DNA from: Pohlia nutans
Taxonomy: Eukaryota; Streptophyta; Bryopsida; Bryales; Mniaceae
DNA: 64,000 nucleotides
Assembly (NCBI GenBank): GCA_022496805.1
Contig: CM040102.1
Location: 21,173,955 to 21,237,954, forward strand
Direction: 5' to 3'
This document shows, piece by piece, positions 1 through 64,000 of this stretch; position 1 is the stretch's first letter, and every line of letters starts with the position of its first letter. The notes under the pieces were generated by a model. It did not search any database and was not told the origin of the DNA. It saw only the letters and a list, made by a program, of their open reading frames with translations. The position numbers and the translations under genes are program-made.

Positions 1-2000
1 GTCAACAAAAAAGAGTGACGGGCGAATGACGAGCTGCCACGTATCCCAGTTGGGCAGGGCGGCTTGTGGATGGGTGTAGCTACTGAAATGTAAATCTTGC
101 ACTTGGATTTCACCTTTTTTCCAATATTCTTTTTCCTACTATATGTGTTCTTTTGTGTACTTTCAACCTACCGTGTCTGATTTTGCAATAGAATATTAGA
201 TTTGTAGGATTTTGTAAGATTTCTCTCAAAGTCACAAGTGAACTAGTAAAAATTGGATGTCATGTCAAGGCCTCTTTCTCACTCATTTTTTATCCTAAAA
301 ATACAAAACTTAATGTCATGCGTAGGGAACTTGATTATCTTCAGAATTCCAGACGGCACCAACTTTCTAAAATAGTATGTGCCCTAGAGAGTCAGTCAAA
401 GCTCATTTTCAGCAGTGAGAAAACAGTGAATTTCTTGGAGTACCCTTCACTTTTGTGTCCCATGCAAGCAACCTATAACTCGGATTGACACCAAACTTTG
501 TAAAGATGAAGGTGACTTGCATATCTACAAGATCTTACAGTTGATTTTGTAAAAAAGTGAACTACATAAGTTTGAGCAACATGTATCCCTAACCGAAAAA
601 ATCAGGGCCCAAAACGCGCTGAAAATGGTTCAGGAAGTTAAGGGTTAGACAAGAACCCATGCAACTATTATCTATGTTTCACCTAAGTAACATCCGAATA
701 TTACAAATTTTACCCAAATTTTAGCTTAATCTTTAAATGTCAAGAGGGCCTGGGCAGGGTAGCTCTAAAGGCATCTAAATTTCTGGAGGAGAGAAAAAAA
801 AAAGTTTTTTTTGTTTCTTTTAAAAAAACCGGCTTTGCTAGCCAGTATTGTTGCTGCACTGTAGCACTACAGCACTTTTCAAGAAACAACCTCAACTTCT
901 GTTCATTTTGATAACTTTGATTGCTTACACAATGATTTCACAATCTTCCAAATGAGGCGCAAGTTTGAAATTTAGATCATTTTTTCAGTAGCTTTCCAAT
1001 GCACCAATCCTTGCTTGGTTTGGTTGAGAAAGTTTACTTTTTTCTCAAGTATTCCTTTTTGAAAAGGCCCGTGGATCTTTTTTGACGTTTAAGGGTTAAA
1101 ACTGTGAGTTTCAAACAGACAATTTGGCAATTCCGTTCGGCTGATTTTATAGTAATTGTCGGATCTCACCGTACATTTCTCCTATTGTAAGAATGAGACT
1201 GTACGTCTGAAGCCAAGCGTAGACAACTTACCACTTGTGGAATACATATATATTTATCAAATGCTGGGTTGACAGCATGATGGGTCGGTCTTCAGAGGCC
1301 CAGACTCGAGGCTTCCAAAGCCTGCCAAGGCGTTTACAATTGCATGTGCTGGACAGCAGAACCCACTCTGCCTGCCAAGTATGACTGTAGATTATCATGT
1401 CTGAGAAAGCAAGCCAACACATTCAGTCAAACTGGTCAAGATATGCCACCACCCGGAGGAGCTCATTAGCCACTCGGCAACTCTAAGTTAGTCGCAACTG
1501 GACTCCCCTGAATGGGGAATGTTCCATTGTGAGATTGTCACTGGTAGGAAATGTGTCGTTTTTCACTTACTATAAATGAAAAAAAATAAAATGAAATTGA
1601 GCCACGTACATGGGTTCTATTAATGTTCTTGAGTGGTTTTGGTCACAAGAAGACAGAAATATAAGCATAATATTCAGACACTGTTCATTGTTCTCATGAA
1701 ATGACAAATGGCATAACGACATGTCTTATACTAGTGAAAAGGGCTCCCCAGTTGAAACGTAGTGTAAGGAAAGCCAAATAAAACCTCGAAAAGACGGAAA
1801 ATTTGAGGTCGATTCAGGGCTCCTAACCCACTTTGGTTGCCTTGGTCAAAGGCTTCTTGCCTTCACTGATGATGTGGCACCGTTGCGGAGTTGGTTCACG
1901 GATTATATAGTTATATTATATAATTCGTGAACCAATCACAATCATTATGTATGGATAATCAATAATTATTGTTCATCAATCTTTGATATTGAACCCTTCC
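1..2000. other. Intergenic, AT-rich, no gene supported
   Basis: Only short frames without coding character are present. A 45-bp near-perfect palindrome lies at about 1893-1937 (arms reading GGTTCACG.. and ..CGTGAACC around an AT-rich centre). An isolated TTAA-type element end (GTTTAAGGG then TTAA) lies near 1087-1099. I see no tRNA, rRNA or gene in this stretch. Confidence 0.5.
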
Positions 2001-2004
2001 TTAA

Positions 2005-2760
2005 GCCTTTAGTGTCTAGCTTACCACCTTCTGGTCACTGGACAATCGGAAATGCAAACAACAAAAAATTCGTGAAGAAATGGATTTTAAATTGTGAAGT
2101 TCAGATTTGGAGATTTATAATACACATCTTCTAAAAAATAAATTTTCAATTTGGAGTTGTGCAACTATAGAAATACCTATTTTCAAAACACCAAAATATT
2201 GCAAACACCTCAAAATATAGCAAATACTTACAAATACAATACATGTACTATACTATAATTGTGTTCTCTTGTTCATGTTCTAATAGTGTATGTATTCCGA
2301 TCTTGATCAATGTACTAACTCCTTTCAATTTTAACGTATAATTTTATGTCCTAAATCATTTATGGAGAAGTCACTATGACGTATAAAATTCACAATAATC
2401 ATGTATGAGTTTGTTCTTGATATGAAAGATTACAATGAAGAGGTGTTGCTATAGGGCATTACTGATCCAACTCACTTTCATTTTGTAAAATTTAACCCAA
2501 ATTCTATTTAACTTTGAAGTCACACTCTCCAAAATCTCATTTTTGAGTGTGCATTATATGGTTCAAAGACATACTACAACCTTGCAATTCCACCACTGGA
2601 TGATTGTTTAATTTTGGAAAATTGTCTTCACTCCATTTGAGAATACAATTGTATGGTTACTTTCTAATTGAAACCATTCTATTTATGATAGTATCAATCA
2701 CAATGGAAAAAACTATTGAAACCCAATGCACGCAGCTACAGTACCTTAAGCACTAAAGGG
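2005..2760. mobile_element. TTAA-flanked MITE, family A copy 1 (piggyBac-like ends)
   Basis: TTAA occurs at 2001-2004 and 2761-2764. The left end reads GCCTTTAGTGTCTAGC and the right end is its imperfect complement, GCACTAAAGGG. The interior aligns over its length with the copies at 20704-21505 and 28826-29615, and with the truncated copy ending near 24130; shared landmarks are the GGTCACTG near the left end and the TTGTGTTCTCTT segment. It has no transposase. TTAA target sites with CCC/GGG ends are the hallmark of the piggyBac superfamily; that assignment is inferred. Confidence 0.75.
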
Positions 2761-2764
2761 TTAA

Positions 2765-3911
2765 ATTAACTCTAGTAGAACGTAGTGGGATATCACTATA
2801 CTTTGCTCATACTTCGTGACTCCCTCACCCGTACCGAAAAAACAACATCAAATACAAGCACTTTTCATCCACTTTTCACATTCAATTAAGAATTCCGTGA
2901 TAGGGTGCGAATGCTCTTAGTTTAAGGTGGTGGCATGATATAGGTACCCCCTCCAAACATAATGTGATTTTTGAGAAATATCCTCCTGGTAAGAAAAAAA
3001 CATTGAAAAATTACAAAAATTAGATGATCTTATAGTTGCCATGATTGTAGCCATATTTATGATGTTAAAGACGAAATTTCTAACACACATAAAATGAGTT
3101 AAACATAAATCACAGATAGTAAGATGTGACTCACGAGTACCCATATCAGGCCATTGCCTGTGACCTTATTCCACAAGAATTATAGGGGCTTCTTAGATAC
3201 ATAACCACCTTAAATTTGGTACAATATTGAGTATGAAGAAAACCTTGTTTCCAGCTACACTAAATAGGTAGATTAGTGTTAGATAATTATAAGATTTGAA
3301 AATATAATAGATTTTTGCTCTCGACAAAAAAAAATACCAAAGACATTGATTCCAATACTATTGAAAGATCCCCATCTTGACCAATATAAAGGGTAAAAAA
3401 ATTGGTCAACAGTAAAAACTTACAACATGTTTATGTAAATTAGTGTATCTAACACTAATCTACCTATTTAGTGTACCATATGTGAGTTTCGGTTTCGACA
3501 ACTTGGATGTTAAAAATTGAATTTTCACATCAAATTTTGAGCAGTCCACGTCACCATATACCAATCATTAGATGACATGTGGCACTTTTTAACAAAAAAA
3601 TTCAATCAATTTATGTCGAAACTGACCATGATGTAATTTGCATGTACATTCGTTAGTTGTACTCAAGACTACATGCAACAAGTGCTGGTCGCGATGTAAG
3701 GACAAATTCTTGTGATTTACAATCAAGTTGAGTAGCATTTGCGTGAGGTGGATAAATTGAAACACCAACTCACCTACTTGATGAAGCAGCCACAGAACAA
3801 GGATGGAGCTGAAATTGTGCTCTCCAAATGTACCAGTACCTCGAAGAGAGTTAGGCCCATGTAATATTGCTTGCATTGATGAATAGGTCAAATGGTATTC
3901 AACTTTCTCCA
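2765..3911. other. Intergenic, nothing recognised
   Basis: AT-rich sequence without a convincing gene. The phrase TAGTGTTAGATA near 3270 and its complement TATCTAACACTA near 3444 flank about 200 bp, and may be the ends of a further inverted-repeat element. I cannot assign a family. Confidence 0.35.
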
Positions 3912-3915
3912 TTAA

Positions 3916-4229
3916 CCCATAAACGTACCGTCCCTTTGAACAGAAGTAGATGCTAGTCTTAAAAGTAGATATTAGCATGGCTGAGGTGTACATGAGAGGT
4001 CCATTGCAAACATGAAATGTATACAACAAATTTGATATACTTGCATTTGGAGACCTCTGTAATATTATCAACATCTCAATATCACAAAATATTTACTTTA
4101 ATTGGTAGAGAACCTAGTATATCCATTGCAAATATGACTTGGATGAAAGTCAATCGAGATTGTATGAGAAAGTTACAAGACTTTGAATTTGCTCGTAATC
4201 CAGTTTCTGAACGCTAGGACATTTAGGGG
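3916..4229. mobile_element. TTAA-flanked MITE, family E copy 1
   Basis: TTAA lies at 3912-3915 and 4230-4233. The ends are CCCATAAACGTACCG and ..GACATTTAGGGG. The interior (AGTAGATATTAGCATGGCT, GTACATGAGAGG) recurs in the two copies at 5595-6173. It is non-coding and too short for a transposase. Confidence 0.65.
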
Positions 4230-4571
4230 TTAACCTGTAATGCATGCAACAACCTCAATGTGCTTTATTGTTTCTCACTACCACATTTGTACAAGAAATT
4301 CCTTTCACCATTTCCTACACAAGAAAAAAAAATTGAAATTTTTACAGCATTATGACTTGCAATTTTTACAAGGCTTACAAAAAATTGATCTGATAGGACA
4401 CATTATGCTACAGTAATTGGCACATGTATATGAATGTTCTCCCATGTATGCACACCGTATAAATAAGGGCAACCTCCTGTAGGGGTTAACATAGAAATAT
4501 CGATTGATGAAGCATTCTACGTTACTATTTGTCATATATTGTGGGTGGAGGGCATGGTCGGCACAAATATA

Positions 4572-4656
4572 TACTCCCTCTGTCCCTCTAAAAATCCATG
4601 CTTTCTTTTGTAATTTACAAAGGAGAACATGGGTTTTTAATGGAATTGAGGGAATA
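4572..4656. mobile_element. Small Stowaway-like MITE
   Basis: About 85 bp starting ACTCCCTCTGTCCC and ending in an imperfect complement (ATTGAGGGAATA), flanked by TA. These ends resemble the Stowaway group of plant Tc1/mariner MITEs, also present here at 25541-25776 and 34794-34894. Confidence 0.5.
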
Positions 4657-4659
4657 TAT

Positions 4660-5590
4660 TTTTTGAAAAATAAAGTTTGAGAGATGAAATATATTTAAGA
4701 TTTGTTTTTGAAAAATACCTTTTCCAAAAGTTTGGCATTTATTTTTAGAAATATTTCATGCCGACCGTGCTCTCTATTTACGGTTTCAGATTTTCAGAGG
4801 ACCACCTACGGAACAAGTTGAACATAATCAACGTACTAAGGTTGGATAACCTATTACCACCAACTTAAGCAATCTGGCCTATTTTTGGCAGTGCTAGATT
4901 CCCAAAAAAAATATGACTGCATTCGAAATAGGTTTTGATGAGGATTGCAAAAATTTGCAACATCTAATTCGCATTTGTCAATTTTATACAAAATTCCAAA
5001 GTGGAAAGTAACCTTTTACCCATACATCACATACCAATTTCCTAAGTTCACACTTTGTTGTTCCTAGATCCGCTCATGAGCTAACCCAAAACCACCAGCT
5101 ATTTCTTCGCAATTCTTGGCATGCCATTGGTCTACTTGAATAGTGAAATTGGTGGTTTTGGGTCTCAATTGTGGTGGCTCCAAGAAAGTTGTACCTGTCA
5201 TAAATGGGGGAGGTGGTGGTAATAGGTTATCCAACCCTACTCTTTTCTACCTTGCTCATCAAGTGGTACTGCCCACATCAATAGTTACTTTTACGATACA
5301 TCTACTTGAATTCTTCCAGGTTTACATTTGAATGAATCAGGTGCTCTTTGATAATTGAATGGCAGTGAGACTGCAGGCACAGTGAATGATAAGTTATGTA
5401 CTTTGTCTGTTGTCTTTTGTTTTGTTTATTGTTGAGCCTTAGATAAATGATTTTATTTACCCTTTTTAACACCTGAGCTGCAGTGCAAACTGAACGTCAT
5501 CACTTTCTCACTTTTGAATACATATTTTGAATCCTCCAATTTCTCCCATGCAATAAATTTTGTTTTCCATAGAATCTAAAATTTCCATTA
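4660..5590. other. Intergenic, nothing recognised
   Basis: AT-rich. A 62-codon frame at 5143-5331 (+) has a GGGGGN stretch but no recognisable domain, splice context or homology I know, so I do not call it a gene. Confidence 0.35.
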
Positions 5591-5594
5591 TTAA

Positions 5595-6173
5595 ACCCTA
5601 AATGTACCGACCCCTTCAACACAAGTAGATGCTAAGATAGATATTAGCATAGCTCAGATGTGCATGAGGTGTACATGAGTGGACCATTGCAAGCATAAAA
5701 TCTACCCAACAAATTTGATATTATTATCACCAACTCCCTATCACAAGATTTATTGTAATAGTTTTGTAAAGGTGACTTGGGATAAAAGTCATCTGAGGTT
5801 GTATGAGAAAGTTGCAAGGCTTTGAATCTATTCATGATTATTTAGTTTCTGGATGTTGGGAAGTTTAGGGATTAATACTAAATGTAAACACAAGTAAATG
5901 CTAGTCTCAAAAATAAATATTAGCATGGCTCAGATGTACATGAGAGGACCATTGCAAGCATAAAATCTATTCAACAAATTTGTCATACTTGCAGTTGGGG
6001 GCCTCTCCATTATTATAAAAATCTCTCCATCATAAGAGGTTTACTGTAATTGGTAGAAAATTTATTAGGCTTGCAAATGTAATTTAGATGAAAGTCATCT
6101 AAGATTGTATGAGAGAGTTACGAGGTTTTGAATTTGTATGTGGTCCAATTGCTGCACGCTGGGACATTTAAGG
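5595..6173. mobile_element. Two head-to-tail TTAA MITEs, family E copies 2 and 3
   Basis: Copy 2 runs from TTAA at 5591 to TTAA at 5872-5875. Copy 3 starts immediately after the same TTAA and ends at GGGACATTTAAGGG (about 6173), followed by TTGA instead of TTAA. Both share the TAGCATRGCTCAGATGT and CCATTGCAAGCA segments with the copy at 3916-4229. The two copies share one target tetranucleotide. Confidence 0.6.
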
Positions 6174-6790
6174 GTTGAATATGTAATGAAGAGTCAGATT
6201 GCATTGCCAAAATATGAAGACATGTTGCAACGGGACTATGAGAAAACCCCTCCAACAAACATAGCATAATAGAGTAGTGCAATATAGCACCCTTTTAAAA
6301 ATTGAATCAACAGAGAATCTTCACTTAGATTCATTCTTTTAAGTAATGAAGAAATGCCATTTGTATTTTATAAATTTTAGGACTACCATGTCATTATCAC
6401 ATAAACTTAATTTCTAATTGTAAGTTGACTCTGGTCCCAAAGCAAAAGGTTGAAATGTACGAACCTACGTAAAGCAATGTCAGATTATTTGATTCTAGTT
6501 TCATTTTTCTTTCTAAGCCTTGGACTTATGTTTCGTTACTATTCCCACTTGTTCTCTTTCACGAGCTCTTTCGTTCCCGATGGTTAATAAGTCTCTTAAT
6601 GTTCCCTTAATGTGGTAAAGGAATACAATGGATGTATGAATTTGAACTATGTCAAAATTCCCCCAAGATTGGATTATGACAAATTCCCCCGAAAGATTAC
6701 AACTCTAATAACATAAAATGTATTCTGATTTTTTTGAGTATGCTTTGCCTGCCGCTTTGTAGTCACTATGTATCAATGCTTTACATTTAA

Positions 6791-7012
6791 CCCTTAAAGG
6801 TTCAAAGAACCCATTCCAAACAATATTATACATCAATATTTCACTGTATTTGAAATGGTTCTACACCTCCTATGGGTTTAAGATTTTTTTTTTAAAAGGG
6901 TGAAATTCATGTCAACATGGTTTTAATGAGCTGTGAAGACCTAAATTCGGAACTTTTTACTTACAACAAATGCCAAATGTACGCAAACTATCCCTAAAGG
7001 ACCTTTTAAGGG
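6791..7012. mobile_element. TTAA MITE, family B copy 1
   Basis: It starts after TTAA (6787-6790) with CCCTTAAAGG and ends CCTTTTAAGGG before CTAA, a decayed TTAA. The interior is recognisably the same as the element at 45677-45901 (shared GAGCTRT.AAGA, CAAATGTACG and CTATCCC landmarks). Confidence 0.6.
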
Positions 7013-7370
7013 CTAAATTTGTGATATGTACACTACTGTACATAGTGGCACAAATGGAGTTACCTTACTTCCCAACAGTTATTGTGAAAAAACTTACAAG
7101 TACTCCAAGAGGCCAGGAGCTGTCAATTTCCACACACACTGCAAGTTCTTACCACAAGCTCATGCCAGGGAAGGGAACACATTTATAAATTCCCACATTT
7201 TTAGACTAAGTACATCAATAGGGACCTTTTTCCAATTTATGACCAACAAACAAACCCCACCTCTCCACTTCATTACACAAGTGACTTCCCCATGAAATCA
7301 AGCACCAGTGAGAGCGAGAGTGACCAAATGCCATTCAATGTTACCATTAGTTAGTGCAAGTTATCAATGG

Positions 7371-7780
7371 ACAAACCCTATTTCGACACTCTAACTCGTA
7401 CTCCTTGCTCTCAACTAAGGTAGAAGCATCAGACCCTGTTAGGGACCAATTCGAGTCACCTGTTTCAACTTCGTGAGTTCACAATCAAACTATCACAACC
7501 ATTAGTTGTAGTAGTTTGATGATCAATTATGAATTCCAAGTTAACAAATTGATCGAACTAGAAATGAAAGACGAGTATTGGTTCCCCTTCTAACATCAAT
7601 AGTAGTCAGTGGTCTATGTAGATTTAGTTTGAAAGTTTAGAATGAAATCACACCCTGTGACAAAATTAATTAAAAATTGAGCTTGGTTATTAAACCCAAA
7701 ATTTTATGTGCTGCAACCTTTTATCAGAAACCATCGCTCTAAATAGGTTGAAATCCTTAGGTATCGGTGCCTCCACCTTA
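7371..7780 (+). repeat. Dispersed repeat, inverted relative to 51480-51790
   Basis: The stretch containing GACCAATTCGAGTCACCTG, GAAATGAAAGACGAGTATT and CAAAATTAATTAAAAATTG matches the reverse complement of about 51480-51790. There are no long frames. Class unknown. The two copies lie 44 kb apart in opposite orientation. Confidence 0.55.
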
Positions 7781-8069
7781 CTACACTGACCCGCGGCCTC
7801 ATAGAAGAAGAACTGAGCCAATTAGATCCTTACATCATGTGGACTGACAGGGAATGGAAGCTGGACAGGTATGGAATACAGATTACAGAGTTTGGGGGTA
7901 GGATTTGGGGTGAACCAGCCATAGTTCTTTCTATTTTGAAATCATTCCGTCATGGGCTTTAGATCCGTCCATTTGTTTTTGGAGTCTCAACCAATTAAGA
8001 AATGACATGTGTCACTTTTTGTAAGACTTTTTATCTTTCTTTTCTCTTTCTTTCTTCCCACAATATTTA

Positions 8070-8206
8070 GGGCTTCTATACACTAAAGGCGAGAAGCTAT
8101 GATGAGAGAAATTTCAAACAATGGGAGGCTTAGAAACCAAGAAGACCAATTTCTTATTGGGTGAAATTTCTCTCCTCACGGCTTCTTACCTCTTGTGTAA
8201 AGAGGC
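8070..8206. mobile_element. Tourist-like MITE (PIF/Harbinger type), degraded copy
   Basis: It has inverted ends GGGCTTCTATACACTA and TGTAAAGAGGCCC, and an inner inverted GAGAGAAATTTCA/TGAAATTTCTCTC pair. It is the same family as the better-preserved copy at 33042-33180, which has TTA on both sides. Confidence 0.6.
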
Positions 8207-8934
8207 CCTTCTACTTAACATTATGTAGCATGCATTGTTTTTGCCTTTGCTCCATAGTAGATGGTATAGAATATTCCACATTCAATAGTACTTCATCACT
8301 AGCTAAGTGGACAAGTGGAGGCTCAAGGTGATGAGCGAGATGCATGGAGGAAAGCAATGGGCATGAAGGCTATTGAATGTTATGTACCTTTTGGTTTATT
8401 AAATGGTCTATTATATGAACACTACTATATAATAAAAACTATAAAACAATATTTATTAGTTTTGATAAAATCTATTTGTTTCTTATAAAAAGAAGGATTC
8501 ATTTGTGAGGTGCTACCATGACATAATAGAGCAATGGGAGGCAACAACCTTTTGCAATGGGACCATAGTCTAGTTACAATTAGAAACCAAGTTTACTTGG
8601 CAATGACATGATAGGTTTTAGTGTCGCTTTTGGGGTTCAAAACTTTGAATGTTAGGGTTGCGTTTGAAATAGTCTTCATTATGGATATACATACTAATGT
8701 TGGGCTGGTAGAAACATTGTCTTAATAACAAATTCATTTGATCATATTGTGAAAAAATCAATAATTGAGATGGGGTTAAATTTAATATTTCTGGAATTAG
8801 TGAAGAACATTGCATGATTGTGTTGATCAAAAAGCAAAATAATTTGAACAAAAGGAAGTCAAAATTGGACCCACTCAAAAATACTAAAAATAACATGAGA
8901 TCCAATTCGGGCTTTTTAGTTCTTTAGGGGTTAA

Positions 8935-9170
8935 CTCCTAACTTAGGACCAAGAAGCTTGAATTGGGCCTCACATTTTTGCAACATTTTTGAGCAAGTCC
9001 TATATAGACTTCCTTTAGTTCAAATTTATTTGTGTTTTGACCTACACGTACAATATTCTTTGTTGGTTCTGGTGATATCGAATTTGACCTCATCTAAATT
9101 GTTGGTTTTTCACAATATGATTGATTGAATATGTCATTTTAAAATCATGAATCCTTGGTTTTTTTAGGAG
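8935..9170. mobile_element. TTAA MITE with CTCCTAA ends
   Basis: TTAA at 8931-8934 and 9171-9174 flank ends CTCCTAACTTAGGACC and ..TTTTTTTAGGAG. It abuts other TTAA elements on both sides: a right end TCTTTAGGGG precedes 8931, and another element starts at 9175. A repeat fragment at about 8770-8870 (GAATTAGTGAAGAACATTGC) also occurs near 43860 and 63120. Confidence 0.55.
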
Positions 9171-9174
9171 TTAA

Positions 9175-9591
9175 TCCCTAAAGGACCACGAGCATGTTTC
9201 TCTCCATGCAAATACCCCAATGTTGTCTGAAAATACCCCTTTTTAGAAAAAGGAAAATAATTTTCAATCTAAAAATGAAAAATTCAGTCTCATATTTGGT
9301 CAAAATGGATTTGGCAGTCATGTATGTAGGAGTGTTAGCTCAACGTGTGCAAAAATTTAGATGCATAGCTCATTGTACGAAAAATTTCAAAAGTTGCTCG
9401 CAGTTTTTATTTTTATTTTTGCATGATTGTATCTTTTGATGTATACATCACCTATGTACTCAAATTATCATCCCATCTTCATTACAAAGAGTAGAATGAC
9501 CACAAAAAGTCTAAAGTTTTGAGGATAAAAACTCATTCCACATCGAGCTAACCAAAACTGAAAAAAAAAATCAACTTTAGTCCTTTAGGGG
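9175..9591. mobile_element. TTAA MITE, family C
   Basis: TTAA at 9171-9174 and 9592-9595 flank ends TCCCTAAAGGACCACG and ..GTCCTTTAGGGG. The interior aligns with 48290-49170 (GCATGATTGTATCTTTTGAT, ACAAAGAGTAGAAT), where a second element has inserted. This makes it the empty-site comparison for that insertion. Confidence 0.7.
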
Positions 9592-10006
9592 TTAAAATGC
9601 ACTCATAAAGAACTTTGAAACTTTTTTGTAAGTAAAATCATCACGTTTAAAACGTGTAGCTTTGTCCAAATCGTAAGCCCTATATGCACTAATTGTGTAT
9701 TCACTAGCACCTTTTATCACCATTTTATTTATTTATTTTAATTTTTAATTTTTTTTTTAGCACGCGCTACTTCTTTTCCAAAAGCAATGAGGGACCACAA
9801 GAGTTACCATTTCGAAGAGCAAGAGGCCCACTCCAAAAGGAAAAATCTTTCACGCACCACCACTAAAGTGAAAAGAATTTTTTTAATGTTTTTTATACCG
9901 GGTAAGCCACTTGCTCTAAGAACTTAGGGCAGGCTTTCATGTGAGGATCAGTTGGGTGAAAGGCACTAGAAAACAAGAAATGAGGTCTCAAGAATCACTC
10001 ATACTT

Positions 10007-10150
10007 CACCCATTTCAACTGAAAACATATAGTTGGATTCTCCTCAATTCACCCATTTCAGTGGAAACATATAGTTGGATTCTCCTCAATTCACCCATTT
10101 CAATGGGAACATGTAGTTGGATTCTCCTCAATTCACCCATTTCAGTGAAG
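10007..10150 (+). repeat. 42-bp minisatellite, about 3.4 units
   Basis: Units begin CACCCATTTCA and contain TAGTTGGATTCTCCTCAATT. Unit lengths are 43, 42 and 42 bp plus a partial. Because 42 is a multiple of three it creates an open frame with a repeating SWILLNSPIS phrase. Nothing else suggests coding. Confidence 0.85.
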
Positions 10151-10159
10151 GTTCTACCT

Positions 10160-11794
10160 TTTAGGAACCAACCACCCGCGTGGTCTTACTCTACACATAA
10201 GGCCAACACTTCACTACCTTTTTTTTCTTTAACTACCAGCTCAACACAGGTACGGTACATCAATACGTACAAACCTCATCCCTGAGGTATAGAATGTATG
10301 ATTCCATCCTCTGATTCCGTCATCACAGAAGATCTCTGAATGGTAATACAAGAGGGGTAAGAAAGCAATAATACGGTGAGGGTTTTAAAAAGGGTTCTGA
10401 CGGTCAACGGAAGTCAACGCCGTTCGTCTTCCCATTACTCTCGGGTCGTCGTCGTCGTCGTCTCCACCAGGGCTGAGCCTCACTGCATTTGCTGCAAACT
10501 GCAGTGATGACGCAACAGGACCTTCTGCCTCACAATCAATCAATGTCTTTTCCTTCTCCTTTACTGCCACGGTGCCACCCCGTCTCACCTCTCCCTTCAC
10601 ACACCTCACTCTCTTCCTTCCTTCTCTCCTCCTTTCCCAAACTATGTATTGATCCATGGCGCACCACCATCACCAGCTTTGGAGCGTTATGTTTTTGAGG
10701 CTGCATTTGCAGTACTAGCAGAGCTGTGGAGAACTTAGAGCACGTAGTACTAGCTGATAATGTCGACAATGACGAAGTTTTAAGAGGCTTGATATCTGTG
10801 GGTACGTGGTTGGTTGGTTGTTGACGTACTTGGCCACGGTTGACCTCTAGTACTTGCCATGTTTTTAGTTTTGTTGTAGAGTGTGAGTTCGGTTTCTTTA
10901 GTGCGGTGTCGATAAAAGCTTCAAGAATGCAGACACACTGTATTTAAAAAAAAGATTCGTCTTGTTGCTTTTGGCTTGCGAGTGTGTGTGTTTTGTGGAA
11001 GCTCTGTACTTTTGCTTCCAAATTTGAGAGCACTTCATCTGCCGTGGCGGCGACTAGGTCTGATATTTGCAACGTCGACAGAGGAGCTGCACAACAAACT
11101 CTGTGACTGAAGGTACAGCTTCTGCATTTTGTTAACAGTGTGTTTAGGAGGAAATTTGCGTAGGTTGTTTTTCTGATCGAGTGTAGTGCTGGGCTGTGAT
11201 CGTAAATCAACAATGCCGATTCTAGTCACGTACCTGCAAATACTGTCAGAACCCACTGACACCTTTTGCAGTGATGGACCGATCAGAAGTTAGTCCTTTC
11301 TCTCACAGTTTGTTCTTTGGTGGAATCTCACGCATGGTGCCCACATTCTTAACGTGACTCAGAGAAACTGACATGTACTTGAGTCAATGTATCTGGGTGA
11401 CTGTCACATTCTGCATTAGGCAAAATTCATGAAAAGAAAGTTTCTGGATATGACACTGTAACCTCCACTACATACAGTGAGTCCCAGAATACGTAAATGA
11501 GTAGATAGGCCATGAATATGTTGCATGTGAGCCGTCTCAATTGGATCATGTCAGTGACGGCTAAATAATGGTTTGTGTTTTGTGAATGACAGGAGATCCG
11601 AATGACATCTGCACAGCACAGGCGGGATTAATGTTTTCATTTCTCTTCATATGCCGTAATCTGAACCCGTTCAAAAGGTTCAGGATGCGCTCCCACAGGA
11701 TGGGCAGGAGCTGCAGGAGACTCGTATGTCAGTAAAAAGTAGCTGAAATCGGTCACCATTCTTTCCTGAAATCGCGCGTAGACATTGCATCTGC
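10160..11794. other. Intergenic region upstream of the LRR pseudokinase gene
   Basis: It contains a (GTC)n run near 10446 and a pyrimidine-rich tract at 10530-10640, which could be a leader or promoter region. A 90-codon minus-strand frame at 10385-10657 is the complement of this low-complexity tract and is not called. The segment just before 11795 is the presumed promoter and 5' leader of the downstream gene; I did not find a decisive TATA box. Confidence 0.35.
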
Positions 11795-14050
11795 ATGGCT
11801 GCATTACTGATCCAGATCTGTTGTCTGGGGCTGGTCTTGCTGCAAGTAGCGACCTCTCAAGCACAGAGAGACGACCTGTCATGCTTACTCAAGTTCAAAG
11901 CCTCCGTGGGAGACCCCGAAGGTCATCTCCTTACATGGACCAACGCAACCACCAGCCCGCGCTCCATCTGCACATGGTATGGAATTTTTTTGTGGCCATC
12001 AGTATCGCCAACTTGCTATTTGAAAATTTATGTTGCTAGAAGAACAATCGGGTAAAAAAACTAGAGTATATCGCCATAAATCTTCCCTTATCATTGGTAT
12101 GTATAGCCAACATCCGAAAAATGCTTTCAAGTTTCAATTCTCAAATCGCCGATGGGAAAAAAAATTCACAGGTATGGAGTTACCTGCTACGGCAACATGG
12201 CGCCCCCGGTGTACTTCATCAAACTCTCCGGATCGAGACTAAACGGTTCATTTCCTCAAGGATTGAAAGGGTGTAACGCGCTCACCCGGCTGGATTTGTC
12301 CGACAACAGTTTCACGGGCCCGATCCCAAGCAAGCTGTGCTCAGACTTACCCAATTTGGTGGACCTGGATCTGTCCCGGAACAAAATCCAGGGGAACATC
12401 CCACCCAACCTGGCAGAATGCAAGTTCATGAACGACATATTGCTCAACAACAACGAGCTTTCAGGGCCGATCCCTGAACAGATCGGGTACCTGAATCGCT
12501 TACAGCGCTTCGACGTGTCCAGCAACCGCCTGGAGGGCCTGATCCCGGCGACATTCGTAGACAGGCAATTCGAGAGTCGCTCCGGGTTCGACGCGAGCAG
12601 CTTCCTGAACAACACGAGCCTCTGCGGAAAACCGTTGAAGAACAAGTGCAAGAAGCTCCCGGCGAAGGGAGCCGGCGCTGGCGTGATCGTGGGCGGCGCC
12701 GTGGGCAGCGCCGCCGCCGTTTTGGCCGTGGGCGCCATCATCTTCTGCTACATCGTCAAGAGAACCAACAAGAAAACCGCAACCATTCTGCGAGATGAAA
12801 GCAAATGGGCCTCCAGAATCAAAGCGCCGAAGACCGTCACCGTCTCCATGTTCGCGAATCCGCTCGTGAAAATCAGGTTAAGCGACCTGATGGACGCCAC
12901 GAACGGATTCAACAAGGACAACATCGTGAGTACAACCCGATCGGGCGTGGTCTATCGAGGCGATTTCCCCGATGGATCCGTCATGGCGATCAAGCGATTG
13001 CAAGGCTCGGTGCACACCGATCGACAATTCCGTGCAGAAATGGAAACTCTAGGTGAGCTCAGCGAATCTTTTTGCGGCTATATTGATCGCCAACTTGCTA
13101 TTTGAAAAATCATGTTCCTATAAGGTAAAAAAACAGAATCTTCCGTTATCGATTAGCCAAGAACTCTATGTATTTGTAGTAATCGCCAAAAAATGCTCTC
13201 TGTTTTTCAAGTTTCAATTTTCAAATCGCCAATGGGGAAATAATGGGAAAAAAAAATCACAGGTGAGCTTCACCATAGAAACCTGGTGCCGCTTCTGGGC
13301 TACTGCGTTGTGGGGCAAGAGAGGCTACTGGTGTACAAGCACATGATGAACGGTTCCTTACATTACCGTTTACACGATGCGTTTGAGAAAGAGCCGCTGG
13401 ATTGGAAGACAAGATTGAAGATTGCAATCGGCGCGGCGAGAGGATTCGCATGGCTGCATCATAGTTGCAACCCGCGCATTATTCATCGTAACGTGAGTTC
13501 CAACTGCATTCTTCTCGACGAGGATTTCGAGCCTCGCATCACGGACTTTGGTTTGGCGCGTCTCATGAATCCGGTGGACACCCACATCTCCACATTTGTG
13601 AACGGGGATTTTGGCGACGTGGGGTACGTGGCGCCGGAGTATGTGAGGACTCTGGTGGCGACGATTAGGGGCGACGTGTACAGCTTCGGAGTGGTCTTGC
13701 TCGAGCTCGTCACGACGCAGAAGCCCGTGGAGGTCGTGGTGGACCGGGACTTCAAGGGCACTTTGGTGGACTGGGTGGCGATGCTGTCGTCCAGCGGCGC
13801 CATGGCGGACGCGCTCGACGCGTCGCTGCGAGGGAAAGGGGTTGACGAGGAGATGCTTCAAGTTCTGAAAATCGGCTGGTCTTGCGTCAATGCCACGGCG
13901 CGCGAGCGCCCCTCCATGTACGAAATCTGCGGCTTGTTGCGCGCTGTTGGGCAGCGCTACAGCTTCAGCAACGACGACTACGACGATTTCCCTGATGAGT
14001 TTCAAGAGTCTGAAAGGCGAGACAACAAGCTCATTGTTTCTGTAACATAA
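11795..14050 (+). CDS. BIR2-like leucine-rich-repeat receptor pseudokinase
   Basis: Exons 11795-11976, 12172-13052 and 13263-14050 join in frame to 616 aa. In order: a signal peptide (about residues 1-24, hydrophobic, ending SQAQ), an LRR N-terminal cap, a short LRR block (LDLSDNSFTGPIP and similar), a transmembrane helix rich in G/A/V, and a kinase-like domain. The VAIK lysine is present (MAIKRL, about residue 334) and DFG is kept (TDFGLAR), but HRD reads HRN (IIHRNVSS) and the glycine loop is degenerate, so the catalytic Asp is missing. Arabidopsis BIR2 is a known pseudokinase that holds the co-receptor BAK1 in check; the domain order and the NPVDTHISTFVNG segment fit that family. An immune or growth-signalling role at the plasma membrane is inferred. 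Both introns are unusual and are described separately. Confidence 0.9.
11977..12171 (+). mobile_element. Intron 1, candidate introner (intron-forming element)
   Basis: This 195-bp intron starts gtatgga, and the next exon starts with the same GTATGGA; with the G before each copy the direct repeat is 8 bp. Its body is homologous to intron 2 of the same gene (a shared 20-nt core TCGCCAACTTGCTATTTGAA, and near the 3' end TTCAAGTTTCAATT, TCAAATCGCC and TCACAG). Parts of its two ends are inverted complements: a T-run with CCATC, then ATTTGAAAATT on the left, against the complement of the 3' end. Confidence 0.75.
13053..13262 (+). mobile_element. Intron 2, second copy of the candidate introner
   Basis: This 210-bp intron starts gtgagct, and the following exon also starts GTGAGCT; including the preceding AG the repeat is 9 bp. 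It is collinear with intron 1, with several small gaps. The left end (ATTGATCGCC..ATTTGAAAAAT) and the complement of the right end (ATTGGCGATTTGAAAATT) form imperfect inverted repeats. The 5' splice site therefore comes from the target copy and the 3' splice site from the element. Confidence 0.75.
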
Positions 14051-14545
14051 CCTCCCTCCCTCCTCTTCTTCCCCTTGGATTTAGCTCTCTTCTTTCTGGC
14101 TAGGGTTTAGGGTTTTGTTTTTAGTTCTTGTAGATGTTTCCAGATGCTTTGCCACAAACACTAGGATAACAAACTTCAATAGAAATCACTACACTAAGTT
14201 AGTCATGTCGAGCTTGAGAGCAAGATGCTTGTAATCTAATGCTCAATGCGTCGAATTGGGAGAAGAATACCGTACGCAGTTCTTACACTACAATAAGAAA
14301 ATTGCATCTTCACAAGCTCTTTGCATCAGACTATCAATGCACAATATCCTCATATCCTGATGAACTTCTCGAGAGAAAAAGCTCATTGTCTCTGTAACAT
14401 AACCTCCCTCTGGAGCTGTCTTCTTTCTGGCTAGGGTTTAGGGTTTTGTTTTTAGTCCTTGTAGGTGTTTTTATATGCTGCAATAGGAGTCTCACTACAC
14501 TAGTCATGTTGAGCTTGAGAGCAAGATGCTTGTAATCTCATGGTC
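14026..14545 (+). repeat. Duplicated 3' end of the pseudokinase gene
   Basis: About 14026-14240 (last codons, stop and 3' UTR with TTTAGGGTTTTGTTTTTAG) recurs at about 14378-14545, with small losses and the same ordered landmarks (AAGCTCATTGT, CTAGGGTTTAGGG, GAGCTTGAGAGCAAGATGC). It is a local direct duplication of the gene end, now non-coding. Confidence 0.75.
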
Positions 14546-15412
14546 AGTAAAGTCTGGCTCTTGCAATGCCCTTCCTCAACAGGTCGAATTATGAGAAGAG
14601 TATCATACAGTTCTTACACTAGAATAAGAAAATTGCATCTTCATCTTCAAACTCTTTGCAAGAACACTATCAATGCAGAATTTCCTCAAAATATGCTTTA
14701 TGGTGAACAGGTCACCGATACTTCCAGTATTTCCAGAAGTAACTCTGAGGACATCCAAAAGTTACAGGGCATACCATGTAGTTCCCCACAAACATTACAT
14801 TATCCAATGTTTGTTCACCAAACCCATACACATCCATTTTTCCAGTGCCAGACTGCCAGAGTGCTAGTGGAGATGCTCTTACAGCTCTTAAATAAGAAAC
14901 CATTTCTTTACAATGCACGTGTAAGAAATAAGCAACTTCTCATGGTTCACAACTCTAAAACTTCAAACTTCAACAATTCATAACTTTTTTCCAGAAAATT
15001 CATATTTCAGAGCGTTGGTATCATCTCAAAAATGGGGAAAAAACACCAGCCCAAAAAAAGGTTATGAAAAGCGCTCAAAACAGCAGGAATGAGATCCCTA
15101 CCTTAATGTACTGTACATTGGAGAGTAGAAAACCCTAATTATGTGCAACATTTTAGAAGTCCACACGACCCCAAATAAGTGCGTAGTTGGGCAGCTGGCA
15201 AGGAATCTGATATGCTTAGACTTGCAAGGGCAGCTGGCATGCCACACCATGTCCCAAAAATTCCCATCGCCAGACAGCTTTCCGCTCCGTTTTAAGGGCT
15301 CCCATGACCAAACTGAACATTGGCGTGGTTTGTAGTTGATCTGTTGCGTATGGCAGTGGCAGGCAGTGATCAGGCAGTTTTATGACCACTAAGGTCACTG
15401 AGAACTAAGTCA
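14546..15412. other. Intergenic between pseudokinase and UNG genes
   Basis: No gene supported. The two genes converge here, so this is expected to contain only the 3' UTRs. The 147-codon frame at 14540-14983 (+) has no recognisable feature. Confidence 0.4.
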
Positions 15413-18009
15413 TTACAACTGCCAGTCTATAGGCAGTTTCCCAGCCTTTTCTAGAAGCTCATTTGTTTGCGAAAAATGCCTGCACCAGATTTCATTCAAG
15501 TCAGTCATGACAGACCATTAAGACCACGACATTGTCAGCCAGATCTGTGCTGTTGTGTAGAATTACCAATAGAATGCACGCATCCCTATCCCTTAGCAGC
15601 TCCATTTAAGGCACCCAATTATTGCCATCCCTCAATTCCTAGTTGAGACAAATCCTACGCCCAGGTTTTGTTTCAGCCTCTGGTGAAATCCAAATTTTTA
15701 CTTGGTTTTGTTTCATTCTCTAGTGCAATCAGAAAACCAATTAGTTTTGACAAATTAAGGTACATTCACACTTGGTGTTAGAAGTGCTCTTAGCGAAGTG
15801 AATGAAGACCAAAAATGTACCTAAATTCGTTTCTAAGACCCTCACCAACACCAGATGAGATTAATATGTCAATAAGATACCTTTCTCCTGCAAAGGTTTC
15901 CACGTAGATCGCCCTTTTCTCTTGAAATATAATTGCTAGTATCAAAAATGCAAAGAAAGATTTTGAGGCGTACCTACAACCAAAGAAACCTCGATGTGCT
16001 GAAAGACCAGAAGGGTGTGCTGACTTCAAGATATGGTGACCTGAAGCATTAATCAATCTGCATGACGCAAGCAGAATGAATTTTGGAGGTTTAGGAATTG
16101 GCACCCTGTTCAACATGAGTGGAAAACCTTCAGAGACTTGTTGAAACTCCACCCTAAACCCTAAACCCTAAACTATGATGTGCGAGGACAAGGTACCTGG
16201 TCTTCTCCTGTGCAGGTTTGCCCCAAAGGATGAAGACGACGCCAGTTCGTTTCTGAGATATAGCTCGTATTGCCGCGTCTGTGAACATCTCCCAGCCCTT
16301 CTTGGCATGGGAATTTGCGTGGTGATCTCGCACTGAAGTTGTTCCAATCAGATTCAGCTACCACATCAGTCTTTTGCATCGACTACCCCAAATGCCCGTG
16401 TGCAGAAAACAATGCAAACATGAATAAATGGCCGAGCTGAGATTCATTGCAACGCAATATTATTTCCTTCTCTACAAGTATGACCTGTTGACGCAGTCCA
16501 TCACCAAAGTACCGTACCTGTAAGAACTGTGTTGAGTAGAAGCACGCCCTGACATCATAAAGCAATTTAAGTGAGGCATATTTCACAAGTCCCATAAGAT
16601 TACTGTCAATTTTGGTAAAAAGCTATCATCACAAAGGTGGCCTTTACACATAATAACAACCTTCAAAAACACTTCAAATACAGTTTATATGGTGCGGTAA
16701 AAGGAACGAAATGCTGAGAGTGAGAAGACTGTAAAAGGGTGCAAGGATTACGCATTAAATGATGTAATCACTTCAACTGTAGTTAAAACACACCTGGTAA
16801 GCCCACTTCTCCAAATTTCCATGTGAAGGGATGGAACAGCCAACATCACTTTTGAGTTCTCTGTAAATGTTGACCAGACTGGATGGAATCTTAATGCCTT
16901 GCGGAACAGAAAAGCTCAGACCCATTGCTTGTCCAGGACCATGGTAGGGATCCTATGCAAAATCAGACCCTTGAAAATTCAGTTTGGAGAGGAATAACAA
17001 GTGAGAACATATCTATTTCCCAGAAAAAAAGTTGAGCGCACCTCACCTGACCGAGAATGACAACCTTAACGGAGTTGAATGGGCAGGTGTTGAATGCATT
17101 GAACACTTTAGCCGGAGGAGGGTAGATGGGGAACTTGCCAGCCGCTTCCTCCAGTACAAACTGATACAGTTTCTCCATGTACTGCTTCTGCAACTCGTCT
17201 TGCAATACTTCCCGCCAGCTCTCATCAACTAGCAGCTGCGAAAGCTCTGGAAATGCAACTCCTCTACCTGCCAATACCACAGCCATGAAATCAGTACAAA
17301 AATGAACGCAATAGAATACCAACAACTATTTCACCATCCTGCCAATGAGCCTGGACCAGTGCTTTTTTTTTGGTCAGAAAACAGTTAGCATTTATGTTGC
17401 TTTTCCATGGCTTCAAGAGCAATCCAGGCTCCTTGGATGCTCATTTCAAATTGTAATATCAGGGTAATACACATGTGCTATCTAGGTGCTACTTAGGCAA
17501 TACCTAGGTTGAAGAGGCTACACATTTTGACTTCATGTAGGAAATCTGGCTATTATTCCTTCTTCTTTTCAAAAATTCTTTGTATCAATCAGCCAGCCCA
17601 AATGTTATGTAGCAATTTGGCTTAAATTAGCAACAAAAAAATCACTGGCCAGGACTGTCCATAAAATTGATATGAACGCATTGATGAGGACCAGAAAACA
17701 ATGAATTTCAGAGCCTCAGCCAACAAACCTTGTGCGCTAGCTACGTGCTCTTCACAAACTCTGAGGTTTCTTTTAACACGCGCTATCGATTTGTTGAGCT
17801 CCATTCTTATTTTCTGCTCCTGGCTCACATCAGGTAAGTCCGTCTCTTGACTTCCAGAACCATCTTTTATCTCAGCCTCTGTTTGCTCTTCATGGGCAGG
17901 CTCACCGACAGGATCGTTGTTTGGGTTCACCGCTTTCGCGCTCGTTTCAGTCACTTTCAATCTCTTGGGTGCTTGAAAGAAGCTTGAGATAGGTTTTGGG
18001 ACGCCATTC
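15413..18009 (-). CDS. UNG: Uracil-DNA glycosylase (UDG family 1), first exon not located
   Basis: It removes uracil from DNA to start base-excision repair. Exons on the minus strand: 17729-18009, 17047-17267, 16794-16952, 16518-16548 (31 nt), 16197-16332, 15974-16057 and 15413-15479, all joining in frame (about 326 aa visible). Family motifs are in order: [16 protein letters not shown], which spans an intron and holds the water-activating Asp; [10 protein letters not shown] in the microexon; HAKKGWE; and [12 protein letters not shown], the leucine loop, with the C-terminus ending PIDWQL as in plant UNG. The N-terminal exon carries a PCNA-box-like [13 protein letters not shown]. The frame is blocked by a stop at the TTAA where a small element sits (18036), so the start codon must lie in an upstream exon I could not identify. 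The missing N-terminus could carry a mitochondrial targeting peptide. Confidence 0.92.
16151..16171. repeat. Short telomere-type repeat in a UNG intron
   Basis: Three CCCTAAA units in the intron between the last-but-two and last-but-one UNG exons. CCCTAAA is the common plant telomere unit; a three-unit tract is more likely a chance telo-box or a repair footprint than a telomere. Confidence 0.8.
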
Positions 18010-18039
18010 CTGCCAGTTGTTGATCCAAAGAAAATTTAA

Positions 18040-18274
18040 CCCTTAAAGGACAATGCAAGCCCCACGGGCTTGGTTTTATTTTGGGAGAATCTTGCTCATA
18101 ACTTCTACTCCATTGCACCAAATGAGGTTTTTAGGATGTCAAACCGAGCACCTTAAAAAGATCTATACTTCTTTAGAATAGAGCCAAAGTAAATTAGAAA
18201 CAGAATCATGCTTAAAATGGGAGTTTAAAAGAGATTTTGGGTGTGGTATCAGGAAAGCATATGTCCTTTAAGTG
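18040..18274. mobile_element. TTAA MITE upstream of UNG exon 2
   Basis: It lies between TTAA at 18036-18039 and 18275-18278, with ends CCCTTAAAGGACAATG and ..TGTCCTTTAAGTG. At 235 bp it has no coding content. It sits about 30 bp upstream of the first recognised UNG coding exon, probably within the 5' intron. Confidence 0.65.
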
Positions 18275-18279
18275 TTAAA

Positions 18280-20220
18280 CAGACGCTTGCATTGCAACGT
18301 TACGTAAAAAAACAAAATGCAAAACTCCAAGAGCAAAACATGCGATTAAGTGAAAAGAATAAATCTCCAGGATCCATAGACAACTCCAGGATGGGTTCAC
18401 TTATGATAGGAAATTCTAAATTACAGACAGGTAGGGAACCCAATTGCTTGAGGTCCTTTTCCTTTGGGTTGAAATGTTGCACACTTACAATGCAAAGTGT
18501 CATCCGAACACGTGACTTGAAATGAGATCAATTTTAAAACTTTGTCACAGTCAAAGATGTTTTCATGAGTATTGCATCTACGAGATGCAATGCTCATGAT
18601 TCAAGGGAAATCTGGGCTCATGATTTAGGACACTTCAACGATTCAAAAATTGACAGCACTCTGATGTGGATTCAAGTATTTCAAATTGACAGCACACACA
18701 AATGATCGAATTTGAATCTTCAATGTAGTGCACATATCAACGTGGATTCTCTAGTTAGAAATGGCACAAGCAGTGATCTCAGAACCACTTTATGACATTT
18801 AGAGCATTATGCGACCTCCCACATAAATGGTATCTACTTTTGCTACCCAGTGCATACAATACTCATGATACCTCTATAATATCCGGCAATACCCTTGATA
18901 TATTAAGGCGATACCATGATGATATCCGCGGATATCACCTCATGAAGTTTACATCATGATGAGCATTCTCGCTACATTTCAAAAAAAAAATCATTTTCTT
19001 CCTTTGTATGTTTAGCAGCCCCATTTTTTTGGGTAGAAATCCAGCTAATTTTAGCCAGTTTTGAGATCACTGGGCACAAGTGCACAATCTCAGAAATAGA
19101 GCTACAAGGTCACGGTCATGAGCATACCAGTGCACGTAATGCTACCTCTGAGCTTCTTCCAAGGTGGGCGCCCCTGACAAGAGATTTTTGTGAAACTCTG
19201 CAGACACAAAAATCACAAATTCATTAGCATCACACTGCTCACAGACCCAAAATCATTACCCTAAAATCTGTCACAATGATAAAGGCTGCACTTTGAACCT
19301 AGATAACTTTTGCATGCGGTATCCAAATGACGTATTCTTTCGTGCGTTGGAATCCTCTTTCGTTTGCCAACGGGAATATGTACAGGTTAGAACTATGCTT
19401 GGCTGTCCTGAGCAATCCACAAAGCTGGCGGCGCACAAACCCAATTTCGGCTCCCTACGGAGCTGGATGCTAGATGTGGCGCAAATTGTGATAAGAGCTT
19501 CATCGAGAGAGCGAGCAAACAGAAGACAGATGTGAGGCGATGAATGAGGGGTTTGCTCAAGTTGTTACCAGGTGGGGAGGCGGTGCTCACTGCGCCGTCT
19601 TTGGCATTCAAGAGTAAGTGAGAGGGGAATGGCAGGTGAGAGCAGGTCTGGAGCTGCAAGAACCCAAATGGAGCAGAGGGCTTGGCTTAAGTTACTCAAT
19701 TCAGCTTCCCGCCATCGCCAAATTTGGACTCCGCCACCGTGGCGTTGTAGCTTGTGTCAGAAGGTTTAATTTCCTTTCCTCCTTTTTTTTCATTTTCTTT
19801 TGGGACACATATGAAGTTATGACCTGTAGGAATTTCATAACATTGGAGTTAGAGCATTCCCACCCATGCACGCTAGGACTAACCCTTTCAAATTATTCAT
19901 CTACATGTGAAGGGCCCTTGCACTCATAGTCCCCCACCCTTGCACGCCCTGCACATATCAAAAGTGCGCATCAAATAGTCAATGGACCAATCTGACAAGT
20001 AGAATGAGAGGAATAATCATCGAATAGTCAACTCAATAGTGACAATTTCTAACACGCTAGAATCTACAGTCAAGAAGCATTTTGAAAGGCCCCTTGAAAC
20101 TTTTCATCCACTTCTTGAAGTCAGAGACCCTCTTAGGCCATCGGTGGCCATGCTCTTATCCTTGAAGTCCATCAAATTTTGAAGAAGATACTATGATTTT
20201 TTTTATTATACTCTTATTTC
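18280..20220. other. Intergenic or 5' region of UNG, no gene assigned
   Basis: The missing UNG first exon and promoter should lie here. A minus-strand frame at 19393-19659 contains an ATG followed by a basic, hydroxylated stretch (KLLSQFAPHLASSS) that looks like an organelle presequence, but none of its donors gives the phase needed to join the next exon, so I do not annotate it as exon 1. Confidence 0.35.
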
Positions 20221-20470
20221 TTCCCTCCAAATAGTTCGAAGGTGTGGAAGATCTTGGTGGTCTATCATTATTAGGTGTGTAAGAGGTATGTAAGAGCTTG
20301 ATGGTCTTCAAAAGTTTCTTAGCATCAAGAAAGGAACTAAAAAACTTTTGAAAACCACCGAGCTCTTATACACCTCTTACACACCTAATAATGATAGACC
20401 ACCAAGATCTTTCACACCTTTTAACTATTTGGAGTAAACAAATAAAAGTATAGTAAAACAAAATTCTTTG
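20180..20470. repeat. Foldback element with arms of about 85-120 bp
   Basis: The segment GATCTTGGTGGTCTATCATT near 20249 recurs as its complement near 20392, and homology extends outward through CTCCAAATAG/CTATTTGGAG and into AATAAAAGTA. The loop is only about 30 bp. It would fold to a long hairpin. No target duplication was identified. Confidence 0.75.
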
Positions 20471-20703
20471 TAGATTCATCAAATTCAAGGTGACTTTTAG
20501 GATAACTCTATTCAATAGCATAACATTTAGTAGCCTTTGAAGAGACTACCTTTTAGTTTTATCCACTTTTATATATGGAAGGACCAGTGATTTCTAATTG
20601 AATTAACTATTGAATCAAATAAAGAATTACAAAACATTGTTGAATTGTGATTGAATGAGTGCTTTCAATTACTGTTCACCATGGTTGAATGCTCTTGCTT
20701 AAC

Positions 20704-21505
20704 CCTTTAGTGCCTAGCAAGCCAGATTATGGTCACTGCAACGTCGGAAATGCAAATAACAGAGAATCCGTGAAGAATTGGAACTTCAGTTCTGAAGTTC
20801 AGATTTGCGCACATACATTACGCACCTTCCAGAAAAAGAAATTTTCAATTTGGAATTGTACAACTATCAAAATACCTATCAACAGAACGCAAAAATACTG
20901 CAAATACTTGAAAATACAATAAATACTTACAAATACAACATATGTATTGTGTAGAATTTCTTGTGTTTGGAAGTTTGTTATCTTGTTTTATTTTTTTGGA
21001 TTGTGTTCTCTTCTTCATCTTCCATTAGTGTGTGTAATCCGATCTTGACTAATGTACCCACTCCTGTCAATCTTCAACGTATAAAATTTTGTCCTAAACC
21101 GTACATGGAGAAGTCACTTTCACTTATAAATCTCACAATAATTATGTGTGAGTCTATTTTTGATATGAAAGATTGCAACGGAGAGGTGTTGACATAGGGC
21201 ATAGGTGAACGTCTTTGCTTTTATTTTTGAAAATTTACCTCAAATTCTATTTAACTTTGAAGTCACACACCCCCCAAAATCTCGTTTTTGAGCGTGCATT
21301 ATACAGTTCAAATACATACTATAATCTTCCGATCCCACCATCGGATGATTCTCAAATTTTAATAAAATGTGTGCTCTCGAGTTGAGAATAGAATTGTACA
21401 GTTACTTTCTAATTTAACCCATTCTATTTTTGGTAGTCTCAACCACAGTGGAAAAACCCACTGAAATCCAGAGCTGTCTGCTACAGTACCCTAGGCACTA
21501 AAGGG
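20704..21505. mobile_element. TTAA-flanked MITE, family A copy 2 (best preserved)
   Basis: TTAA at 20700-20703 and 21506-21509 flank perfect 12-bp ends, CCCTTTAGTGCC and GGCACTAAAGGG. At 802 bp with no transposase it is the clearest copy for defining the family. Confidence 0.85.
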
Positions 21506-21531
21506 TTAATGCCAAGTGCTCCCATAGCTAC

Positions 21532-21602
21532 TGATGTGATGTGGAATATCCCACATCATTTCATTGGGGGGATGAAATGATGTAGGATATTCCACATCAT
21601 TT
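21532..21602. repeat. Short near-perfect hairpin
   Basis: Arms of about 27 bp (GATGTGGAATATCCCACATC.. against its complement with one mismatch) are separated by a loop of about 6 nt. It is either a tiny foldback MITE or a small-RNA hairpin. Confidence 0.65.
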
Positions 21603-22153
21603 TGTTAAAGGGAGGCAACACTCACAAAGGCTACTGAATGTTATGTTCAGTTCATTGCATAGAAGTGTGTCAGAAGCTCTATGTCTAAATGCAATGTACT
21701 ATACACTACTTTTTGTTAGTAGTGCGTGTGGTACTAATTCCAGAGAGTCGTTTTATTTGCAAAATCATGAAACTAGTGAAGGCTAAATTTTTTTATTGAG
21801 TGTCTGAAATCTTCATTTTGCACTAATTTTTCATTTTAGTGTCACTTTTAATCTTCATTGCTAAAAGTAGCATAACAATCTTTAGTAGCTCTATTGTTCA
21901 CCCTTGGGAATTAGCATTGCCTGCTATAATTGTTTCAATTTTTAGTATCGAAACCAAAATAAGGGGTGTCCTTGTCAAGAAGTTTCGCTATGTGAAGATT
22001 GAGAACATGGAGAGAGGATCGCGGAATCAATCCTGGGCATTTTCCTATGAAGATGGCTTGTGATTCCCTTTGAGGTTGTGTGAAGAATGAAAATGGTCAC
22101 AAACCGTGGATGAAAACGAGTTCCAAAGTGAAAACTTCTCCACAACTTCTTAA

Positions 22154-22546
22154 CCCCTAAATGCCTAGGGATTTTGGGTAATACTTAAACATATTATAAA
22201 ATGAGGTTTCTTTAACTTTTTTGAGCCTCAACTCTAAAGAGTATATGTAAGACATCCTTATTAAAAGACATCTATACAACTAAATTTTAAATGAAATACC
22301 TAAATAATTTTCATATGAATTTACACAAACCTTTGAAAATTCACTAAAATTACAATTTAATACTCTCATTTTGTAATTCATTGTGATTGGTTGAAATAAT
22401 TACGTGTCAATACTGTAGTAGAGAAGTTGTTCACAGAAGTTTTATTTTAGTTTGATAGAGGTCTCTTAACATCTCTCTATATGTAATCAAGAGATGAATT
22501 TATAGATTGAAACATAGCACATCATACAAAAAGAAGTTCAATATTG
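22154..22546. mobile_element. Possible TTAA element, left end only
   Basis: TTAA at 22150-22153 is followed by CCCCTAAATGCCTAGGG, resembling other element ends in the window. No matching right end was found before the palindromic element at 22549, so this may be a truncated copy or the interrupted left part of the family A copy ending near 24130. Confidence 0.35.
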
Positions 22547-22548
22547 TA

Positions 22549-23523
22549 CAGTGGGGTCCAAGGTAGAATGGCGTTTCTGGTTTCGCAGTGGAAAAAAATT
22601 CAAGTCTGCCCACTTTGAAAGCCTCCCGAGAGCTCAAAAATTGGTATTTCACCACGAAAATTTTACCGAAGACTTATCTTTAAGTTAATTATATGTATGC
22701 CAAATTTCAAGGCCAAAAGATTCACCAAAAACAAGTTATTCAAAATCTACCAACATTGGTAGCTGTGGAAATTTTTTCACTGCTGCCAACTTTGACAGCC
22801 TCCCAAAGATTGAATTTTATTTTTTTCGCCATGAAATTCTTGGGAAAAAAACCTCTTTATGTTAATGACATATGATAAACATTTCAAGGCCAAAATATTA
22901 ATACAAAGAAAGATATTGACAATCTACCAACATGTGTAGTTGTGGGAAACAATGGGTGAAACTACACACATTGGTAGATTGTAAATATTTTTCTTTGTAT
23001 AGATTATTTGACCTTGAAATTTGGCATGAATGTTTTTATCATAAAGAGCATGTTGTGCCAAAAATTTCATGGTAAATAGACAATTTCTCAACCGTTGGGA
23101 GGGTGTCAAAGTTGGTTGCAAAGTTTCCCCATTGTTTCCCACAACTACACATGTTGGTAGATTGTTAATATCTTTTTTTGTATTAATATTTTAGCCTTGA
23201 AATTTTTATCATATGTTATTAACATAAAGAGGTTTTTTTTCCAAGAATTTTATGGCAAAAAAAATAAAATTCAATCTTTGGGAGGCGGCAACAGTGAAAT
23301 TTTCCTCAGCTACCAATGTTGGTAGATTTTGAATAAGTTTTTTTTGGTGAATCTTTTGGCCTTGAAATTTGGCATACATATAATTAACTTAAAGATAAGT
23401 CATTGGTAAAACTTTCGTGGTGAAATACCAATTTTTGAGCTCTCGGGAGGCTTTCAAAGTTGGCACTACTGAAATTTTTCTCACTGCGAAACCAAAATCG
23501 CCATTCTACCTTAGACCCCACTG
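22549..23523. mobile_element. 975-bp palindromic element with mariner-like TA target site
   Basis: It begins CAGTGGGGTCCAAGGTAGAA and ends with the near-complement (..TTCTACCTTAGACCCCACTG), with TA on both sides (22547-22548 and 23524-23525). The two halves are complementary for almost their full length, and each half is built of units of roughly 180-200 bp that repeat AATCTACCAACAT and TTCAAGGCCAAAA. No transposase. TA target sites and CAGT-type ends fit Tc1/mariner (pogo-like) non-autonomous elements; the multi-unit palindrome is unusual. Confidence 0.75.
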
Positions 23524-23525
23524 TA

Positions 23526-24130
23526 CAGTACATTATGCACTTCTAACCAATTGTTCCAAAATTCATAAAGTATTTGGGGAGGTGGTGGTTTTTTTGGTGT
23601 TAGGAAGTTTGTTATGTTGTTTAATTTTTTTGAATTGTGTTCTCTTGTTTATGTTCCATTAGCATATGTATTCCGATCTTGATCAATGTATTAACCCCCT
23701 TTATTTTTTAACATACAATTTTTGTCCTAAACTATATATAGATAAGTCACTCTCATTTATAAAATTCACAATAATTGTGTGAGTTCATTCTTGACATGAA
23801 AGATTGGAACGAAGAGGTGTTGACATAGGTCATTGTTGAACCTTTTCACTTTTATTTTTGAAAATTTAACCCAAATTCTATTTGACTTTGAAGCCACATA
23901 CCCTCCAAAATCTCATTTTTGAGCGTACATCATACGGTTTAGAGACATACTATGATACTCCAATCCCACCATTGGATGATTCTCTAATTTTAGCAAAATG
24001 TCTTCACTCCAATTGTAGAATACAATTGTACGATTACTTTCTAATTTAATCCATTCTATTTCTGTCAGTAAAGTGGAAAAACCTACTAAATTCTAGTGCA
24101 CCCAAATACAGTACCCTGGGCACTAAAGGA
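23526..24130. mobile_element. Family A MITE, 5'-truncated copy
   Basis: From about 23600 this matches the middle and right part of the 20704-21505 element, ending GGCACTAAAGGA before TTAA at 24131-24134. Its left part is missing or displaced beyond the palindromic element that directly precedes it. Confidence 0.7.
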
Positions 24131-24134
24131 TTAA

Positions 24135-24599
24135 GTGACAAAGTCAGTCACACTGATGAAGATAGAAAAAGCCACATTTTCAACATACTTGGATGAACTT
24201 CATGCAATTCATACAACTTACGCAGTAAGCAATCAAAAATATTTATCATCTAAACTACAACTCGAATATCCACACATTTATCTTCTGAACTCTAAGTCCA
24301 CCAGGAATGTAAATTGTTCCCACAGTAGTAAAGGAGACACAGTGTCTCGATGCCTGTGTATTACATGTGTCAAGAATAAACACTTCTTTGATTCCATTGC
24401 ATTCATGTCTGCTCCTCCCATCAATATATTTACAGCATCCTACTTCAGAAGCAATGAAATTTTGCGTCTAAAATGTCTGCTCCAAACTACTGTTGCAGCA
24501 CAAACAGGAAAGCTCGTCTGAAAAATCGGGGCGTGAGGAAAGTGTGAACTTGCACCTTGACGAGTGGAGAGGTATTCTTTAAAACAGAGTCTGCAGGTC
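24135..24599. other. Intergenic, nothing recognised
   Basis: A 128-codon frame on the plus strand (24135-24521) has no domain or coding signature I recognise. The 3' UTR of the minus-strand Tim17-family gene should start here. Confidence 0.35.
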
Positions 24600-26504
24600 T
24601 CAAGTTCCTCTTGATTCAAGACGGCGTATCACGGCATCAACTCCTTGTCCGTCTTCATACTTGGGCTTTGATTTATTAGCATCTGCCAATTGTAGCTGCA
24701 GTGCCTCCTGTTCTTGCACTGGATTCAGCTCTTCTTGCAGAGTACTCTGCAACCAGCCTGTAGATGGTAAACAGAACTAATAATTAGGAACTTCCTGTAT
24801 GAAAGAATGTGCACAGATAGCAAATATTACCAATGATACCAGGCCCGTTTACAGTTCTAAAGACAAGTTTTGAGCAAAACATTAAGGTTGAGTTCAAAGA
24901 CATAACTATTTGGAACCCACAAGACAAGACGGCAAGATATTCAAAGATAAGTAGGCTATGTTGGGCTAAGTGATGCTGTTTGTTTGACCATTTAGTAGGT
25001 TTGGAGCACTCCACAAAATGGTCAAACGAGCAAGACCGCTCACAAAATGTAAGAATCGAAATCATTTTATCGTGGAATGTAGCCATGCCCATCCGGACAA
25101 AGTGTAAAGCCCTTACATCCGGAGAGAGCGTACTTCTCCAACTTTTGAATAATCACATTGGTAGGTATCTAGACAAATGTAAACCAACCCATACAATGTG
25201 CATGCTCATGAGATTGGTGACTTTATCAAGGAAAAAGAAAATAGCTTCCACGGAATTCTTTTGAATTCAGAGAGTAGAAGTACCTAGAGGCAGAGCCACA
25301 GATGCACCGAGAATAGAGCCCAAAGCAGCCGAACTGATTCTTGACAACAGCGACCCTGGCACTGTCCGAGTGCAGAACCCAATACTACCCTGTCAATACA
25401 GAATACATGTTGCAACCCTTCATAAAATTGAATCCACATCAATCCCCCCTTTCCTACCGTCTTGGATAATCATCAACAAAAATATTCGTTGCAACTATTG
25501 CCAGAAAGGGATAATGCAGCAAACTTGCAGTTCTAATATACTCCCTCCGTCCCAAAGTTATTGTCATGTTTGAAAGTCATGTTTGAAAGTGCTTTTCTAA
25601 GTAGTCAAAAAAATACTTCCTTGTGATTAATTTTATTTAGGTTGCAATGAACACATGCAATGTTCTTCAATCATTCTAATGACATAATTTGGAACCTTTT
25701 TTAATCATGTTTCTTACAATATGACCTACTTAAAAAAGCACTTTCAAACATGACAATATCTTTGGGACGGAGGGAGTACAACGCTTGCCAGGAGAATCCT
25801 ATTATGATGAGCCAAGTCACTTAGACTCCAGAATTTTGCACATTCTAAAAAGGTTTTACAGGTCATACATGTAAGGCTGAAAGCTCCGCCCGTGAGGCCT
25901 CCAGCAGCCACTGTGTTGAATGCATCATGTGTATTGCGATGTTCAGCGAGTCCATGCTGAACACCGCTGAAAAGAGCCACAAAGGCCCCAAGCTTGGCGC
26001 CTCCCAACACTGTCCCTCGCGCAATGCGTAGAACCTTATTTTCCGTCATCTCTCTAATCACTTTCCCACGCCTCAACTTGTCCTCCCCGGGAATAGGTAA
26101 TCGAGATTGCTCCGTTCTCTGCCAAGCCAACAAATTAGGTCACCAGGGAAAAAACCTTATTCAGAAACGTGGGGGAAATCGATAGCAAGGGTGAGAAGTT
26201 TACAGCGGCAGAGGCAGCCTCACGGGCACCACCATACAGCATGCCGGCCAACACGCCTCCCGTGGTCTTGGTGCCCCATTCCTCAAACTCCGCTTTGATG
26301 GCAGGTGAGATCGCATCCTCCTGCAGCACGCACCAAAACAATCAATAACTGCACGAGCGACAGAAAGTAACCCTCCACAAACCAAAGCTCCCAACCCTAT
26401 TCCAATTCCTGGGCCAGTCAAATAAGCCAGCGAGCGATGCAAAAGTTGCAGAAAGAAGTAAACGGAGCCGAGAAAATTGCCTGAGGTGGTGCGGGAGCAT
26501 CCAT
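24600..26504 (-). CDS. Tim17/Tim22/Tim23-family membrane protein, first exon out of frame
   Basis: Four exons join cleanly: 26204-26320, 25869-26118, 25284-25361 and 24600-24757. They encode the glycine-rich helices typical of this family: TTGGVLAGMLYGGARE, RGTVLGGAKLGAFVALFSGV, NTVAAGGLTGGAFSL and AALGSILGASVALPLGW, then an acidic Gln-rich tail. Members sit in the mitochondrial or plastid envelope as import channels or complex I assembly factors; the arrangement reminds me of TIMMDC1-like proteins, but I cannot fix the subfamily. Upstream, 26334-26480 encodes a plausible first helix (LTGPGIGIGLGALVCGGLLSVARAVIDCF), but only 13-14 nt separate it from exon 2 and the frames do not match; the ATG at 26504 is in a third frame. 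Either there is a recent frameshift, an assembly error, or a different first exon is used. Confidence 0.7.
25541..25776. mobile_element. Stowaway-like MITE in a Tim17-family intron
   Basis: Ends CTCCCTCCGTCCCAAAG and CTTTGGGACGGAGGGAG are near-perfect complements, with TA on each side (25539-25540 and 25777-25778). The subterminal TCATGTTTGAAAG is also inverted. It lies in the intron between the exons at 25869-26118 and 25284-25361. The ends match the widespread plant Stowaway consensus. Confidence 0.9.
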
Positions 26505-26607
26505 GGGGCAATGGTGGCGATGGCGGACGGGAGAATTCACAAATGCAGAAATTGCAAAACCTCAAACCCCGGCCTCGAAGACCCGTCCTCGTCGCTACGA
26601 CACATTA

Positions 26608-26993
26608 TGGTAGGAACACCTATTTTCGTGCATTTAAGGAATTTTGCCTATTTCCAATGGGATTTAGATGCTGGTTTTTTTACACCGTATTAGCAATCTA
26701 AAAAAAAGGTGAACCCAAGTGAAATTAAATTTTTCTCATTCTATATGAATGTATTATGAATTTTCAAAGTTTTGTATGTCTAGACACCTATTTATGTGCA
26801 TAGACCCCTCCTAAAAGTGTGCACAAGGACAACTCACCTTTTGGTGGCTTGTGCCAATCAATGAGTGCCTTGTGTTGGATTTGTTTTAGAAATAGAAGCT
26901 TATGTACACAGTACTAGGTGAGGCATTGCTTGTGAATGCATGCATTTATAGGGATTGCTTTTAGGGGGCGCTCGAGTATAGGTGTTCCTACCA
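26608..26993. mobile_element. MITE with TGGTAGGAACACCTA inverted ends
   Basis: The 15-bp ends TGGTAGGAACACCTA and TAGGTGTTCCTACCA are exact complements, flanked by TA at 26606-26607 and 26994-26995. At 386 bp it is non-coding. It lies just upstream of the Tim17-family gene. Confidence 0.8.
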
Positions 26994-27002
26994 TAAAGTT
27001 AA

Positions 27003-27631
27003 CCGAAAAGTCAGCTCAAAGAGTAAAGTTTTAGCAAATTCCTCTTGAACTCCTCTTGAACTCATATTGAAATATAAATAGACCGAAAACTATGGGTGAG
27101 TGCTCTAAAATGGAGCAGGTCCAATAATGGAGCTCTAGTAATCTTCACTTACAAGTACATAATAGCTTCTCAATTCAACAGTACCATGTAATGAGCGCAT
27201 ACATTATAGGGTGTCATTTTAGGGCACCATTTTAGAAACACCTATAAATACAACTTCAAGAATTCATAACTAATTGCAAAAGAGTCCAAAAATAATGATT
27301 CCACTTGCTCTATCTTTCCACTTACTTTCCACATGCACGAAAATTGCTTGCACTGTTAACTTTGCTATAGATTTCCCGTGCTAAAAATTGAGCCATTATT
27401 GATCACCTTACCATAGTTCAAGGTGAGTTGGGAGACAATCTAAAGCAAGCCATTGTCATTATTCTCCACACCTCGCAATGACTTCCACACCTCCTACCAA
27501 AGCTCCAAGCCCATGGCCCACAAGGGAACAAGTTATGACACGACACTATTCAACCCAAACATAGCTCAGGGGAGCTCGAAAGAGCGCTTGAAAGAAGGTT
27601 GAAAAGGCATGTTCCATGGCCTTCTTTTCGG
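27003..27631. mobile_element. TTAA-flanked MITE with CCGAAAAG ends
   Basis: TTAA at 26999-27002 and 27632-27635 flank ends CCGAAAAGTC and ..TTCTTTTCGG. The copy at 33685-34197 has the same ends. It is a TTAA family distinct from the CCCTTTAG group. Confidence 0.6.
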
Positions 27632-27639
27632 TTAACTCT

Positions 27640-28820
27640 ATTGTTCACTTAAACCCAGTGTTTCCTAGTAACCAGAAAACGTGACGTCATTCTGCCCGTC
27701 ATTGTACTGACGAGCAATGTGCGGGGAGATCCGGCAGTTTGTGTAAAATCAACCCAATGGAATTGCCAAATTATCGGTTGAAATTTACAACTCTAAGCTA
27801 AAATTGTAAATAGATAGATAGAAACTCCGGACCTAAAGGAGGGGCCACCGTGAATAAAGTGTCTGTTCGTAATGACAATGACCTAGTACCCACAGGGTAA
27901 ATGGCCATTGGAACAAAACTACGCACCCCTATTAGGAATAGACACTCTAGTAACTTAGTGACCAAGAGAATAACCCAAAAAAGCGTTTGTTTATGTAGTG
28001 AATTGCATATGGGGCATGTGTTTGAAGGGAATCTATTGATACCAAAAAATAATTGTTGATTTTAGGCTAAAATTGTAACTTATAGTTATAGGCTAAAATT
28101 TGAATAACATTTGTGATACTCAAATGTTACTTAAGTGAAACATGGATAATAACTGAATGGACTCTTGTCTAAAACCGGTTGCTTTTGAAAAATATTGGAT
28201 TTTAATTCTAGATTCGACATAACATTGTTCACGGTTTAAAATGTTTTCAAGGGCTGAGTTTTTGTTTGGGTTTAATGCGAAACTTGAAATCCCTCCCAAC
28301 ATTACAAAGATGCTCCCTGCATCAAGAGTGCCACATTTGATCTTAGCCAAAGGCTCAAAAGGGTGTGCATATAGTGTAGTGAGAGCATATAGTTTTGTAG
28401 GTGTAAACGACACTATATGCTCTGACTATGACTCTGCACGGCACAAACCTTTTGGGATGCTTGTGCTCAACTTCATTCTTGCATGACAATGATCCAATTT
28501 TGGCATAACACTGAATTGAGATTTGACATATATGGGTGGTATGTATGCAAAATGTATCAAAATGCATACACGTAGAGAATATATAGAGTACGGATATAGT
28601 GGAGGGAAGTTATAGTCGAGGCCTTGGAAAATAGGATCCAACATAACATTACTTCCCGATTTGACAATCTAGACGAGGATAACACTGCACCGAGCAAAAA
28701 TCGTACGAGCAAAAAAATAAATTGAAATCACTGTACGTTGTTTATCCCACCCGGAGTCAATCGGCACTGGGGTAATGGTCGTGCCACGAAATAAGGTTCA
28801 ATTTTCTAGGTTGGATGAGA
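27640..28820. other. Intergenic repeats, no gene supported
   Basis: A short segment near 27808-27880 (GATAGATAGAAA..GTGAATAAAGTGT) also occurs near 33600-33672, and in part near 34690-34735, so it is an interspersed repeat. Near 28390-28430 an inverted AGAGCATATAG/CTATATGCTCT pair forms a small hairpin. The minus-strand frames of 97, 70 and 72 codons show no domain. Confidence 0.4.
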
Positions 28821-28825
28821 TTTAA

Positions 28826-29615
28826 CCCTTTAGTGCCCAGGTAACCTCTAAGTGGTCACTAGATCATTAGAAAATGAAATGCTGGAAAATCTGTGAACCA
28901 TCTCAATCCAATGTTTGAAGTTCAAATGTGTAACTTTTGATTTTGCAAATGATGCAAAAAGAAAACTTGAAATCTGACTTTCTTAGCCATTCAAATACCT
29001 ATGTATAAAACACCAAAATACTGAAAATACCTCAAAATACAACAAATACTTGCAAATACAACACATGTACTATGCAGCATTTCTTGTGTTTGCAAGTTTT
29101 TGATCTTTTCTTTTTCTTTTTGGATTGTGTTCTCTTAGTCATGTTCCATTAGTACATGTAGTATGATCTTCATCAATGCACCAACTCCTTTCTTATTTTA
29201 ACGTATAAATTTTGTTCTAAACCATACATGGATAAGCTATCACTTATAAAAACCACAATAATTATGTATGAGTCTTTCTTGACATGAAAGATTACAATGA
29301 AGAGCTGTTGACACAAGCCATTGATGTACATCTTCACTTTTATTTTTGAAAATTTAACCCAAATTCTAATTAACCTTGGAAATCGCACACCCCCCAAAAT
29401 CTCATTTTTGAGTGAGCATTATACGGTTCAACGACATACTATAATCTTCCAATCCAACAATCCGATCTTAGGGAGATTTAACTGGCACTTGTTTCATTAA
29501 GCTATGCTTACATTCATACGGTTGGATACTATTAAGAGTTTTAAAGAAACATCACTCAAAAAACACATCACTCAAAAAACTGTGGTTCCTCCAGAACCAC
29601 CCGAGCACTAAAGGG
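28826..29615. mobile_element. TTAA-flanked MITE, family A copy 3
   Basis: TTAA at 28822-28825 and 29616-29619 flank CCCTTTAGTGCCCAGG and ..GAGCACTAAAGGG. It is 790 bp and collinear with 20704-21505, although the segment just inside the right end (29470-29590) has diverged or been replaced. Confidence 0.8.
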
Positions 29616-29619
29616 TTAA

Positions 29620-30389
29620 GCTGCTCCTACCAGTAATATGCCTCCCAACAAAACCTTAAGACATACGGAATTGGTATATGTTAATATAATTTGACTCAGG
29701 CTATAGATAATAAAATTTGACTACAAGTGAAGATGGAAGACCAGTGCAGACGCTTCAAAGCTGCTTACACCCAGATTTGGAAAGTAGAATGGCTTTACAA
29801 GCTTCAAATGAAAAGAAAAAAGAAAAAAAATCTGATTCAATGATTGTCCTACTAAAGTACTGCATTGATACAAATTGAGATAATGCCCCAGTCTCCGAGA
29901 CTCAATCATTCACTCGCGATAAATGACAGTAATCGAAGTGTGTCACCTTGCACCTCAGCAATCGAAAGAATTGGGAGAGTCGATCTAGATCAACTTCAAA
30001 ACAGGGGGTTCAGCTACAGCACAACGTAAAAGGTAAATCTAGCCCCACTCCTGTTTAAGGTCATATCCCAGAAGGGTGGGAATTTGAACTCCAGTACATC
30101 ACTTTCCTGCTATCACGCATTGTAATGTAGTATGTTACAGTTTAAGACCATACCGAGACTTCCATGTTCTTGACAAGGAAAACGTCGGTCAGCAACCTTT
30201 GATCATGGAGTGGACCACACTGGACCTGAACGGACCTAGGAATCCATTTAACGAGGTAGGCTTCCCTGTCCACTTTCCCCTGACATCACACAGTCCCAAG
30301 TACTAGTCAATAACCTTCAAAAGCATTAAACACACATCATACAGCGTTCGTATCAAGTGCTTTGATATGATGGTTTGCAAAACTTCTGC
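29620..30389. other. Intergenic and 3' flank of MIS12
   Basis: No gene supported. The side nearest 30390 should hold the MIS12 3' UTR. Confidence 0.4.
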
Positions 30390-32724
30390 TCAAAAAGCTT
30401 TGAGCCAACCTGAAGCGCTTGGGTCAGCAGGAAACAGTCTCTGATATCTCTGCGCTCTCAAAGCATTTGCCTCCTCAACGCGCTTCCACAACTCACGAAC
30501 ACCAGTCCCCAAATCTATCAAAAATTGCACCATATCCAATGAACGCACGTCATGATACTATTTCAGTATAAGGAACCCCAAAGAAGGAAGAAAAAATGTA
30601 TATTTCAATTTTCCAATGATGGATGCACGTCCTCAAGCACGTAGCTGTGAACATCTACTATTGTGTTGGAATGCTGGGCAGAGTAACAAATCCACCAAGG
30701 GGAAACAGCTCACCATATTGAATCCCTCCTCCTTTGCATGTCAGAGGATTAGATACATTGGTGCTAAAGCCAGCCAGAAGACAACAGCCTTACCATCAAT
30801 AAGCGGAAGATTCTGCAGCTGATCGAAAGCGTCCATGAAACCGGCCTTCGCTTCCACATGAGCTTCTAGGGCTTTAATATGTCTCTGTAGCTCAGCTACT
30901 TCCTTTCCAACCTGTAGTGGTACGATAAGATCATTTTAAGTTTGCATGACGGTCGTCTATGAAGATAATCTAGCGAATGGTGTGTACTAGATATTAGAGC
31001 ATCCACCTCTGCATGTAAACTCTGTCATGTAAAAAGTTGGTTGAAGATAAGACACTCACAGAAGCTTTTCGTTCACGAAGACTGTTTAATTCAGCGTCCA
31101 GAGTGGCATCTTCGTCTTTCCTAACGTCTGAGGACCCGTCGGACTACAAACGACAAAAAATTAGTGAACCAGATGGACATGACTGGAATGAACATATATC
31201 ATGCAGAAAAGTCTTCTTCAGCAATGCAGTCCGGCTTCTCTGTAAACAAAATCCCATTTCAGACATACTACTTCTCCAGCACTGCCGTTACAACTAAGCA
31301 GATTTGAGAGGGTTGGAAAGAACGCCGGTTTTGAGTTTTCTTTTCGCACGCTTAAAATCTTCGAAGTCAAAGTAGAGGAGGTAGGCAAGACTTGCATCAA
31401 GTAAACTACCTAGATTGTGGGCAATTTCTTCTGATACCAGCAGAGTGCAGCAATCAACAGCAACGATTAAGGCAAAGACATCAAGCAAACTTCAGAAGTT
31501 ACCATCTTACTGGCATTGAATATTTACCTTCTCGGGCAAGACGAGGCCAGGTGGTATTTGAAAACAAACTTCCTTGCAGTAAGCCTCCCACGGCACAAGA
31601 TCTTCTTCAACAAACTTGCTCAAAAATTTCTCGAAAACAGCAGCTAAACCCTGCGAATATGTGATATTTTTTCCCTTAATAACCCTCAACAATCAAAAAC
31701 TCGTTTAGAACCTATACCAGAAGTTCGAAAATTACGCCTATTACGTGAAGGAAATTTTAAATATCTCCCGTCAACAAGGTCATCGCAATTTAGAAATAAA
31801 GGATGATTAGTCTTTGAATTAATAAAAGGAACCAGAACTGTGATCTAATTTATTGCACCGAAGCCGGACCATGTATCCCGCAAAGAACATAAATTCGAAT
31901 GATAATCTTTTGATTCAGAAATGTCATCCGATTCTGAACAAGGGTAAAGAAGCACCTGTTTTAACGCTTCTTGAGACTCCGTATTTGTGATTTTCAACAA
32001 CCGTGTGGCATACCTGCGCGTGGACATAACACTCTCAGCTACATTTGCACGATTCCGTAAAGCAACCTTCCACAGACCTTGCCCAAAGTCCTCGAATGAC
32101 CGCCCTCATTAATCGATTTTATCGATAAATTGAGAACTAAGAAGTTTTGTCTTCAGATTTCCTCTCAGCATTCCACGAAGATACGGAAAAGTGATCTAAA
32201 GTCTTGAAAATAAAAACCATGAGCAAAATTACCAAAAGGGAAGAATGTTGAACATACGTTTCCATCTCTGCAAACTTGCTCAATGAAATTTCCATGACCT
32301 GAAACGCCAACAAGTGCACACACCTGCTTCTAACTCAGAGACATACTTTACTAAGAACTAGTCACAATCACACGACACAAGCAACCGAGAACTAAAACCC
32401 TATCGTGTGCCTTATCAAACAAGCATGGAAACGGCAACTACTTGAATGGGAAATTCCAAACTCGACTCAAAACTGAAAAAAACTTTTCAAAAAAGGAGAT
32501 TGTATTGTATTGTTGTTTTTCGTTGTCGGCATACTATACACCGTGCCGATGCAATGACATAGATACCGAACAACGGAGAAGGATGCAAACGAACTTTGTA
32601 CCATACACGGAATGCAAAGCTTGCTTACAGCGTTAACAACGTCGGCAGTGAATTCTTCCTTGTCGAAATTCAGAAGATGAAGCGGGTAGGTCGCCAGAAT
32701 CTTATCGCGCGCTTCGTCCTCCAT
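30390..32724 (-). CDS. MIS12: Kinetochore protein MIS12
   Basis: Core subunit of the MIS12/MIND complex that links centromeric chromatin to the microtubule-binding NDC80 complex. Seven exons join in frame: 32629-32724, 32233-32298, 31956-32090, 31528-31650, 31060-31143, 30794-30911 and 30390-30514, giving 248 aa, close to plant MIS12 length. The N-terminus (LNFDKEEFTADVVNAVMEI) matches the conserved Mis12 helical region; WEAYCKEVCFQIPPGLVLPE is the family's most recognisable block; the rest (DAELNSLRERK, LQRHIKALEAHVE) is a predicted coiled coil. The start is the ATG at 32724, followed by MEDEARDK. Exon 2 was ended at CTTTTG|gtaatt because the better-looking gtatgt donor upstream would break the frame. 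Identification rests on remembered family motifs. Confidence 0.85.
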
Positions 32725-33041
32725 TGTTGCTGCTGCTGCTGCCTCTCTCTCTCTCACTCATGAAAAAACGGCCTCCGCGAATCGAGAAAGCTTTTCTCAC
32801 CTCCGGCACCTCGATCGCTCCATCTTCGCGTCAAATGCACTGTCCATTTTGCCCAAGCAAACTGCTGCGAGCGTCTTCGTGTTGGTAAGTTTGCAGCGGA
32901 GACCGAGGTCGAGACGCCATAGCCAGAGACGAGGAGTCCATTGCGGGAAATAGAAAGCGCGGGAACGGTGAGGTCCCTAATCGTCTGTTTTAGTTGGATT
33001 AACTAAAGTTAGTGACCGACGGCAACATACTAATAAGCTTA
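32725..33041. promoter_or_regulatory. MIS12 5' leader and promoter region
   Basis: It holds a GA/CT-rich tract directly upstream of the MIS12 start (CTCTCTCTCTCTC at about 32744-32756), then GC-richer sequence to about 32990. I see no strong TATA box. Assigned as promoter by position only. Confidence 0.35.
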
Positions 33042-33180
33042 GGGCCTCTTTACACTAGAGGCGAGAAACCATGTGGAGAGAAATTTCAGACAATGAGGAA
33101 TTGGTTTTCTCAGTTTCTAGGCCTCCCATTGGTTGAAATTTCTCTCCTCACGACTTCTCGCCTCTACTGTAAAGAGGCCC
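33042..33180. mobile_element. Tourist-like MITE (PIF/Harbinger type)
   Basis: 139 bp with ends GGGCCTCTTTACACTAGAGG and ..CCTCTACTGTAAAGAGGCCC, and TTA at 33039-33041 and 33181-33183. A 3-bp TTA duplication and GGGCC ends are typical of Tourist elements. Confidence 0.85.
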
Positions 33181-33193
33181 TTAGTTGGACTAT

Positions 33194-33461
33194 TACCGTA
33201 ACACCATAGCAGGTTCGCCACCTGGCAAACGAATATTATTTTTTTTGAAAAAATAAGGTTCGCCTATCAAAAACTGAATTTCTCAATTTTCGTTTTTTAG
33301 CAAAAAAATCAGTAAAAATGACCTTAAATAGCTTAGAAATAACAAAATATTTCAAAAACTAATTTATTCTATTTTTGTTTTTTTGTCTTTAGAATTTTTT
33401 AATTTTTACGTTTTTTATTTTTAGAATCATTTTAGGACGAACGTGCTATGGTACTACGGTA
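33194..33461. mobile_element. MITE with TACCGTAACACCATAGCA-like ends
   Basis: The left end TACCGTAACACCATAGCA is nearly the complement of the right end (TGCTATGGTACTACGGTA). It is AT-rich, non-coding and lies next to the Tourist-like copy. The target duplication is unclear. Confidence 0.65.
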
Positions 33462-33684
33462 TAAACTCCTTGGCTAGATTAGAAGTGTAGGACTCAACTT
33501 ATAAGTTGAAAACATCTGAATCCGCCATTTTAAGCAATTCTGCATAGTTAGAGAGGCAGCATTTTATTTTTTATTTTATTTATAAGTGTTATCTTTTCAT
33601 AGTAGATAGTAGATAGATAGGTAGAAAATCCGGTCCTCTTTCGAAGGTTGGTGTGAATAAAGTGTCCGTTTGTAATAGAGTTAA

Positions 33685-34197
33685 CCGAAAATAAGAGAAA
33701 ATACATATTAGGTGAGGTGAGTCTGACCCGTATGTAAGGCAGTCAAGCAAACTGGCATGGTTTCCAAAGAATTAAAAATAGAAAGGAGTGTGAACTACTA
33801 TTGCCGTCAAAATGACTGCAAAACTCATTCTAAGGGGAGTTTTTGTGTTAGTAGTTGCGTTGGCTGAAGAATGCCGCTTGCAAGTTCCCTCCCTCTTTCT
33901 CTCGACCTCACGGCTTTACTTTTAAAAACATGTACAGCAGCCCACATGTCAGACCTCGTGCATTGAGCCAAGATTCCAGCTCATGCATCGAGCCTTGATT
34001 CCAGCTCACTCACAAGCCATGCCTCCACGCTTTTCACAACTGCTTTGTTTTTAGCTATTATCGGATTCTTACATAATCCGAAGTCCATGGAGAATTGGAG
34101 TTTCAAAACTGCACTTTTGTTTTCGGTTACACTCATGCATCACACAAAAATCCATTTCCACGATTATAGAGAGGTCAAACTCATCTTCTGTTTTCGG
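33685..34197. mobile_element. TTAA-flanked MITE with CCGAAAA ends, copy 2
   Basis: TTAA at 33681-33684 and 34198-34201 flank CCGAAAATAAG and ..CTGTTTTCGG. The ends match the element at 27003-27631. Confidence 0.6.
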
Positions 34198-34251
34198 TTA
34201 ACTCAAATGTCAATGACTTAGTGCCGATCGGGCAGAGGGTCATTGGAATCT

Positions 34252-34487
34252 TTTCATAGTATATTGAATAGAGCAATGAGAGTCAACACCCTTTTGCAAT
34301 GGGACCACAATCTAATTACAATTAGAAACTAAATTTACATGGAAATGATGAATAGTCTCAAAATTCATAAAATACAAATGGCATAATTCCTGCATTACTT
34401 AGAAGAGTAAATTTAAGTGAAGGTTATTTTTCAATTCGGTTTTCAAAAGGGTGTTCCATTAATTGCACTGCTCTATTATGCTATGTT
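34252..34487. mobile_element. MITE with CATAG..AGAGCA ends
   Basis: It starts CATAGTATATTGAATAGAGCA and ends with the complement-like TGCTCTATTATGCTATG region. Related fragments sit near 6262-6440, 8518-8590 and 34905-35070 (each with AATAGAG and GGGACCA.AATCTA landmarks). Non-coding. Confidence 0.6.
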
Positions 34488-34793
34488 CTTTTTTTTAATA
34501 CCCTTATGTATTCTCATTTTAGTAGGGAATATTTGAAGGGACATATTGCATATATTCAAATTTGTGGAATATAACATTAAAAAAATCTTGGTTGGAGGCA
34601 CTTTTATGAGAAGAATAATTTTTTATGATTAGTAAATAAAAATGATAAATTTAAAACTATATATATATATATATATCCTTATTCATTTATGTATAGAAAA
34701 TATAGTCCACTTTTTAGGCCAACTTGAATAAAGTGTTTTTCGACCTGCCCATAATATGATGTCACTCCATCGGATAAAGAATCATTTGTTATA

Positions 34794-34894
34794 TTCCCTC
34801 TGTCCCATAATGACTGGCACGTAGGTTCTCTCAAATCTACCTCTGAGGTAGATTTGAAAGAACCTACGTTCCAACCATTATGGGACAGAGGGAG
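34794..34894. mobile_element. 101-bp Stowaway-like foldback
   Basis: Ends TTCCCTCTGTCCCATAATG and CATTATGGGACAGAGGGAG are flanked by TA, with an inner inverted GTAGGTTCT/AGAACCTAC pair. The whole element folds back on itself. Confidence 0.85.
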
Positions 34895-35079
34895 TATATC
34901 ATAGCATAATAGAGCAATGCAATGAATCATTCTTTTCGAAGCTGGATCAGAAGAGAATTTTCACTTAGATTCATTTTTTAAAGTAATGAAGGTTTCATTA
35001 GTATTCTATGAATTTTGGTACTACTATGTCATTGCCACATATATTTAGTTTCTAATTGTAAATAGATTGTGGTCCCATT

Positions 35080-35129
<50 letters not shown>

Positions 35130-35632
35130 TATAAAAATAAAGCCATGTAATTGTTATGATTTTCAAAGTGGAACCTACTGAAATCACTAAAACCATCCCA
35201 TAGACTTGTTGTGAAACCAATCTTTTTAAATTCAGCTATAACCAATAATAATAAGCACATTTGGCTATATAAAAAAATCGGTATAGTATTATATGCATTC
35301 AACAAAAAGATGATTAATTCATTTAGTATGCTTTAAAATGATTTAAAAATTTGAAAATTTAAAATCATTATAACGAAATTTTTATTAAATATTCAAAAAA
35401 ATATTATAGACAATTTAGAGTGAAGAAAACTCAATTAGTAATTCTTGAAATAATTATAATACAAAATAATACGATGTAGAATAATTCTTCTTGTAGAACA
35501 TACGATATACGGACACGCGCGTACAATATAAATATATGGATACGTAGAATAAACGGGTGTATTTGTTGCGCTGTCTCGCTCCCACCCCGCCTCATTCCTC
35601 TTCTTCAATCCTCCGGTTCTCCATCGCGCCCC
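34895..35632. other. AT-rich intergenic with microsatellites
   Basis: A (CT)n tract followed by a (TA)n tract at about 35080-35125; another (TA)n lies at 34657-34676. Part of the 34905-35070 interval is a fragment of the CATAG MITE family. No gene. Confidence 0.45.
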
Positions 35633-36110
35633 ATGGAGGCTCTCAGGCAATTTTCTCTGCTGCATTTGCTTCCTCGTGCAGACCGGCCAGGAATGGGAAT
35701 GGGGTTTGGAGTGTGGATCTATCTGTGGAGGGCTTTATGTTTTATCCGCCGACCACGAAAACGAAAAGTGCAGTTATTGATGGGACGATATGATGATTGT
35801 TTTGGTGAATGCAGCAGCTGGAGGTTGCCATCTTTCCTGCCATCTTTCTTGACTGTGATATGAATGGGGCACCAACACCACGGGAGCCTTGCGTACACAT
35901 GATGTCCGTGAGCCTCTGCTGTAAAGTTTCTCATGGTACTGGTTACAATTCGTCAATTATTACTTACCTTGACCTAATTTTGTTTTGCGCGGTTCGGCAA
36001 CAGATCATCTCGATTACCTATACCCGGGGAGGACAAGTTCAGGTGTGGAAACGATCACGGCAAACAACGTTCTAGCTACGCATAGCCTCCCAGTGGCACG
36101 GTTTTGAGTG
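35633..36110 (+). pseudogene. Decayed copy of the Tim17-family gene
   Basis: Read on the plus strand, this matches the 5' half of the gene at 24600-26504 in order: CATGGA start context, TCAGGCAATTTTCTC, CCAGGAATKGGAATRGGG, GCAGTTATTGAT, TGATTGTTTTGGTG, AATGGGGCACCAA, and after the intron ATCTCGATTACCTAT and CCCGGGGAGGACAAGTT. It has indels, a 16-bp insertion and stops. The intron position is retained, so it arose by DNA duplication rather than retroposition. It lies in opposite orientation to its parent and directly upstream of DHS, whose promoter or leader may overlap it. Confidence 0.8.
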
Positions 36111-36612
36111 ATCCTGTTTGCAGCGATGAAACGAGCAACATACGCATGTACACAGTTGCTGCCGGAGGATCTGGGCTTTCAGGATCTGCTGTATGGCCTA
36201 AAAGATAATTAGAATGTGCATGAGGATATTGGGAATTATGTGGACCTCACCGGTTCAGTGGTCGAGCTCGTCCTTCCTCTTGATAATATGCGTCGTCTCC
36301 AGGTGAGCATAATATTCCAGAATTTTTGAATTACATGGTTCGGTTTCCATGATTTTCCCGGTGCTGTCATTTCAGTAAGTTCAAGCAAGGCTCATGTGAC
36401 GGCCATTATTTGGATGTTAATTATCTGTCTGGCACTGTCCCTGCAATGTTTCATGATTGGGTGCTGTCACTTCTGCGCTTCATTATTTGGTCAGTGTTTG
36501 ATAATGTATAGCTGCATGTGAAGACAGTCCTTATGTTTTGTGCATATTGGTGTTTACTGGTATTCAGAAGGGTGGAGACTACTGAGCAGTTTGCTAGTAA
36601 GTCAAGGCAGCG

Positions 36613-39498
36613 ATGGCGCAACAGGAATTGCCATCAGACGTTTTCAATTCAGTTCTACGAGCATCCCAGCTGCCTGAGGGGAATTTGAAGCCCGTGGCAG
36701 GCTATGACTTCAACCAAGGCGTCGACCTCGATGCTCTCTTGAGGTCCTTGGGCTCCACCGGCTTCCAAGCTGCGCATTTGGGCCAGGCCATCGACGAAGT
36801 CAATCGCATGGTTGGCGTTTCTCTCTTTCCCTTCATTGTTGTTTCGTACAGCCAGCGTCCACTGTGTATTTTCTGTAGTGTTGGAAAATTGGACCCCCTG
36901 CTGGAAAGCATCTGTATGTGTGAAAATGACTTCAGTTTGACACGATCGACACTTTCGATCTTGTAGTGTAGAACAAGTGCATTAAAATGATGTACTGCAA
37001 TCAGAAAACCGAGGTAAAATGAGAAAATGCCACCGTTGCAAAGTTCAGTGATGCAAATGGCGTTTAAGACGCTTAGGGGTTAATCCAACCTCTCCTTTTT
37101 CAGATTATGAATGTTTTTCGAGGGTGACCAAAGTGTTGATTCAATGTCGGAATTGAATCACCTGACGAAGGAGAGGGCACTTATGTAGGTTCACCCAAAA
37201 CCAATACTGAATCTAAACCTCCCAGTCATATACCTCAAATGTATGACAGTGGTACATAATGTTGGTTTTGGATATATCGACCTTATTCATGGTTCGGATA
37301 ATTTTCACAATTCGAGATTCTTTTGGATAGAAACTGGCTTTTGTGAGTATTTGATCCTGTGTTCCTGCGATGATCTGGTTACTCTATTCAGCTTGAATGT
37401 TGCAAGAGACAGTACTAATTCGTGGAGTGGGTAATAGTTTCATTTTTTCAAGGTTACATCTCTTTGTAAGTAGTTAGAGTCTAGGTCTGCACATGCATGA
37501 GAATTCAAATGCCACTTCGTCGACTGACGGAACCTGTGGAATGCAGCTGGACTGGAGGCTAAGTGACGAGCCCGTAGATGAGAACACAAAGGATGCTCAC
37601 AAAGACCCGGAGTTTCGGAAAGGAGTGAAGTGCAAGATCTTTTTGGGATGTACTTCCAATATGATCTCATCCGGAATCAGAGAAACAATTAGATTCCTAA
37701 TTGAGCACAAAATGGTAAAAGGATGGATTATCAATAAAGAACAGCGCATGCACGTATAGACTTAGAGAATGAATGTAGCATTCCAACTGAAACAAGACTT
37801 GATCAGAGAAAGTGCATCTTGTTATGACCGATCAAAGTCTTGTTTTAGTTGGAATGCTACATTGATTTTGAACAATTATGTGTAGTTTTTTTTGCGGAAT
37901 TGTGTTTTCTCTGTATTGTTAGTTTATTCATTTGCGGCTCTAGTTGGATGTATGTTTGTCTAGTTGTCTGATGTGGCGGCATTGTTGAATGTGCGTTTAG
38001 GTAGATGTGCTGGTTACTACTGCTGGTGGAATTGAAGAGGATCTTATCAAGTGCTTAGCACCCACCTATATGGGTGACTTCGCTCTGCAAGGGGTTCAGC
38101 TGCGTTCGAAAGGTCTCAATCGTATCGGGAACTTACTGTTGCCCAATGACAATTATTGCAAATTTGAGAATTGGGTTGGACCGATTCTTGACCAGCTTTT
38201 AGTTGAGCAGAAAGATGAGGTCTTTCCACGTCTCCTTCTTTGTAAGTTAGTGGTTGAAATTTGAGTATTCCCGGTTTTTTAGCCAAGCTTGAGTTGTAAT
38301 GCTTGAAGATTACTCTGGATCATGCCTTACCGTTGAGAGGGTACACTATTATTATTTATATTCAGGGCTTTAGAGATCTCACTATCCGTTGAGTTGCTTC
38401 AAATGTTTGTTTAGAAGGCATAAGCATCTTGTAATCTCAACTGATGCATTTTGTCAGGGGACGATTTGGACTCCATCAAAGGTCATTGCCAGACTTGGGA
38501 AGGAGATCAATCACCCGGGCTCTATATGTTACTGGGCACAGAAGGTATTCTCTGTCAAAGACAAACAATTGGTCAGATGCCAAGCCATTCTGCAGTTGTT
38601 TCCAGCTTACAATGTGTCGAAACCAGCGATCTCCGTCCTGATAGTTTTACGGATTTCCTTTTAGTTGGTCAACTTGTAAGTATTTTTTGGTTAGGAAAAG
38701 GAGAAACCTGGTCGTTATTCGCCTTCTTACCAGAATCAATTTGGGTCATTTCAGCGACTTTATATCAAGGTTTATGTACCAATCTGACTGTTGGAGTTGA
38801 TTAACTCGCAGAATAATATACCCATATACTGCCCTGCACTTACTGATGGGTCACTAGGGGACATGGTCTACTTCCAGTCTTTTCGCAACCCCGGCTTTAT
38901 CTTAGACATTGTTCAAGGTACCGTTATCTATTTTGCTTGCTTAGTTTTCTGCAAGGTTAATGATTTTTTTGAAACCTTCACCGAATAATGTTCTGCTAAT
39001 ACTTTCTGACGCAGTAGTCACTTCAAATGCTGGCAGATATCAGGGGGATGAATAGTGAAGCTGTTTATGCCTCACCTAGTAAAACAGGAATTATCATCCT
39101 TGGAGGTGGCCTACCCAAGCACCATATTTGCAACGCAAACCAGTTCCGGAATGGAGCAGATTTTGCTGTCTTCATCAACACAGCCCAAGAGTACGACGGT
39201 AGTGATTCAGGCGCAAGACCTGATGAAGCAGTGTCTTGGGGGAAAATTCGAGGCAATGCCAATTCTGTGAAGGTAGGCTGGTTTTTCACCAGACCATGCC
39301 TATCCGTTTGCCTTGTAGATGTCAGTTATTTCCTAAATCTCTGGTCTTTTGATTTTCCTTCGGGTACTGAAGACATTCTTGGGTGCTTTTGGATTGCAGG
39401 TTCATTGTGATGCTACAATAGCATTTCCTCTTCTGGTGTCTCAAACATTTGCGGCTAGGGTGAAGGTAGAAAGGAATGAGACTGGTCCAGCTTCATGA
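36613..39498 (+). CDS. DHS: Deoxyhypusine synthase
   Basis: It transfers the aminobutyl group of spermidine to a lysine of eIF5A, the first step of hypusine formation (cytosol, NAD-dependent). Exons 36613-36810, 37547-37714, 38001-38219, 38458-38544, 38812-38917, 39037-39272 and 39400-39498 join in frame to 370 aa, the usual length. Family blocks are all present: [107 protein letters not shown] and [11 protein letters not shown], whose lysine is the catalytic residue (residue 329, the same number as in the human enzyme). The start is the ATG in the GCAGCGATGGCG context; no upstream in-frame alternative is needed. A near-perfect hairpin lies in intron 2. Confidence 0.96.
37772..37863 (+). ncRNA. 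Long hairpin in DHS intron 2 (possible small-RNA precursor or young MITE)
   Basis: The arms, AATGTAGCATTCCAACTGAA.. and its complement ..TTAGTTGGAATGCTACATT, pair over about 33 bp with one mismatch and one bulge, with a loop of about 25 nt. In the DHS sense transcript this would fold into a miRNA-sized stem. It could equally be a tiny foldback MITE; no expression evidence is available. Confidence 0.4.
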
Positions 39499-40262
39499 TG
39501 AAGTTGTCCCACATTAAGACGAGACAACTTCCAACAGGTGAGTAACAAATTAGTGAGTACTGCTGGACAAATTAATGCGTACTGCTTGGACAAATTGGTT
39601 TCTGTTGAGAGGCCTAGTTTATTTTTATGATGGACTTATTAGTTACGATTCTGTGATGAGGATTCTGCTGTAGTAATTTGCACAAGAGGAGACAATGTTT
39701 GGTTGGCCTGATTACCGTATTTTGCGGTTAATTGGTATGTGCAGGTATTAGTCTGCGAAGTGTGAACTGTGCCCGAGAAGAGGTGATGCCTATCCTTACA
39801 AATTCTAAAAGATGGGAGGTTCTTGTTACATTGTTGAAGTGCAGTTTATGCATTGCATTAATTTGGGCATTTACAGTGCGAGGGCACGTAAATTTCCTTG
39901 ATATACCGTAATTGTTTTTGGTCACGCCGAGAACTTTAAATTACACTACTATTACTCCCGGGGAGGCAACTCACTTATAATCGGCAGGGCTGTGCGGCAT
40001 AATAAGTCAATTTAAACTTGTTATTCCATTTATAATAACTTATAATATGCATCTTTTGATAGAATCAACTTTTATAATAAAAAGAATCTTATTATGCTTT
40101 ATTATAACTTGTACAATCAAAAGTATAACAAAGTGTATCATACGAATACATCATAGAGATCTAAAGTGTACATATACACTATCATCTTATATTACAAATG
40201 CACCTATCTTGAAAGAAATCTAAAGTGTACATATACACTACGATCTTATAGTAAAAACGCAC
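39499..40262. other. DHS 3' flank and 3' flank of the transposase-like gene
   Basis: Convergent gene ends. At 40157-40275 there is a direct duplication of about 59 bp (ATCTAAAGTGTACATATACACTA, then CACCTATCTTGAAA); the second copy contains the stop codon of the minus-strand gene. Confidence 0.6.
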
Positions 40263-43200
40263 CTATCTTGAAACAAAACGTGTAGCAGCTCGACCGCTTT
40301 TGGTAACATGCATCTGTTTCAGGGGCATTGCTTCATCAAGTAGTAAACTTGAAGTTTGATGCTTTCGCTTTCTACAAGGACTCGCTGAAGTAAATTCTGA
40401 TGATGAGTTTTGCAAAGGCCTATTTGACTTCTTGCAAGCGTCTTGTCTCCTCTTCGTTTCATTCTTCACAAAAGTATCCAATGTACATTTGTCGCTTCCA
40501 GCTAATATGTAATCTCCACTCTGCACATCATAACTCAAAGATACCAAACATATCACAGAATCTATGCTTACCATATCTCTCTCTCGTCCATCAAATCCAC
40601 CATAGCTGTATCTCAAACCAGAAATGTGTTTATAATACTTCGGTAATATTTTAATATTTTTGGAGCTCAAAGGCACAGCTCGAACATAATCGACTCTAGA
40701 ACTTTCACCTACAATCTTTACTAACTTTTGAACCCTACCAAGATAACACACTATTTGCTTGTTTTCTTCAAAAAACATTGCAACATCGTCAAATAAGCCT
40801 AGTTCAGGTCCATCAGTAGAGGTCACTAGATTTTCCATAAGACCATGATATTGCACCCTTCTCAATCGATCAAGTGGGAGCTTATCAGAGGGTGCAAGGT
40901 TTAGTTCTGTCATTACCCGCATCTTATATACAAGACCTTTTCCTGGTATATCAACCATGGAAGATATGGAGCTTGATTCCGATGTTAAGCAACCAACTTC
41001 TGAACCTTCTTGCTCCAAGTCTTGGTTCAATGAGCTCACGCATATTAAAGATTCATCAAGCAAAGTATTGTTACCTTCAAGGTTTACGGCGGTGCTCTGA
41101 ACTTCCAAATTTGCAGCCTCTACAAACTGCACTTCAACATCTTCACAATCTTGCAAAGCACACTCATCAGCTAAGGAAATGGTATGCGAAAATGATGACG
41201 GCCATGGTGTTAACCACTTCTCTGATTTCACAAGTGTCTCTTTCATACCAACATAGTCAGCCCTAGCATGTGCCAAATTTAAGCCTGAAGACCAAGCTAC
41301 TTTAATTGCAGCATCAGTAAAGTATTCATATTGTCCAATGTCATCAACCCCACAACTTTGAGCATTTCCAAGCCACCAAAAGTTCTTCCTACGACGAGGA
41401 CCAACAAATACTGGCCCATTTTCTTCATGTTTAATTTGTTCACTCCTAGATATATAAGATGTTCGAGAAGCAGCTTCTCCAGCAGAAAAATTGTGCTTGT
41501 TCAGGACTTGTTGTCCTAGCATGGAAAAAAAATCTTCGCAACAATCAGATCCACTTCTTTCTAAAGCAATGGGTAAATGTGGAAAGAATTCTTTCATCAT
41601 CTGCATATGGAGTACACTTGAATGACAAGCTATTAAACAGTCGAGTTGTGACTCTCTCGTCATCCAATTTTCAGCAATAGTATGACCGTGACCCTTCTCT
41701 CGAATGTAACATGAGCCCAAGTACAACATATGAACAACAAAGGAGGCTAATTTCACTCTTTCCAACAAGCTCCCTCTACCAAAAAATAGCTCAAGAAAGG
41801 CCCATAATACCTCTAAATGAATGATGGTTCCACGAACATGTTCTTGTACATGCACACCATTCAAAGTCATACCTGCATCTAACTTTTCTAAACACGCACG
41901 AACTTTAGGGAAGGCAATTCTCTGAACAGCAGGCACATTTTGCTTATCTTTTACATTTATATCTTCTATCAACAACCTGTGTTCAGATTTGTCAAATAAC
42001 TCTAATACACGTAATAAATGGTTCTTATGAGCAACATGTTTTCCCCAAAACAACTCACGATTGGGAGCAAGGATTTGATTACGAAGCTTCTTACCAATGT
42101 GATATGCGTCTTGCATCATGATCATTGGGCGCCCATCAATGACTTCTCCAAGCATTAAAAACCCTTCAGTCTTTAGGCCATAGCTGCCCCGTCCAATACT
42201 CTCCAACATCAGCTTTCGTCTTCTTCCATCTCCATCAGATGCATGTCCGCAGAGAGGCCCAACAAGTCCTTCAAGATGTTTCTTGTGAAATCTCCCAATA
42301 ACTTCCCATTGCTCTGCAACTTGAGTATGGTCGAACCTGTTGCAAGTTGACATAATAGCATATACTAATCGAGGCATTCCTTTTACAAGTGGATTTGCTA
42401 TTAGAACTCTATACATACTACCAACATCATGAGTTTCAAACGCTGTTTTTATCAAATCAAAAGACTGAGACGAAGGTGAAGAATTGAATGAACACTTGTG
42501 TACAGATCCTTCACTACCTTTAAGACCACAAAATCCATCAATGGTATCAAGTCGTCTATTCCAAGTCGCAACCGAGATGCACTTTGTTTCATCTTCAGAA
42601 CATTCAAATGGAATGGGACCATTTATGCCCAATGTTTCCTTACATTTTACCAAAATAGATGCAATGTGCTTAAATGTCTCTTCATTCAGACCAAGCACAT
42701 AAATGAAACCATCTGACCTAAAACTAGCTAGAGTTGTATTTAGAGTTGGGCCTAACAGATTGGAAGAAAGAAAATTATGAGCAGCTCTTCCACCATAATT
42801 GTGCAAAACTTCAAACAATTTGAGGGTGCTAGGATGGTACCTTTTACCTCGTCCATCGCCACCATTTTTATGGACACTCAACAAGTTTTGAGCAAGGTCC
42901 TTGATAAACATATACAAACATGCTCGCTGATCCAAAGCTCCTATATTAGCTACTCTCTTAAACAACTCTGCAATTTCCGGCAAAGAGCCTTCTTCCATAA
43001 TCGATTTTGTCTTTTGGAGCAAGTAATTAGATGATTTTTTGGCTCTCGCCAAATCAACATTCAATAAATAGACTTGGTCAGATGCTAATTGGGCTCTACC
43101 TTTCCATCTGTGCAGTGACGATAGTAAGCCATCTCGCTGAAGATTCTCAAACCTAACTCCAGTGTAATCACCTTCACTCCTTTCTTTCTGAACATCAGAA

Positions 43201-44918
43201 GCTCGAATTACTCGCTTCCTGAAGTCCTGAAAGCCAGAAATCAACCCACACTTACAACAATTCATATTAGTGCATTCCATATGTCGAAAAGTACCATGAA
43301 TATTGATTGTTTTTCCTGTGTTAGACTGGATTGTCCTCTTGTAATGTGGATCAGAATACCAATCTTTTCCTGGATTCAAACCAAGTCTTACCTTCGAAAC
43401 ATCATATGGTATGCCGCTAATATAAAGAAAACTATCGTAATAACCATGACAAATTTTCTTCCTTTCAAAAGCAGCAAGTTCACTTGAAGGAATATCAGAT
43501 GGTTTAGGTATGTATGACAATGGATACTCGTTCAAACCTCTTTTGGCTCCACGCGTGAAGCATTCTGCAATTGTTTGTTGACTGTTGCTTCCACTCATAG
43601 CCAACTTGTTTTTTTTTGCCTGTAAATGATCTTGTCCTCGCATGTGAGACTTTATAGTATCACCAGCTCCAAATGTACCGCTGTAAGAACAAACATCACA
43701 CCTCCAATGATGATCATCGACCATTTCTGCACCTGCATGCAAACAAAATAAAAATAAAAATAATTACCCATAGCCCTAATTTGTTGCATCATTTATTAAA
43801 TTATACCTATAGCATATGACATCTACACAATTTAGATGAGACCAAATTTTATATCACTGGAATTAGTGAAGAACATTGCATATGTAGGTCAAAAAATAAA
43901 TAATTTTGAACAAAAAGAAGTCCATGCAGAACCTACTGAAAATTGATAACAAAAACATGAGTCAAAGAGCAATGTGAGAATACACACCTTCATCAGCATA
44001 CTTCTTTATCCATACACTGCGTTTGATGCGATCTTCCTCTACTTTGAGATCCATCTCCTTTTGCCTTTGCTCTCCTTCTATCTTCATCTTTGCTAATGCC
44101 AATTCATGGAAAGTAGGCTTCCCAACTCCTCCAACTGCTCTTGGTGTTAGATGAGTCTTGAAATTTGCAAGATTAAGGCTGCCTTTATTGACATTAATCT
44201 CTTTCTGACATGGCTCACAGAAGATGGTCCAGCATCTTCCCTTCTTGACATCCTTGCTCTGCCTTGGGTAATACACCCCTGATTTCTCAAAGGTAAAATG
44301 TGAACGAATGTCCAACCAATTTTTTTTCAATACTGGTGGAAGGCTCAGCAGATAACTAGAGTCATTGAAGTCGAAGCTAGGATCTTCGAGATCTTTCATC
44401 TTTTGATGAGGTGCCCGATCAGGTGACTCTATCTTGATGGTCTCTAAAATCACAGGGAGTTTTGGTTCACATTCTATATCACACGAAGGTTCATTAGTAA
44501 CCTTCAGTCTTTTCGCTTCAGGTTCTTCATTCCTCGTTAAATCAACAAGCTGAGATCGTGTAACTAGTGAGATCTTGTGCGAATCTTGTGAGGAAGCATC
44601 GAGAAATGAAGAAACTAACTGTTTAAGACCTGGCTGACAATGAAAATTCTTATGGCAGTTGCAGCATGCACATCGCCGGTCATTGACAGTTGAAGCTAAA
44701 AATCCTTGGCACCCATCCCTTTGACCGTCAACGATCTTCTCACAAATCCCAAACTGAACCACTTCTGCCGTAAATACCAAATGGTAATTTCGGTGGCAAT
44801 CACAACACTCGCACTTAAGAGGATCGTCCTGAGATGGTTCGAACTCTGTGCATCCATCGAAAATGCCATCTTTGCCCTTGTTATTATGGCAAGCAAGATA
44901 ACGGATTGACTCAACCAT
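40263..44918 (-). CDS. ZF-HD-like zinc fingers fused to a P-element/THAP9-like transposase domain
   Basis: Exon 1 (43988-44918) and exon 2 (40263-43732) join in phase to an uninterrupted 1,466-aa protein. The N-terminus has two fingers with the ZF-HD dimerisation pattern: FDGCTEFEPS..LKCECCDCHRNYH, then DGCQGF..CACCNCHKNFH. Next come a BED-like finger (FCEPCQKEI..FKTHL) and, just after the splice, a C2H2-type finger (CDVCSYSG..HMRGQDH). The large C-terminal part resembles P-element/THAP9 transposases: SEDETKCISVA (first Asp, about residue 691), MQDAYHIGKKLRNQ (second Asp, about 852) and SDCCEDFFSML (Glu, about 1044). The DxxH..K..RN and sDc.E.fFs blocks fit that RNase H fold; this is my alignment from memory. 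The absence of stops suggests a young transposon or a domesticated gene. No clear terminal inverted repeats were found. Confidence 0.7.
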
Positions 44919-44999
44919 TGCAAGACAGTCCGTGGCACTCAATTCAATCCTTCACACGAGGCGTACACACCTCCGCCTTTCAACACAATGTATACAACT

Positions 45000-45412
45000 C
45001 TTCAACACTGCGTGACCCTAACCAGATCTCCAGATCTCGCAACGACAACACTACTTACAAACCCTGGCACTTTGCATAACCCTAACCAGATCTCACAACG
45101 ACAACACTTCGAATAACCCTAACCAGATCTCACAACGACAACACTTAGAACAATGCGTACACACGCGTGCACAGAATGTGGGAACAAAGCACACCACTCT
45201 CCAAATCTCGAACAATGACAACACTTCGCACGATATGTAAAACCGCGCCTACAAACGCGTGCACACGATACGAAAACAAAACACTTCGTGTAACAACAAC
45301 ACTCCAGATCAATTCGCACGATGCGTACACACGCATGCACACGCTGCAGGAACAAAGCACAAAACTCCAGCAAGCCCCAACCATTAGGGTTATCTCCAAT
45401 GAGCTCGACCAA
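45000..45412. repeat. Degenerate tandem repeat upstream of the transposase-like gene
   Basis: The phrases ACCCTAACCAGATCTC and CAACGACAACACTT recur three to five times, followed by interspersed CGTACACACGCGTGCACA-like palindromic motifs. It lies in the presumed promoter of the minus-strand gene and may be its regulatory or terminal region. Confidence 0.6.
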
Positions 45413-45676
45413 TAGGGCTACAATAATGTGTATATCCTTTTTAGTGTATATAAAATTTACTCTTAACTTTTTTTCACGATTTGAATATGCTTTTTAGTGT
45501 ATATAAAATTTACTGTTGATTTTTTTTGCATGATTTGTATATCCTTTATAGTATGTAATTATTTTACACTAAGTACTTTGTAAAATAATCTTAAAAAAAG
45601 GATTGTACAATTTGTATAAAAAAAATTTAATCTATAAAATGGATAATTATACATACTACTTTTTGTCCTATCTTAA

Positions 45677-45901
45677 CCCCTAAACGTCTGAACGTGCCGT
45701 GGTGGCCAGTGGAATGTGATGTATTTTGGTTGTATTTGGAATGAATCCACAACTTTAATGGGTTTGGGTTCAGAAGAGAAATTGAAATTCAGATCAATGC
45801 GGTTCTAGTGAGCTATTAAGATCTCAATTTAGAGCTTCTTGTTGATAGTAAATGTCAAATATACGGCAACTCATATACTATCCCCATGGGACGTTTAAGG
45901 G
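45677..45901. mobile_element. TTAA MITE, family B copy 2
   Basis: It starts after TTAA at 45673-45676 with CCCCTAAACGTCTG and ends GGGACGTTTAAGGG directly before TTAA at 45902-45905. The next element starts immediately after the same TTAA. The interior matches 6791-7012. Confidence 0.75.
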
Positions 45902-46297
45902 TTAACCCCTAAATGTCACAAGGTGCCCCCGATTTGAAAAAATCCATTGCAAAGTACTTTTTGGAAGAGTATTTTGGAATTGATGTATCTGTACAAATGA
46001 AAGTTGTAGATTTTGAATTTTTAAATTCCATCCACATGCTTAGATCCACTAATGCTATCACAAATATTTTATTATAAAATCAAAAATTAAAATCAAAAAT
46101 TATTTCTAAATTTGATTACAAACAAAAAATTAAGTATGTAAGTAAAACCATTCTTTCAGTAAATTTGTTGGAATAGATTTGAAATGAGATACTCTTGACT
46201 TGTGGGTTGACGTGGTGATTCTCTTGGTGATTTTATGTGAAATTTTTATGTTCTTTATATGTATGACCTCATTTTTGCAAGGCCACTTTTGAACTAA

Positions 46298-46770
46298 TTC
46301 ACATACTTCTACATTTGTAATTTTAGAGAGGTTTGTACTGTGGTAACATCAAATCCAATCGTTGAATAGGACAACTTAATGAAGTATCTCCAAAAAAATG
46401 TTTCATGGTGAAAAGGTTCATGAAGACACCTATCTTGGAAGAACAAAAAATTTCATCAATCCAAAACAGGTTCATACTTCTACATTTGTAATTTTAGAGA
46501 AGTTTGTACTCTGGTAACATCAAATCCAATCGGTGAATAGGACAACTTAATGAGGTATCTCCAAAAAATGTTTCATGGTGAAAAGGTTCATGAAGACACC
46601 TATCTTGGAAGAACAAAAAATTTCATCAATCCAAAACGGGTTCATACTTCTACATTTGTAATTTTAGAGAAGTTTGTACTCTGGTAACATCAAATCCAAT
46701 CGTTGAATAGGACAACTTAATGAAGTATCTCCAAAAAATGTTTCGTGGTGAAAAGGTTCATGAAGACGGA
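46298..46770 (+). repeat. 168-bp tandem repeat, about 2.8 units
   Basis: Each unit contains CATACTTCTACATTTGTAAT, GGTAACATCAAATCCAATCG and GGTGAAAAGGTTCATGAAGA. Units are nearly identical, so the amplification is recent. Confidence 0.85.
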
Positions 46771-46883
46771 GATTGGTTTGGAGGATGGAATCAGCCATGG
46801 TGAGTTTGATGAGTTTGGTTTGGAGAACAGATGGTTAGCCGTAGTGGACTGTCCTGAGAAGGAGATTGGTTTGGAGGATGGAA

Positions 46884-47429
46884 TCAGAGTGATGAGTTTT
46901 GATGTACCTCGATAGTCTCGACCAAATCCTCCAGGGCAGCTTTCTGTGCCGGCGCGATATTGAGGCCACTAAGGAACGGATGGTTAGCCGTAGTGGACTG
47001 TCCTGAGAAGGAGGTTGGTTTAGAGGAGACCTCGTGCGGATTGGCCGCTTTCAATGCGGCATCAACAGCTATCGAATCTCTTTCAGCTTGGAGCAGTTCC
47101 TCGTTTTTCCAGTCCAGCATCTCCGCAAGTTGAGCATGGGCTACTTGAAGTTGAGCCAAAGCCTTTTCGGGAGACTCACAAATGGTCAAGTTTAAAATCA
47201 GCGTCCATTGCGAAAGGTCCAGTGTGGCTAAGAGCAGAGGAGCGTGCTCACCATCGTCATCACAGTCGAGAAGGGCAGCTTTGTCTTGTTCCTGAATAAA
47301 CGAGTGAATCTCTATGGAACGAAGAGACGCCAGTGTAGCTTGGACTGCTGGAGACGGCGCAGGCAACGGATCGCCGTAACCAACCGAAATCAAGTCCGAA
47401 GACCATAGTCCATGCAGCGAGGTACTCAC
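46884..47429 (-). CDS. Unrecognised 181-codon frame inside a TTAA element (captured gene fragment?)
   Basis: The frame is open for 181 codons in otherwise stop-rich surroundings and has balanced, coding-like composition, including an Ala/Gln/Glu-rich segment likely to be helical (EKALAQLQVAHAQLAEMLDW) and a C-terminal ALEDLVETIEV. It begins at a non-ATG codon next to a gtag, so it may be an exon. I do not recognise the family. Its position between element ends suggests a captured host exon or a former internal gene of the element. Confidence 0.4.
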   Translation of the reverse strand: MSTSLHGLWSSDLISVGYGDPLPAPSPAVQATLASLRSIEIHSFIQEQDKAALLDCDDDGEHAPLLLATLDLSQWTLILNLTICESPEKALAQLQVAHAQLAEMLDWKNEELLQAERDSIAVDAALKAANPHEVSSKPTSFSGQSTTANHPFLSGLNIAPAQKAALEDLVETIEVHQNSSL

Positions 47430-48289
47430 TACACCCTATGCCAGCAAAAGTCATGAAGCTTTTCACTTTGTGAGGATTCGCACTTCAGGTGACAAACACT
47501 TCTGGTGATCAAAGAGAACCAGTGGGAAAGCACCCGGGATAGGCTGGCACTTCTGATGGCTTTGGGGAAGGGACCGGTTGCACCGTTCACCCCGGCCCGA
47601 TCCATTGAAGCCCAGGTCGCTTTTTGGAGATTCTTCACCAAGTTGTTGTCCCATCTAATGGCTGGATTTAGTCATACTAGAGTACATATTTGTCTAAAAT
47701 TGCAATTGTAGAAGTATGTCAAGTCGTTGACCAAGCCAAAATTGCATTGACTCTAGTTCAAAGTGGAATCGTGAAAAATGAGGTCATAAATTTAAGAAAC
47801 ACAAAAATTTCAAAGTATCACCACACTTAAGAGTATCTGATTTCAAACTCATTCCAAAAAAATTTACTCAAAAAATATTGAAATTTAGTTTGTAATCGAA
47901 TTTAGAAGGAATTTTTAATTTTAACTTTCAAATTTCATAATTAAATATTGGTGATTGTATTAGTGAATCGAACCGTACGGATGGAATCTAAAATTGAAGA
48001 TCCAGAACTTTCATATGTATATCAATTCCAGAATATTCTTCTAAATGGTAGTTTATAATGTTTTTTCTCAAATTGTCAATTCCAGGGACACCCTGGTACG
48101 TTAAGGGGTTAATTGATCCATTTTAGGATATGTGAATTTGAACTATTTTTGATTGATCTGTTTTAGGTTATTTGAATTTGAACTAGCTTAAATTTATTAG
48201 CACCTACAACTTTTCAATTGTTCAAGGCTCTTCAATAGTAAAATCATAAGCTACAAAGTTGGCTGCACTTTTTTTTGGCTTGTTGCCTA

Positions 48290-49170
48290 AATTTGAAACT
48301 TATTGAAAATGTCCAAAATGCAAAGTTTAGTCTTAAATTTGGTAAAATGAATTTGGTAATTGTGTATATGGGGGGTATTAGCTCATTTTGTACAAAAATT
48401 CAGATGCATAGCTTTTTGTATGAAAATTTTAACCCCTAAGTGACGGATCAACCATTTTATGGTCTCTGCCCTTTTTTTATGGGCTGCCCGAAATAGAAAA
48501 AATATTTTTATAGAAAATAAAAAACATTTTTAAATAGGTAATCAAGTCTACTTTCCAACCCAATTTGAATCATGTCAATCCAAGTTAAACTCCACCCGGG
48601 AGAAATTTTCAAAGAAAAACACTTCTACATTGTCTAGTGTTAGAAAACTTACTATTTGGGGAAAGTAATGATGTTCTCTCCTTTGAAAAATTTGCAATTT
48701 TTGGTTCTAGAATAGAATGTTTAGTTTTAACAAATCATACAAAATTTCAAATTCTAAAAATAAAATTTGTGATTCTTATAAATATTTGAAGTTAAATGCT
48801 TCTAAATTCATTATGAGATGATAAAAAGCTATTTTTTGATATTTGACCGTATGGAAAATTACTAAACATCAAGCTCCTCATTTTCTCTTTTGGACCAAAC
48901 TTCATCAAAGCTGAAGAAGTAATTTTTTATAACACATTTATGTTTTGCCCTTACCCCCTCCGTCATTTAGGGGTTAACGAGGTTTTTCACCTTTGCATGA
49001 TTGTATCTTTTGATCTATACATCACCTACGTACGCAAATTACCATCCTTTCTTTGTTACAAAGAGTAGAATCACTACAAAAAATCTCAAAAATTGAGGCT
49101 CAATACTCATTCCACATTGAGGTGACTGAACTTGGAATCCAACCTTCGTCTTTTGGAGTTAAGGTGGGAG
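48290..49170. mobile_element. Family C element interrupted by another TTAA element
   Basis: The flanks of 48433-48973 together match 9240-9591 in order: GTATTAGCTCA, ATTCAGATGCATAGCT, [insertion], TTTGCATGATTGTATCTTTT, ACAAAGAGTAGAAT, CTCATTCCACATTGAG. The outer ends are not clear. Confidence 0.65.
48433..48973. mobile_element. TTAA MITE nested in a family C copy
   Basis: TTAA at 48429-48432 and 48974-48977 flank matching ends CCCCTAAGTGACGGA and TCCGTCATTTAGGGG (14 of 15 bp). It splits a sequence that is continuous near 9385-9415, giving a direct view of the TTAA target duplication. Confidence 0.8.
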
Positions 49171-50120
49171 GTCCTATTAAAGTCACGCATTTGGTCTGTA
49201 CCAGTAACCATTATTCTTGAATATGGTGAGTAAGACATTCTTGAATAAGTGAATTGAACAATGGAATGCCTTGGTGGTCATAATCAAAGTTTTAAGTGGT
49301 GGTAATGATCACTATAGGAATTTTAATTTTTGGATAAAAAAAAATTCAAAAACATGGTCATTTTAGAAACTTTGTTGGGGTCATCTTAAGAAAAAATTGT
49401 AATAATTTTAGGTGAAGAAATTGAACATTTCACATCTCAAGTAGGTCACTTCCAAATATTATGTAAAAACGTGCGAACAAAGATAGGGTACAAATAAATC
49501 TTTGAAGTTATGTAATATTTGGAAGTGGAATTTATAAATGATTTACATTAATATAGGATGCTCAAAATCGATTACAAGAATTAAAATGAGAATATTATTA
49601 TAATATTACAAATTATAATTATAATTATTTTAAAGTTTTAGGTTACTTTAAAATATACTTTTTTACACGTGATAATAAAAATATACAAAGAGTGACCTCC
49701 CTGAGTTTCAAATGTATTTTCTGTTGGCTTTGGAGTATTTTTGTGATTCTTATATGGGCTATCTTACGAGCTACTAAGGTAACACACCTATTATTTCAAA
49801 TAATTTGTCACATGCTAACAACCTTGATGTTACCTAATCCATGATAACTGTATATATATGACAATTCTATGTACAAGTCCGGAAAATTGGATAATTAATG
49901 TACGTAGAACAAACAATAACAGACTCGGGTTTGGGTTCCAAATTTAGTGATTACACATTGAAGTTCATTGCCCACAATGTTGATGTTCAATAACTTGATG
50001 ACATCCAACAATCAATCCAATAACCTAGTATAAAATGCCAACAGATGCACGGTCAAAGAAATCTCAACGTTTAATTCTATTTTTTCTCATTTTTCCTCCA
50101 CCACCTCCCCTTCTTTTTGA
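49171..50120. other. AT-rich intergenic, nothing recognised
   Basis: Strongly AT-rich (runs such as TATAATATTACAAATTATAATTA near 49600). No frame of interest. Confidence 0.4.
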
Positions 50121-51105
50121 CTTTTAGCTTAAAGTAGGTCCCGGCGCCCCCCCACCCCGGGGTGACGCACGAAGCCAACACATTTTGGCTCCATGGGCCA
50201 CGCCGTGGCGCGTCAGCGTGCTATCCTCGGGGGGGGGGGGGGGGGGGGGGGGGGGGTGTCGCCAGCGACAATCCTTAGGAGTCGCGCGTGGAGCCAAAAA
50301 ATCTTGGCTGCATGCGCCACGGCGCGTCGGCAAGCCACCCCTTGGAGGCGTTGCTAGCAACGCCCACCCAAAGGGTGGTGCATGGAGCTAGAAAAATTTG
50401 GCCCCAAGCGCCACCCTAGGGGAGGGGCAAGTGTTGCTGACGACGCCTCTTCTAGGGGTGGCGCGTGGGAGCCAAAGAAATTTGGTTCTATAGGGCACGG
50501 CGCGTCGGCGCCACTGTTGGGCAAGGCGTTGCCGGTGACGCCCTCTCCAGGGGTGGCGGGGGCGCGGGGGAAGGTGTTGCCGATGAAGCTCCCTCCAAGG
50601 GTGGTGCGTGGAGCCAAAAAAAATTGGCTCCACGTGGCACGGCGAGTCGGTGTGCCACTCTTAGAAGAGGCGTTGCAAGCGACGCCTCCTCTAGGGGTGG
50701 CGTAGGGAGCCAAATTTCTTTGACTTCACGCCCCAAACCGTGGCGCGCCGCCCCTGAGGGAGGCGTTGCTAGCGACGCCCATTCTAGGAGTGGAGCGTGG
50801 AGCCAAAAACGTTTGGCTCCAAGCGCCACGCCGTGGCGCGGGGAACCAAACGAATTTGGCTCTACACACCACGGCGCGTCACTGAGCCACACTCGGGTGT
50901 AGTGCGTGGAGCCAAAAGAATCTGATTCCACGCGCTACGGCGCGGCGTTACGCTATGCTCTGGCGTGTCACCGCGCTACCCTAGGCGGACGTCGCTGGCA
51001 ACACCCCCTAGGGGTGGCACGTGGAACCAAAAAAATCTTGCTCCACATGCCACTCTCAGTTGTGGGGCGTGGAGCCAAAAGAACTTGGCTTCATGCACCT
51101 CATTT
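50121..51105. repeat. GC-rich palindromic satellite-like block with a 28-bp G run
   Basis: About nine irregular units, mostly near 80-110 bp, separated by TAGGGGTGG-like boundaries. Many units hold two inverted modules: GTGGAGCCAAA..TTTGGCTCCAC and GGCGTTGC..GCGACGCC, with CCACGGCGCGTC between them. An uninterrupted G28 lies at 50229-50256. The many long frames on both strands here come from the lack of AT-rich stops and repeat structure, not from genes. Confidence 0.8.
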
Positions 51106-51109
51106 TAAA

Positions 51110-53354
51110 GATTAATAATCTCCATGTAAGTTATAAACCGGGATGCGGTTTTGCTCAAAACTTCTACTACTGACATCATTAAATTGATGTGCACAAACTT
51201 ATTTCACGGCCGGCTTAGCCACAAAATAAATGGGGATGATGTATCTACCTCAGTCTCTTTCAATTTATCATGCACTAGTGAGTTAGTATGGTATTGCATA
51301 TTCTCTATGAAAATTGTACCATATATATAGTTCTCAAGTTGGTTGAGACATTAATTTCCTACAGGGCCCATGACCGTGCAGCTCTTGAATACAAGCCCTT
51401 TGCAGCGAATCCAGAAGCATTACACTAAACTTCCCAATAGCGGATTATGCAGCTGATAGTGGGCTGGTACGTTTTATTCATCAAATTCAACCCATTAATT
51501 GTAACCCATTTAGAGTGATGGTTTTCAATGATAAAAATTTGCAGCACATGAAACTTTGGGTTTAATAAACAAGCCCAATTTTTAATTAATTTTGTCACAA
51601 TGTACGATTTTGTATTGATTTTTAAATGTAATCTGCATAGACCTCAATTGATGTTAGTAGGGGAACTAATACTCGTCTTTCATTTCTAGTCCAATCAGTT
51701 TGCTAACTTGGAATTCATGATTGGTAACAGGTACTTGCATAGGTGACTCGAATTGATCCCTAAGAGGTTCTGACGCTTCTACCTAACGTAGAAGTTTGTG
51801 CTTGTAGAGACTACTTTGTAAAGGCCATTCATAGGTTTCCGATATAGTAGTATTAGAATTTTGGCTTGATTACCGTAGAATTTGTACCGGTGCACTCGGT
51901 GTTGGTGCGTTCTAACTTCTACGCATGCAGGGCAATCAGCGTAAGTGATCAAGAGCATTCTCGTGTTCGTTTCGTTTCCGTTTCGTACATCTGGAAGTCA
52001 CTCATGCCACCGTCCACGTCTAGTGCGAAACAATCCAGAGATGGCGTCTCTTGAATTCTGTAGCTAAGTTAGATGATTCCGGAGGTCTCCGTATACTGGT
52101 TTACTTACTGTGTGTTGATGCTGTTTATGAGCTCCTTTTGAAATGAGTCACATCAGAGAATAGAACACTGTAGTCTATGTGTTCAATCTTGCAGCCCTTT
52201 GCAGATTCTCCTTATGATATAGTCTAACTTGCAGACATCTTATTCTAAATCATCATCATTGTGCAGAGAGAGACTGACTGCAATAACGATATGTTACGGC
52301 AGCGACATTGAGTAAGTTATCACCTGGACTAACTCTCTGCAATTTCAACTTGTCGTAGAGCTTCTAATACAGCAGTGCCTGTCAGAATATATATAATCTA
52401 CAACTAGGGCTGCAATAACCAATAAGGTCCTAAATTGCAGAACAGTCTAGAAGAGCTTCAGAAGTAGTCGTGCAAAGAAGACCAAGCAACTTAATGCTAC
52501 CCCTACTCAAAAAAACCAACGGGTCCAAGAGTGGCTAGAAATCATTCCCGTTGCTGCCAATGTGCACTCAATTCAAAATGCTCAAGACAGAATTGAACGA
52601 TGCACTCATAAATGTTTACATAAACATGAGTACTCAAATGAACTACCATTCAGATTAAATGAAAGAGTGCTAGATGCTTGGTTCCATGTTGAAGCTGACC
52701 ATGTTCATCCGGTAATACCGTCATTGATAACCTAATCTGGACCTTTATGTACTCCTCAGAGTTCTAATCCATAAAGCACTGTGGACAAGCTGAATTGAGA
52801 TAAGTGGGCGGCCAAAGAACTCGAGGGGCACCCACGAAGAAGCGAACTTGAAAGTCTAGGAGGTAACCCGTAACTGCTCTTACGTTCACTCAGGTTTCCG
52901 GAAATTTTCCCTGATTTGGAACCGTATCTGTAAACAGTGGCAAATTGAGTGATGTTTCATTGAAAAAAGTAGGCACTAATTGTAACCAGAAGCCGATAGA
53001 TAGTAGCCATAACTTGCCTTCATATTTGATTTGCGATTTGTAGTACTTGTTCAACTCATACATACATAGTCGTTCACACAATAGACAGTAATGATATAAT
53101 TAAGAATGTACATCTTGTAGTACAGTGGAAACCATTTAACCATGATATCTTTAAAAACTCTCATAATCAGAAATGAGAAGCCTTAATAAACTACTAAACC
53201 TGAGAACAGACTAGAACATTCACACGAACCTCAAGTGAAGAGGACATCCGAACATGTTCTACATCTTTCAGTACCTACAATTATTCTACTGGTTAAAACG
53301 AAGAAGGAAAATTTCCGTGCGTGGGCTACCGCAACCCTAAGATACATGCTGAGG
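51110..53354. other. Intergenic with an inverted dispersed repeat
   Basis: About 51480-51790 is the reverse-complement copy of the repeat at 7371-7780. Apart from the weak frame at 52451-52735 described separately, I see no gene. The right end should hold the 3' UTR of the lectin gene. Confidence 0.45.
52451..52735 (+). CDS. Possible exon or gene remnant, unrecognised
   Basis: A 94-codon frame opens after ..CTAG (a possible splice acceptor) and ends at a TAA. Composition is coding-like (QEWLEIIPVAANVHSIQ, NERVLDAWFHVEADHVHP), but there is no ATG and I know no homologue. It could be an internal exon of an undetected gene, a pseudogene fragment, or chance. Confidence 0.25.
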   Translation, partial: KSFRSSRAKKTKQLNATPTQKNQRVQEWLEIIPVAANVHSIQNAQDRIERCTHKCLHKHEYSNELPFRLNERVLDAWFHVEADHVHPVIPSLIT

Positions 53355-56300
53355 TTACTCAACAGCAGTCACAACTACGCCAATCTGATCAACATAAGTA
53401 GCTGCTCGGCCAAATAGTCCCACAATTCTCTTTCCAGTTGGAGTTTCAAATGCCGTTCCTGTTGCAAGACCAAACGGACCGTAGGTCTTCTTGTTGGAAA
53501 TGATGGACAAGGACGTGATAATCACAATTCCTGAAACTGGAGATTTGGCAAAAGTGCCCTTGATTTGTGTCAGGTATTCATCTGCACCTGTAAATGATAT
53601 CTGAGATTGCCAAATCACAACTGCGCATTAGAAAGAAGCGGTAAAATTTCATTGTTGCACGAGAATGACTGCTATCAAAATGCTACGAAAATAAACTACT
53701 AGTAGTTGAAAGCGATACCTTGACATTGTTCCCTTCGGATGAATCCCCATGCTTTGAAGCCACGTGCACGCAGTCCCCTTGTACATAGGCAGCTTGTAGT
53801 GCCACAATTTGGCTGCTGCTGTGGCGGACATTGATCTCACAGATGCGACCCTGGCCATCGTGGAATGCATTGCCACCATTTCCACCCCAAGGGCCAACAT
53901 GGGAAGCAACATCTGAATTATTTCCAGCACGAAGTTTTGAGATCACACCCAGCTGGTCAATAAATGCCCCAGCTCTTCCAAAGAATCCCACAACCGTGCC
54001 ATTACGATAGGTCTGGAACGGTTGACCACGAGGAGTCCCAAAAGGTCCAAACGTGGCCTTGCTTGTTATGAACGTCAAAGAGGTGATAGCAATCACACCG
54101 TTACACTTCCCAAAAGTGCCCTTCACTTGTACCAGGTACGATTCCGAATCCTTGAGTGAGATCTGAATACCATCACATTTCAAAATATTTGACTCAGTAT
54201 ACAAAAACTGTGAAGAAACTAAATAAACATGCACGAACAATATCCTGAAAATGTTGCTACCTTTGTCGATTCTCCACCATTACCGCCAAGCATGTCTGCA
54301 TCATATTCAGTTCCGTTGTGCTCATACGTCATTTGCAACGACATGATCTGGGTCTTCTTGTAGCCAACAGTAATAGAGCAAAGCTCTCCATTACCATGGT
54401 AGAAACCAATTCCTCCAGCACCACCCCAAGGTCCTTGAGCTACCACCTCTTCGGCACAACTCTCACCGGAAAATTCGGTGATAAAACCAATCTGAGAAAG
54501 ACAGATACCAGCTCTACCGTAAAATCCCAGCACCTTCCCCTTAGGAGAGCTCTGAAATTCTGACTCTTGAGGATGGCCAAACGGTCCATATACCCTGCGG
54601 TTAGATACAAATGAGAGTGACGTGACCACGAGTTCCCCACCCACAATTCCTGTTGTTCCTTTCACTTGAATGAGCTCCTCCTGTGGGACTTTGAAAAGGA
54701 TCTGTTACAGATTACCAACCTCAATCAGTCACCGAAACAAGGTCTTGAAAGATAACACTGTCAGAATCTCATAAACAAACGAATCCCAACAGAATTCAAC
54801 ATCTAGTTTCAGCACCCATCGTCACATACTATCTGCAATAAATCCCCAAGCCTTGCTGTATTGCGTACCTTGGCAGTTTTGCCACCCGGTCCTCCATGAA
54901 AATCTGCCTTGAAAATTGCACCACCTTGACTGTAAATGGTTTGTATCGAGATAATATGTCTCTTGTTATAGGTAACAACGATTCCAACCACTTCACCTTT
55001 GCCATCGTAGAAAATAGTCCCACTTTTACCTCCCCAAGGCCCTTGCGATAAGACAATTTCATTGTCACCAGGTGACACCTCTGTAATTACACCGACTCGA
55101 TCCAAAAACTCATCACTACGTCCATAAAAACCAACAATCTTCCCGTGCACCCTGCTCTCAAACTTGTTGTCAGTCACAGTACCAAACGGCCCGTAGCTAG
55201 TCTTCGTGGTTATGAACTTCAAAGACGTGATCATGTCACTGCCATATACAGAATTCCCCATCGATCCTTGAATCTGAAGAAGCTGCTCGTGGGGATAATC
55301 AATTTTGATTTGGACAAAAAGAATATCAAAATTATGCAAAATAGAGATCAAGAACACTATTACATCAATAGAAGCCACCTAAATAATATACTAAATAGCA
55401 GGAAAACAGACTTTAAATAGTATCGTTTATACAAACTTAAAAAGAATAAACAACATCGGAAACCAAAAACTCAGAATACCAAAGAAAAATACCTTGCATG
55501 TGTCTCCCCCAGGGCCAAAACGAGCGGTAGTTTTGAAGATTGAACCACCCTGTTCATATGTCACTTGCAAGGAAATGACGTAATCCTCAACATACTCAAC
55601 AAGAATTTCAACGATATCACCTCTGCCATCGTAAAATGATGACCCGCCATCACCACCCCATGGACCATGTGCAACAACTTCCCTACCCGATATCATCGAC
55701 CCAACTGAACCGTGGCATCGGACGAACACATCCTTCTCATCCGATGCCCGATAAATTCCAAGTCGGTCAATAAAAGACCCAGATCTGCCAAAGAAACCAA
55801 TAACCTTCCCCAATCCAGAGCTTGAAAACGACGATCCCTCCTCTGTACCGAAAGGTCCATAAACAGCCTTGTTGGAAACAAAAGTAAGAGCAGTGATAAT
55901 TTGACTATCATTAACATATCCATATGTCCCAGTGAGACGGGTGATGAACTCATTCTCTGGTTCCAGAAGGATCTGCATCATTAAACTACCACCGTTAAAG
56001 TAGAACGAAATAAATAATTCAAAACCTAAAAAAACAAAAGAATGCAGGTGCAGGCATTAAAGATACCAGGTAGAGCCAAGTAGAATACCTTGGTAAAGTT
56101 TTCCTCGTCTCCACCATACTTTCTTCCTTCAAAAATAGAACCTGAAGACTGATATTGAACTTCCAAAGCAACAACCTCGCACTCATTGTGGAAAACGACA
56201 ATCTCAGTAATATCCCCAGTACAATCAGTGAATTCCAATCCACCTAAACCACCCCAGGGTCCTTCAGCGACAAAAGAAGAGGAAGACCCAACACCGTGAT

Positions 56301-59300
56301 CATATGTACCGAAAACTCTCCGCTCAGAGACATTATCACCATCGATACTCCAAGAGACAGAAGCATGAGACCTTGGAGTCAGATCTCCAAAGTCACTTTT
56401 AGAAACACTAGACGGCCTAGAAACCATTGATAAATCGTGAGACCTCGAAGACTTGTAAGACCTAGTGGACTTCGGAGATTTGAAACTATTATCAGATTTC
56501 GATGACTTATGAGACACAGATAACTTAGAGGACTTCGAGGACTTAGACCACTTCGAAGAACCACGAGACTTGAATGAATCCGAAGAAATCGACGAGTCGG
56601 ACTCATTCGTAGAGTGAAACGACATCGACGACTTCGACGAACTAGAACTAGAAGACGAGGACGACTCCGACACCCTGGTACTCGTCTCCACCAGCCGCCC
56701 GACCCTCTTCTCCAGATCAACCTTCAAGGACAATGAGCCTGAACCCGACTGATTCTCCTCGTGCCCAAACTCGTGGTCAACGCCATCCGCCACGACCTGC
56801 CCCCACACGCGCACCAATTACAACCACAACTTCAGCACCAAAAACGGCCACAAACCACCACTCACAAGCCCACATCCAAGCGTGACTCCCGGATCCAATT
56901 TCCACATTCCATTCGCATCCCTGCCACTAACAATGCAAGCTTCAGCCCCCCAGCTTAGAGTCCCAAACGCTCACCTCAGTCACAATCGGATCAACCACAC
57001 CCGGCGGCTGCTTCTCCCACCCCACCTCAGTCACACTCGGCTCGGGCTCAGGGCCCTTGCTGGTGGTGCCCGTCTCCCAACTGCCCTGCTCCTCAGGCTC
57101 CTCATGCTCCTCAGCCTCCCTGCGCCATGAGCCAGGACCCGGCAGCTCCTCCTCCGGCCCCAACTCCTTCACAACCTGCCCCCACACGCGCACCAATTAC
57201 AACCACAACTTCAGCACCAAAAACGGCCACAAACCACCACTCACAAGCCCACATCCAAGCACGCACTCCCGGTTCCAATCTCCACATTCCATTCGCATCC
57301 CTGCCACTATCAATGCAAGCTTCAGCCCCCCAGCTTAGAGTCCCAAACGCTCACCTCAGTCACAATCGGATCAACCACACCCGGCGGCTGCTACTCCCAC
57401 CCCACCTCAGTCACACTCGGCTCGGGCTCAGGGCCCTTGCTGGTGTTGCCCGTCTCCCCACTGCCCTGCTCCTCAGACTCCTCAGGCTCCTCAGCCTCCC
57501 TGCGCCATGAGCCAGGACCCGGCAGCTCCTCCTCCGGCCCCAACTCCTTCACAACCTGCCCCCACACGCGCACCAATTACAACCACAACTTCAGCACCAA
57601 AAAACGGCCACAAACCACAACTCACAAGCCCACATCCAAGCACGCACTCCCGGTTCCAATCAACACATTCCATTCGCATCCCTGCCACTAACAATGCAAG
57701 CTTCAGGCCCCCCAGCTTAGAGTCCCAAACGCTCACCTCAGTCACAATCGGATCAACCACACCCGGCGGCTGCTTCTCCCACCCCACCTCAGTCACACTC
57801 GGCTCGGGCTCAGGGCCCTTGCTGGTGGTGCCCGTCTCCCCACTGCCCTGCTCCTCAGGCTCCTCATGCTCCTCAGCCTCCCTGCGCCATGAGCCAGGAC
57901 CCGGCAGCTCCTCCTCCGGCCCCAACTCCTTCACAACCTGCCCCCACACGCGCACCAATTACAACCACAACTTCAGCACCAAAAAACGGCCACAAACCAC
58001 CACTCACAAGCCCACATCCAAGCACGCACTCCCGGTTCCAATCTCCACATTCCATTCGCATCCCTGCCACTAACAATGCAAGCTTCAGGCCCCCCAGCTT
58101 AGAGTCCCAAACGCTCACCTCAGTCACAATCGGATCAACCACACCCGGCGGCTGCTTCTCCCACCCCACCTCAGTCACACTCGGCTCGGGCTCAGGGCCC
58201 TTGCTGGTGGTGCCCGTCTCCCCACTGCCCTGCTCCTCAGGCTCCTCATGCTCCTCAGCCTCCCTGCGCCATGAGCCAGGACCCGGCAGCTCCTCCTCCG
58301 GCCCCAACTCCTTCACAACCTGCCCCCACACGCGCACCAATTACAACCACAACTTCAGCACCAAAAACGGCCACAAACCACCACTCACAAGCCCACATCC
58401 AAGCGTGACTCCCGGTTCCAATTTCCACATTCCATTCGCATCCCTGCCACTAACAATGCAAGCTTCAGCCCCCCAGCTTAGAGTCCCAAACGCTCACCTC
58501 AGTCACAATCGGATCAACCACACCCGGCGGCTGCTTCTCCCACCCCACCTCAGTCACACTCGGCTCGGGCTCAGGGCCCTTGCTGGTGGTGCCCGTCTCC
58601 CCACTGCCCTGCTCCTCAGCCTCCTCAGCCTCCTCAGCCTCCCTGCGCCATGAGCCAGGACCCGGCAGCTCCTCCTCCGGCCCCAACTCCTTCACAACCT
58701 GCCCCCACACGCGCACCAATTACAACCACAACTTCAGCACCAAAAAACGGCCACAAACCACCACTCACAAGCCCACATCCAAGCACGCACTCCCGGTTCC
58801 AATCTCCACATTCCATTCGCATCCCTGCCAGTCCTGCCGACTCGTTTCAGCCGCTTAATTGGTGCTTGTTCCTTACAATTGTGCTTTATGGGGAGCACTA
58901 TGCCTGGTTGTTTCAGAGGTTTAATTCTGTTGTTTACCTTTATGTTCGGTGTGGCGGCCCTGGTCGTAGTGGTTTTGTTGTTGCTTTGGTGGTTTGGATG
59001 TTGTTTAGTTTTTTGTTTGGTGTGGATGTTTCTGAATGTTCCTGGGGTTATGTTGCAGTTTTGGTCTTGTTCAGTGGTGTATTCTGCATTTTGTTGGACA
59101 TGAGTTGACGTTGTTTGTGTTATGTGTATTGATGCGTTGCGGGCTGGGTCTAGGGGGACGTTGTTATTGTGTTTGTTGTGGATGCAGCGACAATGAGTGC
59201 AGTGGGTTGGGGTGGTCGGTGGAGGGACAAGGGTGAGAACTCCTAGCTGGTGAAGGACGAGATCGGATTTTCCGAAGAATCCGACAACCTTTCCGCCTGG

Positions 59301-62300
59301 TGTACTTTGAAATTTTCTGCCCCGCTTAGCTCCGTATGGTCCGTATGTTGTTTTATTGGTGAGTATCGTAAGAGATGTGACTCCATGTGTTCCATTATCA
59401 ATCCCGGTTGTGCCGCGTACTTGGATCAAGTACTCGTTGTCTGAGTCGAGTTGCATCTGTACATGAAGACACGTGAGAATGTCAAAAGTTGGATGTACAA
59501 TTAAATTTTGCGTGCTTAATTTATTGTTTCTTTGGAATTGGGAAATTGATGAGGAATATACACTAGTCTTGGTGTTGATAGCTGGTGGATTGCAGTCTAC
59601 CGATGATACTTAAGAGAGTTGACGTTAGCTTTGGTAGAGTAGCGTTCTAAAACTAAGTCCTGAGTTCTGCTTACCTTGACGCAGTGAGGACCTGTCCCAC
59701 CATGTAGCCCTCCTTGGAAGCTGATTCCACCTTGCTCATACCCCACTTGAATGGAGGTAATGTGAGTGTCGGTGAAGTTGATGGTGATGTGAACAATGTC
59801 ACCTCTTCCGTCATAAAACTCATGACCTTCCCACCCTCCCCACGGCCCCTGTGGAATCACCAAGGTATTGCCATCTTGGTGTAGGTATTGCCATCTTGGT
59901 GTACTGATTTCTGGAGCTCTCTTAGTTGTATTGCTCCCACCTGGTTTAGCGACGTTCTTGATGCAGCCGATTTGGTCGACAGAGTTTAGTGACGATCTTC
60001 CATAAAATCCCACCACGGGACCAGAAGGAGAGCTCTGAAACGTTCTACCTGATGGAGAACCATACGGGCCATAGCTCTGCTTGTTCGTAATGAACGTAAG
60101 AGAAGTGATGACGTTCTCCTCCTGAACACTACCCATCGTTCCTTCAACTTGAATTAAGTACTCGTCTGGGAAGTCCAATTTTATCTGCGATAAGAAGCAG
60201 GCCTCCCGATTGCCACTTTGTTAGGGTCATTAGGTACTAAAATTTGGAATGACATCATCGTTCAAAGTGTTACTACAGGAAGAGGTAATGGGACTCACCG
60301 TTGCCACAGCACCATTTCGTCCACCGTGCATATCAGCCTGAAAATCAACACCTCCTTGGTCATAACTAGCTTGGAAAGACAGAATTTGGCTTTTGTTGTA
60401 AGTGATGACAATTTCAACAATGTCACCTCTACCATCATAGAAGGATTCACCTCCTTGGCCTCCCCAAGGACCTTGTACAAGAATTTCATCGACACTGTTA
60501 TGTGCGCCTTCTGTAGCATTCTCGCTGAAACAGCCTCTCCAACTTTCACCTTCCCAAAACCCACCATCTACTATGTCCCTCCCCTTAACTACACATTCTT
60601 TAATGACTCCAACTTGATCCAGGTGAGAACCGGACTTTCCGAAAAATCCGACCACCTTTCCATGAGATGAGCTCTCAAATCCCTGTCCTTGTACATTACC
60701 ATAGGGTCCATAGCTCTTTTCGTTCGTCACAAATGTCAAAGACGTGACAACTTCATCACTGCCATCTATGTTTCCAACGGTTCCCTTCACTTGTACCAAA
60801 TATTCATTCACAAACTGCATTTTGATCTGTACAAGAACATCACAATATTTTACACACTAACAGATGAACTCAAATTCGCACTCTTGTAAAAATGAATTGA
60901 GTTCGTTTTTACATGTGTCGGTTATTATGTTAATAACTGGGGAAATGAAGAAAAAAAGAGAAAAAATATGGTTGTTTCATGATGTTACACGCAGAGTTGG
61001 TGGTACCTTTGTCATATCCTGTTTGGGAGGCGCACAGAGACCAGTGGTGTAGCCGAGTCCACTGTGGGCATACGTTGTTTGAAACGAAACGACTTGACTC
61101 TCATTGTAGGCGACCACCATCTCCACAATGTCACCAGCGCCGTCATAGAAGCCAGCCCCTCCCAAACCTCCCCAAGGTCCTTCCACTGTCCTACGCGTGC
61201 CGACCGAAACGCAAGAAGCATGGCCGTAGCATCGCTCCAGGGTATCGCTGAAGACGCCCAGCTGGTTGAGGAACAAGTTTGAAGCTCTGCCGAAGAATCC
61301 TGTCACCTTCTGTCCACTGGGGTTCTCGAACGAGTCACGCGTCACACACCCGTAAGGTCCATACACATTTTTGTTCGTGATGAATGTGAGAGATGTGATC
61401 CCCTCACCAGAAGCAAAACTCCCTGTGGTTCCCTTCACTTGAACCAGGTATTCCAACGGGTGGCCGAGGCTGATCTGAAACCGAAGCCAAATTTGCATTA
61501 GAAGTATTATTTCGACCACATTCACTAGAATTGTCAAACCAAAGTGGTGAGGGTTACGTGAGCTTTACCTGTGCAGTACTGTCACCGCGTCCCCCGTGTG
61601 ATGGGCCTTTGAAAGTGGTGGAGCCGTGTGCATAGCTCGCTTGCAATGAGATCACTCGCTCCGTGTTATAAGCGACCTGAATTTCCACAATGTCGCCCCT
61701 GCCATCACAGAACAGATCCCCTCCAAAGCCTCCCCAGGGACCATGAACGATCGTCCCTTCCTCAACATGACTGACTTCCTGCTGCCTGGGTTTATGTATG
61801 TGGTGCTCATGAATCCTGAAACAGGAATCCTCATATAATCCATGACCGTCGTGATGTGAGGGTCCAGGTTTCCCATTGTGGATGCCTGAATTCAAAGCTT
61901 CCCCAATCAGGACCCCGGTCGCTGAGTTTCCGTTAGTTTTTTCGTGTCCATTGACACGGACTGACGTGGTTTGTTCCTCAACATTGTCAATGACCGTACT
62001 GTAGCTGGTCTCTTCGTAGCCTGACAACAAAATGGTGTCACTCTGAGTGTTTTCTTGCGCATGGTGATGTGCTTCAAAGGAACCCCCAACGGCACCGTTG
62101 CTGTTGAATTCGTCATGGCTTGAGTTCAACTCGGATATCACACCGATCTGGTGAAGAAGGGAGTCCGCTCTTCCGAAAAAGCCCACCACCTTCGTATTCC
62201 GGGTAGTCTCGAAGCCTTTGCCGAAATTCGAACCAAATGGACCATACACGGCCTTATTTGTGATAAACGTCAACGAGGTCACCACCTCCACTCCGTTGAG

Positions 62301-63739
62301 AATGTCGACCGTTCCTTTGACCTGCACGATCTCGCTACGAGAACGCAAGCTCACCTGGAAGGAAACCAGTACCAACATTCAATCAAACTTGAGGGTGACA
62401 CAAAACCCTAAACATTTGGGCTGACGTGCACCATAGCGGACCTTCATAAATAATGAACCCTAAAAGCCAATCTACTCGAGATTTGAATCAAAGAATCGGG
62501 GTTAAGGATCCAAGAATTGGAATTTAGAATTGGAACTGACAAGAAACAAAAAGAGTGTCCAAATACCTTCACGGTTTCACCGATCTCGCCTCCCCAGCAG
62601 TCGCTCTTAATACTCTCCACGCGGGCTCCAAGACTGTATGTGACTTGTAAGGCCACAATGTGAGTCTTGGTGAAGGTAATGAAGATGTCCGCGAGTTCAC
62701 CTCGGCCACTGCAGAACGGCACCCCGTGAGGACCGCCCCAAGGCCCCTGGACAACTGCAGGAGTAGGATCTTGATGATGCTTAGTGATGACCCCGATTTG
62801 ATCCAGGCGTGCCCCACTACGGCCAAACAGTCCACTCACCTCGCCGCCCGGGGAGCTTTCAAACGCTCGGCCTGTGACGCGACCATACGGCCCGAACTCT
62901 CCCTGGTTCGTCACGAACGTCAGCGACGTGATGGACTCTCGTCCTGAGACCTTTCCTGCGGTCCCTTTCACTTGCACCAGGTACTCAGAGGACGACTTGA
63001 ATGTTATCTGTGAGTTGGGCAACAAATATTATTAAAAAAGACGATCACAATTGCGAAGTCATTACTCTCTAGAATTGTTACGAATTTCATCAATCGTAAT
63101 TCAGATGGGTCCAAAATTTATATCACCAGAATCAGTGAAGAAGATTGCATACGTATGTGAATTGGACAAATGAAAGTCCTTACGTGACCTATTCAAAGCA
63201 CTTTGGACGGAGGGAGTACCAACCTTGGTGGATGTGCCGGATGGAGTGCCGTGGACACAGCCTTGAAACGAGACGCCGCCGTGATCAAAAGTTGCTTGGA
63301 TGGAATTGATCTGGTTCTTGTGGGATGTGACAATGAGCTCCACAATTCGGCCATGGCCGTCGTGGAAGGCGCGGCCGCCGGGACCACCCCACGGCCCTTC
63401 CACCACCAGGCCAGTACCGGCGAGGCTGGAATCATTTGCAGTGATGATATTCTTGCCCTTGGTATCACTTCCAGCAGGTTGCTGGACGTGGGTGACAATG
63501 TTACAGGGCTGGTACAAGACGCCCAACTGGTCAAGCAGAGTGCCGGACTTGCCAAAGAATCCCACCACTTTTCCACCCGACAGGCTCTCAAACCTCTGCC
63601 CCCGGTCGTTGCCGTAGGGTCCATAAACTTGCTTGTTAGTGATGAATGTCAACGACGTGACGACATCGCCAATTGTCGCGCACAAGCCTGCTGTACCTCT
63701 CACCTGAACTAAGAATTCATCCGGGTACTGCAGCGTAAT
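53355..63739 (-). CDS. Giant multi-domain jacalin-related lectin, 5' end outside the window
   Basis: Exons (minus): D1 63224-63739, D2 62567-63007, D3 61569-62354, D4 61007-61474, D5 60299-60826, D6 59675-60184, D7a 58938-59456, five short exons 58498-58698, 58119-58319, 57737-57937, 57355-57555 and 56975-57175, D7b 56089-56796, D8 55493-55972, D9 54869-55378, D10 54261-54701, D11 53719-54162, D12 53355-53600 (stop). All introns are phase 0 and at least 2,533 aa are visible. Each D exon encodes one jacalin beta-prism domain (Y.VQVKGT.G, SLTF.TNK..YGP.G, VGF.GRSG..LDQ.G, GPWGG.GG..FYDGRGDIVEI); D7 is split and D12 stops halfway. Jacalin domains bind mannose or galactose-type sugars; many copies imply multivalent glycan binding, as in defence lectins. 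D3, D6 and D7 carry long inserts before GPWGG. It could conceivably be more than one gene, but no intergenic gap, start or internal stop was seen. Confidence 0.88.
55379..55400 (-). other. Shifted splice acceptor of lectin domain 9
   Basis: Every other full-domain exon starts at AG|AT(A/C/T) or AG|GTG just before its first beta-strand. At D9 the expected site reads CAA|ATC, so the AG is lost. An in-frame acceptor upstream (TTATTTAG|GTG, exon start 55378) would rescue the exon at the cost of about 23 extra residues, mostly hydrophobic. Confidence 0.55.
56797..58850 (-). repeat. Tandem array of five exon-intron units (about 380 bp each) inside a split jacalin domain
   Basis: Exons of exactly 201 nt (67 codons, phase 0/0) alternate with introns of about 180 bp. 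Unit spacing is 379, 382, 382 and 380 bp. Both exon and intron parts are almost identical between units. Each exon encodes an acidic Pro/Glu/Gly-rich block (KELGPEEELPGPGSWRREAE.., TSKGPEPEPSVTEVGW). The array lies between D7a and D7b, so the protein carries five acidic repeats and then the Ser-rich region of D7b within one jacalin domain. Confidence 0.85.
59862..59903 (-). repeat. 21-bp direct duplication in domain 6 insert
   Basis: The phrase GGTATTGCCATCTTGGTGTA occurs twice in tandem, adding seven in-frame residues (a doubled WQYLHQDGN-like motif) to the pre-GPWGG loop of D6. Confidence 0.75.
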
Positions 63740-64000
63740 CTGCCACAATAATTATATCATCATGAGAATCCTTTGCGTGTAGATTGTGCCCTCCCAAAAA
63801 AACATATTCAATTGTGAGGTCCAAGTGCCCAAATATCAAAAGCTGTCTCTGAAAAACATGCCATGAGATCTAAACACTAGGACCGGGTATTGCGGATGAC
63901 TAAATTCTCCATGCAAATATGAATATAAGAAAGCAGAATGAGAAGTGGACGATGGTGAGTGCCTTCTTGAAGACTGAACACAAGCGTTTACTCTGCACAA
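63740..64000 (-). other. Upstream intron of the lectin gene, to the window edge
   Basis: Domain 1 begins at a splice acceptor (TTGTGGCAG|ATTACG), so an earlier exon must exist. None is visible in this last 260 bp, which has no good frame. Confidence 0.5.

Follow-up and report, generated by a model that had tools for sequence, protein, structure and literature searches.

The window, a 64,000-nt stretch of the Pohlia nutans genome (C18:21173955-21237954; 698 Mb in 332 contigs were searched), carries a BIR-like LRR receptor kinase gene with two introns. After the predicted splicing, the three exons form a single 616-aa frame, and LRRNT, LRR and kinase domains were found in the product. The protein showed 86-90% identity to four moss-like relatives across 97-100% of the length, and the nearest named proteins were those of Ceratodon purpureus (88%), Physcomitrium patens (80%, over 83% of the length) and Sphagnum tenellum (65%). 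The first-pass annotation had compared the gene with BIR-type genes of flowering plants; the host is a moss, and the nearest named proteins are all from mosses. A homeologue on contig C17, 97% identical, carries both introns. The moss protein P0006 (610 aa, 80% identical to the BIR-like product) runs unbroken through both intron positions; it comes from a JGI sequence cluster in which the longest contig measures 32.6 kb, and, provided that this contig encodes P0006, the comparison suggests that another moss has an intron-less orthologue. The features of the window are collected in Table 1; Rfam and tRNA scans of the window gave no matches.

Table 1. Features of the window, with positions counted from its first nucleotide
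Feature	Position	Strand	Basis
BIR-like LRR receptor kinase gene, coding part, three exons (11795-11976, 12172-13052, 13263-14050)	11795..14050	+	frame, phases, domains, full-length moss relatives
Intron 1 (GT-AG, 195 nt, phase 2), very probable introner copy; element part about 11982-12171	11977..12171	+	intron alignment, homeologue comparison (5' end deleted)
Direct repeat GGTATGGA, left copy, contains 5' splice site	11976..11983	+	repeat at splice sites
Direct repeat GGTATGGA, right copy, begins exon 2	12171..12178	+	repeat at splice sites
Family core motif ATCGCCAACTTGCTATTTGAAAA in intron 1	12004..12026	+	285 exact genome matches
Intron 2 (GT-AG, 210 nt, phase 1), very probable introner copy; element 13060-13262 (CAGCG...CACAG)	13053..13262	+	intron alignment, homeologue comparison
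Direct repeat GGTGAGCT, left copy, contains 5' splice site; in the homeologue GTGAGCTT, flush with CAGCG	13052..13059	+	
Direct repeat GGTGAGCT, right copy, begins exon 3	13262..13269	+	
Family core motif in intron 2	13086..13108	+	
Pieces of a Tim17-family gene	25747..26139	-	
Pieces of a deoxyhypusine synthase gene	36601..39407	+	
Open frame of 1166 aa with cysteine/histidine-rich start, possibly part of a transposon	40266..43763	-	
Row of similar frames, with a match to a jacalin-like lectin domain in one of them	53358..63751	-	
Tandem repeat of 382 bp, 5.4 copies, within the row of similar frames	56791..58830		

Alignment of intron 1 with intron 2 gave 68.6% identity over 191 columns (blastn E ~1e-14; nhmmer 6e-16 and 2e-16), which covers most of both lengths and bears out the proposal, made from the sequence at first reading, that the two are homologous. 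Elsewhere in the window no further copies were found, and the remaining blastn matches were 11-35 nt long with E values of 0.12 or worse. Direct repeats lie at the splice sites of both introns, GGTATGGA (8 nt) at intron 1 and AGGTGAGCT (9 nt) at intron 2. Across the window, among all GT...AG pairs with a spacing of 60-600 nt, at least 7 bases matching past the junction occurred in 18 of 103,691 pairs on the plus strand and in 31 of 127,339 on the minus strand; because such repeats are so rare, their presence around both introns of a two-intron gene is not due to chance. In the C17 homeologue, intron 2 reads CTAG-GTGAGCTT-CAGCGAATT...AATCACAG-GTGAGCTT-CACC (hyphens mark boundaries), with a flush 8-bp duplication that begins with GT and an element end altered from CACTG to CACAG. 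The donor GT thus comes from the duplicated target, as had been supposed. The companion claim, that the acceptor AG comes from the element, holds for the CACAG of this copy in a modified form, the native end being CACTG and AG arising only after mutation. Likewise, the direct repeats are present around both introns as claimed, except that the one at intron 2 of the window gene is 9 rather than 8 nt long and the register given for it was one base off. At intron 1, the element of the window copy has lost its 5' end relative to the C17 homeologue, so the last bases of the window repeat GGTATGGA are partly fortuitous.

A genome search with intron 1 returned at least 52 matches, the best 40 of 1,094 candidates being scored, and we read the 39 other scored places with about 2 kb of flanking sequence, together with 20 copies from contig C1 with shorter flanks. 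The fetched copies represent one element, beginning CAGCGAATTTTTTTGTGGC... and finishing ...AAAAATCACTG. It is AT-rich and about 270 bp long (mostly 240-280 bp), with the ends CAGCGAATTTTTTTG...AATCACTG and 8-bp target duplications. Its inverted terminal repeats are of the CAGNG kind (CAGCG...CACTG in the fetched copies), in agreement with the inverted repeats that had been noted at the element ends. The core 23-mer had 285 exact matches in the genome and the 3' 23-mer 153, or 762 with up to three mismatches allowed, whereas reversed-pattern controls for these 23-mers gave 0 matches; a 20-nt piece of the core motif had no exact match in viral contigs. Among 21 non-intron copies with both ends readable, nine were flanked by a perfect, flush 8-bp duplication, compared with 0.12% of shuffled pairs, and the rest matched at 7 of 8 duplication bases (five copies) or at 4-6 (seven copies).

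Transposons of the hAT superfamily make 8-bp target duplications and have CAGNG ends. By its own ends and 8-bp duplications, the moss element is a hAT-type MITE. At about 270 bp it is too short to encode a transposase. Domains for hAT dimerization are abundant in the genome (at least 150 scored, the best 150 of 663 candidates); no hAT transposase with the element ends was found within about 1.5 kb of 30 loci read from these 150 matches, and the 1166-aa frame of the window, considered as an autonomous partner, had no Pfam match. The hAT-type MITEs of plants treated in the accessible part of PMC12550479 are likewise short and non-autonomous with 8-bp duplications, and the CAGNG ends common to hAT elements are shared as well; the moss element differs in that a large share of its intact copies bears an acceptor plus GT signature at the right end.

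We found that 22 of the 39 fetched best matches form GT-AG introns, and taking them out joins long frames; 20 were set by hand and two (L023 and L047) by an automatic test. Sampling by best match favours intron-like copies. When close paralogues were set aside (L009, a paralogue of the window gene, L023, L027, L031 and L032), 17 introns remained, in non-homologous genes, that share sequence up to both splice sites, where at least four per genome are needed to speak of introners. In 9 of 14 spliced segments tested, a Pfam domain spans the splice junction (F-box, Amidohydro_2, ADH_N, PFK, Glyoxal_oxid_N, Mito_carr, PARG_cat_C, 2-Hacid_dh_C and GRAS); of the other five, L025 has its junction between two domains and four had no Pfam match. 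The spliced carrier protein of L041 aligned over its full length to a relative with 89% identity. A less biased sample, 25 consecutive core 23-mer matches on C1 from 1.73 to 42.99 Mb, contained six clear introns (L043, L044, L081, L082, L092 and, judged by eye, a copy within L047 at C1:13786852), 15 copies that show no intron and four ambiguous ones (L080, L086, L087 and L093). Genome-wide, CAGGT, an acceptor followed by GT, stands 4-33 nt after 64 of the 153 intact 3' motifs; gene duplicates are included in this number, and 63 of the 64 ends, which could be classified, comprise 56 distinct strings. The expectation that the genome would hold further intron copies was therefore borne out in the best matches, in the consecutive C1 sample and in the 3' motifs alike. 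Several element copies, all on one strand, lie within single 4-kb loci (L029, L016, L042, L047 and L011), so one gene may have gained several introns.

Target duplications also mark the introns of the family. In 22 introns (26 minus the paralogues L009, L027, L031 and L032), comparison of bases 3-8 of the intron with those of the exon that follows gave agreement at 79 of 132 positions, with a shuffled mean of 42.3 and none of 20,000 shuffles reaching 79; just upstream, where exon end was compared with intron end, 34 of 88 positions matched (shuffled 24.4; 71 of 20,000 shuffles reached 34). Together with the nine perfect duplications among non-intron copies, these results confirm the flanking repeats that had been predicted for the family. 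We tested both orientations of 59 copies, a pass being frames of at least 45 aa joined on both sides, and found joined frames in 25 sense and 5 antisense cases, all five antisense copies passing in the sense direction too. When at least 5 of 8 duplication bases had to match as well, 18 sense cases (including the ambiguous L080) and no antisense case remained. In the fetched 4-kb loci, all 19 additional copies shared the strand of the first, with none opposite. The antisense mirror pattern at the 5' end had three matches in the genome (a raw count), two of which are the same string; these identical strings, at C5:32661891 and C7:20402883, have CAGGT just outside the element 5' end read antisense and are possible antisense introns. 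Among the observations that count against a transposon origin of the introns, fewer than 5 of 8 duplication bases match in 7 of the 25 sense cases, and in many intron copies the left duplication is separated from CAGCG by a few extra bases.

This orientation bias is also what would be expected if the introns had spread through RNA, a spliced intron reverse-splicing into other transcripts and re-entering DNA as a copy, a route proposed for the introner-like elements of fungi. Sense-only intron copies are predicted by that route and were found, and the need for an acceptor at one end of the element predicts the same. Spread through RNA is nevertheless very unlikely here, given the target duplications of about 8 bp in exons and the non-intron copies that have perfect flush 8-bp duplications and CAGCG/CACTG ends.

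Two ways of providing the splice sites occur within the family. In the first, the donor comes from the duplication and the acceptor from a mutated element end, for example in intron 2 of the C17 homeologue; in the second (L010, L011, L013, L017, L038 and L043), an ACTG-like end or flank is kept and the second copy of a CAGGT-containing duplication supplies the acceptor. Of the 56 distinct strings, 31 belong to the first kind and the other 25 to the second. GT follows the junction in the joined exon of nearly all introns, with GC in L028, L031 and L092. AGGT before the element 5' end (pattern CGAATTTTTTTGTGGC) occurs in 32 cases, a raw count and not a fraction.

Joined-flank queries, made of 100+100 nt of exon around 12 introns (the window gene not among them), were searched against the genome, and the best 40 of 62 candidates were scored. 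Each of the 12 source loci is broken at the junction, as is one or more of its close duplicates, with flanks 93-100% identical; for the duplicates the comparison concerned the position of the break. As close duplicates are interrupted too, the insertions seem to predate a recent genome duplication. More distant paralogues provided at least 15 uninterrupted sites for 5 of the 12 genes among the best 40 of 62 candidates. The L041 carrier accounts for eight (84-90%), of which three lie on the same contig within 25 kb, the PARG gene L043 for two (81-82%), the PFK-type gene L038 for two (79-80%), the GRAS gene L037 for two (78-79%) and the glyoxal oxidase gene L042 for one (78%). Intron gain at new positions, which is likewise expected of introners, is thus seen at these sites, one of which was read base by base. 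At that L041 site, 176 of 197 aligned bases match the joined flanks, with four gap columns close to one end, and the site contains GGTGAGGA once with the element absent. The carrier genes at C5:19273640-19298808, one with the intron and three neighbours within 25 kb without it, form a natural before-and-after comparison. The check for intron absence that had been proposed thus came out positive in part: uninterrupted paralogues exist for five of the 12 other genes and P0006 suggests an intron-less orthologue of the window gene, whereas for the other seven genes no uninterrupted paralogue was present among the best 40 of 62 candidates.

These sites bear on the reading that the introns are ordinary and old and were later invaded by the same MITE, their homology being only apparent. 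Two copies, L022 and L045, which are embedded in other sequence and have flush duplications close to a possible donor, are of the kind that such invasion would leave. In the introns described above, however, the element extends to the splice sites at either end, the duplication spans the intron boundaries and paralogues run unbroken through the junction; for L041 late invasion is contradicted outright by the empty site with its single target and no intron. We regard this reading as extremely improbable. Equally hard to credit is that the insertions are unspliced and the genes broken, with open frames over the joined flanks reflecting recent decay, since the copies have GT-AG ends with restored frames and a sense-only pattern, and close duplicates of 12 of 12 genes are interrupted at the same point yet keep flanks 93-100% identical.

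The two introns of the BIR-like gene are thus very probably introners, copies of an abundant, short, non-autonomous DNA transposon of hAT type in this moss. This interpretation, first put forward on the basis of the window, is supported by introns of the same family in many genes, by flanking duplications and by uninterrupted paralogous sites. From the ends and duplications we infer that a hAT transposase would act on the element ends and move it by cut-and-paste DNA transposition, and that a copy, on inserting, would make an 8-bp target duplication. Where the insertion falls in sense orientation into an exon at a site holding GGT, the duplication would supply the donor GT, and the acceptor AG would be provided either by the element itself, its terminal CACTG having mutated to CACAG, CGCAG or similar, or by the second duplication copy (NNCAG/GT). 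The spliceosome would then excise the element together with one copy of the duplication, leaving the mRNA as it was and turning the insertion into an intron; insertions elsewhere would remain ordinary MITEs. Sites of this kind may be preferred at insertion, or it may be that only insertions into them survive. It is likely that a hAT-type MITE made a genome-scale intron invasion in a land plant and that a large share of its intact copies are now introns, with insertion perhaps aimed at AGGT-like exon sites.

Introns made in this manner have been described in algae and fungi. According to the accessible part of Gozashti et al. 2022 (PMC9860276), the duplication supplies the 5' splice site and the element the 3' site in some introner families, while others co-opt both from the target. 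The moss family resembles the DNA-transposon introners described there in having similar introns in many genes, duplications by the splice sites and the same splice-site sources, and is unlike the introners surveyed in its land-plant host and in having both splice-site modes inside one family. The fungal introner-like elements (PMC4457414 and PMC9860276, as far as accessible) also multiply similar introns, but are without target duplications or terminal inverted repeats and are held to spread via RNA (PMC9860276), whereas the moss element has both. In the survey of 3,325 genomes, as presented in the accessible text of PMC9860276, no more than two groups of animals and land plants have introners, both of them animals, and arguments have been built on this absence from land plants; the first-pass statement that no land-plant introner family is known agrees with the survey. 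We likewise found none reported in the open-licence literature, preprints and most subscription papers lying outside the search. The Ds-derived intron of maize, reportedly described by Giroux et al. in 1994, is a case of a hAT-type element making an intron in a plant gene; it is a single case, whereas the moss element is a family across many genes. A review (PMC3443670, in its accessible part) lists isolated cases of transposon-made introns from Zea and Oryza and also gives the idea of AGGT duplication.

The origin of spliceosomal introns is a long-standing question. If the present interpretation is true, no earlier report of an introner family in land plants would exist, and plants would be shown to be capable of gaining introns in bursts. 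With its intact copies, its uninterrupted paralogous sites and its insertions shared between duplicates, such a moss family would overturn the supposed absence of introners from land plants, and, since mosses are transformable, the creation of introns de novo would be directly testable.
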